This document shows, piece after piece, positions 1 to 57,116 of a stretch of DNA of 57,116 nt. Position 1 is the first letter of the stretch. Each line of letters starts with the position of its first letter. Made by a program: the position numbers and the translations under genes. The DNA comes from an uncultured bacterium. Lineage in GTDB: Bacteria > Chloroflexota > Anaerolineae > J036 > Brachytrichaceae. The notes under the pieces are model-generated. The model was not told the DNA's origin. It made no database searches and saw nothing but the letters and a program-made list of their open reading frames with translations. The DNA is taken from assembly GCA_903921365.1 (NCBI GenBank), contig CAIXPS010000192.1, positions 1 to 57,116 of the forward strand, written 5' to 3'.

Positions 1-598
1 GTTCGCGCGTCAAACCGAGCGATGCCAGCAGCAGTGTCACCTCGAACACGATCATCCCGATCATCGCCGGGATGGTGTATTGGCGGATGTCGAGCGACGG
101 GTTAAACAGCACCTCGGTGCGCACGTCGATGGTCGGCGTTGCGCTGTGCGGGTTGTAGGCTGCCAGATAGACTGAGATGGCTTGCTGCGCCGCCGCCAGG
201 CCGGTGCCGCTGGCCACATTGCTGGTCGCGCCGGCGATGACCTGTATTTCGGGCGTCCGGTAAGTCGAGTTCAGATCGCGCTCGAAACCGGGCGGGATCA
301 CCACGCCGATATCGGCATCGCCATCGTTGAGCAGGCGCGTGAGCTGCGCCATATCGTCGGCGTATTTTTGCAGCGTCAACTCCTTCTTGTGCGCCAACTC
401 CTGTCCAATCGCGCGGCTGACGGCGCTGTGATCCATATCGAGCATGGCCACGCGCAGTCCTGCGACGCTGCGCCCGGTGCTGAACGCCAGCAGCGACAGT
501 TGCAGCACGGGCGTGAGCAGCAGCACGATCAGCAACAGCCGGTCGCGGCTGACCTGGATCAGCTCTTTGTAAATCAGATTGGCGATGCGAAAGAACAA
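1..598 (-). CDS. ABC-2 type transporter permease, partial (YbhR-like), C-terminus outside window
   Basis: This is the last gene of the efflux operon and is cut by the left edge, so only about 199 N-terminal residues are visible. The product starts L-F-F-R-I-A-N-L-I-Y-K-E-L, followed by a hydrophobic first membrane segment and then a large soluble extracytoplasmic domain (GVVIPPGFERDL-like segment), the usual build of ABC-2/ABC-2_3 permeases paired with HlyD adaptors. The membrane core begins near the edge. I chose a TTG start at 598-596 because GGAG lies five bases upstream and no ATG is in frame nearby; the start is therefore an inference. It follows the other permease gene by 74 bp, and that gap carries TTCGTG-type repeat sequence. 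It probably forms a permease heterodimer with the 673-1797 product. Confidence 0.85.
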   Translation of the reverse strand, partial: MFFRIANLIYKELIQVSRDRLLLIVLLLTPVLQLSLLAFSTGRSVAGLRVAMLDMDHSAVSRAIGQELAHKKELTLQKYADDMAQLTRLLNDGDADIGVVIPPGFERDLNSTYRTPEIQVIAGATSNVASGTGLAAAQQAISVYLAAYNPHSATPTIDVRTEVLFNPSLDIRQYTIPAMIGMIVFEVTLLLASLGLTRE

Positions 599-672
599 GA
601 TTTCTCCACGAATCTACACGAATAAGAACAGGAACATAGACATCACACGAATAGGAAAAACAGGGTTATGAA
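599..672. repeat. TTCGTG-type degenerate intergenic repeat
   Basis: The short gap between the two permease genes carries ATTCGTGTAGATTCGTGGAG (minus strand, about 605-624) and a further CACACGAAT copy. The same words (GTGTAGATTCGTG, ATTCGTGGAT) recur at 11007-11108. It looks like a degenerate dispersed repeat that has entered the operon without breaking it, and it also supplies the Shine-Dalgarno-like GGAG for the TTG-started permease. Confidence 0.45.
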
Positions 673-1797
673 TCAAGACACCTTCTTTTTGAACAGGAGC
701 ATACCGGCGGTGAACATGATGCTGCCGAGGACGACGAGCGCCAGCGCGGGCTCCCAGAGGCCGTCCCAGCCCAGCCCCTTCAGAAAGATGGCGCGCGCGA
801 TGGCGATGAAGTGGGTCTGCGGGACGGGCATGCTGGTCAACATGCTGGTGAGCGATGTGGTGTTGATCGGCTGCGTCAGCCCCGAGATGAAAAAGCTGGG
901 GAGGAAGAACGCCAGCAGGAAGATCGTCATCGCAGTCTGCTGGCTGGTGACGAAGTTGGCGATGAGGATGCCGGCGCTCATCGTGGCGAAGAAATAGAGC
1001 GCAGTCATCGCTAGAAGGGTGCCCAGGTCGCCGCGAAATGGCACTTGGAACCAGAACACCGCTACGAGCGTCGCAACCAATGCGCCAACCATGCCGGCCA
1101 ACGTATAGGCCAGCAGCTTGCCGCCCAGGTACTCGAACCCGCGCACCGGCGTGGCGATCAGCCCCTCAAACGAGCCTGTCTCCTTCTCGCGCGCCAGCGC
1201 CAGCGTAAACGCCATGGCGGGCATGAACATCACCACGGCCAGCAGCCCCGGCACCATGCTGTATAGCGTCTTGATCGCGGGGTTGTACCAGGCGCGCCCG
1301 TGCACATCAGCCGTCTTAGCGAGGGTAATCAACGCGCCGCTCTGCCCCAGCCGCATTGCGGCAAAGGCGCTTGTGCGCGCGCTGAGTTGCGCGATCGCGT
1401 TGCGCGCGGAGAGCGGGTTCATCCCGTCCACCAGCGCCTGTAACTGGGTGGCGCGGCCGGCGCGGGCATCCTCGCCAAAGCCGCGCGGGATGATCAGCGC
1501 CAGGTCGGCATCTCCAGCCAGCAGGCTCGCTTCCGCGCCAGCGTAATCCGACAGGTAACTTTTCAGCGTGAAGTCGCCGTCGGCTGTGATCTGTGCGATA
1601 AAGTCGCGCGACACGGCGCTCTTGTCCCAGTCCAGCACGGCAACCTTGCTGTGCTGATAGTCCAGCGAAAACACATACGACAACATCAGCAGCAGGAACG
1701 CGGGCGCGAGTGTGACCAGGAAGAGCACGCGCACATCGCGGACGATGTGCCGCACTTCCTTTCTGAAGATGGCAAAGGTGCGGCTGATAAACATCAC
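673..1797 (-). CDS. ABC-2 type transporter permease (YbhS-like)
   Basis: A 374-residue integral membrane permease. One N-terminal membrane segment (about residues 22-42) is followed by a soluble extracytoplasmic domain of about 130 residues and a block of five or six hydrophobic segments from about residue 180 to the C-terminus, which ends in a positively charged F-K-K-K-V-S tail. Length and topology match ABC-2 permeases of the YbhS/YbhR type. The start codon overlaps the stop of the upstream HlyD-type gene by 4 bp (1794-1797), so translation is probably coupled. With the neighbouring permease it should form the membrane pore; the two ATPases upstream supply energy and the HlyD-type lipoprotein the extracellular adaptor. 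The substrate cannot be read from sequence; the family usually exports drugs, dyes or lipophilic compounds. Confidence 0.9.
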   Translation of the reverse strand: MMFISRTFAIFRKEVRHIVRDVRVLFLVTLAPAFLLLMLSYVFSLDYQHSKVAVLDWDKSAVSRDFIAQITADGDFTLKSYLSDYAGAEASLLAGDADLALIIPRGFGEDARAGRATQLQALVDGMNPLSARNAIAQLSARTSAFAAMRLGQSGALITLAKTADVHGRAWYNPAIKTLYSMVPGLLAVVMFMPAMAFTLALAREKETGSFEGLIATPVRGFEYLGGKLLAYTLAGMVGALVATLVAVFWFQVPFRGDLGTLLAMTALYFFATMSAGILIANFVTSQQTAMTIFLLAFFLPSFFISGLTQPINTTSLTSMLTSMPVPQTHFIAIARAIFLKGLGWDGLWEPALALVVLGSIMFTAGMLLFKKKVS

Positions 1798-3032
1798 GCG
1801 CCTCCGAATGTCGCATCGGCCGGCACACCCGGCTTCAATGTGTGATCTGGGTTCGCCAGCCGCAGCTTGACGGCATAGACCAGTGAGGCGCGATCCTCGG
1901 CGGTTTGCACATTGTTTGGGACGAACTCGGCTTTGTCGCCGATGTGCACTATCTCGCCGCTGAAGGTGCGCCCCGGGAAGCCATCCACGGCGACAGGCGC
2001 CGTTGCGCCCAGCGTCACCCGCCCAAGTTTGTCGGCGGGAACGTAGACGACCAGCGACAGCTCGTCAAGATCGGTGAGCGTCAGGATCGTCGCGCCTGGC
2101 GCGGCCAGTTCACCGACCTTCAGGTTGTGGGCGCTTACCTGCCCGCCCACCGGCGCGGCGAGTGACAGCTTGCGCACCTTCGTCTGTGCGGCAGCGACGG
2201 CGGCATCCGCCACCCGCACCTGCGCCTCGGCCACGCCAATTTGCGCGCTGGTTGCGCCGGCCTGCAGGTCGGTCAGGCGAGACTGCGCCTGTGTCACGGC
2301 GGTCACGGCGACGTTATAGCCAGACTCGGCGGCATCCACCTGCGCCTGTAACGCGCGCGCCGAACTGCGTTCCGCTTCCAGCGCGGCTAGCGTCGTCTGT
2401 GCGCCGTCGTAGGCGGCGCCGGCGGTGTTGACGCCGATCCAGGCCTGCCAGTTAGTCAGGTCCTGAAACGGCACGGTATAGCGATCCTTGACGAGTTGCG
2501 TCCCACTCTGAGAGGCCACGGCGGCAGCCAGCTTCTGGCGCGACACGTCGATCTGTGTGCGCGTCTGAATAATCTGCAGGTCGAGCGATTGCTGATTTGC
2601 CAGCAACAGGCGCGCATCTTTACGCGACTGATCGGCGGCAGCCCGCCCCGCCTCGGCCAGCGCCACGGCTGCCTGAGCCTGCTGGATATCCTCCGCGCGC
2701 GTCCCGGCCTGCACCTGCGCCAGCGTTGCGCGCGCTGTCTGCGCCCCGGCCTCGGCGATATGCAGTTCGGCTGCGGCAATCCCGCGATCCAGTTCGATAA
2801 GCCCATCGCTGGGTTTTACGTCCGCGCCTTCGGCGGCATGCAGCGCCGCAATGCGGCCACCCAGCTCGGACGAGATCGCCACCTCATCGGCTTCGAGAAA
2901 GCCCGATGCGATGACGCCCGCCGTGCCGGTCTGCGGCTGCATCGGCGCCGCAGCGGTTGTGTTGCCGCACCCGGATGCCTCGACAGTCACTATAAACGCG
3001 CTTATCAGCGCGAATACCCTCTTTTTCATCAC
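1794..3032 (-). CDS. HlyD/YbhG-family efflux adaptor, probable lipoprotein
   Basis: A 412-residue periplasmic-adaptor-type protein. The N-terminus (MMKKRVFALISAF...) is a signal sequence ending in A-S-G-C, a plausible lipobox with Cys near residue 22, so it is probably lipid-anchored outside the membrane. The centre (about residues 85-270) is Ala/Gln-rich and strongly helical, as in the coiled-coil hairpin of HlyD/YbhG proteins. It is flanked by split halves of a lipoyl/barrel-sandwich domain (GGRIAALHAAEGADV and LAAPVGGQVSAHNLKVGE) and a C-terminal beta-barrel region. It starts 2 bp after the upstream ATPase stop and overlaps the downstream permease by 4 bp, placing it in the middle of a five-gene operon. 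In organisms without an outer membrane such adaptors sit on the extracellular face; whether that applies here is inferred. Confidence 0.9.
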   Translation of the reverse strand: MMKKRVFALISAFIVTVEASGCGNTTAAAPMQPQTGTAGVIASGFLEADEVAISSELGGRIAALHAAEGADVKPSDGLIELDRGIAAAELHIAEAGAQTARATLAQVQAGTRAEDIQQAQAAVALAEAGRAAADQSRKDARLLLANQQSLDLQIIQTRTQIDVSRQKLAAAVASQSGTQLVKDRYTVPFQDLTNWQAWIGVNTAGAAYDGAQTTLAALEAERSSARALQAQVDAAESGYNVAVTAVTQAQSRLTDLQAGATSAQIGVAEAQVRVADAAVAAAQTKVRKLSLAAPVGGQVSAHNLKVGELAAPGATILTLTDLDELSLVVYVPADKLGRVTLGATAPVAVDGFPGRTFSGEIVHIGDKAEFVPNNVQTAEDRASLVYAVKLRLANPDHTLKPGVPADATFGGA

Positions 3033-3034
3033 AC

Positions 3035-3967
3035 CTACCTTACATTGGCGATAAAGACATCCTCAAGCGATGGAGGAATCAACAGCGCGAGGCCAGGGTC
3101 GATCCCCTCCGCGCGCAACATTTCCAGGATAGTTGCCTGCTGGCCGGCTATGTCGGCGCCGATGACGTGCACACTTAGCCCGTACAGCGCCACTTCGTCG
3201 GCTTGCAGCCTGCCGTCGCTTTGCGCAGCGCGCAAGAGTCCGACGGCGCGCGCCGGATCACCCGGCGACAACTCCAGCACCTGGCCGTGCATCATGCGTT
3301 CCTTGATCTCACTCGGCGTGCCTTCAGCGATAATGTGCCCGTTGTGGATGAAGGCAAGCTGGTTGCAGTGCTCGGCCTCGTCCATGTAGTGCGTGGTGAC
3401 GAAGATCGTCATGCCCTCGCTGGTCAGCCGGTACAGCAAGTCCCAGAACATGCGCCGCGACACCGGGTCGACGCCGGCGGTGGGTTCGTCGAGAAACACC
3501 AGTTGAGGCGTGTGCATGATGGCCGCGCCCAGCGCGAGGCGCTGTCGCCAACCGCCAGCCAGCAGGCGCGCGTATTGACGTTCGCGCCCCACCAGGCCGG
3601 CCATCTGTAACACGAAGTCGATCTGCGCGCGCAACTTGTCGCCATGCAGCCCGTAGGCGCGCCCGAAGAAGCGCAGGTTCTCGATCACCGTTAGGTCGTT
3701 GTACAGGCTGAAGCGCTGTGACATATAACCCAGATGCGCCCGCACGCGTTCGGGTTGGCGCGTGATGTCCATCCCCAGCACCTCAGCCAGGCCGGCAGTT
3801 GGCTTCATCAACCCGAGCAGGATGCGGATGGTGGTGGTTTTGCCTGAACCGTTAGGCCCGAGAAAACCGAAGATTTGCCCGCGCGGCACGCGGAACGTAA
3901 TGTGATCCACCGCTGTAAAGCGGCCGAAGTGCTTCGTCAGGTCGTGAGCAACGATAGCGTTTTCCAT
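3035..3967 (-). CDS. ABC transporter ATP-binding protein (second half of a split YbhF)
   Basis: A 310-residue cytoplasmic ATPase of the ABC-2 (CcmA/YbhF) class. Walker A is GPNGSGKTT (about residues 38-46), the signature is the unusual LAGGWRQRL, and Walker B is LVFLDEPTAGVD followed by the H-loop TTHYMDEAEHC. I chose the ATG at 3967 (MENAIVAHDL...) because homology-like sequence begins there. A longer in-frame reading to 4051 would overlap the upstream gene and adds no domain. The stop of the preceding ATPase is only 5 bp upstream. In E. coli the two ATPase halves of YbhF are fused; here they are two adjacent genes. The LAGGW variant is known from YbhF-type second domains, but its effect on ATP hydrolysis is not clear. 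Confidence 0.92.
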   Translation of the reverse strand: MENAIVAHDLTKHFGRFTAVDHITFRVPRGQIFGFLGPNGSGKTTTIRILLGLMKPTAGLAEVLGMDITRQPERVRAHLGYMSQRFSLYNDLTVIENLRFFGRAYGLHGDKLRAQIDFVLQMAGLVGRERQYARLLAGGWRQRLALGAAIMHTPQLVFLDEPTAGVDPVSRRMFWDLLYRLTSEGMTIFVTTHYMDEAEHCNQLAFIHNGHIIAEGTPSEIKERMMHGQVLELSPGDPARAVGLLRAAQSDGRLQADEVALYGLSVHVIGADIAGQQATILEMLRAEGIDPGLALLIPPSLEDVFIANVR

Positions 3968-3972
3968 ACGCA

Positions 3973-4911
3973 CTATTTCCCCGCCTGTTTGCCAATCAAC
4001 GAGATGAACGCTTCTTCCATGCGCGGCTGCGCCGGCCATGGCCCCGCGCAACTCAGCCCCGCCTGCGCCAGGCGCTCAATAATCTCCGGCCCGCGTCGTG
4101 CCGCCGCGTCGACGAAGATGTGCAAGAGATCGCCGTAAGTCTGGATTTCCAACACGCCCGGCTGGCCGTTGAGCAACGCGGCTGCGCGCTGCAGGTTCTC
4201 AGGGCGGAACGCCAGCAGTTCGCCGTCGACCATCATCCGGATGCGGCTGGGCGCGTCGCATACCATCAGCCGCCCCTGATACATCAGCCCGACGCGCGAA
4301 CAACGCTCGGCTTCGTCCATGTAGGGTGTGCTGACCACAATTGTTGTCCCGGTGATGTGCAACTCGGTGAGGATGTCCCAGAATTCGCGCCGCGACACCG
4401 GGTCAACGCCGGTGGTCGGCTCGTCGAGTAACAGGATTTCGGGCTCGTGGATGAGCGTGCAGGCCAGGCCGAGTTTCTTCTGCATCCCGCCAGAGAGTTG
4501 TGCCGCGCGGCGCGCGCTGAATTTGCGCATGCGCGAGAAATCGAGCAGGCGGTCGATGCGGCCTGCGCGCGCCTGGCGCTTGATCCCGAAGATGTCGGCG
4601 AAGAAGTTCATATTCTCCAGCACCGACAGGTCACCATACAGGCTGAACTGTTGCGACATATAGCCGAGGTGCGCCTTGATGGCCTCGGACTTCTTCACGG
4701 TGTCGAAGCCCGCGACGGTGGCATGACCGGCGGTCGGGTTCAAGATGGCTGCAAGCATGCGCAGGACGGTTGTCTTGCCGGCGCCGTCGGGACCGACCAG
4801 GCCGAAAATCTCGCCACGGAAAATAGACAAGTCAAGCGAGTCGACGGCGCGGGTAGCTCCGAATGACCTGCATAAGGCGCGGGTTTCGATGATCATCGAT
4901 GCGTCAGCCAT
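3973..4911 (-). CDS. ABC transporter ATP-binding protein (first half of a split YbhF)
   Basis: A 312-residue ABC ATPase and the first gene of the efflux operon. Walker A is GPDGAGKTT, a spelling typical of YbhF N-terminal halves. The signature is LSGGMQKKL and Walker B ILLLDEPTTGVD, with a TPYMDEAERC segment after it, so the nucleotide site looks complete. The C-terminal 80 residues form the usual accessory domain of ABC-2 ATPases. Start choice: ATG at 4911 (MADASMII...), with an alternative five codons downstream. It probably pairs with the 3035-3967 ATPase as a heterodimer driving the two permeases. The promoter must lie in 4912-5056, which also holds a perfect palindrome. Confidence 0.92.
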   Translation of the reverse strand: MADASMIIETRALCRSFGATRAVDSLDLSIFRGEIFGLVGPDGAGKTTVLRMLAAILNPTAGHATVAGFDTVKKSEAIKAHLGYMSQQFSLYGDLSVLENMNFFADIFGIKRQARAGRIDRLLDFSRMRKFSARRAAQLSGGMQKKLGLACTLIHEPEILLLDEPTTGVDPVSRREFWDILTELHITGTTIVVSTPYMDEAERCSRVGLMYQGRLMVCDAPSRIRMMVDGELLAFRPENLQRAAALLNGQPGVLEIQTYGDLLHIFVDAAARRGPEIIERLAQAGLSCAGPWPAQPRMEEAFISLIGKQAGK

Positions 4912-4938
4912 AACGCAGTGTATTTTAACCCTTGGGAG

Positions 4939-4971
4939 AGATGTCAGACTTCTCTTAGAAGTCTGACATCT
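4939..4971. repeat. Perfect 15-bp inverted repeat, 3-nt loop
   Basis: The arms AGATGTCAGACTTCT (4939-4953) and AGAAGTCTGACATCT (4957-4971) are perfect reverse complements around CTT. It lies between the divergent efflux operon and the sugar-acid dehydratase gene. It has no T-run on either side, so it is not a classic terminator. A REP-like mobile palindrome or an operator shared by the two promoters are the main alternatives. Confidence 0.75.
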
Positions 4972-5056
4972 TCCGCGGGCTCACGCTAGAATGAACACCC
5001 ATCGCCCTGTGTGGGCGTAACTTGACAGGGATGGACACAAAGTAAAAGGCGGCAGG

Positions 5057-6640
5057 ATGCCAATACAAGATATAAATCTCATGATGCCGGAGTCAGGCTC
5101 GGCTATGCCATTTGATCAGGCGGCAATTCGCCTGCATCCGCGCGACGATGTGGCGATTGCGCGTGTGACCCTCGCCGCAGGGCAAGTCATCAGCACGGGT
5201 GACGGCGCACTTGCGTTAGCGCTCACGCTCACGCAGCTTGTTCCCTCAGGACACAAGCTTGCATTACGCGCAGTCGGTGTGGGCGACCCCGTCCGCCGTT
5301 ACGGGCAGGTGATCGGTTTCGCGTCGCGCCCGATTCAACCCGGCGAGCATGTGCACACACACAATCTCAGCGTGCAAGCCCTGGGCGCCCGCGACTACGC
5401 TTTCGGCGCGGACGCGCAGCCAGTGGACTTCGCGCCCGAGACCGAGCGCCGCGCGTTCATGGGGTACAAGCGCGCAAACGGGCGCGTTGGCACACGCAAC
5501 ATGATCGCGGTCCTATCGAGCGTAAACTGTTCGGCGCACACCTGCCGCCAGATCGCCCATCACTTCACGCCCGAACTGCTGGCCGCGTATCCGAACGTGG
5601 ACGGCGTGATCGCGCTGACGCATGGGTTGGGCTGCGCAAGCCGTGTGGGCGGAGAAGACTATGTGCTGTTACAGCGCACGCTGGCGGGGATGTCCATCAA
5701 CCCGAACGTCGGCGCGCACATCATTGTCGGGTTGGGGTGCGAGGCCAATCAGATATCCGATCTGATCCGCAACCAGAACATGGGCGAGCCGTTTCACCTG
5801 ACCATTCAGGATGCTGGCGGCATCCGCAAGACGGTGCAGGCCGGCATCGCGGCGGTTGAGAAATTGCTCCCGGTCGTCAACGCCACGCCGCGCACGCCGC
5901 AACCGATCTCCGAGCTGATGATCGCACTGCAATGCGGCGGCAGCGACGGCTGGTCGGGCGTGACCGCCAACCCGCTGCTGGGCATGGTGGTGGACGAAGT
6001 AGTGCGACAGGGCGGCTCGGCGGTGCTGGCCGAGACGCCGGAGATTTACGGCGCGGAGCACCTGCTGACGCGCCGAGCAATCAACCGCCAGGTGGGCGAG
6101 AGGTTGATCGAGCGCGTGCACTGGTGGGAGGAACACTGCAAACGCATCGGCGCGGAGATCGACAACAATCCAAGCCCAGGGAACAAGGCGGGCGGGTTGA
6201 CCACCATCTATGAGAAGTCGCTGGGAGCCGTAGCGAAGGGCGGGACAACGCCGCTGATGGGCGTGTACGAGTACGCGGAGCCCGTCACCGCGCGCGGCTT
6301 CACGTTCATGGATACGCCGGGATATGACCCTGTGTCTGTCACAGGCCAGGTCGCTGGCGGGTGCAATCTGGTCGTGTTCACCACGGGGCGCGGGTCGGTG
6401 TTTGGGTTCAAGCCGGCGCCGAGCATCAAAATCGTCACAAACACGCCGACGTACGAGCACATGAGCGACGACATGGACGTGGATGGCGGCCGCATCCTGA
6501 ACGGCGTGGCGATGGCGCAGGCCGCCGCAGAGCTTCTCGATCTCGTCATCGCAGTGGCATCCGGGCAGCGCTCCAAGAGCGAGGCGCAGGGCGTTGGCGA
6601 GGAAGAATTCAACCCGTGGAACCTTGGCGGAGTACTGTAA
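5057..6640 (+). CDS. UxaA/GarD-family altronate or galactarate dehydratase
   Basis: A 527-residue cytoplasmic hydro-lyase of the altronate/galactarate dehydratase family. An N-terminal SAF domain (about residues 25-105, beginning HPRDDVAIARV) is followed by the catalytic core. Family signatures are GYKRANGRVGTRN, IVGLGCEANQ, CGGSDGWSGVTANP (about residue 293), NPSPGNKAGG (about 372) and TTGRGSVFGF (about 441). The TANP/EIYGAEHLL wording is closer to UxaA than to E. coli GarD, but length does not decide the substrate. An aldehyde dehydrogenase typical of the glucarate/galactarate route to 2-oxoglutarate lies 3 kb downstream on the same strand, which supports sugar-acid catabolism. ATG 5057 has GGCAGG just upstream; in-frame ATGs at 5081 and 5105 are possible starts, the last being where SAF homology begins. 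Confidence 0.88.
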   Translation: MPIQDINLMMPESGSAMPFDQAAIRLHPRDDVAIARVTLAAGQVISTGDGALALALTLTQLVPSGHKLALRAVGVGDPVRRYGQVIGFASRPIQPGEHVHTHNLSVQALGARDYAFGADAQPVDFAPETERRAFMGYKRANGRVGTRNMIAVLSSVNCSAHTCRQIAHHFTPELLAAYPNVDGVIALTHGLGCASRVGGEDYVLLQRTLAGMSINPNVGAHIIVGLGCEANQISDLIRNQNMGEPFHLTIQDAGGIRKTVQAGIAAVEKLLPVVNATPRTPQPISELMIALQCGGSDGWSGVTANPLLGMVVDEVVRQGGSAVLAETPEIYGAEHLLTRRAINRQVGERLIERVHWWEEHCKRIGAEIDNNPSPGNKAGGLTTIYEKSLGAVAKGGTTPLMGVYEYAEPVTARGFTFMDTPGYDPVSVTGQVAGGCNLVVFTTGRGSVFGFKPAPSIKIVTNTPTYEHMSDDMDVDGGRILNGVAMAQAAAELLDLVIAVASGQRSKSEAQGVGEEEFNPWNLGGVL

Positions 6641-6695
6641 GATGTATGGGCATTAACAATACTGTCATAAAACGACCCATACAGATTCAACACAG

Positions 6696-9527
6696 ATGAA
6701 AATCGATCGCAAGGGGTTATGGATTGCTGCAGCACTGTCTATTGCGGCATTTACAGTGCGCATTTTTGACCTGACCGGTCGCAGTATGTGGCTTGACGAG
6801 GGCTATACCCTTGTGCGCATCGTGGGTTCCTGGCAGAGCATCTTGGTCAATGTCATGCTCAACCAGGGTCTTCCTTATGTGGATAGTCACCCGCCGCTCT
6901 ACTTTCTGATCTTAAAAGCCTGGGGTCTTCTCGGCGGCACGGACGAGTTTGCCCTGAAGCTATTTTCCGTGTTTTGCGGCGTGTTGATCGTGCCTCTGAC
7001 CTATGTCCTGGCGCGGCGCATGTTCTCGCACGCGACAGGCGTTGTGGCAGCGGTGCTGGCATTGTCGTCACCGGCGTATCAGTGGTATAGCCACGAGTTG
7101 CGCATGTATCCGCTGGTGTTTTGCCTGGCAGCTCTCAGCACATATGGTTTTTATCGCTGGGCGCAGGCGCTACCGCGACCTGCGGGTCGGGCGAACCGGT
7201 GGTGGATCGTCTGGCTGGCCGTAACAGCCGTATCGCTGGCTACGCATTACACCCTGGTCAGTCTGACGCTGTTTCAGGGTTTCGGCGGAATCCTGGTTCT
7301 CCTGCACCGCAAACCCGTGTTGAAATGGCGGAGACCCCTGATCTTGGGCTTGATTGCAGCGATGCTGCTGGGGCTGGCGATCACCTATGCGGCATTACAA
7401 AACGGCATTTTCGGCATCCCTGCAATTACGCCTCTCCCCGATCTCCTGCGGGCCGTGCTCGACGGCAGCTTGTTTGGCTTGAACGCCACAGACCCGACCA
7501 ATTCGGTGATCACCTGGTTGTTTGGCGCTGTTTGTGTGCTCGGATTTGTGCTGCCGCTCAAGCAGCCGGATGCGCGCACAGGTGCGCGCCCAAGTGCGCG
7601 CAATTCATTCTGGGCGCGCTCGTTGCTTATGGCGTCCGCTTTTGGCGTAATCGTTCTTATCGACATCGCACTCACGGTTACGCGCCACTGGATTGATCTG
7701 CGTTATTTTGTGATGGTGATTCCGGCGATGCATGTGCTTTTTGCGCGCGCAGCAACACTCGTCTGGGGTCGGATGACTGGCGCGGGGGCACACAAGACGC
7801 TAGCGCGCACCATGCAAGCGGGACGCAAAGTCGTTGCGGGTCTGGCAGTCACGACAGTGATCGCCGCACAACTCTTTGGGCTATGGTGGGGCGGCGTTCG
7901 CACGCCATTCTGGCAGGATGACTGGCGCGGCATGGCTGCCTATATCCGGGACAACTACCAGAGCGGCGACGCGCTACTCATGGGTATCTACACGCCTGAC
8001 GAGGTATTGAAACTCTACCTGCGCGACGTGCCGATTGACTATCATTACGCGACAGAATTCCTGAGCATGCCAACCGATGAGGCCAGTTTAGCGCTGGGGA
8101 AAGGACATAAACGCATCTGGTACGCGGAAACAGGGCGTGCGGGTTCAACCAGGCTGGATGCCAGTCTGGCGCGCTACTTCAAGCATGCGCGGCTGCCGGT
8201 CAACAGTCACACGGACATACTGGACTTAATGCTTTATGAGGTGGAATCGCCCGTGACCACTTCCATTCCAGCGACTGCCACCCCCATCAAGTATGCAGAC
8301 ACCGCCAATTCGCAGAGGCCGCATGTTGCTGCCTATGAGATCAAGCCAGGCAATCGATATAACCCGCTCCCGAATATGTGGCTCTCACTCTACTGGCAAG
8401 GGCCTATGACGACGGATGGCTCGACCTACAATGTCGCCGCGCGCCTGAAGAGCGCCGATAACACCTCCTGGGCAGACTGGTTCATGCCCGCCAGACTGGA
8501 TATCGTGCCGTCAACGTGGGAGGGTAATCAGTTATTCCGCGTTGATTACCTCGTGCCCATCCCGGATGGCTTGCCGCCTCAGGCGTACACCATGCAGCTC
8601 GACATCAGCCTGGGGGAGAAAGCGGAGGTCAACCAGTCAGTTGCGTTGCCGTTGACACAGGATGAAGTGTCATGTTGCGTTCGTCTGCCAGCCTGGCCAG
8701 GCATCGCATTGCCACAAAATAGTCCTGTGCAGTGGCAGACCAATGGCGCCGCACTGGTGAAGACGGAGTACCGAACCGTGCTGCAGCCCGGTGCATTGGC
8801 GCCTGTGATCGTCACATGGAAGCTGGATCGCCCTTTCAAAACAGGCTGGCAGACTACGCTTAGCCTGGAGAAACTGACAGGCGGGGTAGTAGTATCCATG
8901 ACGACGCCTGCGACAGCAGGCCAGTTGCCGATTGCAGCCTGGCCAGTCAACGAGCTTATGCGCACCGTGCATGTATTGGAACTGCCTTACACCGTCAAGC
9001 CCGGATACTATCGACTGACTCTGGCGCGCAAAGAGGATAGCGGTCGCGTCATGGATGGCGTCCTGCTCGGTCTTGTTGAGGTGCGGGATTATCCGCCGTC
9101 GCCAATAGAGCAGAATGTGCCCAACCGGATTAACGGCAACGCAGGCACATTCACCTTACTGGGCTACGCGCTGGAACAGCCATTTGCGCGCGATGTCACC
9201 TTGCCTTTCCATGTGTACTGGCGCATTGATTCCGCGACTACCGATGATGGCGTGCTTTTTTTGCACCTGTTCAAACCCGATGGCACGCTGGCTGCTCAGG
9301 ACGATAATCCACCAGAACAGGGCAAGCGGTCAACACTGACTTACAGAGCGGGCAGCGGCATCGATCAGGTCCATCGCCTTGTGATCCCTAAAGATGCCCC
9401 TGCTGGTGTTTATAAAATGTACGCGGGTATATACAATCGTGGAGACAAAGAGCGATGGACGTCCGTACAGGATGGCAAAAACATGCCAGACAAGCAACTC
9501 TATCTTGGAGAGCTGGTGCTGCCTTAA
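6696..9527 (+). CDS. GT39/ArnT-like polytopic membrane glycosyltransferase with large C-terminal extracytoplasmic region
   Basis: A 943-residue membrane protein. The first half (about residues 8-410) has ten or more hydrophobic segments, and the first loop carries the acidic motif SMWLDEGYT (D-E near residues 34-35) expected of GT-C fold enzymes that use polyprenyl-phosphate sugars. DSHPPLYF, A-R-R-M-F and an HELRMYPL-like loop also fit the dolichyl-phosphate-mannose protein mannosyltransferase superfamily. The remaining 430 residues have no membrane segment and look beta-rich (repeated P-L-x-x-Y-W-Q/WRID-type strands), suggesting extracytoplasmic beta-sandwich modules. It probably transfers a sugar to protein or cell-wall polymer; acceptor and donor are unknown. 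It sits between two sugar-acid catabolism genes, with gaps of 55 and 26 bp, but no functional link is evident. Confidence 0.8.
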   Translation: MKIDRKGLWIAAALSIAAFTVRIFDLTGRSMWLDEGYTLVRIVGSWQSILVNVMLNQGLPYVDSHPPLYFLILKAWGLLGGTDEFALKLFSVFCGVLIVPLTYVLARRMFSHATGVVAAVLALSSPAYQWYSHELRMYPLVFCLAALSTYGFYRWAQALPRPAGRANRWWIVWLAVTAVSLATHYTLVSLTLFQGFGGILVLLHRKPVLKWRRPLILGLIAAMLLGLAITYAALQNGIFGIPAITPLPDLLRAVLDGSLFGLNATDPTNSVITWLFGAVCVLGFVLPLKQPDARTGARPSARNSFWARSLLMASAFGVIVLIDIALTVTRHWIDLRYFVMVIPAMHVLFARAATLVWGRMTGAGAHKTLARTMQAGRKVVAGLAVTTVIAAQLFGLWWGGVRTPFWQDDWRGMAAYIRDNYQSGDALLMGIYTPDEVLKLYLRDVPIDYHYATEFLSMPTDEASLALGKGHKRIWYAETGRAGSTRLDASLARYFKHARLPVNSHTDILDLMLYEVESPVTTSIPATATPIKYADTANSQRPHVAAYEIKPGNRYNPLPNMWLSLYWQGPMTTDGSTYNVAARLKSADNTSWADWFMPARLDIVPSTWEGNQLFRVDYLVPIPDGLPPQAYTMQLDISLGEKAEVNQSVALPLTQDEVSCCVRLPAWPGIALPQNSPVQWQTNGAALVKTEYRTVLQPGALAPVIVTWKLDRPFKTGWQTTLSLEKLTGGVVVSMTTPATAGQLPIAAWPVNELMRTVHVLELPYTVKPGYYRLTLARKEDSGRVMDGVLLGLVEVRDYPPSPIEQNVPNRINGNAGTFTLLGYALEQPFARDVTLPFHVYWRIDSATTDDGVLFLHLFKPDGTLAAQDDNPPEQGKRSTLTYRAGSGIDQVHRLVIPKDAPAGVYKMYAGIYNRGDKERWTSVQDGKNMPDKQLYLGELVLP

Positions 9528-9553
9528 TCTGTAGGCGCACTCCGGAGTAAGCA

Positions 9554-10993
<1,440 letters not shown>

Positions 10994-11006
10994 GACAGAG
11001 AGGATT

Positions 11007-11108
11007 TATCCACGAATTTACGCGAATCGGAACGAATCAACGCAAAACGGGAGATATTAATCTTGTTGGTGTAGATTCGTGAATGAGATTCGTGAGGATT
11101 CGTGGATA
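11007..11108. repeat. TTCGTG-rich intergenic element with 11-bp terminal inverted repeats
   Basis: TATCCACGAAT at 11007-11017 is the reverse complement of ATTCGTGGATA at 11098-11108. Between them lie further CGAAT and ATTCGTGA copies in opposite orientation. The element fills the gap between the aldehyde dehydrogenase and the small anchored protein and ends just before the latter's ATG. It belongs to the same word family as the repeat at 599-672. Confidence 0.6.
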
Positions 11109-11111
11109 TAA

Positions 11112-11648
11112 ATGATAAAGTTTGTATTTGGGCTGATTTTTGGCGTGATTGTTGGCGCGGCGGCGGCGCTGTACTTGAGCCCTAAGGCCGTTGTCAGTCG
11201 ACCGATCGTTGCGGCGCCCGCAGCGAGGCCGGGGACGATCCACGTGAGCGTCGACCAGGCATACCTGAACAAGCTGATGACGGAAGCGCTGGCCGGGCAG
11301 GCGCAGTTCAAGGGGATGCAGCCCACGTTGGCGCTGCAGGGGCCGAACACGGTGATCGTGACGGTCGACCTGCAGGCGGATGTCGCCGGCGTGACGCTCA
11401 AGGCGCGTCCGGAGGTGATGATGCAGCTATCTCTCAACGCGGGGCGCATCCGAACACATGTGGCGAACGTCAACTTCGGTATTGTGAATGTGCCGCTCGA
11501 ACCGTTTCAGGCGCAGATAAACCAGATCGAAAGCATGATGGAGGATCAGGCCAACCGCGCCGTGACAAACGGGTTGGCTGGCACCGGGTTGAAGATTGTC
11601 AACGTGACTACTTCAAGCAACAGCCTGAACGTGGATCTGGGCGAGTAA
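11112..11648 (+). CDS. Membrane-anchored LmeA/DUF2993-like protein
   Basis: A 178-residue protein. Residues 1-22 (MIKFVFGLIFGVIVGAAAAL) are a clear uncleaved signal anchor. The rest is a single extracytoplasmic domain beginning IHVSVDQAYLNKLM and ending with alternating beta strands (LKIVNVTTSSNSLNVDLGE). The pattern of short amphipathic strands with a late helix (QINQIESMMEDQ) resembles LmeA-like phospholipid-binding proteins (DUF2993), but this is fold-level resemblance read by eye. It has no catalytic motif. The gene directly follows a TTCGTG-type repeat. A hypothetical anchored protein is the safe description. Confidence 0.75.
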   Translation: MIKFVFGLIFGVIVGAAAALYLSPKAVVSRPIVAAPAARPGTIHVSVDQAYLNKLMTEALAGQAQFKGMQPTLALQGPNTVIVTVDLQADVAGVTLKARPEVMMQLSLNAGRIRTHVANVNFGIVNVPLEPFQAQINQIESMMEDQANRAVTNGLAGTGLKIVNVTTSSNSLNVDLGE

Positions 11649-11759
11649 CGCGTGTCGTCAGGTCGGTTGCATGTAATTGACACCGCCGCGTCAGGAATAC
11701 GTATCCATACTGTGTATAGTTTTGTGTAGCCATTCACATAACAGGAAGGTAAAACAACC

Positions 11760-12134
11760 ATGCGAAACTTCATCTTGCGCGTCATCGTGAGCGCCATCGC
11801 GATTGCTGTAGCGGCCGCCTTGCTGCCCGGCATTAGCGTCGTCAATAAAGACATTCTGTCATTCCTGCTGCTCGGGTTGATCTTCGGCATCGTCAACGCG
11901 CTGATCAAGCCGATCATCTCGATTCTGAGTTGCCCGCTTGTGCTCCTCACGCTGGGGCTGTTCATGTTCGTCATCAACGGCGTCATGCTGATGATTACTG
12001 CGGCGCTATCGGACGGGCGTTTGAAGGTTGACGGGCTGGGCTGGGCCATCGTCGGCGGCATCATCATGGGCGTGGTGAACGTAGTGCTCGAACTGGTGCT
12101 GGGGATGAGTGGCGACAGCAAACGAAGCGCATAG
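11760..12134 (+). CDS. PF04020 'phage holin family' (YvlD-like) membrane protein
   Basis: A 124-residue protein with four hydrophobic segments (about residues 5-27, 32-52, 57-82, 90-118). The conserved LGLIFGIVNALIKPIISILSCP and LTLGLFMFVINGVMLMI segments are diagnostic of the PF04020 family. Despite the family name it is not evidence of a phage; these proteins are common chromosomal membrane proteins of unknown function, some linked to envelope stress in Firmicutes. Start ATG 11760 has GGAAGG upstream. It is convergent with the DUF4276 gene, with 86 bp between stops and no obvious terminator. Confidence 0.88.
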   Translation: MRNFILRVIVSAIAIAVAAALLPGISVVNKDILSFLLLGLIFGIVNALIKPIISILSCPLVLLTLGLFMFVINGVMLMITAALSDGRLKVDGLGWAIVGGIIMGVVNVVLELVLGMSGDSKRSA

Positions 12135-12220
12135 AACATTTGCGCCCATGCTGGTGCGGTCGCGGGTCAGTTCCGTCACGGCGAGGTCGATGGCATCGGA
12201 TGGCTGGCTTTCAATCAAGG

Positions 12221-12892
12221 CTATGGACTTGTGGCAAAGGCTTCGATCTCGCAGCACCACGCATTGAAATGTGCGCATTTCTCGCGCATGACCTGCAATC
12301 CTATCCGCTGGGAAACCAACGGCCCATGGAAAGTCTTGCGGTAACCAGGGAAAATGGCCTCAATCCGTTTTGACGGCGAAAATCCGGGACGCTCGTTTAT
12401 CTCTTCAGGCGTGTTGAACTGATCAATTATCTGTGCGAACGCAGCTTGCGCTTTCGGCTGCGTCATGGCGCGGGGTAATTCATCGCGCGAGGAAAACAAT
12501 AGCGCCTCGTATTCATGCAGCGCCAGATAGGGTAAAAAGTTGCGTTGCTTGCCAAAGTGTTCACGCAAAGCCTCTTCGACATGCCGTACGCGCAAAGCCG
12601 GTTTCCCCTTGGGACGGGTGTCCATACCTGGGAAGTCCGCCGGCAACTGATAGTAATCCAGCATGGTTGTTATCAGTGCGCTCGCGTCATCACCCAGCAA
12701 CCGCAATGCATCCCTTTCAAACTGGCGAAAGGAACTGATCCCTCCCTTGAAATTCGTTCCGCTGAGAACGCGTTTTGTGGTCAATAGTGTTGGCGCTATA
12801 TGTGTAGAAAACGGCAGAAGATGCGGTTGCAGCACATCCTTGATGAAACGCTCTTCTGTCTGGCCTTCGACCAGAACCAGTATCCGTTTCAT
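12221..12892 (-). CDS. DUF4276 family protein (TOPRIM-like), partner of AAA ATPase
   Basis: A 223-residue cytoplasmic protein starting MKRILVLVEGQTEERFI. The VEGQTEE segment with its invariant Glu is the first motif of DUF4276/OLD-type TOPRIM folds, and an acidic TTMLDYYQLP segment near residue 80 is in the place of the second acidic motif. ALHEYEALLFS and the KRIEAIFPGYRKTFHGP region are conserved hallmarks of the DUF4276 family. The ATG at 12892 overlaps the TGA of the upstream ATPase by one base, so the two are translationally coupled; a longer frame to 12925 would run back into the ATPase gene. Known pattern: ATPase plus TOPRIM pairs (OLD, PARIS, Gabija-like) are antiphage nucleases. That this pair does so is inference. 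Confidence 0.85.
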   Translation of the reverse strand: MKRILVLVEGQTEERFIKDVLQPHLLPFSTHIAPTLLTTKRVLSGTNFKGGISSFRQFERDALRLLGDDASALITTMLDYYQLPADFPGMDTRPKGKPALRVRHVEEALREHFGKQRNFLPYLALHEYEALLFSSRDELPRAMTQPKAQAAFAQIIDQFNTPEEINERPGFSPSKRIEAIFPGYRKTFHGPLVSQRIGLQVMREKCAHFNAWCCEIEAFATSP

Positions 12893-13998
12893 CAGGGGCG
12901 TGCTCCGATGATGTTCTTTTCCCACAACTCGCCCAGACCATAGCCTTCATAGCCTTGGTATTCCTCAATCCATTTACTCAGGTCCTGGTTTCCCAGGCGG
13001 CGAAACACACTCTGGTTGTCTTCACGATCGACTGTCCAGACATTTTCAGGACCGAATTGGTTCACCAACGTGACCGATTGCGTGGCTACTAGCACCTGCA
13101 CATATGTGGATGCTGAGGAGAGCATGCCTGCCAGTAATGCGATGGCTGCCGGGTGCAGGCCGAGTTCCGGTTCATCCAGCAGAACGAGACCTGGGATTTC
13201 GGGTTGCAACAAAAGCGTCGCCAGGCACATGAACCTTAGTGTGCCATCAGACAACGACAAGGCGTCAAAATAAGCATCACTGTCTTTTTGTTTCCATTCC
13301 AACCGGATCTTATCCGGGGACAATCGCGATGGCGCCAGGTTAAACCTTTCGAAGAAAGGCGCGATTTGTCGTATTGCATCTTCAATATTGCGGAAATGGT
13401 CTGGATACTGTTTTTGAAGCAGATAGAGGAATGCGGCCAGGTTTGACGCATCCGGGCGCAGGAAACGGTTGTCTTCGATAGCGCCAGTCGATTTCATCGC
13501 TGCCGTATCGCTGGTGTCATGAAAATGATACAGATGATAGGAACTTATCTCCCCACTCACATACTGTCCAACAGGGTGATTGACAGATGCGAGTAGAGCT
13601 TCCCTGCTCCCGCTATTGGTATGCAGACGTGTGGCCGTTGAGGGTTTGCCATGCTCATAGGCATAGATGGTTTCACTGTCAACAAAGAGCCCATCATCAT
13701 CGCTGGGGGCAAGGCGGATACGGTACCCGTTGTTCACATTGTCGTCGCGGTATTCCAGCGCGATCTCGATGTAAGTGGATCCTCTGCGGCCGAGATAGAG
13801 CAAACGATCTGCACCCCGTTTCAGAGAGTAGGTAACCAATCGTTGATCATAGATTTCGCGTAGAAGCTGAAATGCTTCGACCAGGTTTGACTTACCGGCC
13901 CCGTTCGCCCCGATAAACACGTTGAGCGCGTCCATCTCCAGGGTTTGATTCCGGATGGACTTAAAATTCTGAATGGTGATTTTTTCAAGGACGCGCAT
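12892..13998 (-). CDS. AAA family (ABC-type, AAA_15/AAA_21) ATPase
   Basis: A 368-residue RecF/OLD-like ATPase. It begins RVLEKITIQNFKSIRNQ, the standard opening of this class. Walker A is GANGAGKS (residues 30-37), the signature-like segment LSDGTLRF is near residue 245, Walker B is LVLLDEPELGLHP near 270, and the sensor-like VLVATQSVTLVN follows. No nuclease domain is fused; that role is probably taken by the DUF4276 partner translated from the overlapping downstream gene. The pair forms a two-gene operon facing away from the REP-associated transposase. A DNA repair role or an abortive-infection defence role are the two main options, with defence favoured by the gene pair architecture. Confidence 0.9.
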   Translation of the reverse strand: MRVLEKITIQNFKSIRNQTLEMDALNVFIGANGAGKSNLVEAFQLLREIYDQRLVTYSLKRGADRLLYLGRRGSTYIEIALEYRDDNVNNGYRIRLAPSDDDGLFVDSETIYAYEHGKPSTATRLHTNSGSREALLASVNHPVGQYVSGEISSYHLYHFHDTSDTAAMKSTGAIEDNRFLRPDASNLAAFLYLLQKQYPDHFRNIEDAIRQIAPFFERFNLAPSRLSPDKIRLEWKQKDSDAYFDALSLSDGTLRFMCLATLLLQPEIPGLVLLDEPELGLHPAAIALLAGMLSSASTYVQVLVATQSVTLVNQFGPENVWTVDREDNQSVFRRLGNQDLSKWIEEYQGYEGYGLGELWEKNIIGARP

Positions 13999-14093
13999 GA
14001 GTCTGTTCTATTAATCCTGATGATTCATCGGCAGGATGCCGTGTGCCATCATTATCATTCAGTCGAGACCAAAATTGTATTGCGCCACTTCAG

Positions 14094-14153
14094 AAAATCC
14101 TTCGGGTGTGCTTATCGGGATTACGGCTCGTTCAAACACACCCGAAGGATTTT
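14094..14153. repeat. REP-like hairpin, left copy
   Basis: AAAATCCTTCGGGTGTG (14094-14110) and CACACCCGAAGGATTTT (14137-14153) form a 17-bp perfect inverted repeat with a 26-nt loop. A second copy in inverted orientation lies at 14760-14817, so the two bracket the transposase gene as a bipartite element. The loop sequences are also related once one copy is reversed, sharing TTTGAACGA and a following CGT-ATC core. Confidence 0.85.
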
Positions 14154-14168
14154 TGCTATTATGGCCCC

Positions 14169-14753
14169 ATGTCCAAACCAATACCATTGGAATACGGCAG
14201 GTGCTATCACATCTATAATCGCGGCACTAACCGCGAAAATGTATTTATCGAGAAGCGCAACTACCGGCATTTCCTGCGACTATATGCCCAGTATATTGTC
14301 CCAGTTGCAGACACGCACGCTTACTGCCTGTTACGGAATCACTTTCACCTGCTCGCGCGAATAAAGACACCCGAAGAACTCGCGCAGTCGCAAAACCTGG
14401 GGCAGGCCTTCTCGGACCTATTTAATGCCTACGCCAAAGCCATCAACAGCGCATATCAACGCACTGGCAGTCTGTTCCAGCATCCTTTCGGGCGCATTGT
14501 GGTTGACTCCGATCGTTACTTCCAGAAGTTAGTGGTGTATATCCACCAGAATCCGCAACGACATGGATTAATCGATGACTTCCGGCGGTGGGAATTCTCA
14601 TCCTACGGATCTTTTTTGTCCGACCAGCACAGCCATTTACGCAGAACTGAAGTCGTTACCTGGTTCGACAATATGGACAATTTTCGCGCTATGCATGATA
14701 TGCCGATAAGAGAGCAGACGATTGTGGCACTGATAGCAGATGACTTCGACTGA
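14169..14753 (+). CDS. REP-associated tyrosine transposase (Y1/IS200-like, RAYT)
   Basis: A 194-residue HUH-type single-strand transposase. The opening YGRCYHIYNRGTNRENVF is typical of the family. The metal-binding HUH motif is N-H-F-H-L-L (H58, H60), and the catalytic tyrosine is Y124 in VVYIHQNPQRHG. The ATG at 14169 is preferred; an in-frame reading back to 14043 would run through the REP hairpin and encodes no family sequence. The gene is framed by two inverted REP-like hairpins (14094-14153 and 14760-14817). Known biology: RAYTs bind and cleave REP palindromes and are thought to spread them. All motifs are intact, so the enzyme is probably active or was recently. It converges on the glycosyltransferase gene ending at 14817. 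Confidence 0.92.
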   Translation: MSKPIPLEYGRCYHIYNRGTNRENVFIEKRNYRHFLRLYAQYIVPVADTHAYCLLRNHFHLLARIKTPEELAQSQNLGQAFSDLFNAYAKAINSAYQRTGSLFQHPFGRIVVDSDRYFQKLVVYIHQNPQRHGLIDDFRRWEFSSYGSFLSDQHSHLRRTEVVTWFDNMDNFRAMHDMPIREQTIVALIADDFD

Positions 14754-14759
14754 AGAGTT

Positions 14760-14817
14760 AAACCCTTCGGGTGTGTTTGAACGAATCGTGATCTCGCGCT
14801 GCACACCCGAAGGGTTT
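14760..14817. repeat. REP-like hairpin, right copy (inverted)
   Basis: AAACCCTTCGGGTGTG (14760-14775) pairs with CACACCCGAAGGGTTT (14802-14817) across a 26-nt loop. Compared with the left copy, one stem base pair is changed by compensating substitutions (CC/GG around the T-A pair), so the hairpin is kept while the sequence drifts. It begins 7 bp after the transposase stop and reaches the stop codon of the convergent glycosyltransferase, so it may also end transcription for both. Confidence 0.85.
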
Positions 14818-16289
14818 TACGGGATTGGAACGTAGACATCGGCGCCGGCCAGAGTCTGGTCGATGCGGTAGGATGCGTAGATGGCGCTCAGCATCTCACT
14901 CGTCCAGCGTTCTTCGCGCAGGTTCTTGTGAACCAGAATCACCGGGAATTCTTTGCGCAGAATGGCGTCGACAAATGGCGCAGGGTTCCACAAACCGGCC
15001 TCGGCCAGTTGCTTGCGCGCAAAGGGATCGTAATATAGCGCGCCCCTGGTCAACACGACAAGGTCAATGTCTTCGTCGGCCAGCACTGGGGCGGGTTTTG
15101 ATTGCACGATTTGCGCGAGTTTGGATATTTCCGGGAGACGCGACGTAACACCCCCAATCCTGCCGTAATGCTCCGAGTGCCAGTTCACCATGATGCCCAC
15201 CTGGATCGCAAGCAGCATCAGCACCAGCGCGCGGCGCCAGAGATGCGCGCGTTGCCAGGCGATCAACATGCCGGTGACTAGGCACAGTGCGACAGCCAGT
15301 TCGTAGAGGTAGTTGATATTCGACCCCTTCTTGCCAATGGTCAGCGCCACGATCAACGCGCCAATGAGATATGGGGTTGCCAGCCACCAGGCGCGATTGC
15401 GTTTTATGATCCCCAGGATGACGAATCCGGGGCATGCAATCGCCGCGCCAACGATGAGCAGCGGGCTGTACTGGATTAACTGAGCAAGCATCGGGATAGC
15501 GCTGCTCCAGTCAAACGGGCCGATATTCGCCGACACGATATTCAGCAGGAATCCACCGCCTGTCGCCAGATTCAGAATCACAAATACGCTGCCGCTCATG
15601 GCAAGGGTGAGTGCAGCCAGCAGGAAGGCGCGCCCGCGCGTTTGGTCGCGCCATAGCCACACGAACGCTGCGAATGGCGCCGCCACGATATACGACTGGC
15701 GCGTATAAATTGAGGCGGTAAACAACAACCCGCCAATGAACAGCCCGCTCAACCGATGCCCCCCGCGCACGACCGTATACAGCCCGGCGCAGCTCAATGC
15801 CAGGGCTAGCGAATCGATCCGATTCAGTCCGGACCAGTACACGATGCAGGGAATTGCGATGAGCGTGACCCCGGCGAGCGCCCCTGCCAGGCGGTCAGCG
15901 GTGATGGCGTGCACGATGAGCCCGATAAACAAGGCCGCCGCGATAATGCTGAGAATCGATATGAACCGCCCATACCAGAATGACGGCCCGAAAAGAAGGG
16001 CCAGCGGCGCCTGGACGAGCGCAAAGACTAGAGGGTAGTTCGAGACGTAATAGGGCGGATCGACCAGAGTGTTCCGATAGATGTTCTCCCCGCGTGACAA
16101 TCTGAGGGTTTGATCAAGGACGACCCCTTCGCCATAGTCCAGCCCATAGGGATATTGCAGCGCAAACTGGTTTTCGGTAAAGAACACTGCGAACGCGCGG
16201 GTGAATTGTGCGAGCAACAACAGAGAAGCGAGCAGGAACAACAGGCGCGGCGTCCAGGTTCTGACGCGATGACTCGTGGTAGTTGGCAT
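14817..16289 (-). CDS. Polytopic membrane glycosyltransferase-like protein (GT-C fold)
   Basis: A 490-residue membrane protein with about ten hydrophobic segments between residues 15 and 380. The long first extracytoplasmic loop contains QYPYGLDYGEGVVLDQ, whose acidic residues take the place of the GT-C catalytic motif, and YYVSNYPLVFALVQAPLALLFG follows. The last 100 residues (VLADEDIDLVVLTRGALYYDPFA...) form a soluble tail. The layout matches uncharacterised ArnT/GT39-GT87-like proteins, common in Chloroflexota and Actinobacteria. Donor and acceptor are unknown. The stop codon touches the right REP hairpin of the neighbouring transposase. Start ATG 16289 has GAGAG upstream. Confidence 0.75.
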   Translation of the reverse strand: MPTTTSHRVRTWTPRLLFLLASLLLLAQFTRAFAVFFTENQFALQYPYGLDYGEGVVLDQTLRLSRGENIYRNTLVDPPYYVSNYPLVFALVQAPLALLFGPSFWYGRFISILSIIAAALFIGLIVHAITADRLAGALAGVTLIAIPCIVYWSGLNRIDSLALALSCAGLYTVVRGGHRLSGLFIGGLLFTASIYTRQSYIVAAPFAAFVWLWRDQTRGRAFLLAALTLAMSGSVFVILNLATGGGFLLNIVSANIGPFDWSSAIPMLAQLIQYSPLLIVGAAIACPGFVILGIIKRNRAWWLATPYLIGALIVALTIGKKGSNINYLYELAVALCLVTGMLIAWQRAHLWRRALVLMLLAIQVGIMVNWHSEHYGRIGGVTSRLPEISKLAQIVQSKPAPVLADEDIDLVVLTRGALYYDPFARKQLAEAGLWNPAPFVDAILRKEFPVILVHKNLREERWTSEMLSAIYASYRIDQTLAGADVYVPIP

Positions 16290-16344
16290 GGTTCTCTCGT
16301 TCCACGAAGTGTAGCTTGATTGAACGGTGGCAGCGTCGGGAGGG

Positions 16345-16382
16345 AAAAACGAACCCGCCAGAAAGTGTGTTTTCGGGCGGGT
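16345..16382 (-). terminator. Rho-independent terminator of the ABC exporter operon
   Basis: Read on the minus strand, ACCCGCC (16382-16376) pairs with GGCGGGT (16359-16353). An inner GAAA/TTTC pairing extends the stem, and it is followed by TCGTTTTT. It lies 37 bp after the stop of the ABC exporter subunit at 16419, so it most likely ends the marR-ABC-ABC transcript. Confidence 0.75.
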
Positions 16383-16418
16383 GGGGTCAACCGGCTGAAG
16401 CCTCGGCCTCCGGAGAAC

Positions 16419-18494
<2,076 letters not shown>

Positions 18495-18514
18495 TGTTCA
18501 CACATCCTTTGTCT

Positions 18515-20515
18515 CTAGACTGCGACAGTTGTCAATTCGGGTCGTATTTCCGTCTCGCTATGGCTTTCGCCGACGAGTTGCGAGTTGTATATTTCGGCGT
18601 AGATGGCGCTGTCTTCCATCAGTTCGCTGTGCGTCCCGCGAGCGACGACCTGCCCCTTGTCCAGAACCAGGATCAAGTCCGCCTTCATGACGGTGCTGAT
18701 GCGTTGCGCGATGACGAAACTGGTGCGCCCCTTCATCAACTTATCGAGCGCGGCCTGAATCTGTTTCTCGGTGGTCAGGTCAACGCTGCTGGTCGAGTCA
18801 TCGAGGATCAGGATATGCGGGTCGAGCAGCAATGCGCGCGCGATGGCGATGCGTTGTTTCTGCCCGCCGCTGAGAGTCGTGCCGCGCTCGCCCACCGGCG
18901 TTTCATAGCCTTGCGGGAACGACATGATGAAGTCGTGCGCGGCGGCGGCCTGCGCCGCCGCGATTACTTCCTCCATCGTCGCATCGCTGCGACCGAAGGC
19001 GATGTTCTCGCGAATCGTGCCGCCGAACAGGTTAGTCTCCTGCAGCACGATGCCGATCTGCGACCGCAGCGAGTTCAACGTCACGTCGCGCACGTCAACG
19101 CCGTCGATCTTGATAGTTCCCTCGCTGGCATCGTAGAAGCGCGGGATCAGGTTGATGATTGTCGTCTTGCCCGAGCCAGTCGCGCCGAGCAGCGCCACAG
19201 TCTGATCGGGTTGTGTCTCGAAGCTGACGTTCCTGAGCACCGGATCGCTGCCGGGGAAGTAGCGGAAAGTAACGTTGTCAAAGGTGACCCTGCCGCGCAC
19301 CGCGGGTAGCTCCAGCGCGCCCGGCTTATCAGTTACATCGTTCTTCGCATCCAGAATCTCGAAGATGCGCGTCGCCGAAGCAGCCGCCTGGCCGAGTTGG
19401 GTGATGATGAAGCCGAACTGCGCCATCGGGAAGAACAGATACACCAGATAAAGCGTGAACTCCTGCCATTCGCCGATGCTCAGCGTGCCCGCGATGATCT
19501 GCTTGCCGCCGAAATACAACGTGGCAGCCTGACCCAGGTTGGCGACCATAAAGGTGAGCGGGAACAGGAATGTGAACAGCCGCGCCACCGTGATCTGCTG
19601 TTGCATCACCTGGTCAGCGGCGGTCTTGAATTTGGCCTGCTCGCTCTTCTCGCGCACGAACGCCTGCACCACCTTGATGCCGGCCAGGTTCTCCTGCAGA
19701 ACCGTGTTCAACGCGGACAGGCGCTGCTGCACCTTGATGAAGAGCGGTTGGCTGACGGTGCCGAAGATGGCAAATAAGACGAAAGCGACAGGCAGGACGG
19801 GGACGATCACCAGCGCCAGTTGGGCATTGGTGGCGAAGATGATGGCGAGTGCGCCGATGATGAGCACTAACGCGCCCGCAAGCTGCAATAGACCCTGGCC
19901 GATGAATAGGCGCACTTTCTCAATGTCGTCGGTGGCACGGATCATCAACTGACCGGTCTGGTTGCGGTCGTGATACGAGAACGACAAGCGCTGGATCTTG
20001 GCAAACAGGTCGTTGCGCATATCGTAAGCGATCATCTGCGAGTTGCGTTCGGCCCAGTAGGCCTGCAGGAAGGAGAACAACCCGCGGAAGATGGCGAACA
20101 CAACGATGGCGATTGCCGAGATGACCAGCACATTGGGGGCATCGGCTTTGTCGGCAGTCATCTTTGCCACGAGGTCGGCCTGCGTCAGCGTCGCGGGCAG
20201 CTTGAGGAAGGCCAGTATCTTCGGCAGCGCCTGCCCCATGAAGTTGGCCGGTATCTGGCCCAGCGCGGAGATGATCGCATCGGCGATGGCGCCCTGCGTC
20301 ACGGCGTCGATCATGCGGCGCAGCAGGCTTGGCACGGCCAGCATCGACACCGTGGCGATAAATAGAAACACATACGGCATGGCGGCCTGGCGCTTATAGC
20401 GCGTCAGATACTCCAGCGCGCGCCGGAGCGCAGTGCGGTTAATCGGCGGGCGCGCGGGACGGCCCGCGCCTTGCGCGCCATTTGAGCCCGGCGCGCCGGG
20501 CATTCGATTTTGCAT
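18515..20515 (-). CDS. Heterodimeric ABC exporter subunit with degenerate nucleotide site (TM287/BmrC-like)
   Basis: A 666-residue half-transporter. After a Pro/Gly-rich N-terminus it has six membrane segments, with an extended first extracytoplasmic loop (about residues 75-140). The nucleotide-binding domain has Walker A GATGSGKTT (about 445) and the consensus signature LSGGQKQRI (about 551). Walker B is ILILDDSTSSVD, where the catalytic Glu is replaced by Asp, and the switch His is replaced by Gln in IAQRIST (about 603). Together with the partner's LSQGQ this gives one working and one degenerate ATP site, the hallmark of asymmetric heterodimers. It is 56 bp downstream of the MarR regulator gene and probably in its transcript. 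Confidence 0.93.
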   Translation of the reverse strand: MQNRMPGAPGSNGAQGAGRPARPPINRTALRRALEYLTRYKRQAAMPYVFLFIATVSMLAVPSLLRRMIDAVTQGAIADAIISALGQIPANFMGQALPKILAFLKLPATLTQADLVAKMTADKADAPNVLVISAIAIVVFAIFRGLFSFLQAYWAERNSQMIAYDMRNDLFAKIQRLSFSYHDRNQTGQLMIRATDDIEKVRLFIGQGLLQLAGALVLIIGALAIIFATNAQLALVIVPVLPVAFVLFAIFGTVSQPLFIKVQQRLSALNTVLQENLAGIKVVQAFVREKSEQAKFKTAADQVMQQQITVARLFTFLFPLTFMVANLGQAATLYFGGKQIIAGTLSIGEWQEFTLYLVYLFFPMAQFGFIITQLGQAAASATRIFEILDAKNDVTDKPGALELPAVRGRVTFDNVTFRYFPGSDPVLRNVSFETQPDQTVALLGATGSGKTTIINLIPRFYDASEGTIKIDGVDVRDVTLNSLRSQIGIVLQETNLFGGTIRENIAFGRSDATMEEVIAAAQAAAAHDFIMSFPQGYETPVGERGTTLSGGQKQRIAIARALLLDPHILILDDSTSSVDLTTEKQIQAALDKLMKGRTSFVIAQRISTVMKADLILVLDKGQVVARGTHSELMEDSAIYAEIYNSQLVGESHSETEIRPELTTVAV

Positions 20516-20571
20516 GTTAGTTACTCCTTCCTACCTACAGTCTGTCTCACTTACTACGAACCATCTGGTTA

Positions 20572-21126
20572 CTATTTGGACGTCGGGGCCCCATCTGGCG
20601 GGGGCGCATCGGGTGGACACCCTGCCGCGCCGTCAATCGCCCGCGCGGCCACGTCCAGAACCTGAGTCACCACGTCGTGCCCAGGCGCGAGTTGGCGAAT
20701 CAGTTCCTGCAACAACTGGCTGAGCTGGCGGCTCTTCTCCATGCCAAGCGCATTCAAGGCCAGGCACAGTTGATCTTGCACATCCACCGGCGGAACCAGC
20801 GCCAACATTTGGCGCGCGTGGTCGGTCAGCATCAAGGGTGTGCGGCGGCGATCGTCGGGATCCTTGCCGCGCACGACCATGCCTTCATGCTCCATCCGAT
20901 CCACGATCGGCACCAGCGTTGAAGGCGCCAGCATCATGTGGTCGCTCAGTTCGCGGATGGTGAACGGGTTGCAGCTCAGGATGCGCAGCATCCCATATTG
21001 GGGGCCACTCACGCCGGGCAGATGTCTGGCCAGCCGCCCTTCGAGATCCTGCGCCATCAGCTTTGTGCCGATGGCCGCAAAAGAGCGGATTTCAAACGCC
21101 AGTGCGGCGAATTCGGCGTCTCTCAT
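20572..21126 (-). CDS. MarR family transcriptional regulator
   Basis: A 184-residue winged-helix regulator. The DNA-binding core is at about residues 36-105: SGPQYGMLRILSCNP, then TIRELSDHMMLAPSTLVPIVDRMEHEGMVVR as the helix-turn-helix, then the wing KDPDDRRRTPLMLTD, whose D-x-R-R-x motif is diagnostic. Helices at both ends serve dimerisation, and a Pro-rich tail (DAPPPDGAP) is unusual. It is the first gene of a marR-ABC-ABC operon, so it probably represses the exporter and itself until a substrate binds. A strong promoter with three phased repeats lies directly upstream. Start ATG 21126 is preceded by a short leader of about 35 nt. Confidence 0.92.
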   Translation of the reverse strand: MRDAEFAALAFEIRSFAAIGTKLMAQDLEGRLARHLPGVSGPQYGMLRILSCNPFTIRELSDHMMLAPSTLVPIVDRMEHEGMVVRGKDPDDRRRTPLMLTDHARQMLALVPPVDVQDQLCLALNALGMEKSRQLSQLLQELIRQLAPGHDVVTQVLDVAARAIDGAAGCPPDAPPPDGAPTSK

Positions 21127-21150
21127 CTAATTCTCAGAATACATTGGTTT

Positions 21151-21197
21151 CGAATCATTCGTAATCGAATCATATCAAGCCGAATCACTGATGTCAA
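21151..21197 (-). promoter_or_regulatory. Sigma70-type promoter with three 15-bp-phased operator repeats (marR-ABC operon)
   Basis: On the minus strand TTGACA (21197-21192) is followed by a 17-bp spacer and TATGAT (21174-21169), nearly the full consensus. CGAATCA occurs at 21151, 21166 and 21181 (plus strand), exactly 15 bp apart, covering the spacer, the -10 box and the start region. Two arms also form ATTCG-TAAT-CGAAT (21157-21170). This is a convincing binding array for the MarR-type protein encoded just downstream. Confidence 0.8.
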
Positions 21198-21249
21198 GGG
21201 GGAGGAGGGGAGAAGAGGAGAAGAGGAGAGGGGGAGAGGAGGGGAGAGG
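21196..21249. repeat. Polypurine (GA-only) tract of about 54 bp
   Basis: From 21196 to 21249 the plus strand contains only A and G (blocks such as GGGGGAGGAGGGG and GAAGAGGAGAAGAGGAG). It lies directly upstream of the -35 box of the marR promoter. Such tracts can form triplex DNA or G-quadruplex structures and are slippage prone. Confidence 0.8.
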
Positions 21250-21412
21250 TTGTTAAGCATGGTCTGCCCACCACGTCCGAAGTGGATGTGGCATAGGCGG
21301 CTCATACCTGGCATTGGCGCGTATTTTGTTCAGCGTTAAACGAAGATCATCCATAGAAGGTCTATGCATCAAGAATGATGCAATCGCAAGAAAACGGGGG
21401 TGAAGGCATCAA

Positions 21413-22639
21413 TCAAGCATCTCCTGAACATTTTTTGCCTGGCAGGATGTCATCGGACTCTCTCGTGGCGTTTGTCATGTATGGGAGTTGCTCTTGCAGT
21501 GTTTCGACGATGCGGCGCGCTTCAAGGCGATCGACATGCAGGAAGCGCGCCAGCTGGCCTTCAGTGATTTTGGCGTCCCTGAATGCGTTAACAGCCAGGA
21601 GTTGGTATCGCATGGGCAGCGGATGGTCACGCGATGGAATATAGTCAAGCTCAAGTTCCTGGCGCGTTTCACGCACACTCAAACCTCTTTCTTTCTGATG
21701 TTCCCATACGCCAGCAGGCAGTATTTTCATACCCTCCAGGCGACGTGTAAACGCCTCTGCGGAGACGCCATAGTAGTGTGCCAGGACCATCAAGTCGGCA
21801 AGCATAAACTTGCCCGCCGCCTGTTTGACGTCATTCACACGGCGAATGATGCTTGAGGTTGGCATCAGGAAATACATGGCGAAGGCATCTACCAGCCGCT
21901 CTTCCTCCGGCACACGTTGATACACGGACAAAAACGAGCCATGCGATTTCTGCCGAGCAACCAGGAAGTGACCGTAGTCGCGCGCTAATGACCATCTACG
22001 CCGTTCTTCAGCGTGTTGCGCGTTTACACCAATACAAGCTCCAAGCGGCTCAACGTAAAAATACAGTGCCGAAACCGTTGAGGGCTGGAAAGGTAGATAA
22101 AAGACGCGTATCCCAACATCCTGTTCCAGAATGTCGCGCAGCATTGGTATAGGGCCATCACCCAGGCCGAGTCGATTTCTTTCCTGGATGGCGATGCTTT
22201 CTGCAGCCTGCTGCGCCGAGGTGTTTGCAGTCGCGTATTCAGCCGGATACTTCCGGGTTAGCGGCGCGCCCACGATCTGCTCAAGTTCGAGGTAATCCAT
22301 CGCATATTGGCGCAACAGTTCGACGGACTGTTCCAACTGCTGCTGATCGCCTTCCGACAAAAATGCCGGCCCACGCAGACGAATGCTCGTAAGCTCAAGG
22401 CTTGGACGTGGGCGGACGAAGTCGCTGATCTGCCGCCCGTAAGTCTGAGCAAGCATGATCAGTTCATTGGCCTTGATGCGGCGTTCACCTTTTTCGATAG
22501 CCGTCAAAGTCGTCCGCGCGGCATTGATCACCTTCGCAGCTTCCTCCTGCGTCATGCCGCGGCTTTTGCGAGCGGCTTGCAGTTCCCTGCCCAACTCGCG
22601 CGTATCGATCGTATCAAGAATGTTCGTGTTTATCTCCAT
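21413..22639 (-). CDS. XRE-family regulator fused to ImmA/IrrE-like domain with degenerate zinc site
   Basis: A 408-residue protein. Residues 15-70 form an XRE helix-turn-helix (ARKSRGMTQEEAAKVINAARTT, then LTAIEKGERRIKANEL). The middle (about 150-300) is an ImmA/IrrE-type peptidase fold: ERNRLGLGDGPIPMLRDILEQD, then the place where HExxH is expected, then VDAFAMYFLMP. Here the active-site helix reads SLARDYGHFL (about 215-225): the first His and the catalytic Glu are replaced by Arg and Asp, so proteolysis is unlikely. A C-terminal region (about 300-408) may sense a ligand or bind DNA. Known relatives pair with mobile elements, toxin systems or stress genes. A promoter with a palindrome over the -35 lies upstream. 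Start ATG 22639 has AAGG six bases upstream. Confidence 0.88.
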   Translation of the reverse strand: MEINTNILDTIDTRELGRELQAARKSRGMTQEEAAKVINAARTTLTAIEKGERRIKANELIMLAQTYGRQISDFVRPRPSLELTSIRLRGPAFLSEGDQQQLEQSVELLRQYAMDYLELEQIVGAPLTRKYPAEYATANTSAQQAAESIAIQERNRLGLGDGPIPMLRDILEQDVGIRVFYLPFQPSTVSALYFYVEPLGACIGVNAQHAEERRRWSLARDYGHFLVARQKSHGSFLSVYQRVPEEERLVDAFAMYFLMPTSSIIRRVNDVKQAAGKFMLADLMVLAHYYGVSAEAFTRRLEGMKILPAGVWEHQKERGLSVRETRQELELDYIPSRDHPLPMRYQLLAVNAFRDAKITEGQLARFLHVDRLEARRIVETLQEQLPYMTNATRESDDILPGKKCSGDA

Positions 22640-22671
22640 CCCATGCCTTTTGAACAGACCACCTTAGGTCG

Positions 22672-22700
22672 ATGGTACCGCGAGGATATGACAATGTCAA
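22672..22700 (-). promoter_or_regulatory. Promoter with palindromic operator for the XRE/ImmA-like gene
   Basis: On the minus strand TTGACA (22700-22695), a 17-bp spacer and TACCAT (22677-22672) form a sigma70-type promoter. An 11-bp palindrome TGACA-A-TGTCA (22689-22699) overlaps the -35 box, a position suited to autorepression by the XRE-type product. About 30 nt separate the -10 box from the start codon. Confidence 0.65.
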
Positions 22701-22753
22701 GCTGTAGTGGTGTTATTGATGCAGAAATGTCAGAAATTTAGGCCATGGCTTGC

Positions 22754-22836
22754 CACGGATGAAAGGATTCCACGGATGCGCGCGGGCTCTTATCCCGGAA
22801 CGCATCCGTGAATCCGGTTCATCCGTGATTCAGACT
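22754..22836. repeat. Imperfect 24-bp inverted repeat of the CACGGAT family
   Basis: The arm at 22754-22777 (starting CACGGATGAA) and the arm at 22804-22827 (ending TTCATCCGTG) are near-perfect reverse complements. The right side continues into ATCCGTGATTCAGACT (22821-22836), found again in both arms of the element at 25957-26131. It lies just past the stop of the truncated YgjP gene. Confidence 0.75.
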
Positions 22837-22845
22837 GCATTTTCA

Positions 22846-23271
22846 TTAATACTCCCACACCTCATGCGCCAGCGGGGCGTGGTTCAGTTCATCCCTGTAT
22901 AACTGCCACTGGGGCATGAATTGGTTCATGTGCGCTGTAAAGCGGTCGTTGTGGCGGCGTTCAAGCAGGTGCACCAGTTCGTGCACGACGATGTATTCGA
23001 GGCACAGGGGCGGCTTCTTGATCAGCTCCAGGTTGAGCCAGATGCGCCGGGCGTCGATGTTGCAGGTTCCCCAGCGGGTCTTCATCTGCCGGATGCCCCA
23101 GTTCGTGCCGGGGACGCGCCGATTGGAAATCCGGGGCACGCCGGTGCAACCAGTGCACACCGATATTGAGCGCACGCGATTCGGCAGCATAGTCGTGGCT
23201 CGTGCCGGGAACTGTGGTGGTGTATTACATATTGGTGGCACGATGCGCATGAGATGGATCTGCCAAGTCAA
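22846..23271 (-). pseudogene. YgjP/SprT-like (M48-type, DUF45) metallopeptidase, N-terminally truncated
   Basis: The C-terminal 95 residues match the YgjP-like zinc peptidase family: WGIRQMKTRWGTCN, INLELIKKP-like IWLNLELIKKPPL, the zinc motif VVHELVHLLERRHNDRF (HExxH) and the ending YRDELNHAPLAHEVWEY. The upstream part of the frame (VRSISVCTGCTGVPRISNRR...) does not resemble the family, and the first 130 or so residues are missing, because the frameshifted DUF1330 gene lies there. The fragment is therefore probably a remnant. In intact loci YgjP-like genes often lie directly after hsdR, and an HsdR stub is indeed found 0.4 kb upstream. No convincing start codon or Shine-Dalgarno site is visible. 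Confidence 0.7.
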
Positions 23272-23566
23272 TTACTGGACACCTTCGACAATAATCATCT
23301 GGCTGCGCGTGGCACAGAATGTGGCGTATCTGCTTGAGCGGAGCGTATTCCGGCGAATTCAACCATTCTTTGGCACGTGCGACACTGGCAAACTTTAAAA
23401 TGATCAATCCTTTGGGCACACAGTCGCCTTCCACCGTTTCAGTTGCGCCATTACGCACCAGATATTCACCACCATACGCAGCAACCGTGGCTGCGACGCC
23501 TCTGATATATACCTGCATGGCAACCGGATCGGTAACCTCCACCTGATTCAGCACGTATGCCGACAT
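23225..23566 (-). CDS. DUF1330 family protein, probably frameshifted near its C-terminus
   Basis: A small (113-residue) dimeric-barrel protein of unknown function. Family features are MSAYVLNQVEVTDPVAMQVY, TVAAYGGEYLVRNGA, LIILKFASVARAKEWLNSPEYAPLK. The start at 23566 has AAGGTGG upstream. After residue 85 the open frame reads HAQPDDYCRRCPVID, unlike the family, whereas the +1 frame reads ATRSQMIIVEGVQ and stops at 23272. That is exactly the expected family ending, so a one-base indel near 23305-23325 has shifted the frame. The gene occupies the place where the body of HsdR and the N-terminus of YgjP would be, and it looks like a later insert. It may be a real lesion or a consensus error. Confidence 0.75.
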   Translation of the reverse strand: MSAYVLNQVEVTDPVAMQVYIRGVAATVAAYGGEYLVRNGATETVEGDCVPKGLIILKFASVARAKEWLNSPEYAPLKQIRHILCHAQPDDYCRRCPVIDLADPSHAHRATNM

Positions 23567-23660
23567 TTTTCGCCACCTTATCAATCATCAAACACGAGCA
23601 GCGATTGCCCATGTGTATGGAAACAGGCCAAGTATATGGCAAACCTTTTCGCGGCAACAT

Positions 23661-23864
23661 CAGCAACCTGTGGAGACCGTGGTGGATGATGAGGTTGCAG
23701 CTATAGCCCTGCCGCTTCAGGAACGGGCGCAACAAGTCTTCTTCGATGTTGCGGTTGTCATGACGGCCTGACCAGATGCCCAGGTAGGTGTAGTGCAGGA
23801 CATCTCGAAACAGGCGAATGACCCGTTGCTGCGTGGCGCGCTCGATCTGTCCTACTGGCGGCAT
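23661..23864 (-). pseudogene. HsdR N-terminal stub (type I restriction endonuclease subunit R)
   Basis: From ATG 23864 the first 68 residues match the N-terminus of type I restriction subunit R: GQIERATQQRVIRLFRD, then LGIWSGRHDNRNIEEDLL, then FLKRQGYSCNLI. The family then continues for about 900 residues through nuclease and helicase domains; here the frame turns into unrelated sequence after about 23661, although it stays open to 23466. The ATG is one base after the TGA of the NucS-like gene, so the intact ancestor was probably part of the same operon. The stub has no catalytic residues and can be taken as non-functional. Confidence 0.7.
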
Positions 23865-23865
23865 G

Positions 23866-24801
23866 TCACACCTTCATCAGTTTGAAGTCGATCTTGTAGC
23901 GATAGAACTCAACATTGGGAATCATCGAGAGCGCATACTGCAATTTGTCGTCGTTATCAAGCGCGATAATAATGCCTTTGATGGTTTGTCCAGCTACGGC
24001 GAGTTCTTGCTTCACATATCCCATGTAACGCAATATCTGGCCGACAACGACATCACTTGCTTTACCTCGCTTCAACTCAACGACCAGTAACTCGCCTTTG
24101 TCCTTCCTGATCGCCAGGATATCGATGACGCCGGTATCTGTCTGATATTGCTGACCGGCAAGTTCGTTATCTTCGGTGAAGATGTTGTAGTTTTTCCCCA
24201 GTTCAGTCTGTGACCAGTTCCGCACGAGAAAGTCTTCCAGGTGTTTTTCCATGGCAAATGCATAGAGGTCTTCGACGGGTTCACCGTTCACAATAATCAC
24301 GGGTGGTGTGATACCCGACAGCAATTGCTCGATCTCATCCCGGTATCCAGCCATACTACACACAGTCGCCCTTCCGGTGGCAGAATTCTGCAATGCTAGA
24401 CTCATTCTCGCCTTTTCAATCGACGTATCAAGCCAATGTACCGGTCGACAGTGTGTCAGTTCATGGCCTGGTGCGTAATAATAGTCACCGGTCACTTCGC
24501 CGACATGATATCGGCCTGTGCCGTCCGGACACAGCACCCTATCGCCTGTCTGGATGCCCTTGCATATCGTCCAGATGTAACCGCCGATCTGGCCTGCGCC
24601 TGGTCGGGTTCTTTCAGGATACAAGGTTGTAAATACCGGTATGAACCAGGCGTTGAAATCATGCCAGTCTTCATATAGCCGGTTAGCCAGGTTCTCGTCG
24701 CTGCCATTGGTATAAGGTTTTATACCAATGTAATTTCCGGCGAAGCACTCCTGTGCGTAAACATGACCCTTGCCCAGCATGACTCGGTAGTAGTTTGTCA
24801 T
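23866..24801 (-). CDS. NucS-like PD-(D/E)XK endonuclease with N-terminal PUA/EVE-like domain
   Basis: A 311-residue protein. The N-terminal 130 residues (YYRVMLGKGHVYAQECFAG, IWTICKGIQTGDRVLCPDG, HVGEVTGDYYYAPG, HCRPVHWL) resemble the PUA/EVE-like modified-base readers seen in modification-dependent restriction enzymes. The C-terminal half is NucS-like (DUF91): a complete PD-(D/E)XK core with Asp in TGVIDILAIRKDKG and E-x-K in LLVVELKRGKAS, followed by VGQILRYMGYV. The ATG at 24801 is chosen because GAGG lies six bases upstream; it is 7 bp after the stop of the preceding nuclease. The family and context suggest cleavage of modified or foreign DNA. Intact motifs contrast with the decayed type I genes around it. 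Confidence 0.78.
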   Translation of the reverse strand: MTNYYRVMLGKGHVYAQECFAGNYIGIKPYTNGSDENLANRLYEDWHDFNAWFIPVFTTLYPERTRPGAGQIGGYIWTICKGIQTGDRVLCPDGTGRYHVGEVTGDYYYAPGHELTHCRPVHWLDTSIEKARMSLALQNSATGRATVCSMAGYRDEIEQLLSGITPPVIIVNGEPVEDLYAFAMEKHLEDFLVRNWSQTELGKNYNIFTEDNELAGQQYQTDTGVIDILAIRKDKGELLVVELKRGKASDVVVGQILRYMGYVKQELAVAGQTIKGIIIALDNDDKLQYALSMIPNVEFYRYKIDFKLMKV

Positions 24802-24808
24802 AGTAACC

Positions 24809-25855
24809 TCAATTGGAATCGGGCTTTTGTTGCAAGTTGTAAAGGTCACGATACCACGCGATCCACTTGTCCAGTTCTGCATCGCGACACATGCCGGCAG
24901 CCTCGATCACATCGGTCGAGGTGAAGACGGAGAATTTGGGATTGTGGGCGATCAGCTCCCGGTATCTATCCAGGGATTTGTCCAGGGAGATGTTGCCTTT
25001 GTGCTTTACGACTGAAAAAGTAACATGCTTGTAGCCCTGCGACGTATCTTGCTCGATGCTTAAGCCCAGCAGTTGATTGCGCCAGAGTTGGTTCAAGCCG
25101 CCTCGAAATGGACATCCAGTAAACCCGGCGCCGTTGGCAAAAAAGGCTTGGTTGTCAGCAGTGATATCCCAATACGCGAAGTGGCACTTGTCGTGGTAAT
25201 AGCACCAGTGCTTGTCTGCAACAAGCTCCGCAAAACTCTTGCGGCAATCGCGTCTGGGATTTTTATGTTTTTGATTGCTCTTATAACCGCCACAATCCGT
25301 GAACTCATCTTCGGTCAGCTTGTGCTCGATCAGCCACAGGCACAACTCACCCTCATGGTTGTAGTAGGCAATGGCAATATCCGCGTCGGTTCCAGACACC
25401 TTCTTTTTATCGTTGAGATGACCGCCGTTCGGCTTATCACCCCAGAATTCGAGTTGGTAGCCACGATCCAGTTTTTCAGTCGCTAGCCGGGCAAAGTCGG
25501 GTTTTAGCCTGCCAAGGATGGCGTTCACGTTGGCATGCTGCAAGAGCGGCAGGAATAGATTGATATTGGCTGCCTGCGAACTGGCCATATGGTTGAAATA
25601 CAGGTGTGTGCGGAAAGGATAGCTCAGACGATGCTGCTTTAGTGAATCCACCACGTCTGGATATACGAACGGATATTGATCCGCATACGAGTCCGGCAGA
25701 ATCGCGTCGTAGTGCAGACCACGAGGCCCTATGCCTGGCTCCCTGGTGACGTGCTGCCTTTTCCAGTTGATCAGATGGACATACATGTCCTGCTGGAATG
25801 CATTGAGCGAACTGGGAAGTCTGTAATCCTGACCGTCGATCTGTTGTGTTTTCAT
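24809..25855 (-). CDS. Putative restriction endonuclease (PGN_0703-like, PD-(D/E)XK)
   Basis: A 348-residue protein, also readable as 358 residues from ATG 25885. I prefer ATG 25855 (MKTQQIDG...) because GGAAGGA lies about ten bases upstream while the longer start has no Shine-Dalgarno site. The nuclease core is GTDADIAIAYYNHEGEL followed by LWLIEHKLTEDEF, giving the D...E-x-K pattern. A Cys/His-rich stretch (CGGYKSN, RRDCRKSF, KHWCYYHDKCHF) could bind zinc. The overall pattern resembles the PGN_0703 group of predicted restriction endonucleases; this assignment is from memory and moderate. The gene ends 7 bp before the NucS-like gene, and the two probably work as a pair. Confidence 0.72.
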   Translation of the reverse strand: MKTQQIDGQDYRLPSSLNAFQQDMYVHLINWKRQHVTREPGIGPRGLHYDAILPDSYADQYPFVYPDVVDSLKQHRLSYPFRTHLYFNHMASSQAANINLFLPLLQHANVNAILGRLKPDFARLATEKLDRGYQLEFWGDKPNGGHLNDKKKVSGTDADIAIAYYNHEGELCLWLIEHKLTEDEFTDCGGYKSNQKHKNPRRDCRKSFAELVADKHWCYYHDKCHFAYWDITADNQAFFANGAGFTGCPFRGGLNQLWRNQLLGLSIEQDTSQGYKHVTFSVVKHKGNISLDKSLDRYRELIAHNPKFSVFTSTDVIEAAGMCRDAELDKWIAWYRDLYNLQQKPDSN

Positions 25856-25956
25856 ACGAGACGTGTCCTTCCGGTCAGTAGCCATTGTAACTGTTCAGAC
25901 TTGAGGTAAAAAAACGACGCCTCTGCAGCGACCCGTAAAGGCTGGGAACGGAAGCA

Positions 25957-26131
25957 GTCTGAATCACGGATTGCCACAGATTAAAGGATTGTACGGATAA
26001 GAGCAGAACGGAATCGGCGTGATTCCGTAATCCATGGTGCGGGCTCTTTTGCCACGGATAAGTGGATTTGATGGACGCGGGTCGGTTCTTATCCGTTTCA
26101 TCCGTCAATCCGTGTAATCCGTGATTCAGAC
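25957..26131. repeat. Palindromic element with 16-bp perfect terminal inverted repeats (CACGGAT family)
   Basis: GTCTGAATCACGGATT (25957-25972) is repeated in reverse at 26116-26131, and the similarity continues inward for about 45 bp with a few mismatches. An inner hairpin ACGGAATC-GGCGT-GATTCCGT sits at 26008-26028. The right end overlaps the HsdM-like remnant and supplies its stop codon (GTC-TGA). The element lies between that remnant and the start of the first nuclease gene. The terminal word also occurs at 22821-22836. Confidence 0.8.
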
Positions 26132-26437
26132 ACTGTACCCCATCCTGCGCAAATGTTCATCCACTCTGGCGCTCAAGGTATCGACCTCAGCGGACAGCGC
26201 TGCAACTGGCGTGGCATAGCGTTCGGCCAGTTGCTTGATGCGCCCGGTCAAGGCCTGCGACACGCGGTCGAGTTCGGCCTGCACGCCGACGGAGAGCGCG
26301 CTCAGCCATTTGTCCTCGACCACCAGCGTTTTCACCTCGTTGGAGCTCAGTGCCGTCGGGATCAGGTCGGGCTCTTCCTTGCGATCCTCGTCGATCAGGC
26401 GCAGCCGCCCGCCGGCCAGCCGTCGGTGATGAGGATA
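26126..26437 (-). pseudogene. C-terminal remnant of a type I RM subunit, probably HsdM
   Basis: About 104 codons remain in frame without a start of their own. The readable part, RLRLIDEDRKEEPDLIP, then SSNEVKTLVVEDKWLSALS, ELDRVSQALTGRIKQLAERYATP and ARVDEHLRRMGYSV, resembles the C-terminus of type I restriction-modification methylase subunits as I remember them. An internal ATG (26335) could give a 69-residue peptide, but there is no Shine-Dalgarno site. The 5' side abuts the stop of the helicase-associated gene, so the rest of hsdM has been lost. The final codon and stop lie inside a palindromic repeat. Assignment to HsdM rather than another subunit is moderate. Confidence 0.5.
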
Positions 26438-26450
26438 TACGATGTTACTT

Positions 26451-28685
26451 CTAAAGCCCTGCCCATTTTATGATCTGCTGCACCGCATCAACCGCACTGG
26501 CGTCCACCAACACCGCATCCTCGCCCAGACATCCGTGCAGGAAGGGTTTCAGTTGCTCGCTGCCGAGGATCGTGTAGAAGGTCTTGGAATCGGCACATCG
26601 CAGGATTGTCACCGGCTGGATCGTCGCCGGCGCCGCGCGCTTACCGCCAGCCCAGTGTCGCAGCGCCAGTTTCAGTAAAGCGGGCAGGGGGGCTATGCCC
26701 CGACTCTCCAGCAAGGCGTATAAGTCGCTGATCACTGCGCCGGTCTTGATCGCCGCGGCGACGCTGGCCTGGGTCAATTGCCACTGCTGTGCCGAAACTG
26801 GTTTAGCCCAGCGGGTCAATTGGGCGCCGATCAAAATATCCGCGCTTGCATGGCGCAAGGTGAGCTTGCCCGTTTCACGAATCGACACGCATTTTATCGG
26901 CGGCTGCTTATAGTCCACGCGTTTGTCGGTGTGGATTTTCGCCGCTGCATCCGGTTGCAGGAGCGCGAATCGGTCGCCGAGGGCCGCGCCGGGGAGTCCG
27001 CCGGCGAGTGCGGCATCGCGCCCTTGCTGGCTCGCAAATTCAACCAGATGCGCATTGCGATGGAGCACAATCCTCTCGCGCAGTTGCGCCCACGACTTCA
27101 GTTCCACAACGATGTTCTGCGGCAACGGGTTGCGCGCGCCGGCCTGCAGTGTTGCCAGCAGGTCATCGACCGCTGTGCCGCTCTCCAGCCCGCGATACAC
27201 CGAGTCGCGCGTCAGCCGATAGTGCGCGGTATGCTGCAGCGACGACACGCACTCGGCGTGGAGATTCAGGAACGCCAGTTGTGGCGGGGTGAGGTGATCC
27301 AGGTACGCGACGATCTCGAAGGTGGGCTGGATAACCCAGGCGCTTTGCTCTGCATTGGCGGGTTGCGAGGCGCCGGACGCGGACGCGGATGCGGTGGTTG
27401 AATTCCCATGGAGCACTTCGCGCCCCAGGTCGGTCAGGCGTATGGCAGTGACCAGGTCTTCACCTGCGGCGCATAGCTCCACGAGACCGAGCTGATAGGC
27501 CCATGTCGACAGCGCTTGCGCCATCCAGCGCGCGTCGGCTTTCAGCCAGAGGTCTCGGATGTTATCGAGCCATTTTTGTTGTTCGTTCTTGATTTGCGTG
27601 GGTGTGCGGTTGTAACCGCTGGGTGGGGGTGGCCTGTACGCCAGCGAAAACACTTCACCCACCCGCTGAAACCAGGCCTGTTCGATGTCGCTCAACGCGA
27701 AGTAGCCGCGCTCATCCTGGGGCAGCGCCATCAATACCGCCAGCAGCCCCATCCGTCCGGCTGTCAGGTGATCTCTCATCAAACTGCGCGCGAGGTTGTC
27801 GGGGTGAAGGTCACATTCATTCCAGGCCTGATTATTGACAAAGCCCAGCATCAGCTTTTTGGCCTGTGCCGCATACGGCAGCGCCGCGAATTGAGTCGCT
27901 ACGTCGCTCGGAACCAGCACACCCTCTTGCCTGGTCAGCAGATCCGCGCCGACCAGCGCGCCAATAAAAGCTTCCGTCGGGTAAGGAAATGGCCGGCCAT
28001 CCAGTTCGTCGTTTTTATCCCATTTCAGGAGGGTTGCCAACTTGGCGAGATCGGCGGCGCGGATCACTTGCCCTTGTGTCTTGTTCAGGCGCAAGCCGTT
28101 CATTTTCTGGATCGCGTTTAGCAAGCCGAGCACATGAAAGGTGATGTTCTGCGGCCGGCGCGCAATCCCCGCTGAGGGCGCATTTTCGAGCGGCGCGATG
28201 TCAAATGCCGCGAACTGCGGCGGTTGTATTTGCGCCAGGATGCGCGCATCGGTATACACCACGCTGGCTCTGTAGTATGTTCTCCATTCGACCTGCCAAT
28301 CCGTCCTGCGCAGCCAGTCGCTTGAGCGATTCTGCGTGAACAGGCGGTGCCGGTTAATGGCTTCAAACAGGTAGGGAAGGTTGTCGCTGTAGCGCGTGGA
28401 GCCGCGGGGTAAGGATGCGCCCAGCGTGCAGACTGCAATGGTAAGACCCCCAGCGCTCACGGCGCCATCAAAGTGTTTTAGCAGTTGCAGCGCGAGCAGC
28501 TCGTTTGGTTCACACCGCGACAGCGTGGCGCGCACCAGTTCCGGGTCGTTTAGCGCCGCCTTGATATAGGCGATGGCATCGTCTTTGTGGGGAAATTTTC
28601 CGCCAAAGAACCGCGCCAGCGCCGTCACATCTGCCGACCGAGCGTCGGACAGTCCGGCATCCAGTGTTGCTTCCTGCATACTCAC
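26451..28685 (-). CDS. XPB/Ssl2-like helicase-associated domain protein (PF13625-like)
   Basis: A 744-residue cytoplasmic protein without ATPase motifs. The C-terminal third (about residues 450-560: AWVIQPTFEIVAYLDHLTPPQL, then CVSSLQHTAHYRLTRDSVYRGLESG and LPQNIVVELKSWAQ) matches the helicase C-terminal-like domain found with XPB-type helicases in Actinobacteria and Chloroflexota. The N-terminal part is helical and contains SRCEPNELLALQLLKHF. A Ser/Ala linker (about 430-450) separates the halves. Translation probably starts at GTG 28685, overlapping the small upstream gene by 4 bp (GTGA); ATG 28679 is an alternative. No XPB helicase gene is adjacent in the window. A role in DNA repair or nucleic-acid transactions is likely but unproven. 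Confidence 0.8.
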   Translation of the reverse strand: MSMQEATLDAGLSDARSADVTALARFFGGKFPHKDDAIAYIKAALNDPELVRATLSRCEPNELLALQLLKHFDGAVSAGGLTIAVCTLGASLPRGSTRYSDNLPYLFEAINRHRLFTQNRSSDWLRRTDWQVEWRTYYRASVVYTDARILAQIQPPQFAAFDIAPLENAPSAGIARRPQNITFHVLGLLNAIQKMNGLRLNKTQGQVIRAADLAKLATLLKWDKNDELDGRPFPYPTEAFIGALVGADLLTRQEGVLVPSDVATQFAALPYAAQAKKLMLGFVNNQAWNECDLHPDNLARSLMRDHLTAGRMGLLAVLMALPQDERGYFALSDIEQAWFQRVGEVFSLAYRPPPPSGYNRTPTQIKNEQQKWLDNIRDLWLKADARWMAQALSTWAYQLGLVELCAAGEDLVTAIRLTDLGREVLHGNSTTASASASGASQPANAEQSAWVIQPTFEIVAYLDHLTPPQLAFLNLHAECVSSLQHTAHYRLTRDSVYRGLESGTAVDDLLATLQAGARNPLPQNIVVELKSWAQLRERIVLHRNAHLVEFASQQGRDAALAGGLPGAALGDRFALLQPDAAAKIHTDKRVDYKQPPIKCVSIRETGKLTLRHASADILIGAQLTRWAKPVSAQQWQLTQASVAAAIKTGAVISDLYALLESRGIAPLPALLKLALRHWAGGKRAAPATIQPVTILRCADSKTFYTILGSEQLKPFLHGCLGEDAVLVDASAVDAVQQIIKWAGL

Positions 28686-28888
28686 GCCTCCACCCTCGGC
28701 GTGTGCCCCAGTTTGCGCAGTCGCGCCAGCAATGCGTCAAACTGGTCGGGCGCGACCGCCGCCACCGTGTCCGAAAAGCGCACCAGGATGAAGCGCGCAG
28801 TTGCCGGATCCGCGATGAGCGTGTCGAGCTGCAGCCTGTCAGCGGTTTCAATCAGCGGCAGGTTCTGGTGAATTGTCATTTCCTCCAT
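28682..28888 (-). CDS. Small conserved-looking protein coupled to the helicase-associated gene
   Basis: A 68-residue protein of unknown function. The second half (TARFILVRFSDTVAAVAPDQFDALLARLRKLGHTPRV) looks like a compact alpha/beta unit with a conserved flavour and no catalytic residues. The start ATG 28888 is supported by AAGGA six bases upstream, inside the strong purine stretch GGAGGGAAGGA. Its stop overlaps the GTG start of the downstream 744-residue gene by 4 bp, so the two are surely co-translated and their products may interact. Confidence 0.7.
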   Translation of the reverse strand: MEEMTIHQNLPLIETADRLQLDTLIADPATARFILVRFSDTVAAVAPDQFDALLARLRKLGHTPRVEA

Positions 28889-29422
28889 GAGTAGTCCTTC
28901 CCTCCTGTGCGCCAGGATTCAATATCTCAATTCCATCAAATCGAATACCGGACAACTATAGCCCCAATGTTGACCAACGCATCCCCGGACGACTCGCGGG
29001 TCTGGCGTCAATCAGTCTCGACTTTAACGCTCCGCTACCAGAAGATATTCTGGCGGAGTTTGAAAAGTGAGAGTCCTTGCGCGCTACGACATTGCCATCT
29101 TGTGGTAATGCGCTATGTGGTTGCGATCCATTGCGAATCACAAGCGCGCGTAACCCTTCGCAAGCATTGCGGTTGCGACTGGCGCAAATTCGGCGTGGTT
29201 GTACAATAATCCCAACGAAGATTTCATTGATATGAACAAGTGACCGCATCGATCGCGCCAGTATTTCCGACGAGTTGTTCTTCCCCAACGCGCCCCTGAC
29301 ACTGGCATCACTGCGAGTGATGCGCACTCATGCACGGATGATGGATATCCTCGTGTAAGGTGATTAACAGATTTTCATATTTATACAGATGAGTTCGATA
29401 ACTCTTTGGAGATAGACTAAAC
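28889..29422. other. 534-bp stretch without an intact gene
   Basis: Apart from the presumed promoter of the small gene at 28888 and the toxin-antitoxin remnant at 28978-29108, I see no supportable gene. A short plus-strand frame ending at 29358 (RIDRASISDELFFPN... to MMDILV) has protein-like composition but no start and no family I recognise. The plus-strand gene at 29423 must have its promoter in the right part of this stretch. Confidence 0.5.
28978..29108 (+). pseudogene. Remnant of a Phd-VapC toxin-antitoxin module
   Basis: The plus strand encodes RIPGRLAGLASISLDF then NAPLPEDILAEFEK and a stop at 29070, the usual C-terminal wording of Phd/YefM-type antitoxins (PLPEDILxxFE). The stop overlaps GTGA at 29067, the classic junction to a PIN-domain toxin, and the next frame reads VRVLARYDIAILW before a stop at 29108. 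That resembles a VapC opening (RVLLDTHIAIWW) after mutation of the first catalytic Asp region. Both the antitoxin N-terminus and the toxin body are gone. The call rests on short similarities and is tentative. Confidence 0.38.
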
Positions 29423-32170
29423 ATGATTCCTTCAATACTGCGCTCCTCAGCGCCAAAAACCGTTCCCTCTGATGTCTTCCGCAGCGAACGCCAGCCCCTC
29501 GACGCGATCTTCGCGCCTAAGAGCGTGGCGGTCGTTGGCGCGACAGAGCGGGTGGGCAGCGTTGGCCGCACCATTTTGTGGAACCTGATCAGCACCCCCT
29601 TCGGTGGGACAGTGTATCCGGTCAACCCCAGCCGCCCAAGCATCCTGGGCATCAAGGCATACCCCAGCCTCAAGGCGCTGCCCGAAGTGCCCGACCTGGC
29701 TGTTGTCGTGACGCCGGCGGCCAGTATACCGGGCGTGATCTCTGATTGCGCCGACATCGGCGTGAAAGGGGCGATCGTCATCTCAGCCGGTTTCAAAGAG
29801 ACCGGGCCGAAAGGCGTGGAGCTTGAGCGCCAGTTGCTCGAACAGGCGCGCCGCGGCAACATGCGCATCATCGGCCCGAACTGTCTCGGCGTGATGAACC
29901 CGATCACCGGCGTGAACGCCACGTTCGCCAGCGCGATGGCGCGCCCTGGCAACATCGGCTTCATCAGCCAGTCCGGCGCGTTGTGCACCGCGGTGCTCGA
30001 CTGGAGCTTTAGCGAAAACGTGGGTTTCAGCAACTTCGTCTCCATCGGCTCGATGCTCGATGTTGGCTGGGGCGACCTGATTTACTACCTGGGCGACGAC
30101 CCGCGCACAACGGCCATCGTCATTTACATGGAATCGATTGGTGATGCGCGCGCTTTCCTGTCTGCCGCGCGTGAAGTATCGCTGGTTAAGCCCATTATTG
30201 TGATCAAGCCCGGCCGCACTGAAGGCGCCGCGCGCGCTGCCGCATCGCACACCGGTTCTCTCACCGGCAGCGACGAAGTGCTGGATGCCGCGTTCCGCCG
30301 CAGTGGTGTGTTGCGCGTGAACAACATCTCCGACCTGTTCTACATGGCCGAAGTGCTGGCGAAGCAGCCGCTGCCCAGGGGCCCGCGCATGACCATCGTC
30401 ACCAATGCCGGCGGCCCCGGCGTTCTTGCCACCGACGCGCTGATCACCGAAGGTGGCGAACTCACCGACGTGTCGCCCGAGGCGATGAAGGCCTACAACG
30501 AGTTGCTGCCCTCCGCGTGGAGCCACAACAACCCGATCGACATCCTGGGAGACGCCCAGCCGGAGCTCTACGCCAAGGCGCTCGAGATTGCCGCGCGCGA
30601 CACCAATAGCGACGGCATGCTGGTCATTCTTACTCCGCAGGCCATGACGGATCCGACGCAGACCGCCGAAGCGTTGAAGATGTACGCCAAGATCGAAGGC
30701 AAACCCGTGCTGGCCAGTTGGATGGGCGGCCCGATGGTCACTGCTGGCGAGAACATTCTCAACCGCGCCAACATCCCCACCTTTGCCTATCCCGACACGG
30801 CAGCGCGCATGTTCATGAACATGTGGCGCTACGCATACAACTTGAAAGGCATCTACGAGACACCCCTGCCGACCGACACCGTCGGCGCTGGTCCCGATCG
30901 CGAGCGCGCCAAGGAGATCATCGAGAGCGTCCGCAAGGAAGGCCGCACGATCCTGACCGAGTTCGAGTCGAAACAACTGCTGGCCTCGTATGGCATCCCA
31001 ACCGTCGATACGCGCATCGCCCGAACCGAGGACGAGGCAGTGAAAACGGCTGGCGAGATCGGCTACCCGGTGGTGCTGAAGCTGTACTCCGAGACGATCA
31101 CGCACAAGACTGACGTCGGCGGCGTGCAACTCAACCTGCGCGACGCGGACGCCGTCAAGCGCGCCTACAACCTGATTGGCACATCAGTGGCAGAGAAGGT
31201 CGGCGCCGAGCATTTCCTGGGCGTGACTGTGCAGCCAATGATCAAACTCGACGGCTATGAGATCATCCTGGGCAGCAGCATCGACCCGCAGTTTGGCCCC
31301 GTGCTGCTCTTTGGAACCGGCGGTCAACTGGTGGAAGTGTTCAAGGATCGCGCGCTGGCATTGCCGCCGTTGAACACCACCCTGGCGCGCCGCATGATGC
31401 AGCAGACCAAAATCTACAAGGCGCTGCAGGGCGTGCGCGGCCGCAAGGCTGTCAACCTCGCCGCGCTCGAACAGCTCATGGTGCGCTTCAGCCAACTGAT
31501 CGCCGAGCAGCGCTGGATTAAGGAGTTGGACATCAACCCGCTGCTGGCATCCCCTGAGCAACTGCTCGCGCTGGATGCGCGCGTGGTGTTGCATGACCTG
31601 AACGTGACCGAGGACAAGCTGCCGCGCCTGGCCGTCCGCGCGTACCCGATTAAGTACGTGGGCGCCTTCACGCTGAAGAACGGTCAGGAAGTGACCATCC
31701 GCCCGATCCGCCCCGAGGACGAGCCGCTGCTGGTCAAGTTCCACGAGAAGCTGTCGGATGCCACGGTGTATGGCCGCTATTTCCAGCCGCTCAACCTGAG
31801 CCAGCGCGTTGCGCACGAGCGTTTGACCCGCATCTGCTTCATTGACTATGCGCGCGAGATGGCGCTGGTGGCCGAGCACAAGGATGAGAATGGCGAGCGC
31901 CACATCCTGGGCGTCAGCCGGCTGACCAAGGTGCACGGCCTGAGCGAAGGGCATTTCTCGATCATCATCACCGATGACTATCAGCACATGGGGCTGGGCA
32001 CCGAACTGGTGCGCCGCATCATCGACGTGGCAAAGGCCGAGAATGTAAAGCACTTGTCGGCAGAGATGATGCCATCATGCGGCGACATGCGCCGCGTTTG
32101 TGAAAAGAACGGTTTTAAGGTTGGCGCCGCCGCCGGCGGCGGACTTGAGACCGTCGAGATCGATCTGTAA
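29423..32170 (+). CDS. Acyl-CoA synthetase (NDP-forming)/GNAT protein acetyltransferase (PatZ-like)
   Basis: A 915-residue fusion protein. Order: CoA-binding Rossmann domain (about residues 25-150, [19 protein letters not shown]), two succinyl-CoA-ligase-like domains (about 155-470, [15 protein letters not shown]), an ATP-grasp domain (about 500-720, [47 protein letters not shown]) and a C-terminal GNAT domain (about 745-905, [14 protein letters not shown], then [19 protein letters not shown]). The layout equals Pat/PatZ (YfiQ) lysine acetyltransferases. The segment [14 protein letters not shown] (about residue 274) keeps the His that is phosphorylated in true ADP-forming acyl-CoA synthetases, so synthetase activity is possible. 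A terminator follows directly. Start ATG 29423 is preceded by GGAG. Confidence 0.9.
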
Positions 32171-32185
32171 GCCGAAAACACAGCG

Positions 32186-32216
32186 AAGAGACCGGAGCAC
32201 CCCTCCGGTCTCTTTT
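32186..32216 (+). terminator. Rho-independent terminator after the acetyltransferase gene
   Basis: AAGAGACCGGAG (32186-32197) and CTCCGGTCTCTT (32203-32214) form a perfect 12-bp stem with the loop CACCC, followed by TT. It lies 16 bp past the stop at 32170. On the opposite strand the stem is followed only by TTCGCTG, so it should act mainly for the plus-strand gene, but it may also block readthrough from the giant operon that ends at 32246. Confidence 0.88.
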
Positions 32217-32245
32217 CAGTTTGCCTACCCAATCCAAGCCAAGTG

Positions 32246-35200
32246 TTATCTTAATACCATAGGCACAAAGGTCTGCCACTGATTTCCGCCAGCGATGATG
32301 CCCCCTGTCGCGAGGGTCTCGGTGACTCCCTGGGTATTTCCCAGCAGTACCAGCAGGATTGGCCCGTGAGTGTTGGGACTAGCAAGTGTCGAGATTCGAT
32401 TGATTGTCTGCGACTGACCGATGCCACTGACCTCTGAATAGGACGAACGCACAGTGCCGCTGACCGGATCGACAGCGATTAAGCTGAAGGTAACTCCTGA
32501 TAGCGCGCCACTTCCAAAGTTCGTAGCGCTCCAACTGACGCTGAAACCCTGGCCCGCGCCGATCTGGGAAAGCGAAGGCGTCAGTGTCCCGCTCAGGCGC
32601 ACCACGGCATTCGCGTCCGAGAGCACGCTCAATGGCGTGGTGGCGGAGGCGATCGTCACAGCGCCATAGGTCACAATCACTTCTGCCGTGTAATTCCCAG
32701 GACTCTGGCTGCCCGTGTCGAAGATGTCGGACACCTTGACGTAGCTGCCCGGACCGATTGGCCCAAGCGGGTGCACAAAGCTGTTGATGACGGCGTTACC
32801 GCTGTTGCGCACGTTGACCGTCGCTGTCAGACCCGCATAAGTCAGGCTTGGGCTGGGGTTCTGGATGCGGCTGAGCAACTGGGCCGAATCCTGCCACGTA
32901 TATGACGCCTTGTCCGTGACAATACTTGCCGTGACGGCGCCCGGTGCGACCGTCCCTGCCGTGTTCGACACGCAACTCGGATCGACGCCGGCGACCGGTG
33001 TGCCACCACCGCCGCCGGTCGTGCATTGTGCAGCCAGGGCAGACGGAGACGGCGGCGCGACCGTGATGGTGAATGACTGCGTGGCGATGCCGCCTCTGCC
33101 GTCGCTGACCATCAGGGTGACCGGAACCGAGCCGATGTCTGAAATCTGCGTCGCCCAACGGACAAGTCCGCTTGCTGGTTGCACGAACAACCCCGCTGGC
33201 CCTGCGAGCAGCCCGAATGTAAGCGCGTCGCTATTCGGGTCGCTGGCAGTCGCGCCGTACTGGTATACCGCGCCTGCCGTGGCAGTAATCACCGGGCTGG
33301 ACGTAAAGGCTGGCGGCAGGTTGGACCCGTCGCATGGGACGAGCGTCCGTGAAATGACGTTGTTGGTTTTGTTGGCCTCCGGGGTAGTAAACGGCGCAGC
33401 CGAGGGATCATCGACAAAGGCGACGACGGTGTGAGTGCCGCCAGGAGGCGAGGCCCACGTGGCGACAGCGTCAACCGCCTTGCCGGGCTGAAGCGCACTG
33501 CTAAGATTCGTAGTTGCGATGCGGTTGGCGGGCGCGATGCTCCCGTTATAAAAGCCAATGCCGGCGCCTTTGGGCATGGGGGCGGACCCGGCGTTGGCGA
33601 TCCGCAGCCGCAGTCCCAGCGCTGTCGGGCAGCCGCTCGCATCGAATTGCAGCGCTGCAGCGACGGCGTCGGGCGCCGCGAACGGGTCAATGTTCGACGG
33701 CCACACCTGCTGCCTGACGCTGCGGTTGGCGTATGCGGCGTAGGGGTTGCCCCGCGCGGCCCCGCCCTGCGGCCTGCCGTTGTCGTCAACATTTGTGACG
33801 TGATAATCGAACTGGTTCCACACCGACCTGGCCGGGCGCCAGTTATTCAGCGCGTCGCCGTAGACAAAGATGCCCCCGTCGTTGACGCCGACGGCATTGC
33901 CCTGCCCGAAGTACTGGTCGCGCGAGACTACGATCTCGGCATGCCCGTCGCCATCGACGTCGGCGATGACCGGATATTCAGCAGTTGTTGCGCTGGGGTT
34001 AGGCGTCTGCCACAGCACGGCGCCGTCGTTCCCACGCAGGATGTACAGGTAATACTCGTCGCGATACACGATGTCCGGGATGCCGTTGCCGTCGAAGTCA
34101 AACGCCGACGCGCCGCTGGCGTACGAGGCGTCGTGGATGCCGCGCTGCCAGACGATATGGCCATCGGCGCCATCCAGGACGACGAAGTTGGTCGCGCCGG
34201 CGACGCCGATGTCGAGCGTCCCATTGCCCATGAAGTCGGCTACGACCGGCGAACCACCGCCACCGCCGGGGATCAGGATCGGTCCCCAGCGCGTTGTGCC
34301 GTCGTGATTAAGCAGACGCACGCCTTCCCAGTCCGTCGCTACCGTGACAATCTCTGGCGTGCCGTTGCCATCGATGTCCGCGATGGCCTGGTACGACGGC
34401 GGCAGGTCGGCGCTGCGATCCCACAGCACCGTGCCATCCGCCCGGTACGCCACGACGCCGTTGACGACGATTTCCAGTTTCCCGTCGCCGTTTAAGTCGC
34501 CGACGCTGCTATAGCAGCAGTAGTGCGACGTGCTGGTAGCGGTGGCGCCCACCCAGCGCAGCGTGCCGTCGGAATTCCAAACGGCGTTGCTGTAGATGAT
34601 CTCGCTCTTGCCGTCGCCATCCAGGTCGGCCAGGGTCGGCGCGCCGGCATAGCCCGTGCCAACGGTGGCCGTCGGCGCCTGACCCGTCCAGCGCAGGCTG
34701 CAGTCGTTGTTGAATGCGCGCACGGTCGGCGGCGTGATGGTGTTCACCACAATGAGCGCGGGTTTGCCACTGCCGTCGATATCGCCGACGGCCATCTGGC
34801 TCACGCCTTCGCCAAACTCATTATCTGGGAACGCCACATGGCAGATCTCCTGACCGGTGTCGCCGCGAACCGCCCACACGACGTCGCTTCGCGCTGCGCC
34901 AGCGGCGAGGTACTCCGACGTGTTGAACACGATGGCCGGGTTGTCATTCTTGTCGATCACGCCATCGCCGTTGGTATCGATCAGCGGCGCGACCGCCCCA
35001 ATGTTGTTGACATACGCCCCGCTACTGTCAGCGCCCGGGTGCAACCCCTGGAACGACCATTTGACGTACGGGTTGAACAGCCCCGCCGGCGGGACATAGC
35101 GGGCGGCATATCCGCTGTTGCGGACGTTGTTGAGCTTTCCGGTCGGGCCTTCGTCAATCGCATTCGTGCTGTCGACCATGACATATACCAGGCTGCCTGG

Positions 35201-38146
35201 GAACTGGCTGAAGGTCTGCGCTCGCACAGCCGCGCTGAAGGTGACGACCTGGCCGACGCCAATCGCACCGCTGACCGTTCCGTCGGCAAACACGGTGTCG
35301 ACGCCGGGTGTGTAGGCCCCGTTCCCATCGGTATCGTCAAAGAAGGTGACCGAGAACGGCACTGTCGTGGAAATCAGGCCGATGTTCTGGAGTGTGGCGG
35401 TCAGCGTTCCGGTCACGCGCGCGTTTTGCGGATCAAAGACAACATTGCTCGCGTCCAGCGTGAGTGGAACCAGGTCCGGTCGGAACATCGACTGGTCGGC
35501 CGCGGACGGCACGACAGGGGCCGGGTTGACAGTGATATTGAAGAAGTGGATGACGCCGCCGCCCGCGGTGTCGATGACGAGGACGTATACCGGCACGACG
35601 CCGACCTGGTCGGCTGCCGGCGTCCAACTGATGACGCCACTCGCATTGATGGTCATGCCGGCGGGTTTGTACGACAACAGATAGGTCATCGCGAAACCGT
35701 TCGGGTCGGTGGCGTGAACGGCATACTGATACGGCACCCCGACGGTCGCGTACACCGGAGGCTGCGAGGTGACGACAGGCGGCTTGACGGTCCCGACGAT
35801 ATACACAACTGATGCCGTGCCGGTTGCGCCATGCGGGTCGGTAGCGGTCACGGTAATGGTATACGCGCCTTCCGCGGCCCACTGGTGAACGACGCTGGCG
35901 TTCGCCAGGTTTCCGGTCGTGCTGCTAATCACCGGGCTGGCCTGCTGGCCATCGCCAAAGTCCCAAAGGAATTGCAGGTTGCGCGCATCATTCAGTCCTG
36001 GGTCAAACGCGGTGGCCTGCAGAATGATGTCGCGATTGGCGGGGACAAGCCGCTGGTTCCCGGCATTGACGGTCGGTGTGACATTCGCCACGGTGACCAG
36101 TTGCGCGACGGTTCCGGTCAGGCCGTTGCCGGTCTGCCCGGTCAGATGCACAAAATAGGCGCCGCTGTCGGTAAAGCGGTGGAGCATTGGCCCCGACCCG
36201 GTCTGGGCGGACGCAGAGCCGTCCTGCCAGTTCCATGCCATGTAGGCAAAGCCGCTGCCGTCGTTGGCGGACGATCCGCCCGGGTCAAACGTGCAGGTGT
36301 CGCCCTCGTGTGGCGGTAGTTGTGGGCACTGGGCGCCTGTGATCAGGCTAAACGCGAGTAGCGGCGCCGGCGCGACGAGTGACGTAATCGGGACGAACGT
36401 TGTGATGGCCGGGTTGGCAACGACCGAGATGACGCTGCTCGCGGAGGCCGTCAACCCGTTCTTGTCCAGCGCGGACAGCGTCACGGTGTACAGGCCCGGC
36501 GCCGGCCAGGTGTATGAAACGACATGCCCCGGATATGTCAAGCCGAATATGCCAAGGTTCCACTGCGTATTCATGGAAGCCAGCGCAATCGGGCTGGGTG
36601 ATGTTACGACGCCGGTTAATGTGATGGGCACGCCGACTGAGATCGTGACAGGCAGCGCGGGAACGATGCTGACCACCGGCGTCACGTTGGCAACGGCGAC
36701 GGCCTGGGATACTGTGCGCACGTGATAGTGGCTGTCGCGCAAGCGCAGGGTGACGGTGTAGGCGCCGCCGTCCAGGAACTGCGTGGTGAAGATGGGGTTC
36801 AACCCAGGCAGCACGCTGCTCGAAAAATCGCCAGCCGAAGTGCTCCAGTCGTAAGCCACGATGGGCGACGCCAGGTTATACACTATCGACGTGCTGGTGA
36901 AGACGACTGACTGGCCCACAACCGGGTTGGCAGGTGAATAGGTGAAGGATGGGACCGGCGCCTGGCTGGTCAGCAGGATTGCGCCGCTGTTCACGGCCGT
37001 TCCGGCTGTCAGCGTCACTTTGAGCGCCTTGCCGAGATAGCCCGGGGCATTGACAGTCAACTGGCGATTGCCGGGCGGCAGGCCGATCAGCGTAAACGCG
37101 CCGGCGCTGTTGGTGTTGGCCGAAATGCTGCCAAACCCGATCGCGCTGACCGTGGCATTCTGGATAGGCGCAGCGGACGCGTCATCCAGCACAATGCCGT
37201 TGACCTGGGTCGCGGATATCTGCGTCAGCGCCTGCAGCGCCAGAGACGTGGCGTAGATCTCGTTGTTCCAACTGCCGTTGACGCTTTGCTGGCTGCCCAG
37301 ATAGGCGCGCGCGTTCAGCAGGCTGGCCGCGTCGGTGCTCCCGGCCGCCCACAGCGCTGCGTGTGCGAGCGCCGTGTCCTCGACCGAGGTGATCGCCCCC
37401 GGGGCATCGCTGATCGAACCGTCGGGATACTGGGCGGCCTTCAGATACGCCATGGCCAGATTGACGGGTGCGCTGACGCCATAAAGACCGCGATATTGTG
37501 CGAGCGCCAGCAGCCCGATAGAGGTGGCTTGCACGGTATAGAGGCCGGGCGTGAGCGACCATGCGCCGTTGTATTGAAATGCCATCAGGTACGAGAGCCC
37601 GCGGTAGACCTTCAGCGTGAATCCGGCGACCGGCGATGTCCCGGTGGCGACGAAGTCCTGGTATGACGGCGCAAGCGCAAGCAGCGCCAGCGCGGTGTCG
37701 TACGCATCGCCCGTTGAGGAGGTCGCGTCGAAGCCCCACGAGCCGTCGGGCAACTGGCGCGCGGCCAGCGCAGAGATCATAACGGGATCGGAGTCACCGG
37801 CCAGCGCCAGCGCGCTGATATCTCGGGCCAGCAGGTCGGTGCTGTAAGGTTGTGCGGCCTTGAGCCACGCGGTTCCCGCGGTGACAGCATTGGCGTGGCC
37901 GCCGGCCAGGAGCAGGGCGCTCACGGCAGTCGCGGTATCGCGCACGGCGAGCGTGCTGGAGGCGGTCCACGCCCCGCCGGGTGTCTGCTGCGCCGAAAGC
38001 CAGGCAGCGCCGCTCGACAGGTTGAGCGTTGCGGCGCCGGCATGCGTTTCCGACCGTGGGTTGAGGCTGCTGACCGGCGCGGGCGCGGCCAGCATGGACA
38101 CGAGCACGAGGGCGGACATCGCGGCGAGAGATCGGTTCGTTTTCAT
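32246..38146 (-). CDS. Giant exported protein: cyclase-like toroid, PKD domains, FG-GAP/VCBS repeats, CARDB
   Basis: About 1966 residues from ATG 38146 (MKTNRSLAAMSALVL...), chosen because the signal peptide starts there. Residue numbers here count from 38185. Order: signal peptide; a helical toroid of squalene-cyclase/prenyltransferase type (about 50-330; GAAWLSAQQTPGGAW, QLPDGSWGFD); a carboxypeptidase-regulatory-like domain (about 330-405); three or four PKD domains (about 415-800; DWSTSAGDFSSSV, WDFGDGQQASP); a putative Ig domain (about 805-900); a CARDB-like domain; FG-GAP/VCBS repeats (about 1060-1460) with calcium loops such as DLDGDGKSEI and DIDGNGTPEI; a second Ig domain (about 1630-1720); and CARDB-like C-terminal domains. 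It ends QWQTFVPMVLR with no membrane anchor. It is the third gene of a giant operon, starting 40 bp after the RHS protein. Likely a cell-surface adhesin or matrix protein. Confidence 0.88.
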   Translation of the reverse strand: MKTNRSLAAMSALVLVSMLAAPAPVSSLNPRSETHAGAATLNLSSGAAWLSAQQTPGGAWTASSTLAVRDTATAVSALLLAGGHANAVTAGTAWLKAAQPYSTDLLARDISALALAGDSDPVMISALAARQLPDGSWGFDATSSTGDAYDTALALLALAPSYQDFVATGTSPVAGFTLKVYRGLSYLMAFQYNGAWSLTPGLYTVQATSIGLLALAQYRGLYGVSAPVNLAMAYLKAAQYPDGSISDAPGAITSVEDTALAHAALWAAGSTDAASLLNARAYLGSQQSVNGSWNNEIYATSLALQALTQISATQVNGIVLDDASAAPIQNATVSAIGFGSISANTNSAGAFTLIGLPPGNRQLTVNAPGYLGKALKVTLTAGTAVNSGAILLTSQAPVPSFTYSPANPVVGQSVVFTSTSIVYNLASPIVAYDWSTSAGDFSSSVLPGLNPIFTTQFLDGGAYTVTLRLRDSHYHVRTVSQAVAVANVTPVVSIVPALPVTISVGVPITLTGVVTSPSPIALASMNTQWNLGIFGLTYPGHVVSYTWPAPGLYTVTLSALDKNGLTASASSVISVVANPAITTFVPITSLVAPAPLLAFSLITGAQCPQLPPHEGDTCTFDPGGSSANDGSGFAYMAWNWQDGSASAQTGSGPMLHRFTDSGAYFVHLTGQTGNGLTGTVAQLVTVANVTPTVNAGNQRLVPANRDIILQATAFDPGLNDARNLQFLWDFGDGQQASPVISSTTGNLANASVVHQWAAEGAYTITVTATDPHGATGTASVVYIVGTVKPPVVTSQPPVYATVGVPYQYAVHATDPNGFAMTYLLSYKPAGMTINASGVISWTPAADQVGVVPVYVLVIDTAGGGVIHFFNITVNPAPVVPSAADQSMFRPDLVPLTLDASNVVFDPQNARVTGTLTATLQNIGLISTTVPFSVTFFDDTDGNGAYTPGVDTVFADGTVSGAIGVGQVVTFSAAVRAQTFSQFPGSLVYVMVDSTNAIDEGPTGKLNNVRNSGYAARYVPPAGLFNPYVKWSFQGLHPGADSSGAYVNNIGAVAPLIDTNGDGVIDKNDNPAIVFNTSEYLAAGAARSDVVWAVRGDTGQEICHVAFPDNEFGEGVSQMAVGDIDGSGKPALIVVNTITPPTVRAFNNDCSLRWTGQAPTATVGTGYAGAPTLADLDGDGKSEIIYSNAVWNSDGTLRWVGATATSTSHYCCYSSVGDLNGDGKLEIVVNGVVAYRADGTVLWDRSADLPPSYQAIADIDGNGTPEIVTVATDWEGVRLLNHDGTTRWGPILIPGGGGGSPVVADFMGNGTLDIGVAGATNFVVLDGADGHIVWQRGIHDASYASGASAFDFDGNGIPDIVYRDEYYLYILRGNDGAVLWQTPNPSATTAEYPVIADVDGDGHAEIVVSRDQYFGQGNAVGVNDGGIFVYGDALNNWRPARSVWNQFDYHVTNVDDNGRPQGGAARGNPYAAYANRSVRQQVWPSNIDPFAAPDAVAAALQFDASGCPTALGLRLRIANAGSAPMPKGAGIGFYNGSIAPANRIATTNLSSALQPGKAVDAVATWASPPGGTHTVVAFVDDPSAAPFTTPEANKTNNVISRTLVPCDGSNLPPAFTSSPVITATAGAVYQYGATASDPNSDALTFGLLAGPAGLFVQPASGLVRWATQISDIGSVPVTLMVSDGRGGIATQSFTITVAPPSPSALAAQCTTGGGGGTPVAGVDPSCVSNTAGTVAPGAVTASIVTDKASYTWQDSAQLLSRIQNPSPSLTYAGLTATVNVRNSGNAVINSFVHPLGPIGPGSYVKVSDIFDTGSQSPGNYTAEVIVTYGAVTIASATTPLSVLSDANAVVRLSGTLTPSLSQIGAGQGFSVSWSATNFGSGALSGVTFSLIAVDPVSGTVRSSYSEVSGIGQSQTINRISTLASPNTHGPILLVLLGNTQGVTETLATGGIIAGGNQWQTFVPMVLR

Positions 38147-38186
38147 ATGAGTTAATTTCCGGTTGTGGCGGTGTGACGCATCCACG

Positions 38187-41100
38187 TTACTTATGATTGG
38201 ACCAGGTAAAGATAAGAGCGATTTCCGGCGCCATCAGGATCTTGACCATTCCCGCAAAGAACTTATTGAGGTTGGGGTCGAACTGGTAAAACTGTAGAAT
38301 CTCCCACAATATTTTCCAGACATCAATTTCAAGTCCCACCTGCATCGCGGACGCGCCCATAGAGTTGCCAAACAGTTTGATGTCCAGTTCCGCTACCTTG
38401 CCAATGGCTTTCTGGAGAAGTTTGTGAATGATGGCGCTCGCTGAATTCACAGAAGCGGCCTTGCTGGTGTCCGCCCAGATAGCGGCGTAAGTCGCTGGCG
38501 CCACCCAGAATATGTTCCAAATGATGGCACGATCGATGTCCCAGTCGACCATGTATTTGGATATCAGAGTGCCGGTTGAACTGAGTGAGGTATAAATCAT
38601 CTCGAACGAGTCGATTATGTAGACCGCCTGCGTGCAATACGCCGTAGCGCCCTTCGTCGCCGTGCAAGCCAGTTTAAGGCCATTTTTGAGAACATCGACT
38701 CCGAAACTTGTGAACAACCAGTCAGAGAAAATCGTGCCTGGATCCTTGATGGCGCTCTGGCCGGTCGGATCCACGAGGTTGACGGGGTCGTTGTCGACAT
38801 ACAGGTAGCGCTGCAAAGTCGACGGGTGGTTGAGACTGCCAAAGACCGGGTCACTGCTTGTGAAGCGCCCTGCAGTGGGATCGTATACGCGGGCGCGGTA
38901 GTACAACAGCTCGGTCGCGCCGATGTCTTCACGTCCGGTGTAGCCGTATCGGCCGGGCCAGACGCCGCTCTGGTTCAGCACTGCGCCATACGCATCATAC
39001 GAACGGCGACCGATGACCTGTCCAGCGCTGTCCGTTGCCAGAACGACGCTTTGGAGCGCATCCTGGACATAGTAAATCCATTTCCCATTGGTCTCCTGGC
39101 CCAACAACTCATCCATTACCGGCCCGCGCAGGTAGTGCGTCACGGTTGCGCCACCGTCGATGTAATCGGCCACGACGGACTTGTCGCGCAGCAGGAAATC
39201 GGTGCGGGAAGGCGCGCCATTCAAAGGCGTGAACCGGGCATAGGAGCGGCTGCCGTCGGCGGCATAACCAAAGTCCCAGCGCGAGCCGTCCGGCGCCACG
39301 ATCGCTGACAATTGGTTGAAGCCATCGTAGGCATAGGTCGTGGTCGCAGAAGCCAGCGCGCGAGAAATCATATTGCCGCTGGCGTCGTAGGCGTATGTGG
39401 TCGTGTTGCCCGCGGTCGTCTCGCCGGTCAGCCGGTCGGCAATATCGTAACTGTAGGTCGTCGTGACGCCATTTACTGTATGATTCAGCCGGTTGCCGGC
39501 ATTGTCATACGTAAAGCTTTCCTGCCGGCCGTTGACTGTGTTGGCGCCGGTCAGGCGGTTGAGCGCGTCATAGGCATAACTGGTCACAGCCCCGGCATAA
39601 TCCGCCATCGACGCGCGACGCCCCGCGGCATCGTATGTGTAGCTGAACGCAGCCACGACTGCGTTCTGGCTGTTACGAGTGACCTGGGCGGCCAGCTGAT
39701 TGTTGTTGTCCCAGCTGTAATACGTGGTCAGACCGTTGGGCAACCGGGTCTTAATGCGGCGACCGCCGGCGTCGTAGGCGTAGTCCGTTTCACCCCCCTG
39801 GGAGTTGCTGATGCTCGATAGACGGTTCATCGTGTCGTACCGGTATGTCGTCCGGTTACCTTCGGCATCGGTCTGGCTCTCCGGCAGGCTGAATGGGGTG
39901 TAGGTCCAGGCGAGGGATTTGGCCGAGCCGCTGATGGTCTGCGTCAAACTGATCATGCGGCCCTGCGAATCGCGCTGGTAACCGATCGCAGTCGCCGGAC
40001 TGTTCAAGGCGATCATCTTGTTGTTGCCGTCATAGGCATAGGTGTCAGCGCCAGCGACGTTCGAGATGCTGTGCAAGTTCCCGTGGCCGTCATAGGCATA
40101 GGTGTTCACTGTGCCGTTGGCGTCGATCATCTTCGTGACCTTGCCGTTGCCCGCGTAGTAGGTGCGCGCCGCGTGTCCGAGCGCATCGCCCTGCTTCACC
40201 AATTGGCCGCTTTCGTCAAATGTGACGTGATGGACATGGCCGTTGGCATCGGTGATTGCAGTCAGGTGATTGCGCGCGTCATAGGTGTACAGCGTCGGGT
40301 GGTTCAGCGCATCCACAACTTCAATGAGGTTGCCATTCGGGTCATACGAAAACAGCGTGGTGTTGCCCAGCGGGTCAGTCTGGCTGATGACGCGGCCGAG
40401 TTCGTCGTAGCGCAACGAGGTGACATGACCCGCCCCGTCAGTGACTGCAACCGGCTGTTGAAGAGGGTCAAACGTCTGGCTGCTGGTGACACCGTTCTCG
40501 TCCACCGACTGACAAGCACTGGTCTGATTGACGCAGTAGCTCATGCCCTGCGCGCTGCCATCTGGATTGATCTGGCGCGTCTCGCGCCCCAGAGTATCGT
40601 ACTGCATGCGCGTGACATGACCGCGCCAGTCGGTGAACGTCGCAACCTGGCCGAACGCGTTGTAGGTATACTGCGCATCCTGTCCAGAGGTGTTGTTGGT
40701 TTCCGCGATCCTGCCGAGCGAGTCATACGCAGCCGACGTCGTAAAGCCGTTGCTGTGCGTGATGGTAGACAGCCTGCCCAGCGCATCCACGCCAAAGGCC
40801 ATGCTGGTGTTGCCATCCCCGCCCGAAATCATGTGTCCTAAAGCATCGGTGGTGTCGGTCACAGTTTTTCCGGAGGGGTCGGTAATGCCGCTGAGATGAT
40901 TGCGCGCGTCGTAACTATAAGTCGTTGTGATCCACATGGCATTCCCGTCGGAGTCATGAACGGCAGTACCGTGCGACAACACGGCGCCATCAGCCGCATA
41001 CGCGAAGGACTTCTGCCCGCCGGCAGCATCGGAAACCAGATAGGCGCGCCCCTGCGGATCACGGGCATAGGTGGTCGTCCGACCCGACATGTCCGTTTCA

Positions 41101-44100
41101 CTCTGGACGCGGTGGTTGGCATCATAGGTGATCTGGTCTGTCACCACCTGCCCGTTAACCAGCTCCGTCTTGCCGGTCTCCCAGCCGGCGGCATCGCGGG
41201 TGATCGTCGTCACGTTGCCGGCGGCATCTGTTTGAGCCTGCAGCAACCCGTTTGCGTCATACGCGCTGGTGACCACATGACCGCGCGCATCAACGGCCGC
41301 GGTGGTGTTGTCGTCGTTGTCCCAGACATTACGCGCGGTGTTGCCCATCGGATCGGTCTTGGCCGTTGTGCGCCCGCGCTCGTCAAGGGTGTAAATCGTG
41401 TCATTGCCTGCCTTGTCAGTCACGACAGCCTGGCCGGTGTAAGAGTCATAGCTGAAGCTCTCAACCTGACCTTGTGGGTCGGTGTGGCGCTGCGCGCGTC
41501 CGTCGGCGTCGTATTCGTACGTGTTCAGAGCGCCGGTCGGATCCATCCACTGGGTCAGACGGTGGGAAGCGTCGTAAGCATAGTGGGTCGCGCCATGGAT
41601 GCTGTCGGTGACAACGCTGAGGTTGCCGAGAGCGTCATAGCCATACTGGGTCGAATTGCCCGTCAGGTCGCGCGCCGCGATGATTCGGCCACTGCCGTTA
41701 TAGTCGAATGCGAGCGCTGTGCGCCCGAGTTCGTCGGTGACGACGCTGAGCAACGTCCCGCTATACACCAGCGTGTTGGTATGGCCATACATGTCGCGCA
41801 GGCCCAGTAAGCGCCCATCGGGGCTAAAAGCATTCACAATACCATTGGTATCAGTTACAAGATACCCGCTGTTGACCACGCCCAGTTCCTCGTGAAAACC
41901 CGGCGGCCGTTGAAAACCACCCAGGCCATCGGGTGCATAAACGTATTCGTGGCCGTTGTCGGTGAACAGGCTGAGGCTGTTATCAGGATTGGGCGTGATA
42001 TGCGCATCGAACGAATCGAACCAGCCCCAACCAAAGTGCCGATTCTGAACCGCAGCGTCGATTGCGTTGTAATGCCGCCGCAAACCAAGCGGCATGTTGG
42101 GCTCCTGCACCATCAGATCGGTCGCACTCAGGAGGAAGTTCCCGTTCGAAAGGTTGACCGGGTCGCCCGATATCGTCTGAACGACCGTGTCGATCATGGG
42201 ATCGAGCCATGAGATATCGTCATCGCCGCACGCGGATGAGGAACCGCTGCCGCAGTTCCCGCCGCCGCTGCCGCCACCCGTGCCCGATCCGCCGTTCAAC
42301 CCGCCGCTGATGATGTAGCCGGCCGAACCGAGCACGGGGTCATAGACGATGTAACCCTCGCCGTGCCACTTGAACAGCGACACTGGGTTTTGAGACACGA
42401 TAGCCTGCCAGCCGCGGTTGAGCGCGTTGAGGATGCCGTCCTTGGCGCCCTGGCTGACGCCCAGCGGCGTGAGCTGCGAGGCGTTGGTGACCGTGATCAG
42501 CGTCTGGCCGGCCAGCGCGGCCAGTTGCAGCGCCTTGACAGCCGAGATGCCTTCCTGGTTGAACTCCTTCTGGATGATCGTGTGTTCGAGCGCCGAGGTG
42601 TTAAAGCCGAATATCTGCTTAACGGCAAACGAGCGCGCCTGCCCGCCGTCCTCAAGGTCGTAGAAATCAAACGTCAGTTTCGGGACGTCGATCTGGACGC
42701 CGTTGTCGTGCAGCGCGACAGGCGAGCTGTACAGCGTGTCGGCGCGCATCTCCTGCGAAGCATAGCCGGCGCCGAGATCGCGCACATACCAGGTCTGCAA
42801 AATGCCGGCGCTCTGGTCGCGCCCGCGGTTGACCTCGCGGAAGTAGTCGAGGAGGGTGATCCACAATTTCTGTGCCTGGGCGTTGGGGCTGGTCGGCGCC
42901 AGCGCCGCGTTGCGCACCTGCGCGTCGTCGACCAGCTGCTGCGGGACGGACTGGTAGTCCAATCCGACGACGTACAAGCCGCCGGCTGTCACCGCATGGG
43001 ACATGTCGGGGACATCCGACGCGATGCCGGGTGTGGTGAAAGACGCCTGCAACGAGCCGGTTGTTCCAGCCACAACGTCCGCGCCGGAGGCGACGACGGT
43101 TTCACTCACGCTCAATGTGGGGACGAGGTGCACGAGGTATGGCGGCGTCTTGAGCAGCCCGCCGGCATTGTTGATTGTGGTCTGGTCCGCGACCGTCGCC
43201 GGGACGTAGCTCAGGTCGATGCGCTGCCCGTAAATGGACGGCAACTCAGCGTTATAGCTCAGGCTGGTGGCGCCAAATTCATCCTGGAGCGCGACCTGGA
43301 GGGTGTAGCGCTGGGTGGAATTCAGGGATGACGGCGTCCCGTAGACGATGAGCGGCGTCACCGGCAGTTGGGAGGGAAGCAGTTCGAGGTTGCCCGGAAG
43401 GATCGCGCGGAAGCGCATGGCGGCGTCGAGCGTCGTGCAGTCGAGGCCGTTTGCCTGGACGTAGGCACGCAACCCGTTCTCCCAGTAGTCGAGGGGCAAC
43501 GTGTGCGTATACGGCCCGCTTAAGTAGGCCGCGGCGTTAAAGGGGGCAGCGGTCGTGAGATTCACCGGGGTGTTGAACGCATAGGTCTTGATGAAGGGGT
43601 CGAGGTCGATCCATGCCGACGCGGCTGGCTTTTCGAACACGCCGCGGTAGCGCTCATAGGGCAGCCACGCCTGCACCCAGACATGTTGGATGTCGACGTA
43701 TTGCGGGACGCCGTTGACAGTTTCGATCAGCGCCGGTATACCGGCTGTGCCCATGGCGTTCGCGGCGCTGGCGACGGTCTGCGTGCGCGCCAGATCCATA
43801 GCCTGCTGACCGCTCAGGCGCACCGTGCCAATCGCATAATGCGCCGGAATGTTGGCCGAGCGCAGCAGCGCGATCAACAGCGACGCCTGATCGGCGTCAT
43901 TCCCGCCCATCTCATACAATGCGCCGGTCGAGCCTTTCTTTGAGCCGTAATATAACTCGCTGTCCACGTGGTCGCGGACGTAGGTGAACATCGAGAGCGC
44001 GCTGCCCAGGCTGTTGGAAAGCGCCTGCAGGCGCGGCGTGAAATGGATGTCGGGGGTCTCGGCCAGATCGGCCGGCGTGGGTCCGGTCGAGGCCGACTTG

Positions 44101-44984
44101 AAGACTCCTTGGATCTGGCTCAAGGCTGACAGCAAGCTGTCCAGGCGCGCCGGGTGGCTCATGTAGTCCTGCAACAGGGCGGCCGCGGTAAACGACGGAT
44201 CGGCCGCGACGTAATCCGCGCGGTTCGCGGGCAGCGCGCTGGCGTTGGCGCGCAATTCGCCGAACGGCGCCGGCGCGGGTTTGGCTGGCGCGCGCTGTGC
44301 GCCCAGGCCAGCTGAGTCCAGCGCCGCGGTGACGCGCGTGGCATAGGTTTGCCACGTGGACGCGCCGGCTGCCTCGTCCGGCATGGGGGCGAGCTCATGC
44401 TGCAACTGCCGCAGGGCGAGCTGCATGTGATTCTCGAACGCGTTAAGGCGGGTGTGCGCCTGGGCGTCAGCGGGCGCAATGCGGGCGCGCTCGGCGTCGG
44501 CCAGGCGCGACAGGCTGTCCAGCGCCGAACTGACCTGCACAGCATAGGCCTTGAATACCGCGCGCGAGGCGGTTGACGCCTGTCCCGCGCTCAGGCCGGC
44601 CTCGAAACGACTCAGGCCGGCGCCAATATCTGTCATGGTGTTGACCGTGCCGGCAAATGACGCGGTGGCATGCGCGGTTTTTACCGCGCTCGCCTGCGCC
44701 TTTGCTGCAGCCAGCTTTTCAGGCGAGGGCGTGTTGGCGCGATCGAGTTCCGCCAGCGCGGCGTCGTGCTGGATACGCTCTTGTTCCAGTTCGCGCGCCT
44801 GATAGGCCGCGGTGTCTTGCAGCATGAGCTCATCGACGCCCATGCGCGCAGCGATCATGCGGGACTGCGTGTTGGCATTGATCTGATCCGTAGACGCATT
44901 CACGACCAGCGTGCACATGGGCTGCGCGCCGATCAGAGCCGCCAGAAGCCCGCTCGCCAGAAGTCGAATTCGATTTATATTCAT
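38187..44984 (-). CDS. Giant exported transglutaminase-like/RHS-repeat protein
   Basis: About 2265 residues from ATG 44984 (MNINRIRLLASGLL...), supported by AGGA seven bases upstream and an obvious signal peptide. Positions count from 45002. A helical Ala-rich region (about 60-340) leads to a transglutaminase-like domain (about 350-480) in which GGNDADQASLLIALLRS has Asp where the catalytic Cys belongs, while His (VDIQHVWVQAWL) and Asp (WIDLDPF) remain. After a Gly/Ser linker (about 905-930) comes the RHS entry domain (DPVNLSNGNFLLSATDL), some 35-40 YD repeats (about 1080-1960; Y-x-Y-D-x-x-G/N-R/N-L), and the core motif at about 2030 (YYRARVYDPTAGRF, DPVNLVDPTGQ). The last 190 residues are a hydrophobic variable tip without recognised toxin motifs. 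No immunity gene follows. Such shells encapsulate their tip and are exported; the role here may be surface display rather than toxin delivery. Confidence 0.9.
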   Translation of the reverse strand: MNINRIRLLASGLLAALIGAQPMCTLVVNASTDQINANTQSRMIAARMGVDELMLQDTAAYQARELEQERIQHDAALAELDRANTPSPEKLAAAKAQASAVKTAHATASFAGTVNTMTDIGAGLSRFEAGLSAGQASTASRAVFKAYAVQVSSALDSLSRLADAERARIAPADAQAHTRLNAFENHMQLALRQLQHELAPMPDEAAGASTWQTYATRVTAALDSAGLGAQRAPAKPAPAPFGELRANASALPANRADYVAADPSFTAAALLQDYMSHPARLDSLLSALSQIQGVFKSASTGPTPADLAETPDIHFTPRLQALSNSLGSALSMFTYVRDHVDSELYYGSKKGSTGALYEMGGNDADQASLLIALLRSANIPAHYAIGTVRLSGQQAMDLARTQTVASAANAMGTAGIPALIETVNGVPQYVDIQHVWVQAWLPYERYRGVFEKPAASAWIDLDPFIKTYAFNTPVNLTTAAPFNAAAYLSGPYTHTLPLDYWENGLRAYVQANGLDCTTLDAAMRFRAILPGNLELLPSQLPVTPLIVYGTPSSLNSTQRYTLQVALQDEFGATSLSYNAELPSIYGQRIDLSYVPATVADQTTINNAGGLLKTPPYLVHLVPTLSVSETVVASGADVVAGTTGSLQASFTTPGIASDVPDMSHAVTAGGLYVVGLDYQSVPQQLVDDAQVRNAALAPTSPNAQAQKLWITLLDYFREVNRGRDQSAGILQTWYVRDLGAGYASQEMRADTLYSSPVALHDNGVQIDVPKLTFDFYDLEDGGQARSFAVKQIFGFNTSALEHTIIQKEFNQEGISAVKALQLAALAGQTLITVTNASQLTPLGVSQGAKDGILNALNRGWQAIVSQNPVSLFKWHGEGYIVYDPVLGSAGYIISGGLNGGSGTGGGSGGGNCGSGSSSACGDDDISWLDPMIDTVVQTISGDPVNLSNGNFLLSATDLMVQEPNMPLGLRRHYNAIDAAVQNRHFGWGWFDSFDAHITPNPDNSLSLFTDNGHEYVYAPDGLGGFQRPPGFHEELGVVNSGYLVTDTNGIVNAFSPDGRLLGLRDMYGHTNTLVYSGTLLSVVTDELGRTALAFDYNGSGRIIAARDLTGNSTQYGYDALGNLSVVTDSIHGATHYAYDASHRLTQWMDPTGALNTYEYDADGRAQRHTDPQGQVESFSYDSYTGQAVVTDKAGNDTIYTLDERGRTTAKTDPMGNTARNVWDNDDNTTAAVDARGHVVTSAYDANGLLQAQTDAAGNVTTITRDAAGWETGKTELVNGQVVTDQITYDANHRVQSETDMSGRTTTYARDPQGRAYLVSDAAGGQKSFAYAADGAVLSHGTAVHDSDGNAMWITTTYSYDARNHLSGITDPSGKTVTDTTDALGHMISGGDGNTSMAFGVDALGRLSTITHSNGFTTSAAYDSLGRIAETNNTSGQDAQYTYNAFGQVATFTDWRGHVTRMQYDTLGRETRQINPDGSAQGMSYCVNQTSACQSVDENGVTSSQTFDPLQQPVAVTDGAGHVTSLRYDELGRVISQTDPLGNTTLFSYDPNGNLIEVVDALNHPTLYTYDARNHLTAITDANGHVHHVTFDESGQLVKQGDALGHAARTYYAGNGKVTKMIDANGTVNTYAYDGHGNLHSISNVAGADTYAYDGNNKMIALNSPATAIGYQRDSQGRMISLTQTISGSAKSLAWTYTPFSLPESQTDAEGNRTTYRYDTMNRLSSISNSQGGETDYAYDAGGRRIKTRLPNGLTTYYSWDNNNQLAAQVTRNSQNAVVAAFSYTYDAAGRRASMADYAGAVTSYAYDALNRLTGANTVNGRQESFTYDNAGNRLNHTVNGVTTTYSYDIADRLTGETTAGNTTTYAYDASGNMISRALASATTTYAYDGFNQLSAIVAPDGSRWDFGYAADGSRSYARFTPLNGAPSRTDFLLRDKSVVADYIDGGATVTHYLRGPVMDELLGQETNGKWIYYVQDALQSVVLATDSAGQVIGRRSYDAYGAVLNQSGVWPGRYGYTGREDIGATELLYYRARVYDPTAGRFTSSDPVFGSLNHPSTLQRYLYVDNDPVNLVDPTGQSAIKDPGTIFSDWLFTSFGVDVLKNGLKLACTATKGATAYCTQAVYIIDSFEMIYTSLSSTGTLISKYMVDWDIDRAIIWNIFWVAPATYAAIWADTSKAASVNSASAIIHKLLQKAIGKVAELDIKLFGNSMGASAMQVGLEIDVWKILWEILQFYQFDPNLNKFFAGMVKILMAPEIALIFTWSNHK

Positions 44985-45011
44985 GGGTCTTTCCTGATCC
45001 ACCTAATGAGG

Positions 45012-48000
45012 TTAGCGAAAACTGATGGGCACAAACACGAAGTGCGTCGGCGTAAACGCGCCGGTCGGGACGATGAGCTGGGCTGTGACGATGGCGATGA
45101 CCCGACTGTCAATCGTCGACTGCAGTTCAACAATGACCGGGTAAGCGCCGGCGACTGTCGAGGACATGTGCCCGGAGACGAGGACGGCGGTTTGTCCAAG
45201 GCCGTTCAGGGCTACCGGATTGCTGGCATTACTGAGTGCGACGGGCAAGCCGCCCGCGCCGGTCACTGTATAGCTGTCGGACAGTGTGCCCGCATCGGTG
45301 ATGGACAGGGTGTAGGTGAACCAGCCTGGCGCCGTCAGGGTCTGGGTGGGCGGAGACAGGACGCCGCTCACGCCGCGCGTCTGGACAATGCTGACCGGCG
45401 CCGACGCAGTGCCCGTGACCAGCCCGTCTGATGCCGCGCTCGCAGCGATAGCGACCTGGTATGTGCCGCCGGCAAGCCCGAGGGGGACGGCGCCGCTGAA
45501 GGCCGCATTGGTCGTTGCGCCAGGCGCCAATGCCACGTAGGCAGTAGCCGGCGAGAGCAGCCCGGCGAGTGCGCCGCCGGGCTGCACGGCAAACGTCTCT
45601 GACAATTGCCCGGTGTTGGTGACGCGCGCCGTCACCGTGAAGGGATCGAAGGTTGAGAGCAGGTTGCCGGGCGCGGCGGCGTTCACTGCCACGCTGCGCG
45701 CAATGACGGTTACCTGGGCATTGACCGCGCGTTGTATGCGGTTGTCAAACCCCGACGTCACGGTCATAACAACCGTATTGGGGCCGGGATTCAGCGCTCC
45801 GGAGGCCGTCCCCGCGAAGAGAACATCGCGCCCCTGGCCAGGCTGAATCGCTGAGCTGGCGGCATTGCCCTGCTGTTGCAGCACCACGTTACCGGCGGGC
45901 GCCAGCGCATAAATGTCTGGCAGAGCACCGGTGTTGGTGATGTGCACGGTCAGGGTGTAGGTCTGATACTGGCCGACCGACTGCGCGGGAGGGTTGACCG
46001 TTGCCTGGAACGATTGCGACGACACCGTGACCACCGCATTGCCGGCCGCGGCAAGACCGGGATACCCAGTCGTGACCGCGGCGAGTGACACGGGGTAGTC
46101 CGTTGCCGGCGTCCCCATCGGCGGCGTGAGCACCGCCGTGATGCTGAGGGCGCCAAGTCCGGGCGCGAGTTGTTCGGTCGTGAACGACGCGTCCCAGCCG
46201 GCAGGCGCCGTCAGCGTTAGCGCCGCGCCGGGCAACCCGAACCCGGCCTGTGAGATGACGCCCTGCAACGCCACCGGCATCCCGGGGCCGGTGACACCGC
46301 CGGTCAATGAAGCGCTGATCGTCGCGCCCTGGTTGACTGTCAACTGCCCTGACTGCGCAATGGTGTTGCTGGCGTTGGTGGCAGTGACGACGATTGCATA
46401 GCTACCCGCCCCGAATGGCGCAGCGGCGGGCCAGGCGATGACTGCGCTGCCGAGGGGCGGCAGGGTCAACCCCGTCCCCAGGACCGCGGCAAGTCCGTTC
46501 GCATCGGCCCCGACCACATTGACTGTGTTGGTGAAGCCCGAGGTGTCTGTGAGCGTCACCGTGTAGGTCACGATCTGGGCTGGCGTCGCGACAGTCACCG
46601 CAGGCGCGAGCGCGAGCACAAAGCCGCCGCTGACGTCCAGCCGGGCGGTGTCGAGGTCGGCCTGGCCGTTCGCCGTGGTGCGCAGCCACACGCCATCGGA
46701 GCGCGGCGCGATGCCAACGGGTATCTGGACGTCCACGGCGCGCTGGATGGTGGCCTGCGGCGCCAGGTAGAAGCGCCATGATGGCGCAACACCGTATGGC
46801 TCCAGGCCGATGAGCGACACGATGAAGCTGGTCGCCACGGGATACGGGTTCTGCACGGTAATGGTGAAATGCGCTGTCTGTCCCGTGCCGATTGCCTGGA
46901 CATGAGGAGCGATGACGCCGAGTTTCGCGGCCTGGACAAACACCGCTGGCAGCGTGGCCTGCCCGCTGGCCCAGTCGGCGGTGTAGGTGACGACCGTGCC
47001 GCGCGACAACTGCGCGATCTCGCCGGGCGCCACCATCGGCGCGACGCTGGTGATGTTGATGACGCGCTGTTCGTAGTCGCGTTTGGCGGAATAGCGCCAT
47101 AGTTCCTCGTTACCGTTGCTGTCAGTGTACAGCGCAGTGGGCTTGAGGCTGGCGCTGCCCGGGATGATGTATAGGCTATCCGGCGTAGTGTGCTTGATGT
47201 CCAGAATCTGGGCGTTGATCGTTTCATAAATGAGCGGCAGGGCGAACTCAACCCACGTCGTGGCCATCGTCGGGCTGCCGCCATTGGGTGGATACCAGCG
47301 CCCGGTGTAATCCTGCGTGTTGAGCAGGAACTGAGCTGAGCTGATGACGGCTGTGTCGCGCGGGTCGACGCCCTCCTTTACCAGCGCATACGTGGCAATT
47401 GCCGTTGTGTCGTTTTCAGAGGTTGCGGTCGACAGGTTCAGGCTTGTCCAGCGCCAGCCGCCATCATTGAATGTGGTCAGCGTGTATACCTGCTGCGTCG
47501 TGCGCAGGTCGAGTTCATACGACACGATATTGTGCTGGATCAGGTCCAGGCGCACCGGATCGCTGATGTAGGGCTTTGCCTCGAGCAGGCTGAGCATGTT
47601 CATAGCCGTAAGGCCGGGATACCGCTCGCCGTTGCATGTGTCGCGCCAGTCGGTCAGGAGAAGGCTGTCAATGGCCTGTTGCATCGCGGCGGCGTACTTT
47701 GGATCATGCGTGCGCTCGTAAATCTCGCGCAGCCCGGTCATCACGTTGTAGACGTACAGGGGCGAGTACGGCATGCTGGTGTCGCCGCAGCGGTAGTCAT
47801 ACGTCCCCCACCATGCCATTGGCGGGATGTCGCTCATGAAATCCTTCGAGTCGATCCACAGGTTATAGGGCGTGCGCTGCGTCAGCAGGAAATCCACCAG
47901 CGCCTGCAGGCGGGTTGTGGTTGTCAGGGTTGGATGCGAAGCGAGTCGCTCGGCCTCGCCCATTTCCGCCCAGCCCCACACGCCCAGCGCGGATTCCTGC

Positions 48001-51000
48001 CGGATCTCGTTGGGGGCACAGCATTGATAATCGACGAGTGCGCCGGCCTTGCCCGAACCCGCGCACTGGCCGTTGGCCGGACACTGCACGTTGTACAGGA
48101 AATCGCTGAGCCAGTTGATGATGTCGGGCTTGATTGCGCTGCGCGGCATTTTCTCTTGCGCCATGGCCAGCCCCGCCAGTGCCTGGCCCTGAACGTGACA
48201 CCCGTTGCACGGGAAGTGGGCGCCATACACCAAGTGCGGGTCGAGGTAGATACCATCCCACGTCGGCGCAGTCCATTCCGCGGCATCAGCCGTGGCGCGC
48301 ATTGACGCGTGGTTGATCGCGGCCTCAGTCCGTGATGTCAGAGCGTTAGTGACGGGCGCCATCTGCGTCAACCGCACCGTAATGCTGCCCTGGCTCTGCC
48401 GGATCGGCCCGAGAGTGACGGTAATGTAGTTCCTGCCACCGCGCATGGTAAGAGCGCTGGCGTTTTCGCGCACCGAAGCCAGCGTGGTGAACTGCTCAAG
48501 GTAGCCTGTCACGCTGGAATAATGCATGTAGAACGGGGTATTCGACCACAGTGGGGCACTCAAGGTTGGCGTGTAAACGCCGTTCTGGTCGGTCGTGAAC
48601 CAGCCCTGGTAGTAGTAGGTGTAGAAGGGCAGCTCCACGCGCGTGAAGAAGCGGACCGGCGTGTCATAACTGACAAACCCATACGTGTTGGATATCGGCT
48701 GGTGCGTCACCGCATCGACGAGTTTGACAATGACGCTGGTCTGCTCGCTGATTCGGAACGAGTTCTGGTTGATCCCACCGCGCAGATTGAGCACTTGGGC
48801 AGTGGTGATGAGGTTGGTGCGATCGACATACTGATCGGGATACGCGTTTCCCGGGAAGCTGACGTGCGCAATCTGGTAGAACCCGCTCACGATGCCGGCG
48901 GCACTCAGAGTGGTGGTGTAGATGCCGCGGTTGTCCGTCGTGCACGAGTACGCCGTGCCGTCGCATGTGGCGATGAACTGTGTATTTGAGAATACCTGCA
49001 CGTGGACGTTCATGCCGGTGATCGGCAGGCTGGTGTCATCGTCGATCAGCTGGTTGACCAGGACCGCCTTCGGCACGATATGCATGACAAGCGTAGACGT
49101 TCCCGGCTTCAGGAAAACGGGCTGTGCGGCCGTGGGGTCGCTCGTGTACTGATAATACTGCGTCGTATAGTTGAGCATGTACTCGAACTTCAACACGAGC
49201 GCCTGGCTGAGGATGGTCGCAAACGTGACGGTGTACAGTCCGCCGGCCGAGCTGTTGAATCCTTCGAGGTCGATCGACTGGGCGCCGCTGAACACTTCGA
49301 GGCTGCCGAAAGCGTCGGTGACGGCCTGGCCGGTTCGGTCATTGAGGAACTGGATGCCCAGGACGGTTTTCTGCACCAGCCGCATCGTGCGCCGGTTGAT
49401 GCCGTTGGTTACAGGCAGTGGCTGGGCGCCGCCCATCACGTTAGAACGGTCAAAATACTGATTGCCGTAATTCGTGAACCCGGAGTGCAGGACGACCAGC
49501 GACTGGCTGATGACCAGGTTGAACGAGGTGGTGTAGACGCCGTAGATATCCGTGTTGATGGTGTTGCCGGCCAGGTTCAGCCCGGTCGTCGGACTGTAAA
49601 TCCCCACAATTCCCGATGTGTTCGTGATGGGTAGACCGGTCTGATCGTCGATCAGGGTCGTCACGAGCTGCACGGTGGGGATGAGGTGCGTTGTAAGACG
49701 GTTGATGCCGCTTTTCAGTATTACCTGCTGCGAACCTGCCAGATTCGGGCTTTGATCGTAGTACTGATCCACGTAATACGGCGCAGAATACGACATATTG
49801 TTGTACAGCAGGCTGACTGGCTGACTGATGTATGCGCTGAACGACACAGTGAACACGCCGGAAGCGTCGCTGCTGAAGAAGCCGTAATCGAGCTGGTTTG
49901 TGCCACTGTATGCATACACGTAGCCGCTCTTATTCGGGATCGGCTGTCCGGTCGTGCTGTCGAGCAACGTGTCGACAAGCGTCGTTTTCGGGATCATGCG
50001 CACAGTCAACTGATTCGCGCCCAGCGTCACCGGGACGTCATTGGCTGTGGCCGCGCTGACTTTGCGATCGTAAAACTGATCGATGTACTTTGTCAGATAT
50101 TGGAAGTGCAGGCGCACGGTCTGGTTACTGAGCGCGCTTTCTGTGGCCGTGTAGACGCCGTTCGCATCCGTGGTCACGTATTGCTGCGTGTTTGGAATCG
50201 ACTGCGTGCCGTTGTAGGCATCGACATACAGCGAGGTGTTTGAAATCGGCTGGCTGGTGGCGTCGTCGATCAGCGTGTGAATAAACTTCACCGCTGAGAC
50301 CAGCGAGATAGTCATCACGTTCGGGCCGGACACCAACGACACCTGGGTGGCGCTGATCACGTTGGGCACGCGGTCGAAGTATTGGTTGGCGTAGTTCGGC
50401 CAGGACTGGTGCTGCAGGTAGACGGGCTGGCTGATGATCGGCGTGAAGGAGGCAACGTAGACGCCGCTCGCGTTGGTGCTCAAGTACTTGTAATCCAGTT
50501 GCGTGCCGCTGATGACGTACACGTATCCTGCGGCATTGGCGATTGGCTGCTGCGTGTCATTGTCAAGCAGCGTCACAGTCAGCGTGGTGCGGGGGATCAG
50601 GCGCGCAGCCAGGCTGGTCGGGCCAGGTTGCAGGGTCACGGTGAGGGCCTGCGCCTGGAGGGCAGTGCGGTCATAGAACTGGTCGGGGTAGGCCGTCATG
50701 CTGCCGAACTTGAGCTGCACCGGCTGCGTCATAAAGGTGGTAAAGGTGACGGTGACGATGCCACTAGCGTCGGTCGCCCCGGCATTGTAGTCATAGGTTG
50801 ATGCGTAATACGCGTAGAGATACATCGGCGTGTTGGCAACCGGCAGGCCGGTGCGATTATCGGTCAGCGTGACGGCCACCTGGTCCCCCGGCAGCAGTTT
50901 GACCGCCAGGGAGCTGGCGCCGCTCCGGACGTTCACGGGCGTGGCGCCTGCGAGGGTCGCGGCGCGGTCGTTGTACTGGGTGGCGTAGGCCGCCATCCCT

Positions 51001-53048
51001 GTGTGCTTCAGGAAGACGGGACCGCTGATCAGCGCAGAAGCGGTTAGCGAAACAGTGTAGACCCCTGTCGCATCGGTGGTGAAATACTCGTAATCGAGCT
51101 GGGTTGTGCCCGTGTATACATAGACGTACCCGGACGCGTGGGCGACGGGCAGCCCGGTATAGCTGTCAGTCAGCGTGGTGATGAGCCGCGTCTGGGGGAT
51201 TAACCGGATGGTGTTGGCGTTCACACCGGCCACGGTTGGAAGACCGGTCGCATTTCCCAGACTCATGACGCGGTCGGTGTATTGATTCAGGTAGCCGGTG
51301 AAGCCGTAGTGCCACAGGCTGATATTCCCGGTCAGGATGCTGGTCGATGTGAAGGTGTATACGCCGCTAGCGTCCGTCGTGACGTAGTAATAGTTAATAT
51401 ACGATGTGCCAGAATACACATAGGCGTAGCCTGAGGTATTGGGGACGGGCAGGCCGGTCACATCGTCGATCAGGGTGTTGACCATGGTCACTACAATCGC
51501 CGCAGGTGCGGCTGGGGCGACCGCCACAGGCGCTGCATGCGGCATGGGTGGCGACGCGGTTGCAGCGACCGGGGCTGGAGGTTGCACGTTCTCAGGCGAG
51601 CTGGCGTTAGCAGGAACCGGTTGGCGCGAGACCGCAGCACTGATGTCGGGGCCAGCGGCCTGGCAATGCTGGGGGTGCGCCTGGCAGAACGGATCGGCCC
51701 GCGGCGGCGTAGCCTGCGCAGCCCCAGCCACCCCGCCCGCAGCGGCACTGGCAGGCGACAACGGCGCCGGCACATAGGCCAGCGGACAATAGACCTGCGG
51801 GCAGGGATAGTCGTAGATGTACAGCGAAATCGTGGCCGGATTGCTGACGCGCAGCGTCGTCCACGTGCCAGCATAAGCGTCGGCAGCCTGCTGGCGCGTT
51901 GGCGCGCCTTGCTCAAAGTAGGGGCGGTCCCAACCCAGGACGTATTCCTTGTTGTTGTTGGTATTCGCCGCAATGATGCCCGAGTACCAGTACGCGCTGC
52001 CCGCCGGGCGCACCGAGCCGGAGATAATCTCGACGCTGTAAGTGCCGGAGGGCAGAAACACGTTCTTGCCGACCGACGAGATGTTCCCCATGTTGGAAAT
52101 GTCGAGGTTGACCGTCACCACGACGCCGCTGAAGGGCGGGGTGGTGATCGGCATGCGTTGCGTGGTGATGGTTGTCGTCGCGGTCACGAGTCCCGGCGCG
52201 ATCAACAGCGGCGTCGGGTTGCCCTGAGCGGGCGCCTTGATCGACGGCGTAATGATGCCGTATGTGTTGGGGCCGGCGCTGATGTCACCCTTAAAGGCAG
52301 TGCTTACTTCAATGCTTGCGGCAACCGGCGGGCCGGCGCTGAATTGCGCCAGCATCGGGTAATCGCCTGGCGCCGCGCCCGCAAATGATGGCGTGCCCAG
52401 CACAACATACGATATTCCTGTTGGAACTGATCCAGTGATTTGTTGGGCGTAATAAACCGCTGCTGATGGCGTGGACACAGTGATCCATATGCTGACAGGC
52501 TGCAGGACGGGTGTGCGGTTGAAAATGGTCGCGTATAGTGTGGTAGTCGGGGTAATGCTATCTACGTACTCTGGCAAGCCGCTGACGCTCAGCAGGTCGG
52601 TATATGCGTTGTATGCGACTAAGAAGCCTTTTTTCGTTGTAGAACTGCCGGCGGTCACGTTCGTGGCGGTTGCGGTGAACGAAGATTGCCCGGCCACCGG
52701 CGGGGTGATTACCAACGAATAGTTGATGGATTGTCCGCCGCCGATACTGGGCGTGTAAGTCGATGTCGTGCCGTCGGGTTGATTCAGCACAACGTTGAAC
52801 GAAGCCGGACTTGCGCCGGGGTTACGGATAGTTTCCACAATCGTGACCGGCACTCCGACCAGAGTCACTGGTTGCGCTGGTGACACTTGAACGTCAGCTT
52901 GTAAGAGAGGAGTGGGGCTATTTGATGGCTGGAGTGCGGATTCGTGCGCGTATTGAGCGGGTGAAACAACAGCGCTAGCGGGAAATGGCGCGATCTGCGT
53001 GACCAGACTGACAATTACAACACTAATCCAGACAATCCTTTTTGCCAT
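45012..53048 (-). CDS. Giant exported protein: ten tandem beta repeats, CxxCH toroid domain, NEW3/CARDB-like C-terminus
   Basis: A 2678-residue exported protein with a clear signal peptide (MAKRIVWISVVIVSLV...PASA). The N-terminal beta-rich domains (about 45-430) are followed by a Pro/Ala-rich linker (about 435-515), then ten tandem repeats of about 100 residues (about 522-1540). Each repeat starts like LIDDxTGLPIxNTSG and carries TTDASGVYTVSF, a Q-Y-x-D-R segment and L-x-x-R-L-I-P. The fold is probably carboxypeptidase-regulatory-like. Next is a helical region (about 1600-1960) with CNGCH at residues 1614-1618, a c-type haem-binding motif, and toroid repeats such as NDGGWRWTSL. The last 700 residues hold NEW3/CARDB-like domains. 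It ends THFVFVPISFR. It is the first gene of the three-gene operon, with 27 bp to the RHS gene. The function is unknown; surface attachment with a redox or cyclase-like module is one option. Confidence 0.88.
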   Translation of the reverse strand: MAKRIVWISVVIVSLVTQIAPFPASAVVSPAQYAHESALQPSNSPTPLLQADVQVSPAQPVTLVGVPVTIVETIRNPGASPASFNVVLNQPDGTTSTYTPSIGGGQSINYSLVITPPVAGQSSFTATATNVTAGSSTTKKGFLVAYNAYTDLLSVSGLPEYVDSITPTTTLYATIFNRTPVLQPVSIWITVSTPSAAVYYAQQITGSVPTGISYVVLGTPSFAGAAPGDYPMLAQFSAGPPVAASIEVSTAFKGDISAGPNTYGIITPSIKAPAQGNPTPLLIAPGLVTATTTITTQRMPITTPPFSGVVVTVNLDISNMGNISSVGKNVFLPSGTYSVEIISGSVRPAGSAYWYSGIIAANTNNNKEYVLGWDRPYFEQGAPTRQQAADAYAGTWTTLRVSNPATISLYIYDYPCPQVYCPLAYVPAPLSPASAAAGGVAGAAQATPPRADPFCQAHPQHCQAAGPDISAAVSRQPVPANASSPENVQPPAPVAATASPPMPHAAPVAVAPAAPAAIVVTMVNTLIDDVTGLPVPNTSGYAYVYSGTSYINYYYVTTDASGVYTFTSTSILTGNISLWHYGFTGYLNQYTDRVMSLGNATGLPTVAGVNANTIRLIPQTRLITTLTDSYTGLPVAHASGYVYVYTGTTQLDYEYFTTDATGVYTVSLTASALISGPVFLKHTGMAAYATQYNDRAATLAGATPVNVRSGASSLAVKLLPGDQVAVTLTDNRTGLPVANTPMYLYAYYASTYDYNAGATDASGIVTVTFTTFMTQPVQLKFGSMTAYPDQFYDRTALQAQALTVTLQPGPTSLAARLIPRTTLTVTLLDNDTQQPIANAAGYVYVISGTQLDYKYLSTNASGVYVASFTPIISQPVYLQHQSWPNYANQYFDRVPNVISATQVSLVSGPNVMTISLVSAVKFIHTLIDDATSQPISNTSLYVDAYNGTQSIPNTQQYVTTDANGVYTATESALSNQTVRLHFQYLTKYIDQFYDRKVSAATANDVPVTLGANQLTVRMIPKTTLVDTLLDSTTGQPIPNKSGYVYAYSGTNQLDYGFFSSDASGVFTVSFSAYISQPVSLLYNNMSYSAPYYVDQYYDQSPNLAGSQQVILKSGINRLTTHLIPTVQLVTTLIDDQTGLPITNTSGIVGIYSPTTGLNLAGNTINTDIYGVYTTSFNLVISQSLVVLHSGFTNYGNQYFDRSNVMGGAQPLPVTNGINRRTMRLVQKTVLGIQFLNDRTGQAVTDAFGSLEVFSGAQSIDLEGFNSSAGGLYTVTFATILSQALVLKFEYMLNYTTQYYQYTSDPTAAQPVFLKPGTSTLVMHIVPKAVLVNQLIDDDTSLPITGMNVHVQVFSNTQFIATCDGTAYSCTTDNRGIYTTTLSAAGIVSGFYQIAHVSFPGNAYPDQYVDRTNLITTAQVLNLRGGINQNSFRISEQTSVIVKLVDAVTHQPISNTYGFVSYDTPVRFFTRVELPFYTYYYQGWFTTDQNGVYTPTLSAPLWSNTPFYMHYSSVTGYLEQFTTLASVRENASALTMRGGRNYITVTLGPIRQSQGSITVRLTQMAPVTNALTSRTEAAINHASMRATADAAEWTAPTWDGIYLDPHLVYGAHFPCNGCHVQGQALAGLAMAQEKMPRSAIKPDIINWLSDFLYNVQCPANGQCAGSGKAGALVDYQCCAPNEIRQESALGVWGWAEMGEAERLASHPTLTTTTRLQALVDFLLTQRTPYNLWIDSKDFMSDIPPMAWWGTYDYRCGDTSMPYSPLYVYNVMTGLREIYERTHDPKYAAAMQQAIDSLLLTDWRDTCNGERYPGLTAMNMLSLLEAKPYISDPVRLDLIQHNIVSYELDLRTTQQVYTLTTFNDGGWRWTSLNLSTATSENDTTAIATYALVKEGVDPRDTAVISSAQFLLNTQDYTGRWYPPNGGSPTMATTWVEFALPLIYETINAQILDIKHTTPDSLYIIPGSASLKPTALYTDSNGNEELWRYSAKRDYEQRVINITSVAPMVAPGEIAQLSRGTVVTYTADWASGQATLPAVFVQAAKLGVIAPHVQAIGTGQTAHFTITVQNPYPVATSFIVSLIGLEPYGVAPSWRFYLAPQATIQRAVDVQIPVGIAPRSDGVWLRTTANGQADLDTARLDVSGGFVLALAPAVTVATPAQIVTYTVTLTDTSGFTNTVNVVGADANGLAAVLGTGLTLPPLGSAVIAWPAAAPFGAGSYAIVVTATNASNTIAQSGQLTVNQGATISASLTGGVTGPGMPVALQGVISQAGFGLPGAALTLTAPAGWDASFTTEQLAPGLGALSITAVLTPPMGTPATDYPVSLAAVTTGYPGLAAAGNAVVTVSSQSFQATVNPPAQSVGQYQTYTLTVHITNTGALPDIYALAPAGNVVLQQQGNAASSAIQPGQGRDVLFAGTASGALNPGPNTVVMTVTSGFDNRIQRAVNAQVTVIARSVAVNAAAPGNLLSTFDPFTVTARVTNTGQLSETFAVQPGGALAGLLSPATAYVALAPGATTNAAFSGAVPLGLAGGTYQVAIAASAASDGLVTGTASAPVSIVQTRGVSGVLSPPTQTLTAPGWFTYTLSITDAGTLSDSYTVTGAGGLPVALSNASNPVALNGLGQTAVLVSGHMSSTVAGAYPVIVELQSTIDSRVIAIVTAQLIVPTGAFTPTHFVFVPISFR
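48195..48209 (-). other. CNGCH (CxxCH) haem c attachment motif
   Basis: Codons TGC-AAC-GGG-TGT-CAC (48209-48195) encode C-N-G-C-H at residues 1614-1618 of the 2678-residue protein, in the context GAHFPCNGCHVQGQALAG. Squalene-cyclase-like exported proteins with a single CxxCH near the toroid start are known to me from several phyla. Haem attachment would need a cytochrome c maturation system, which is not in this window. Other cysteines nearby (VQCPANGQCAG, YQCCAPN) might make disulphides. Confidence 0.6.
48430..51485 (-). repeat. Ten tandem protein-coding repeats of about 100 codons
   Basis: This part of the 2678-residue gene encodes ten successive units. Their first words are LIDDVTGLPV, LTDSYTGLPV, LTDNRTGLPV, LLDNDTQQPI, LIDDATSQPI, LLDSTTGQPI, LIDDQTGLPI, FLNDRTGQAV, LIDDDTSLPI and LVDAVTHQPI. 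The units are similar in pattern but diverged at residue and DNA level, so they are old duplications. The last unit has a longer loop rich in Tyr and Phe. Confidence 0.85.
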
Positions 53049-53108
53049 ATGAGTATCTTATGGCCTGGTTGTGTGCGGTAAATATCCTTTAGGTGGATAA
53101 AAAAGGGG

Positions 53109-53137
53109 ATTATAGAATCTGGTTGAGCAACATTCGA
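53109..53137 (-). promoter_or_regulatory. Candidate promoter of the giant exported-protein operon
   Basis: On the minus strand a perfect TATAAT (53114-53109) lies about 60 bp upstream of the first start codon. The -35 region is weak (TTTCGA or TCGAAT depending on a 19- or 17-bp spacer). A C4T6 run follows the -10 box. No operator is visible. The three following genes have gaps of only 27 and 40 bp and no terminators, so this promoter may serve all of them. Confidence 0.45.
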
Positions 53138-53317
53138 AAGTCATTGTGAAAACCAGGCTCTCCTGACTCTGCCGGGAAAGTTGTCATAACGACGCGGCCT
53201 CAGGCATGTCGAAAGCGACCAACTCTTGGCCGGCGGGCGCCAAATCGGCCATTACCGCGCTACAATCGAACGCCATGTGATCTGGTTTGTAGCGGATTGT
53301 TTTATGGAGGAATTGTC

Positions 53318-54313
53318 ATGAGTTCATCAGCAGAGATCAGTTCCAGCCTGGACGCGCAGCGTGGCGCCAAGGATGCGCGCGGAAACTGGACGCCCCCTTA
53401 TACGGCCAAGTTCGCGCCGCTGTTTCAATGGCCGTGGCGGCCGCTGGCCATCCTGAAATGGCTGTTTGGTTTCCCCGGCTTGATATGGCCGTTTAACACG
53501 TTCGTCCTGCTGTGCGCGGCGGTGACACTGTCGTTCTTCCAGCCACCGCTCGAATCAACCAAGTCGCTGGCCTTTGGCTGGATCGGGCTGATGCTGCTGC
53601 GCAACCTGGTCATCATGCTCGTGGTCTATGGGGGGCTGCACCTGCTCTATTACCGCATGCGGGTCAGCGGCGCGGAACGCAAGTACAACCCCAGCTTCCA
53701 GGACGAGCCCAGGCGGCAGTTCTGGTTTGGCAAGCAGACACCCGACAACGTAGCCCGCTGCCTGCTGTTCGGCCTGCCCATCTGGACGGCCTACGAGGTG
53801 CTGTACGTGTGGCTGGCCGCGAATGGCCGAGTGCCGTATCTCAGCTTCCAGCAAAGCCCGGTCGGGTTTGTGGCCTGGTTCTTCGCGATTGTCTTCATCC
53901 GCGACATCCACTTCTACTTTGTGCACCGGCTGATCCATTGGAAGCCGTTGTTCAAGCACGTGCACAGCGTGCATCACCTCAACCCCAACCCTGGGCCATG
54001 GTCGGGTGTGGCAATGCACCCGGTGGAGCACGTGCTGTACCTGAGCGGCACGCTTATCCACTTCCTCATCCCGTCCAACCCGCTGCACTTCTTTTTTCAC
54101 ATGCAGCATCTGATGATCGCCCCGGCCACCGGCCATTTGGGGTTCGAAGGCCCCACGATCAACAACAAGCCGGTCAACAGCGACTACTTCCACTACTTGC
54201 ACCACAAGTACGTGACGTGCAACTTTGGCGGCGAGCTGGTCCCGCTGGATAAGTGGCTGGGCAATTACTTCGATGGCAACGGCGCGTACCGGCCGGCGTC
54301 GCGGTCGGAATGA
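53318..54313 (+). CDS. Sterol desaturase/fatty acid hydroxylase superfamily protein
   Basis: A 331-residue integral membrane di-iron enzyme. ATG 53318 is chosen over the in-frame ATG at about 53303 because GGAGG lies seven bases upstream. Four or so membrane segments surround the three histidine clusters: H-R-L-I-H in FYFVHRLIHW (about residue 199), HVHSVHH (about 213) and HYLHHK (about 291). This is the full set needed to hold the two iron atoms. The family hydroxylates or desaturates sterols, carotenoids, fatty acids or alkylglycerols; the substrate here is unknown. The N-terminal 60 residues (DAQRGAKDARGNWTPP) are soluble. It is read away from the giant operon and is probably a single-gene unit. 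Confidence 0.9.
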   Translation: MSSSAEISSSLDAQRGAKDARGNWTPPYTAKFAPLFQWPWRPLAILKWLFGFPGLIWPFNTFVLLCAAVTLSFFQPPLESTKSLAFGWIGLMLLRNLVIMLVVYGGLHLLYYRMRVSGAERKYNPSFQDEPRRQFWFGKQTPDNVARCLLFGLPIWTAYEVLYVWLAANGRVPYLSFQQSPVGFVAWFFAIVFIRDIHFYFVHRLIHWKPLFKHVHSVHHLNPNPGPWSGVAMHPVEHVLYLSGTLIHFLIPSNPLHFFFHMQHLMIAPATGHLGFEGPTINNKPVNSDYFHYLHHKYVTCNFGGELVPLDKWLGNYFDGNGAYRPASRSE

Positions 54314-54332
54314 GAGCGGACCTCTCCCCCCG

Positions 54333-54386
54333 CCCTCCCCGCAATCGGGGAGGGAGCTAGAGCGGAACAGGAGCTAGAGCGGAACC
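54333..54386. repeat. GC-rich hairpin followed by a 16-bp tandem repeat
   Basis: CCCTCCCCG (54333-54341) pairs with CGGGGAGGG (54346-54354) across the loop CAAT, 20 bp after the desaturase stop. No T-run follows, so it is at best a weak terminator. GGAGCTAGAGCGGAAC then occurs twice in tandem (about 54353-54384) just before the next gene, and may affect its expression. Confidence 0.65.
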
Positions 54387-54395
54387 GGTAAAAGA

Positions 54396-56126
54396 ATGAT
54401 AGAGAGAAAAGAATGCGCAACTCACAATTCTTCAAATACTAAAACCAAAATGACACCTAATCCGATCGCGATCCGCTCGTCCCATCGTCTGAAGGGGATG
54501 TGGCTGCCAATTCTGGTGGCCTTTTCCGTCGGACTTTCAATCGTCAGCCCGATCGCCCCTGTAGAAGCGAGAACGCGCGTCGAGCAGAACTCTATCTTTA
54601 GCATTGCTAAACCGATTCCCAGCATCTGTGCGCCGAACTGTGTGGTGACGTACATCGTCACCCGCACGGATGATCCCACGCCGGTGGGCTGCCTGCTGGG
54701 CAACTGTTCGCTGCGCGAAGCGATTCAAGCGGCCAGTGCCGGTTCTGCGGCCTATACCTACAACATCGTCCTTGTCTCTGGCGCTGTTTATGGTCTCAAT
54801 CCGGGCACGTTAAGTGTGTCTAATTCGGTGAACATCTACCTGGCGGGCGATCCGAACACTCCTCAGGCCAATGCGGTGATACAGAGTGGTTTCTCCAATA
54901 CAATCATGTTCGTGCTGAACGGCGCGATGGTGAATATGTCCAATGTGACCATAGAAGGGGGAAGCACTACGGGATATGGCGGTGGCATCTACGTGAGTTC
55001 AGGCGGAGCACTGGCGCTGATCAACGGCGTTGTTACGAACAATATCGCGGCATATAGCGGGGGCGGTATCTTTAACGCCGGCAGCCTGATATTACTGTCG
55101 ACGGTGGTGAGCAATAACCAGGCCGGCGTGAGTTGTGGCGGCGTCGATAGCGCGCAAACCACAAGCATCACCATCCTGAACAGCTCATTCCGCAACAACA
55201 CGGCACAAGTCAACGGTGGTGGATTGTGTATTGCGGCCTTAGCAGTCTCGTTGAGTAATGTGCTCCTTTCAGAAAACCAGGCCTCGACGGGTAACGGCGG
55301 CGGGATGGAATACTATAGCTCGGGCAGTATCAGCATCGACCATCTGGATGCATATATGAACTTGGCCGGAGGGTACGGCGGAGGTATTGCTAACGAGAAT
55401 TCCGACATGACACTGAGCGACAGCAACATCGGCGGGAACACGGCGCGCAGCTTTGGCGGCGGCATCGCGTCCATCGCATCCAACACCAGTCTCCAGATGT
55501 TCAACAGCGCCGTCTACAATAATTCAGCGTGGACCGATGGCGGTGGCGTTGTGACGGCCTATTCTGCTCTGCTCACGATGACCAATGTGACGGTGGCTCA
55601 TAACCTTGCCGGGGGCAATGGCGGTGGTATCGATAGCACCAATGCGTGGTTATTCAACGTAACGATTGACGGCAACCAGGCCGACGCCGACAACAATGGC
55701 AGCGGAGACGGCGGCGGCCTGTATATCCCCGGCTTCAACACGGTTCACATGGCTAACAGCGCAGTAGGCGCCAATACCGACGCGGGCAGCCTACCATCTG
55801 ACTGCGCCGGATCCGGCGCGCTCGATTCACTGGACTACAACCTGCTGCAGAGCAGCACCTGTTACCTTTATGGGGCAACTGCGCACAATATTCTGAACAA
55901 GGATCCGCGACTGGATCAACTGAAGCACATCGGGAGTGCAACCTTCACACAAGACATTCTGCCCGGCAGTCCATTGCTCAATGGCGGCAACCCGACTGGC
56001 TGCATCGGTCCGGACGGGGCTGTGCTGTCGGTTGATCAGCGCGGCTTCAAGCGACCGGTTGGATCACGCTGCGATATTGGAGCGATTGAGCATCAGGTCA
56101 GGACGTTCATACCGTTCAGCCAGTAG
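54396..56126 (+). CDS. Exported CSLREA-domain parallel beta-helix protein
   Basis: A 576-residue exported protein. A basic N-terminus precedes a signal sequence at about residues 34-55 (GMWLPILVAFSVGLSIVSP). The CSLREA motif (LGNCSLREAIQAA, about residues 102-116) is typical of large exported proteins of Chloroflexota and Proteobacteria. It is followed by a right-handed parallel beta-helix (about 150-460) with regular NN-x-A-x-x-x-GGGI turns such as NNIAAYSGGGIFNAGS and NLAGGYGGGIANENS. The ending (LPGSPLLNGGNPTGC, then DQRGFKRP and RCDIGAIEHQ) matches the 'choice-of-anchor Q' region. The last residues are RTFIPFSQ, similar to the tails of two giant proteins nearby. The start is uncertain: ATG 54396 lacks a clear Shine-Dalgarno site, and ATG 54450 is an alternative. 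Probably a surface polysaccharide-binding or adhesin protein. Confidence 0.85.
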   Translation: MIERKECATHNSSNTKTKMTPNPIAIRSSHRLKGMWLPILVAFSVGLSIVSPIAPVEARTRVEQNSIFSIAKPIPSICAPNCVVTYIVTRTDDPTPVGCLLGNCSLREAIQAASAGSAAYTYNIVLVSGAVYGLNPGTLSVSNSVNIYLAGDPNTPQANAVIQSGFSNTIMFVLNGAMVNMSNVTIEGGSTTGYGGGIYVSSGGALALINGVVTNNIAAYSGGGIFNAGSLILLSTVVSNNQAGVSCGGVDSAQTTSITILNSSFRNNTAQVNGGGLCIAALAVSLSNVLLSENQASTGNGGGMEYYSSGSISIDHLDAYMNLAGGYGGGIANENSDMTLSDSNIGGNTARSFGGGIASIASNTSLQMFNSAVYNNSAWTDGGGVVTAYSALLTMTNVTVAHNLAGGNGGGIDSTNAWLFNVTIDGNQADADNNGSGDGGGLYIPGFNTVHMANSAVGANTDAGSLPSDCAGSGALDSLDYNLLQSSTCYLYGATAHNILNKDPRLDQLKHIGSATFTQDILPGSPLLNGGNPTGCIGPDGAVLSVDQRGFKRPVGSRCDIGAIEHQVRTFIPFSQ

Positions 56127-56154
56127 AGTTGCGGGCAGATATGCAATCGCTCGA

Positions 56155-57116
56155 TCACAGTGCCTTCAACGCTCGCTGCAACGAAGGCCGGCGGCGGTAA
56201 TCTTCTTTTAGGCGCGCAAGGTAAGCGTCCCATGTGGCGCCCTGGCCGAGCACGCGATAGGCCTTCTTCACGCGCGCCAGCCACGCGGCGGCCTCGGGAT
56301 AGCGCGAGCTGCTGATTGTGTCGATCAATGCCTGGGCACATTGCTTGCCGGTCTCGACCACCCAGTCAGGACGATGCTGCATCACGCCATCCGCGACGAT
56401 TTCCACGACTTGCGAAGTGAGGCCGCTCCGGGTTTTGCGTGCCAGCGCAATTGCCGCATCCCAGTCCTGCTCGCACAGCAAAATCTCGGCGTGCACCTGG
56501 TGCTGCCACGAGTGCGCCAACTGCTCGTGGAGGTGTATCCTTGTCTCGTCCCACATCTGGCCGGCGAGAGCCTTGATCTCCTGATAGAGCGACAGTGACG
56601 GATGTTCGTCGAACACGGCTATCCAGGCGCGCAGCGCCAGGTCGTTGTCTTTGCGCGATATTGCGATGGGGGCCAGCCAGCGACCCAACTCGGCGCGGGG
56701 TTGCGCCAGCCGCAAGCCACTGCCGGCAAGCGCGACGGCTTCGTCCACCTGGCCAGCTGTGCGCAGTTGTTGCGCCAGCGCCAGCGCATCACCGGCCCGC
56801 TTGAAATGCTGAGCGGCGTATTGCGCCGCCTCTGCGCCGCGGCCCAACTCCGCCAGTTTTTGTGTGTAGCGGAGATGGCGCCCGGCGGCAAGCGCAATAG
56901 CCAGATATCGCTCGTGGTCGGCGCGTCTGTCCAGCACATTTAACTGCGCTTCGACGACGTCGGCCTGGTAATCATCCCCTGGTCTCGCGCCAATTGCGGG
57001 GTCTGCTTCGTCCGCGCGACTGGCGACGGTCCAGCCATACGCAAGCGCATCTCTCACCGCAGGATAGCCGTCATCCCCGATCGTCTTGAGGAGTTTCTTT
57101 TTCTCAGCACTGTTGA
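56155..57116 (-). CDS. C-terminal part of a SWIM zinc finger-type protein, partial
   Basis: The gene enters from the right edge; about 320 C-terminal residues are visible and the frame stays open to 57116. The sequence is an all-helical, TPR-like repeat array (for example RYLAIALAAGRHLRYTQKLA, AQYAAQHFKRAGDALALA, HAEILLCEQDWDAAIALA), ending DTISSSRYPEAAAWLARVKKAYRVLG and a D-A-Y-L-A-R-L-K-E-D-Y-R-R-R tail. This pattern matches the long helical C-terminus of SWIM zinc finger proteins common in Chloroflexota and Actinobacteria. The SWIM motif itself (CxCx(n)CxH) would be outside the window, so the name is an inference. It converges on the beta-helix gene with 28 bp between stops. Confidence 0.7.
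   Translation of the reverse strand, partial: NSAEKKKLLKTIGDDGYPAVRDALAYGWTVASRADEADPAIGARPGDDYQADVVEAQLNVLDRRADHERYLAIALAAGRHLRYTQKLAELGRGAEAAQYAAQHFKRAGDALALAQQLRTAGQVDEAVALAGSGLRLAQPRAELGRWLAPIAISRKDNDLALRAWIAVFDEHPSLSLYQEIKALAGQMWDETRIHLHEQLAHSWQHQVHAEILLCEQDWDAAIALARKTRSGLTSQVVEIVADGVMQHRPDWVVETGKQCAQALIDTISSSRYPEAAAWLARVKKAYRVLGQGATWDAYLARLKEDYRRRPSLQRALKAL

Follow-up and report, generated by a model that had tools for sequence, protein, structure and literature searches.

Two intact PD-(D/E)XK-type nuclease genes in the remains of a type I restriction-modification operon of a Chloroflexota bacterium

The slot between hsdS and hsdR in type I restriction-modification operons is known to house embedded defence genes. 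In the RptR-RMS-DarTG-M48 island of EPEC it holds DarTG2, and the authors of that work suggest that the slot may be a recombination hotspot (PMC12255303). TgvAB, a modification-dependent pair of the GmrSD type, lies in a type I operon of V. cholerae VPI-2 and confers protection without HsdR nuclease activity (PMC11411939). In EcoprrI, the embedded protein is PrrC, an anticodon nuclease that is held by the type I complex (PMC3874165). Fusions of EVE and PD-(D/E)XK domains have been proposed to be type IV enzymes (PMC7641849).

The locus described here uses the same slot as the EPEC island, and a metallopeptidase gene follows hsdR in both, but the occupants are two PD-(D/E)XK nucleases (P1 and P2, below) and the hsd genes around them have been destroyed. 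Its likeness to TgvAB lies in the two accessory restriction genes of a type I operon and, by analogy, in the HsdR-independent protection that is proposed here. Neither P1 nor P2 carries a GmrSD_N (DUF262) domain or gives a GmrSD match at E values up to 1, and neither belongs with GmrSD or TgvAB. Like EcoprrI, the operon contained an extra effector gene; unlike PrrC, P1 and P2 look like DNA nucleases.

The window, 57,116 nucleotides long, is one entire contig of a metagenomic Chloroflexi assembly (6.88 Mb in 603 contigs, 97% complete). On the minus strand, the order is a Helicase_C_3-domain gene, HsdM remnant, repeat, P1, P2, HsdR stub, DUF1330 gene, YgjP stub, repeat and XRE-IrrE gene. The features are as follows.

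26126..26431, minus strand: HsdM C-terminal remnant, ~100 aa, with clear homology over the last 72–86 aa (PADLOC MTase_I, 3e-20; 65% identity over 72 aa to the intact HsdM of locus L071)
25940..26131, no strand assigned: imperfect inverted-repeat element of a dispersed family, at the hsdS position (repeat search; 19 partial matches in the genome, spread over 6 contigs)
24809..25885, minus strand: P1, PD-(D/E)XK nuclease, REase-ARP/PDDEXK_13; homologues begin at 25855, giving 348 aa (Pfam, alignment, AF2 model)
23866..24801, minus strand: P2, PDC-S02/"endonuclease NucS domain" protein (PADLOC, 1.1e-133; Pfam NucS_C, 1.5e-8)
23688..23864, minus strand: HsdR N-terminal stub, 59 aa (PADLOC REase_I, 8e-14; 69% identity to residues 1–58 of L071 HsdR)
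23225..23566, minus strand: DUF1330 gene, flanked by the HsdR and YgjP stubs (Pfam DUF1330, 8.8e-23)
22846..23115, minus strand: C-terminal stub of a YgjP/SprT-like metallopeptidase, ~85–89 of 238 aa, with the HExxH region kept (Pfam YgjP-like, 1.1e-31; 72% identity over 85 aa to L071 YgjP)
22750..22840, beyond the YgjP stub: second repeat element (repeat search)
21413..22639, adjoining the wreck: XRE-IrrE gene (HTH and Peptidase_M78), which PADLOC places near RmrA

The first-pass annotation of this DNA had given this gene order and two tight spacings, and the coordinates bear it out exactly: 7 bp separate the end of P1 (24809) from the start of P2 (24801), and 1 bp separates the end of P2 (23866) from the start of the HsdR stub (23864). 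The two PD-(D/E)XK proteins that it had called intact do have open frames and conserved catalytic-motif residues. The DUF1330 gene between the stubs and the flanking repeats are additions to its account. The DUF1330 family match ends at profile position 81 of 94, so the 3′ end of this gene is probably disturbed. A relative of the XRE-IrrE gene, also of HTH-IrrE type, is found within the slot of locus L010, an Anaerolineae operon described below; for this reason the XRE-IrrE gene may once have been part of the operon.

The locus is a collapsed type I restriction-modification operon with intact accessory nucleases. Its remnants follow the layout hsdM-hsdS-X-hsdR-ygjP in the same order and on the same strand as in loci L010, L020, L014, L019 and L071. 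Among the type I families compared, the one found at L071, an intact operon of a Chloroflexota relative, matches the stubs best (65–72% identity: HsdM 65%, HsdR 69%, YgjP 72%). The possibility that the hsd fragments belong to other families is answered by these identities and by the PADLOC matches to MTase_I and REase_I. A type I system requires complete HsdM, HsdS and HsdR; here there are only an HsdM C-terminus and an HsdR N-terminus, no HsdS remnant is detectable in the 20 kb searched, and no type I activity can remain at the locus. The earlier reading, in which the type I machinery is lost while the accessory nucleases are whole, is thus correct.

With the genome in 603 contigs, the truncations might be thought to be artefacts of a metagenome-assembled genome. 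Against this, the absent parts of HsdM, HsdR and YgjP are on no other contig of the 97%-complete assembly, which makes a simple split assembly unlikely; the remaining HsdR-like and HsdM-like matches in the assembly are 26–38% identical to queries to which the stubs are 61–70% identical, and the genome holds further, unrelated type I-like loci. In addition, a genome of the same genus shows its own, different deletions at an operon of this kind. An assembly artefact is, in our judgement, highly improbable. Degenerate dispersed repeats of the ATCCGTG type lie at both flanks of the locus, one of them exactly at the expected place of hsdS, and recombination between copies of such repeats may have driven the deletions.

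P1 passes the cut-offs of two Pfam families, REase-ARP (PF22558, 1.7e-19) and PDDEXK_13 (PF20796, 1.2e-15). A literature search for REase-ARP found no paper using that name. In an alignment of 13 rows, D169, E187 and K189 are invariant. The AlphaFold2 (AF2) model of P1 has a pLDDT of 80 and a pTM of 0.83. Foldseek found no significant structural match to this model, a sequence comparison with the PDB returned nothing meaningful, and among the structure comparisons it is VIA-align that speaks for the fold: BspD6I, Can2, FokI, NucS/EndoMS and Shedu are near the top of its list with Z of 5–6.5, and most top rows have the PD-(D/E)XK fold, a Z of ~6 not being proof by itself. Taken together, the catalytic motif and the predicted fold place P1 in the PD-(D/E)XK superfamily. 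The same alignment contains several conserved cysteines, among them C198, C214, C228 and C258, which suggests a zinc or iron–sulphur site comparable to those of some other PD-(D/E)XK nucleases. P1 had no match in viral contigs, phages or plasmids.

P2 matches two PDC-S02 profiles over their full length (its residues 1–310 cover positions 1–307/308; best PADLOC E value 1.1e-133). PDC-S02 is a candidate class of PADLOC that mixes Mrr- and NucS-type catalytic domains; in P2, the nuclease domain is recognised by Pfam as NucS_C (1.5e-8), and D227, E242, K244 and Q255 are invariant. The N-terminal domain of P2 recurs in other architectures. It is fused to Mrr_cat in four Chloroflexota loci and to McrB-like AAA_5 proteins in four others, one of these proteins being matched to McrB structures by sequence. 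Since this domain is common to Mrr- and McrB-type enzymes, P2 is probably a modification-dependent restriction enzyme, which is the most economical reading of a protein that combines a shared, putative reader domain with a NucS_C-type nuclease, the two parts expected of a type IV enzyme. A comparison of the N-terminal domain with the EVE profile (hhalign) gave a probability of 72% over 32 columns around a G-D-x-V ... G-x-V-x-G-x-Y core, which is suggestive only, and Pfam EVE gave no hit. The AF2 model of P2 is poor (pLDDT 50), so the assignment of a reader fold is a sequence-based one. P2 was not found in viral contigs or phages, and the DNA of the P2 gene of Acinetobacter was not found in E. 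coli genomes.

A scan of species genomes for P1 yielded 13 loci. The P1 loci considered number 17 in all, a convenience sample from pattern scans and not a census. At 12 of these, the window included, hsd genes or their remnants lie beside P1. Two Anaerolineae loci, L010 and L020, show the full order hsdM-hsdS-...P2-P1-...hsdR-ygjP, with the HsdM of L020 cut by a contig end; relatives with a complete operon, for which the first-pass annotation had suggested a search, do therefore exist, with the nucleases in the order P2-P1. In L014 and L019 the order is hsdM-hsdS-P1-...-hsdR-ygjP, and the slot also contains further genes, among them GmrSD pairs or a Fic gene. L012, L013 and L017, each cut short by a contig end, preserve parts of the hsdM-hsdS-X-hsdR-ygjP layout; in L071 the hsd-ygjP set is complete and P1 is in two frames, and in L016 P1 stands behind the hsdS of a different type I family. 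The remaining two are wrecks, L009 and L070. No hsd genes are present in the fetched flanks of P1 at three loci (L011, L021 and L075), and at two more (L015 and L018) the sequence breaks off immediately upstream of P1.

P1 and P2 occur together at three loci, as P1-P2 in the window and as P2-P1 in L010 and L020. P2 also has a place of its own in the slot: on Acinetobacter plasmids it lies between hsdS and hsdR, with an Abi gene between it and hsdR, and a SprT-type peptidase gene comes after hsdR. On a Paracoccus plasmid (L123, 584–8162), another type I operon has, between its hsdM and hsdS, a gene for a protein that joins the P2-like NucS domain to a different N-terminus; an FRG-domain gene is part of that operon too. 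The orthologous helicase of a further genome of the same genus shares no neighbours past the helicase with the window and was uninformative as a candidate empty site.

The base composition of the window separates the nucleases from the remnants around them. GC3 is 77%, 76% and 85% in the HsdM, HsdR and YgjP stubs, and 62%, 57% and 52% in P1, P2 and the DUF1330 gene, respectively. Relative to HsdM and HsdR, a tendency in this direction is seen in L010 and L020 and is absent in L071 and L009. Both the contents of the slot and the order of P1 and P2 vary among the relatives, which fits insertion into the slot. The GC3 contrast and the variable slot support the view that P1 and P2 are later arrivals than the hsd genes.

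These observations can be assembled into a history of the locus that we consider probable as a whole. The original operon would have had the layout hsdM-hsdS-[accessory genes]-hsdR-ygjP, and P1 and P2 would have entered the slot between hsdS and hsdR, where relatives hold varied defence genes. Later deletions would have erased hsdS completely, left a minor part of hsdM and hardly any of hsdR, and cut off the 5′ part of ygjP. The DUF1330 gene now separates the HsdR stub from the YgjP stub, and a dispersed repeat occupies the hsdS position. P2 would be a self-contained, modification-dependent (type IV-like) enzyme whose N-terminal domain reads a modified base and whose NucS-like PD-(D/E)XK domain cuts. 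P1 is a second PD-(D/E)XK nuclease; their three co-occurrences suggest that it perhaps acts with P2. In the intact relatives, P1 and P2 would act as a complement to type I restriction, the part that TgvAB plays in V. cholerae.

An explanation that falls only a little short of being probable is that the locus is merely decaying: P1 and P2 would be whole because the deletions are recent, and, having relied on the type I complex or on its promoter, they would be lost in their turn. Several findings agree with it. The stubs keep a conservation of first and second versus third codon positions equal to that of intact genes, and they have diverged no more than intact orthologues have from one another (third codon positions are near saturation, 31–60% identical). 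The collapse is therefore probably recent, the open frames of P1 and P2 need no selection, and their integrity alone is no sign of retained function. Long neutral decay of the locus is rejected in view of the codon-position structure that the stubs retain. In relative-rate tests, P1 is not accelerated, and P2 has the longest branch, with an excess that is mostly not significant. P1 itself has been inactivated elsewhere, by a nonsense codon in L009, by a frame break beside intact hsd genes in L071 and by two nonsense codons in L075, where there are no hsd genes, so P1 is not generally retained. In a promoter search of the locus, matches did not exceed chance level, and the stretch directly in front of P1 had none; the loss of hsdM would have carried away the promoter of the original operon, though transcripts of the upstream helicase gene may read through into the pair.

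Three other loci weigh against simple decay. L070 (9450–13240) is an independent second wreck in which a whole P1 and a GmrSD gene are flanked by an HsdS end of 50 aa on one side and an HsdR fragment on the other, and in L011 and L021 P1 occurs without hsd genes in the fetched flanks. These cases keep alive the idea that the nucleases are autonomous. The same-genus wreck L009, in which HsdR is an open frame of 464 aa, has its own deletion: at 1028–1590 an HsdM N-terminus of ~155 aa is fused in frame to the C-terminus of HsdS; this operon type has collapsed there independently. Of the two explanations that the first-pass annotation had offered for the intact pair, that they are the newest arrivals gains from the GC3 values and from the variation in slot and order, and that they have a job of their own is plausible but, the collapse probably being recent, unproven.

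The persistence of P1 where hsd genes are lost or absent (the window, L070, L011 and L021) also bears on a reading modelled on PrrC, in which P1 and P2, sitting in the same slot, would be latent toxins kept in check by the type I complex. PrrC likewise lies within a type I operon (PMC3874165), and the 7- and 1-bp spacings are those of operon-coupled genes. An unguarded toxin, however, should not be tolerated at such loci, and the family searches report neither P1 nor P2 as PrrC-like; we regard guarded toxins as improbable.

The proposed history, with P1 and P2 as inserted nucleases, fits the known pattern of defence genes lodged in type I operons, of which this locus is a real but modest case. 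What is new is that P1 is a recurring occupant of the slot and P2 another, and that the embedded genes have outlasted the operon. Two nuclease families thereby join the defence genes known from within type I operons. This natural case makes it testable whether restriction genes lodged in this way need the type I complex or merely borrow its operon; P1 and P2 themselves may be capable of defence against viruses in their own right.
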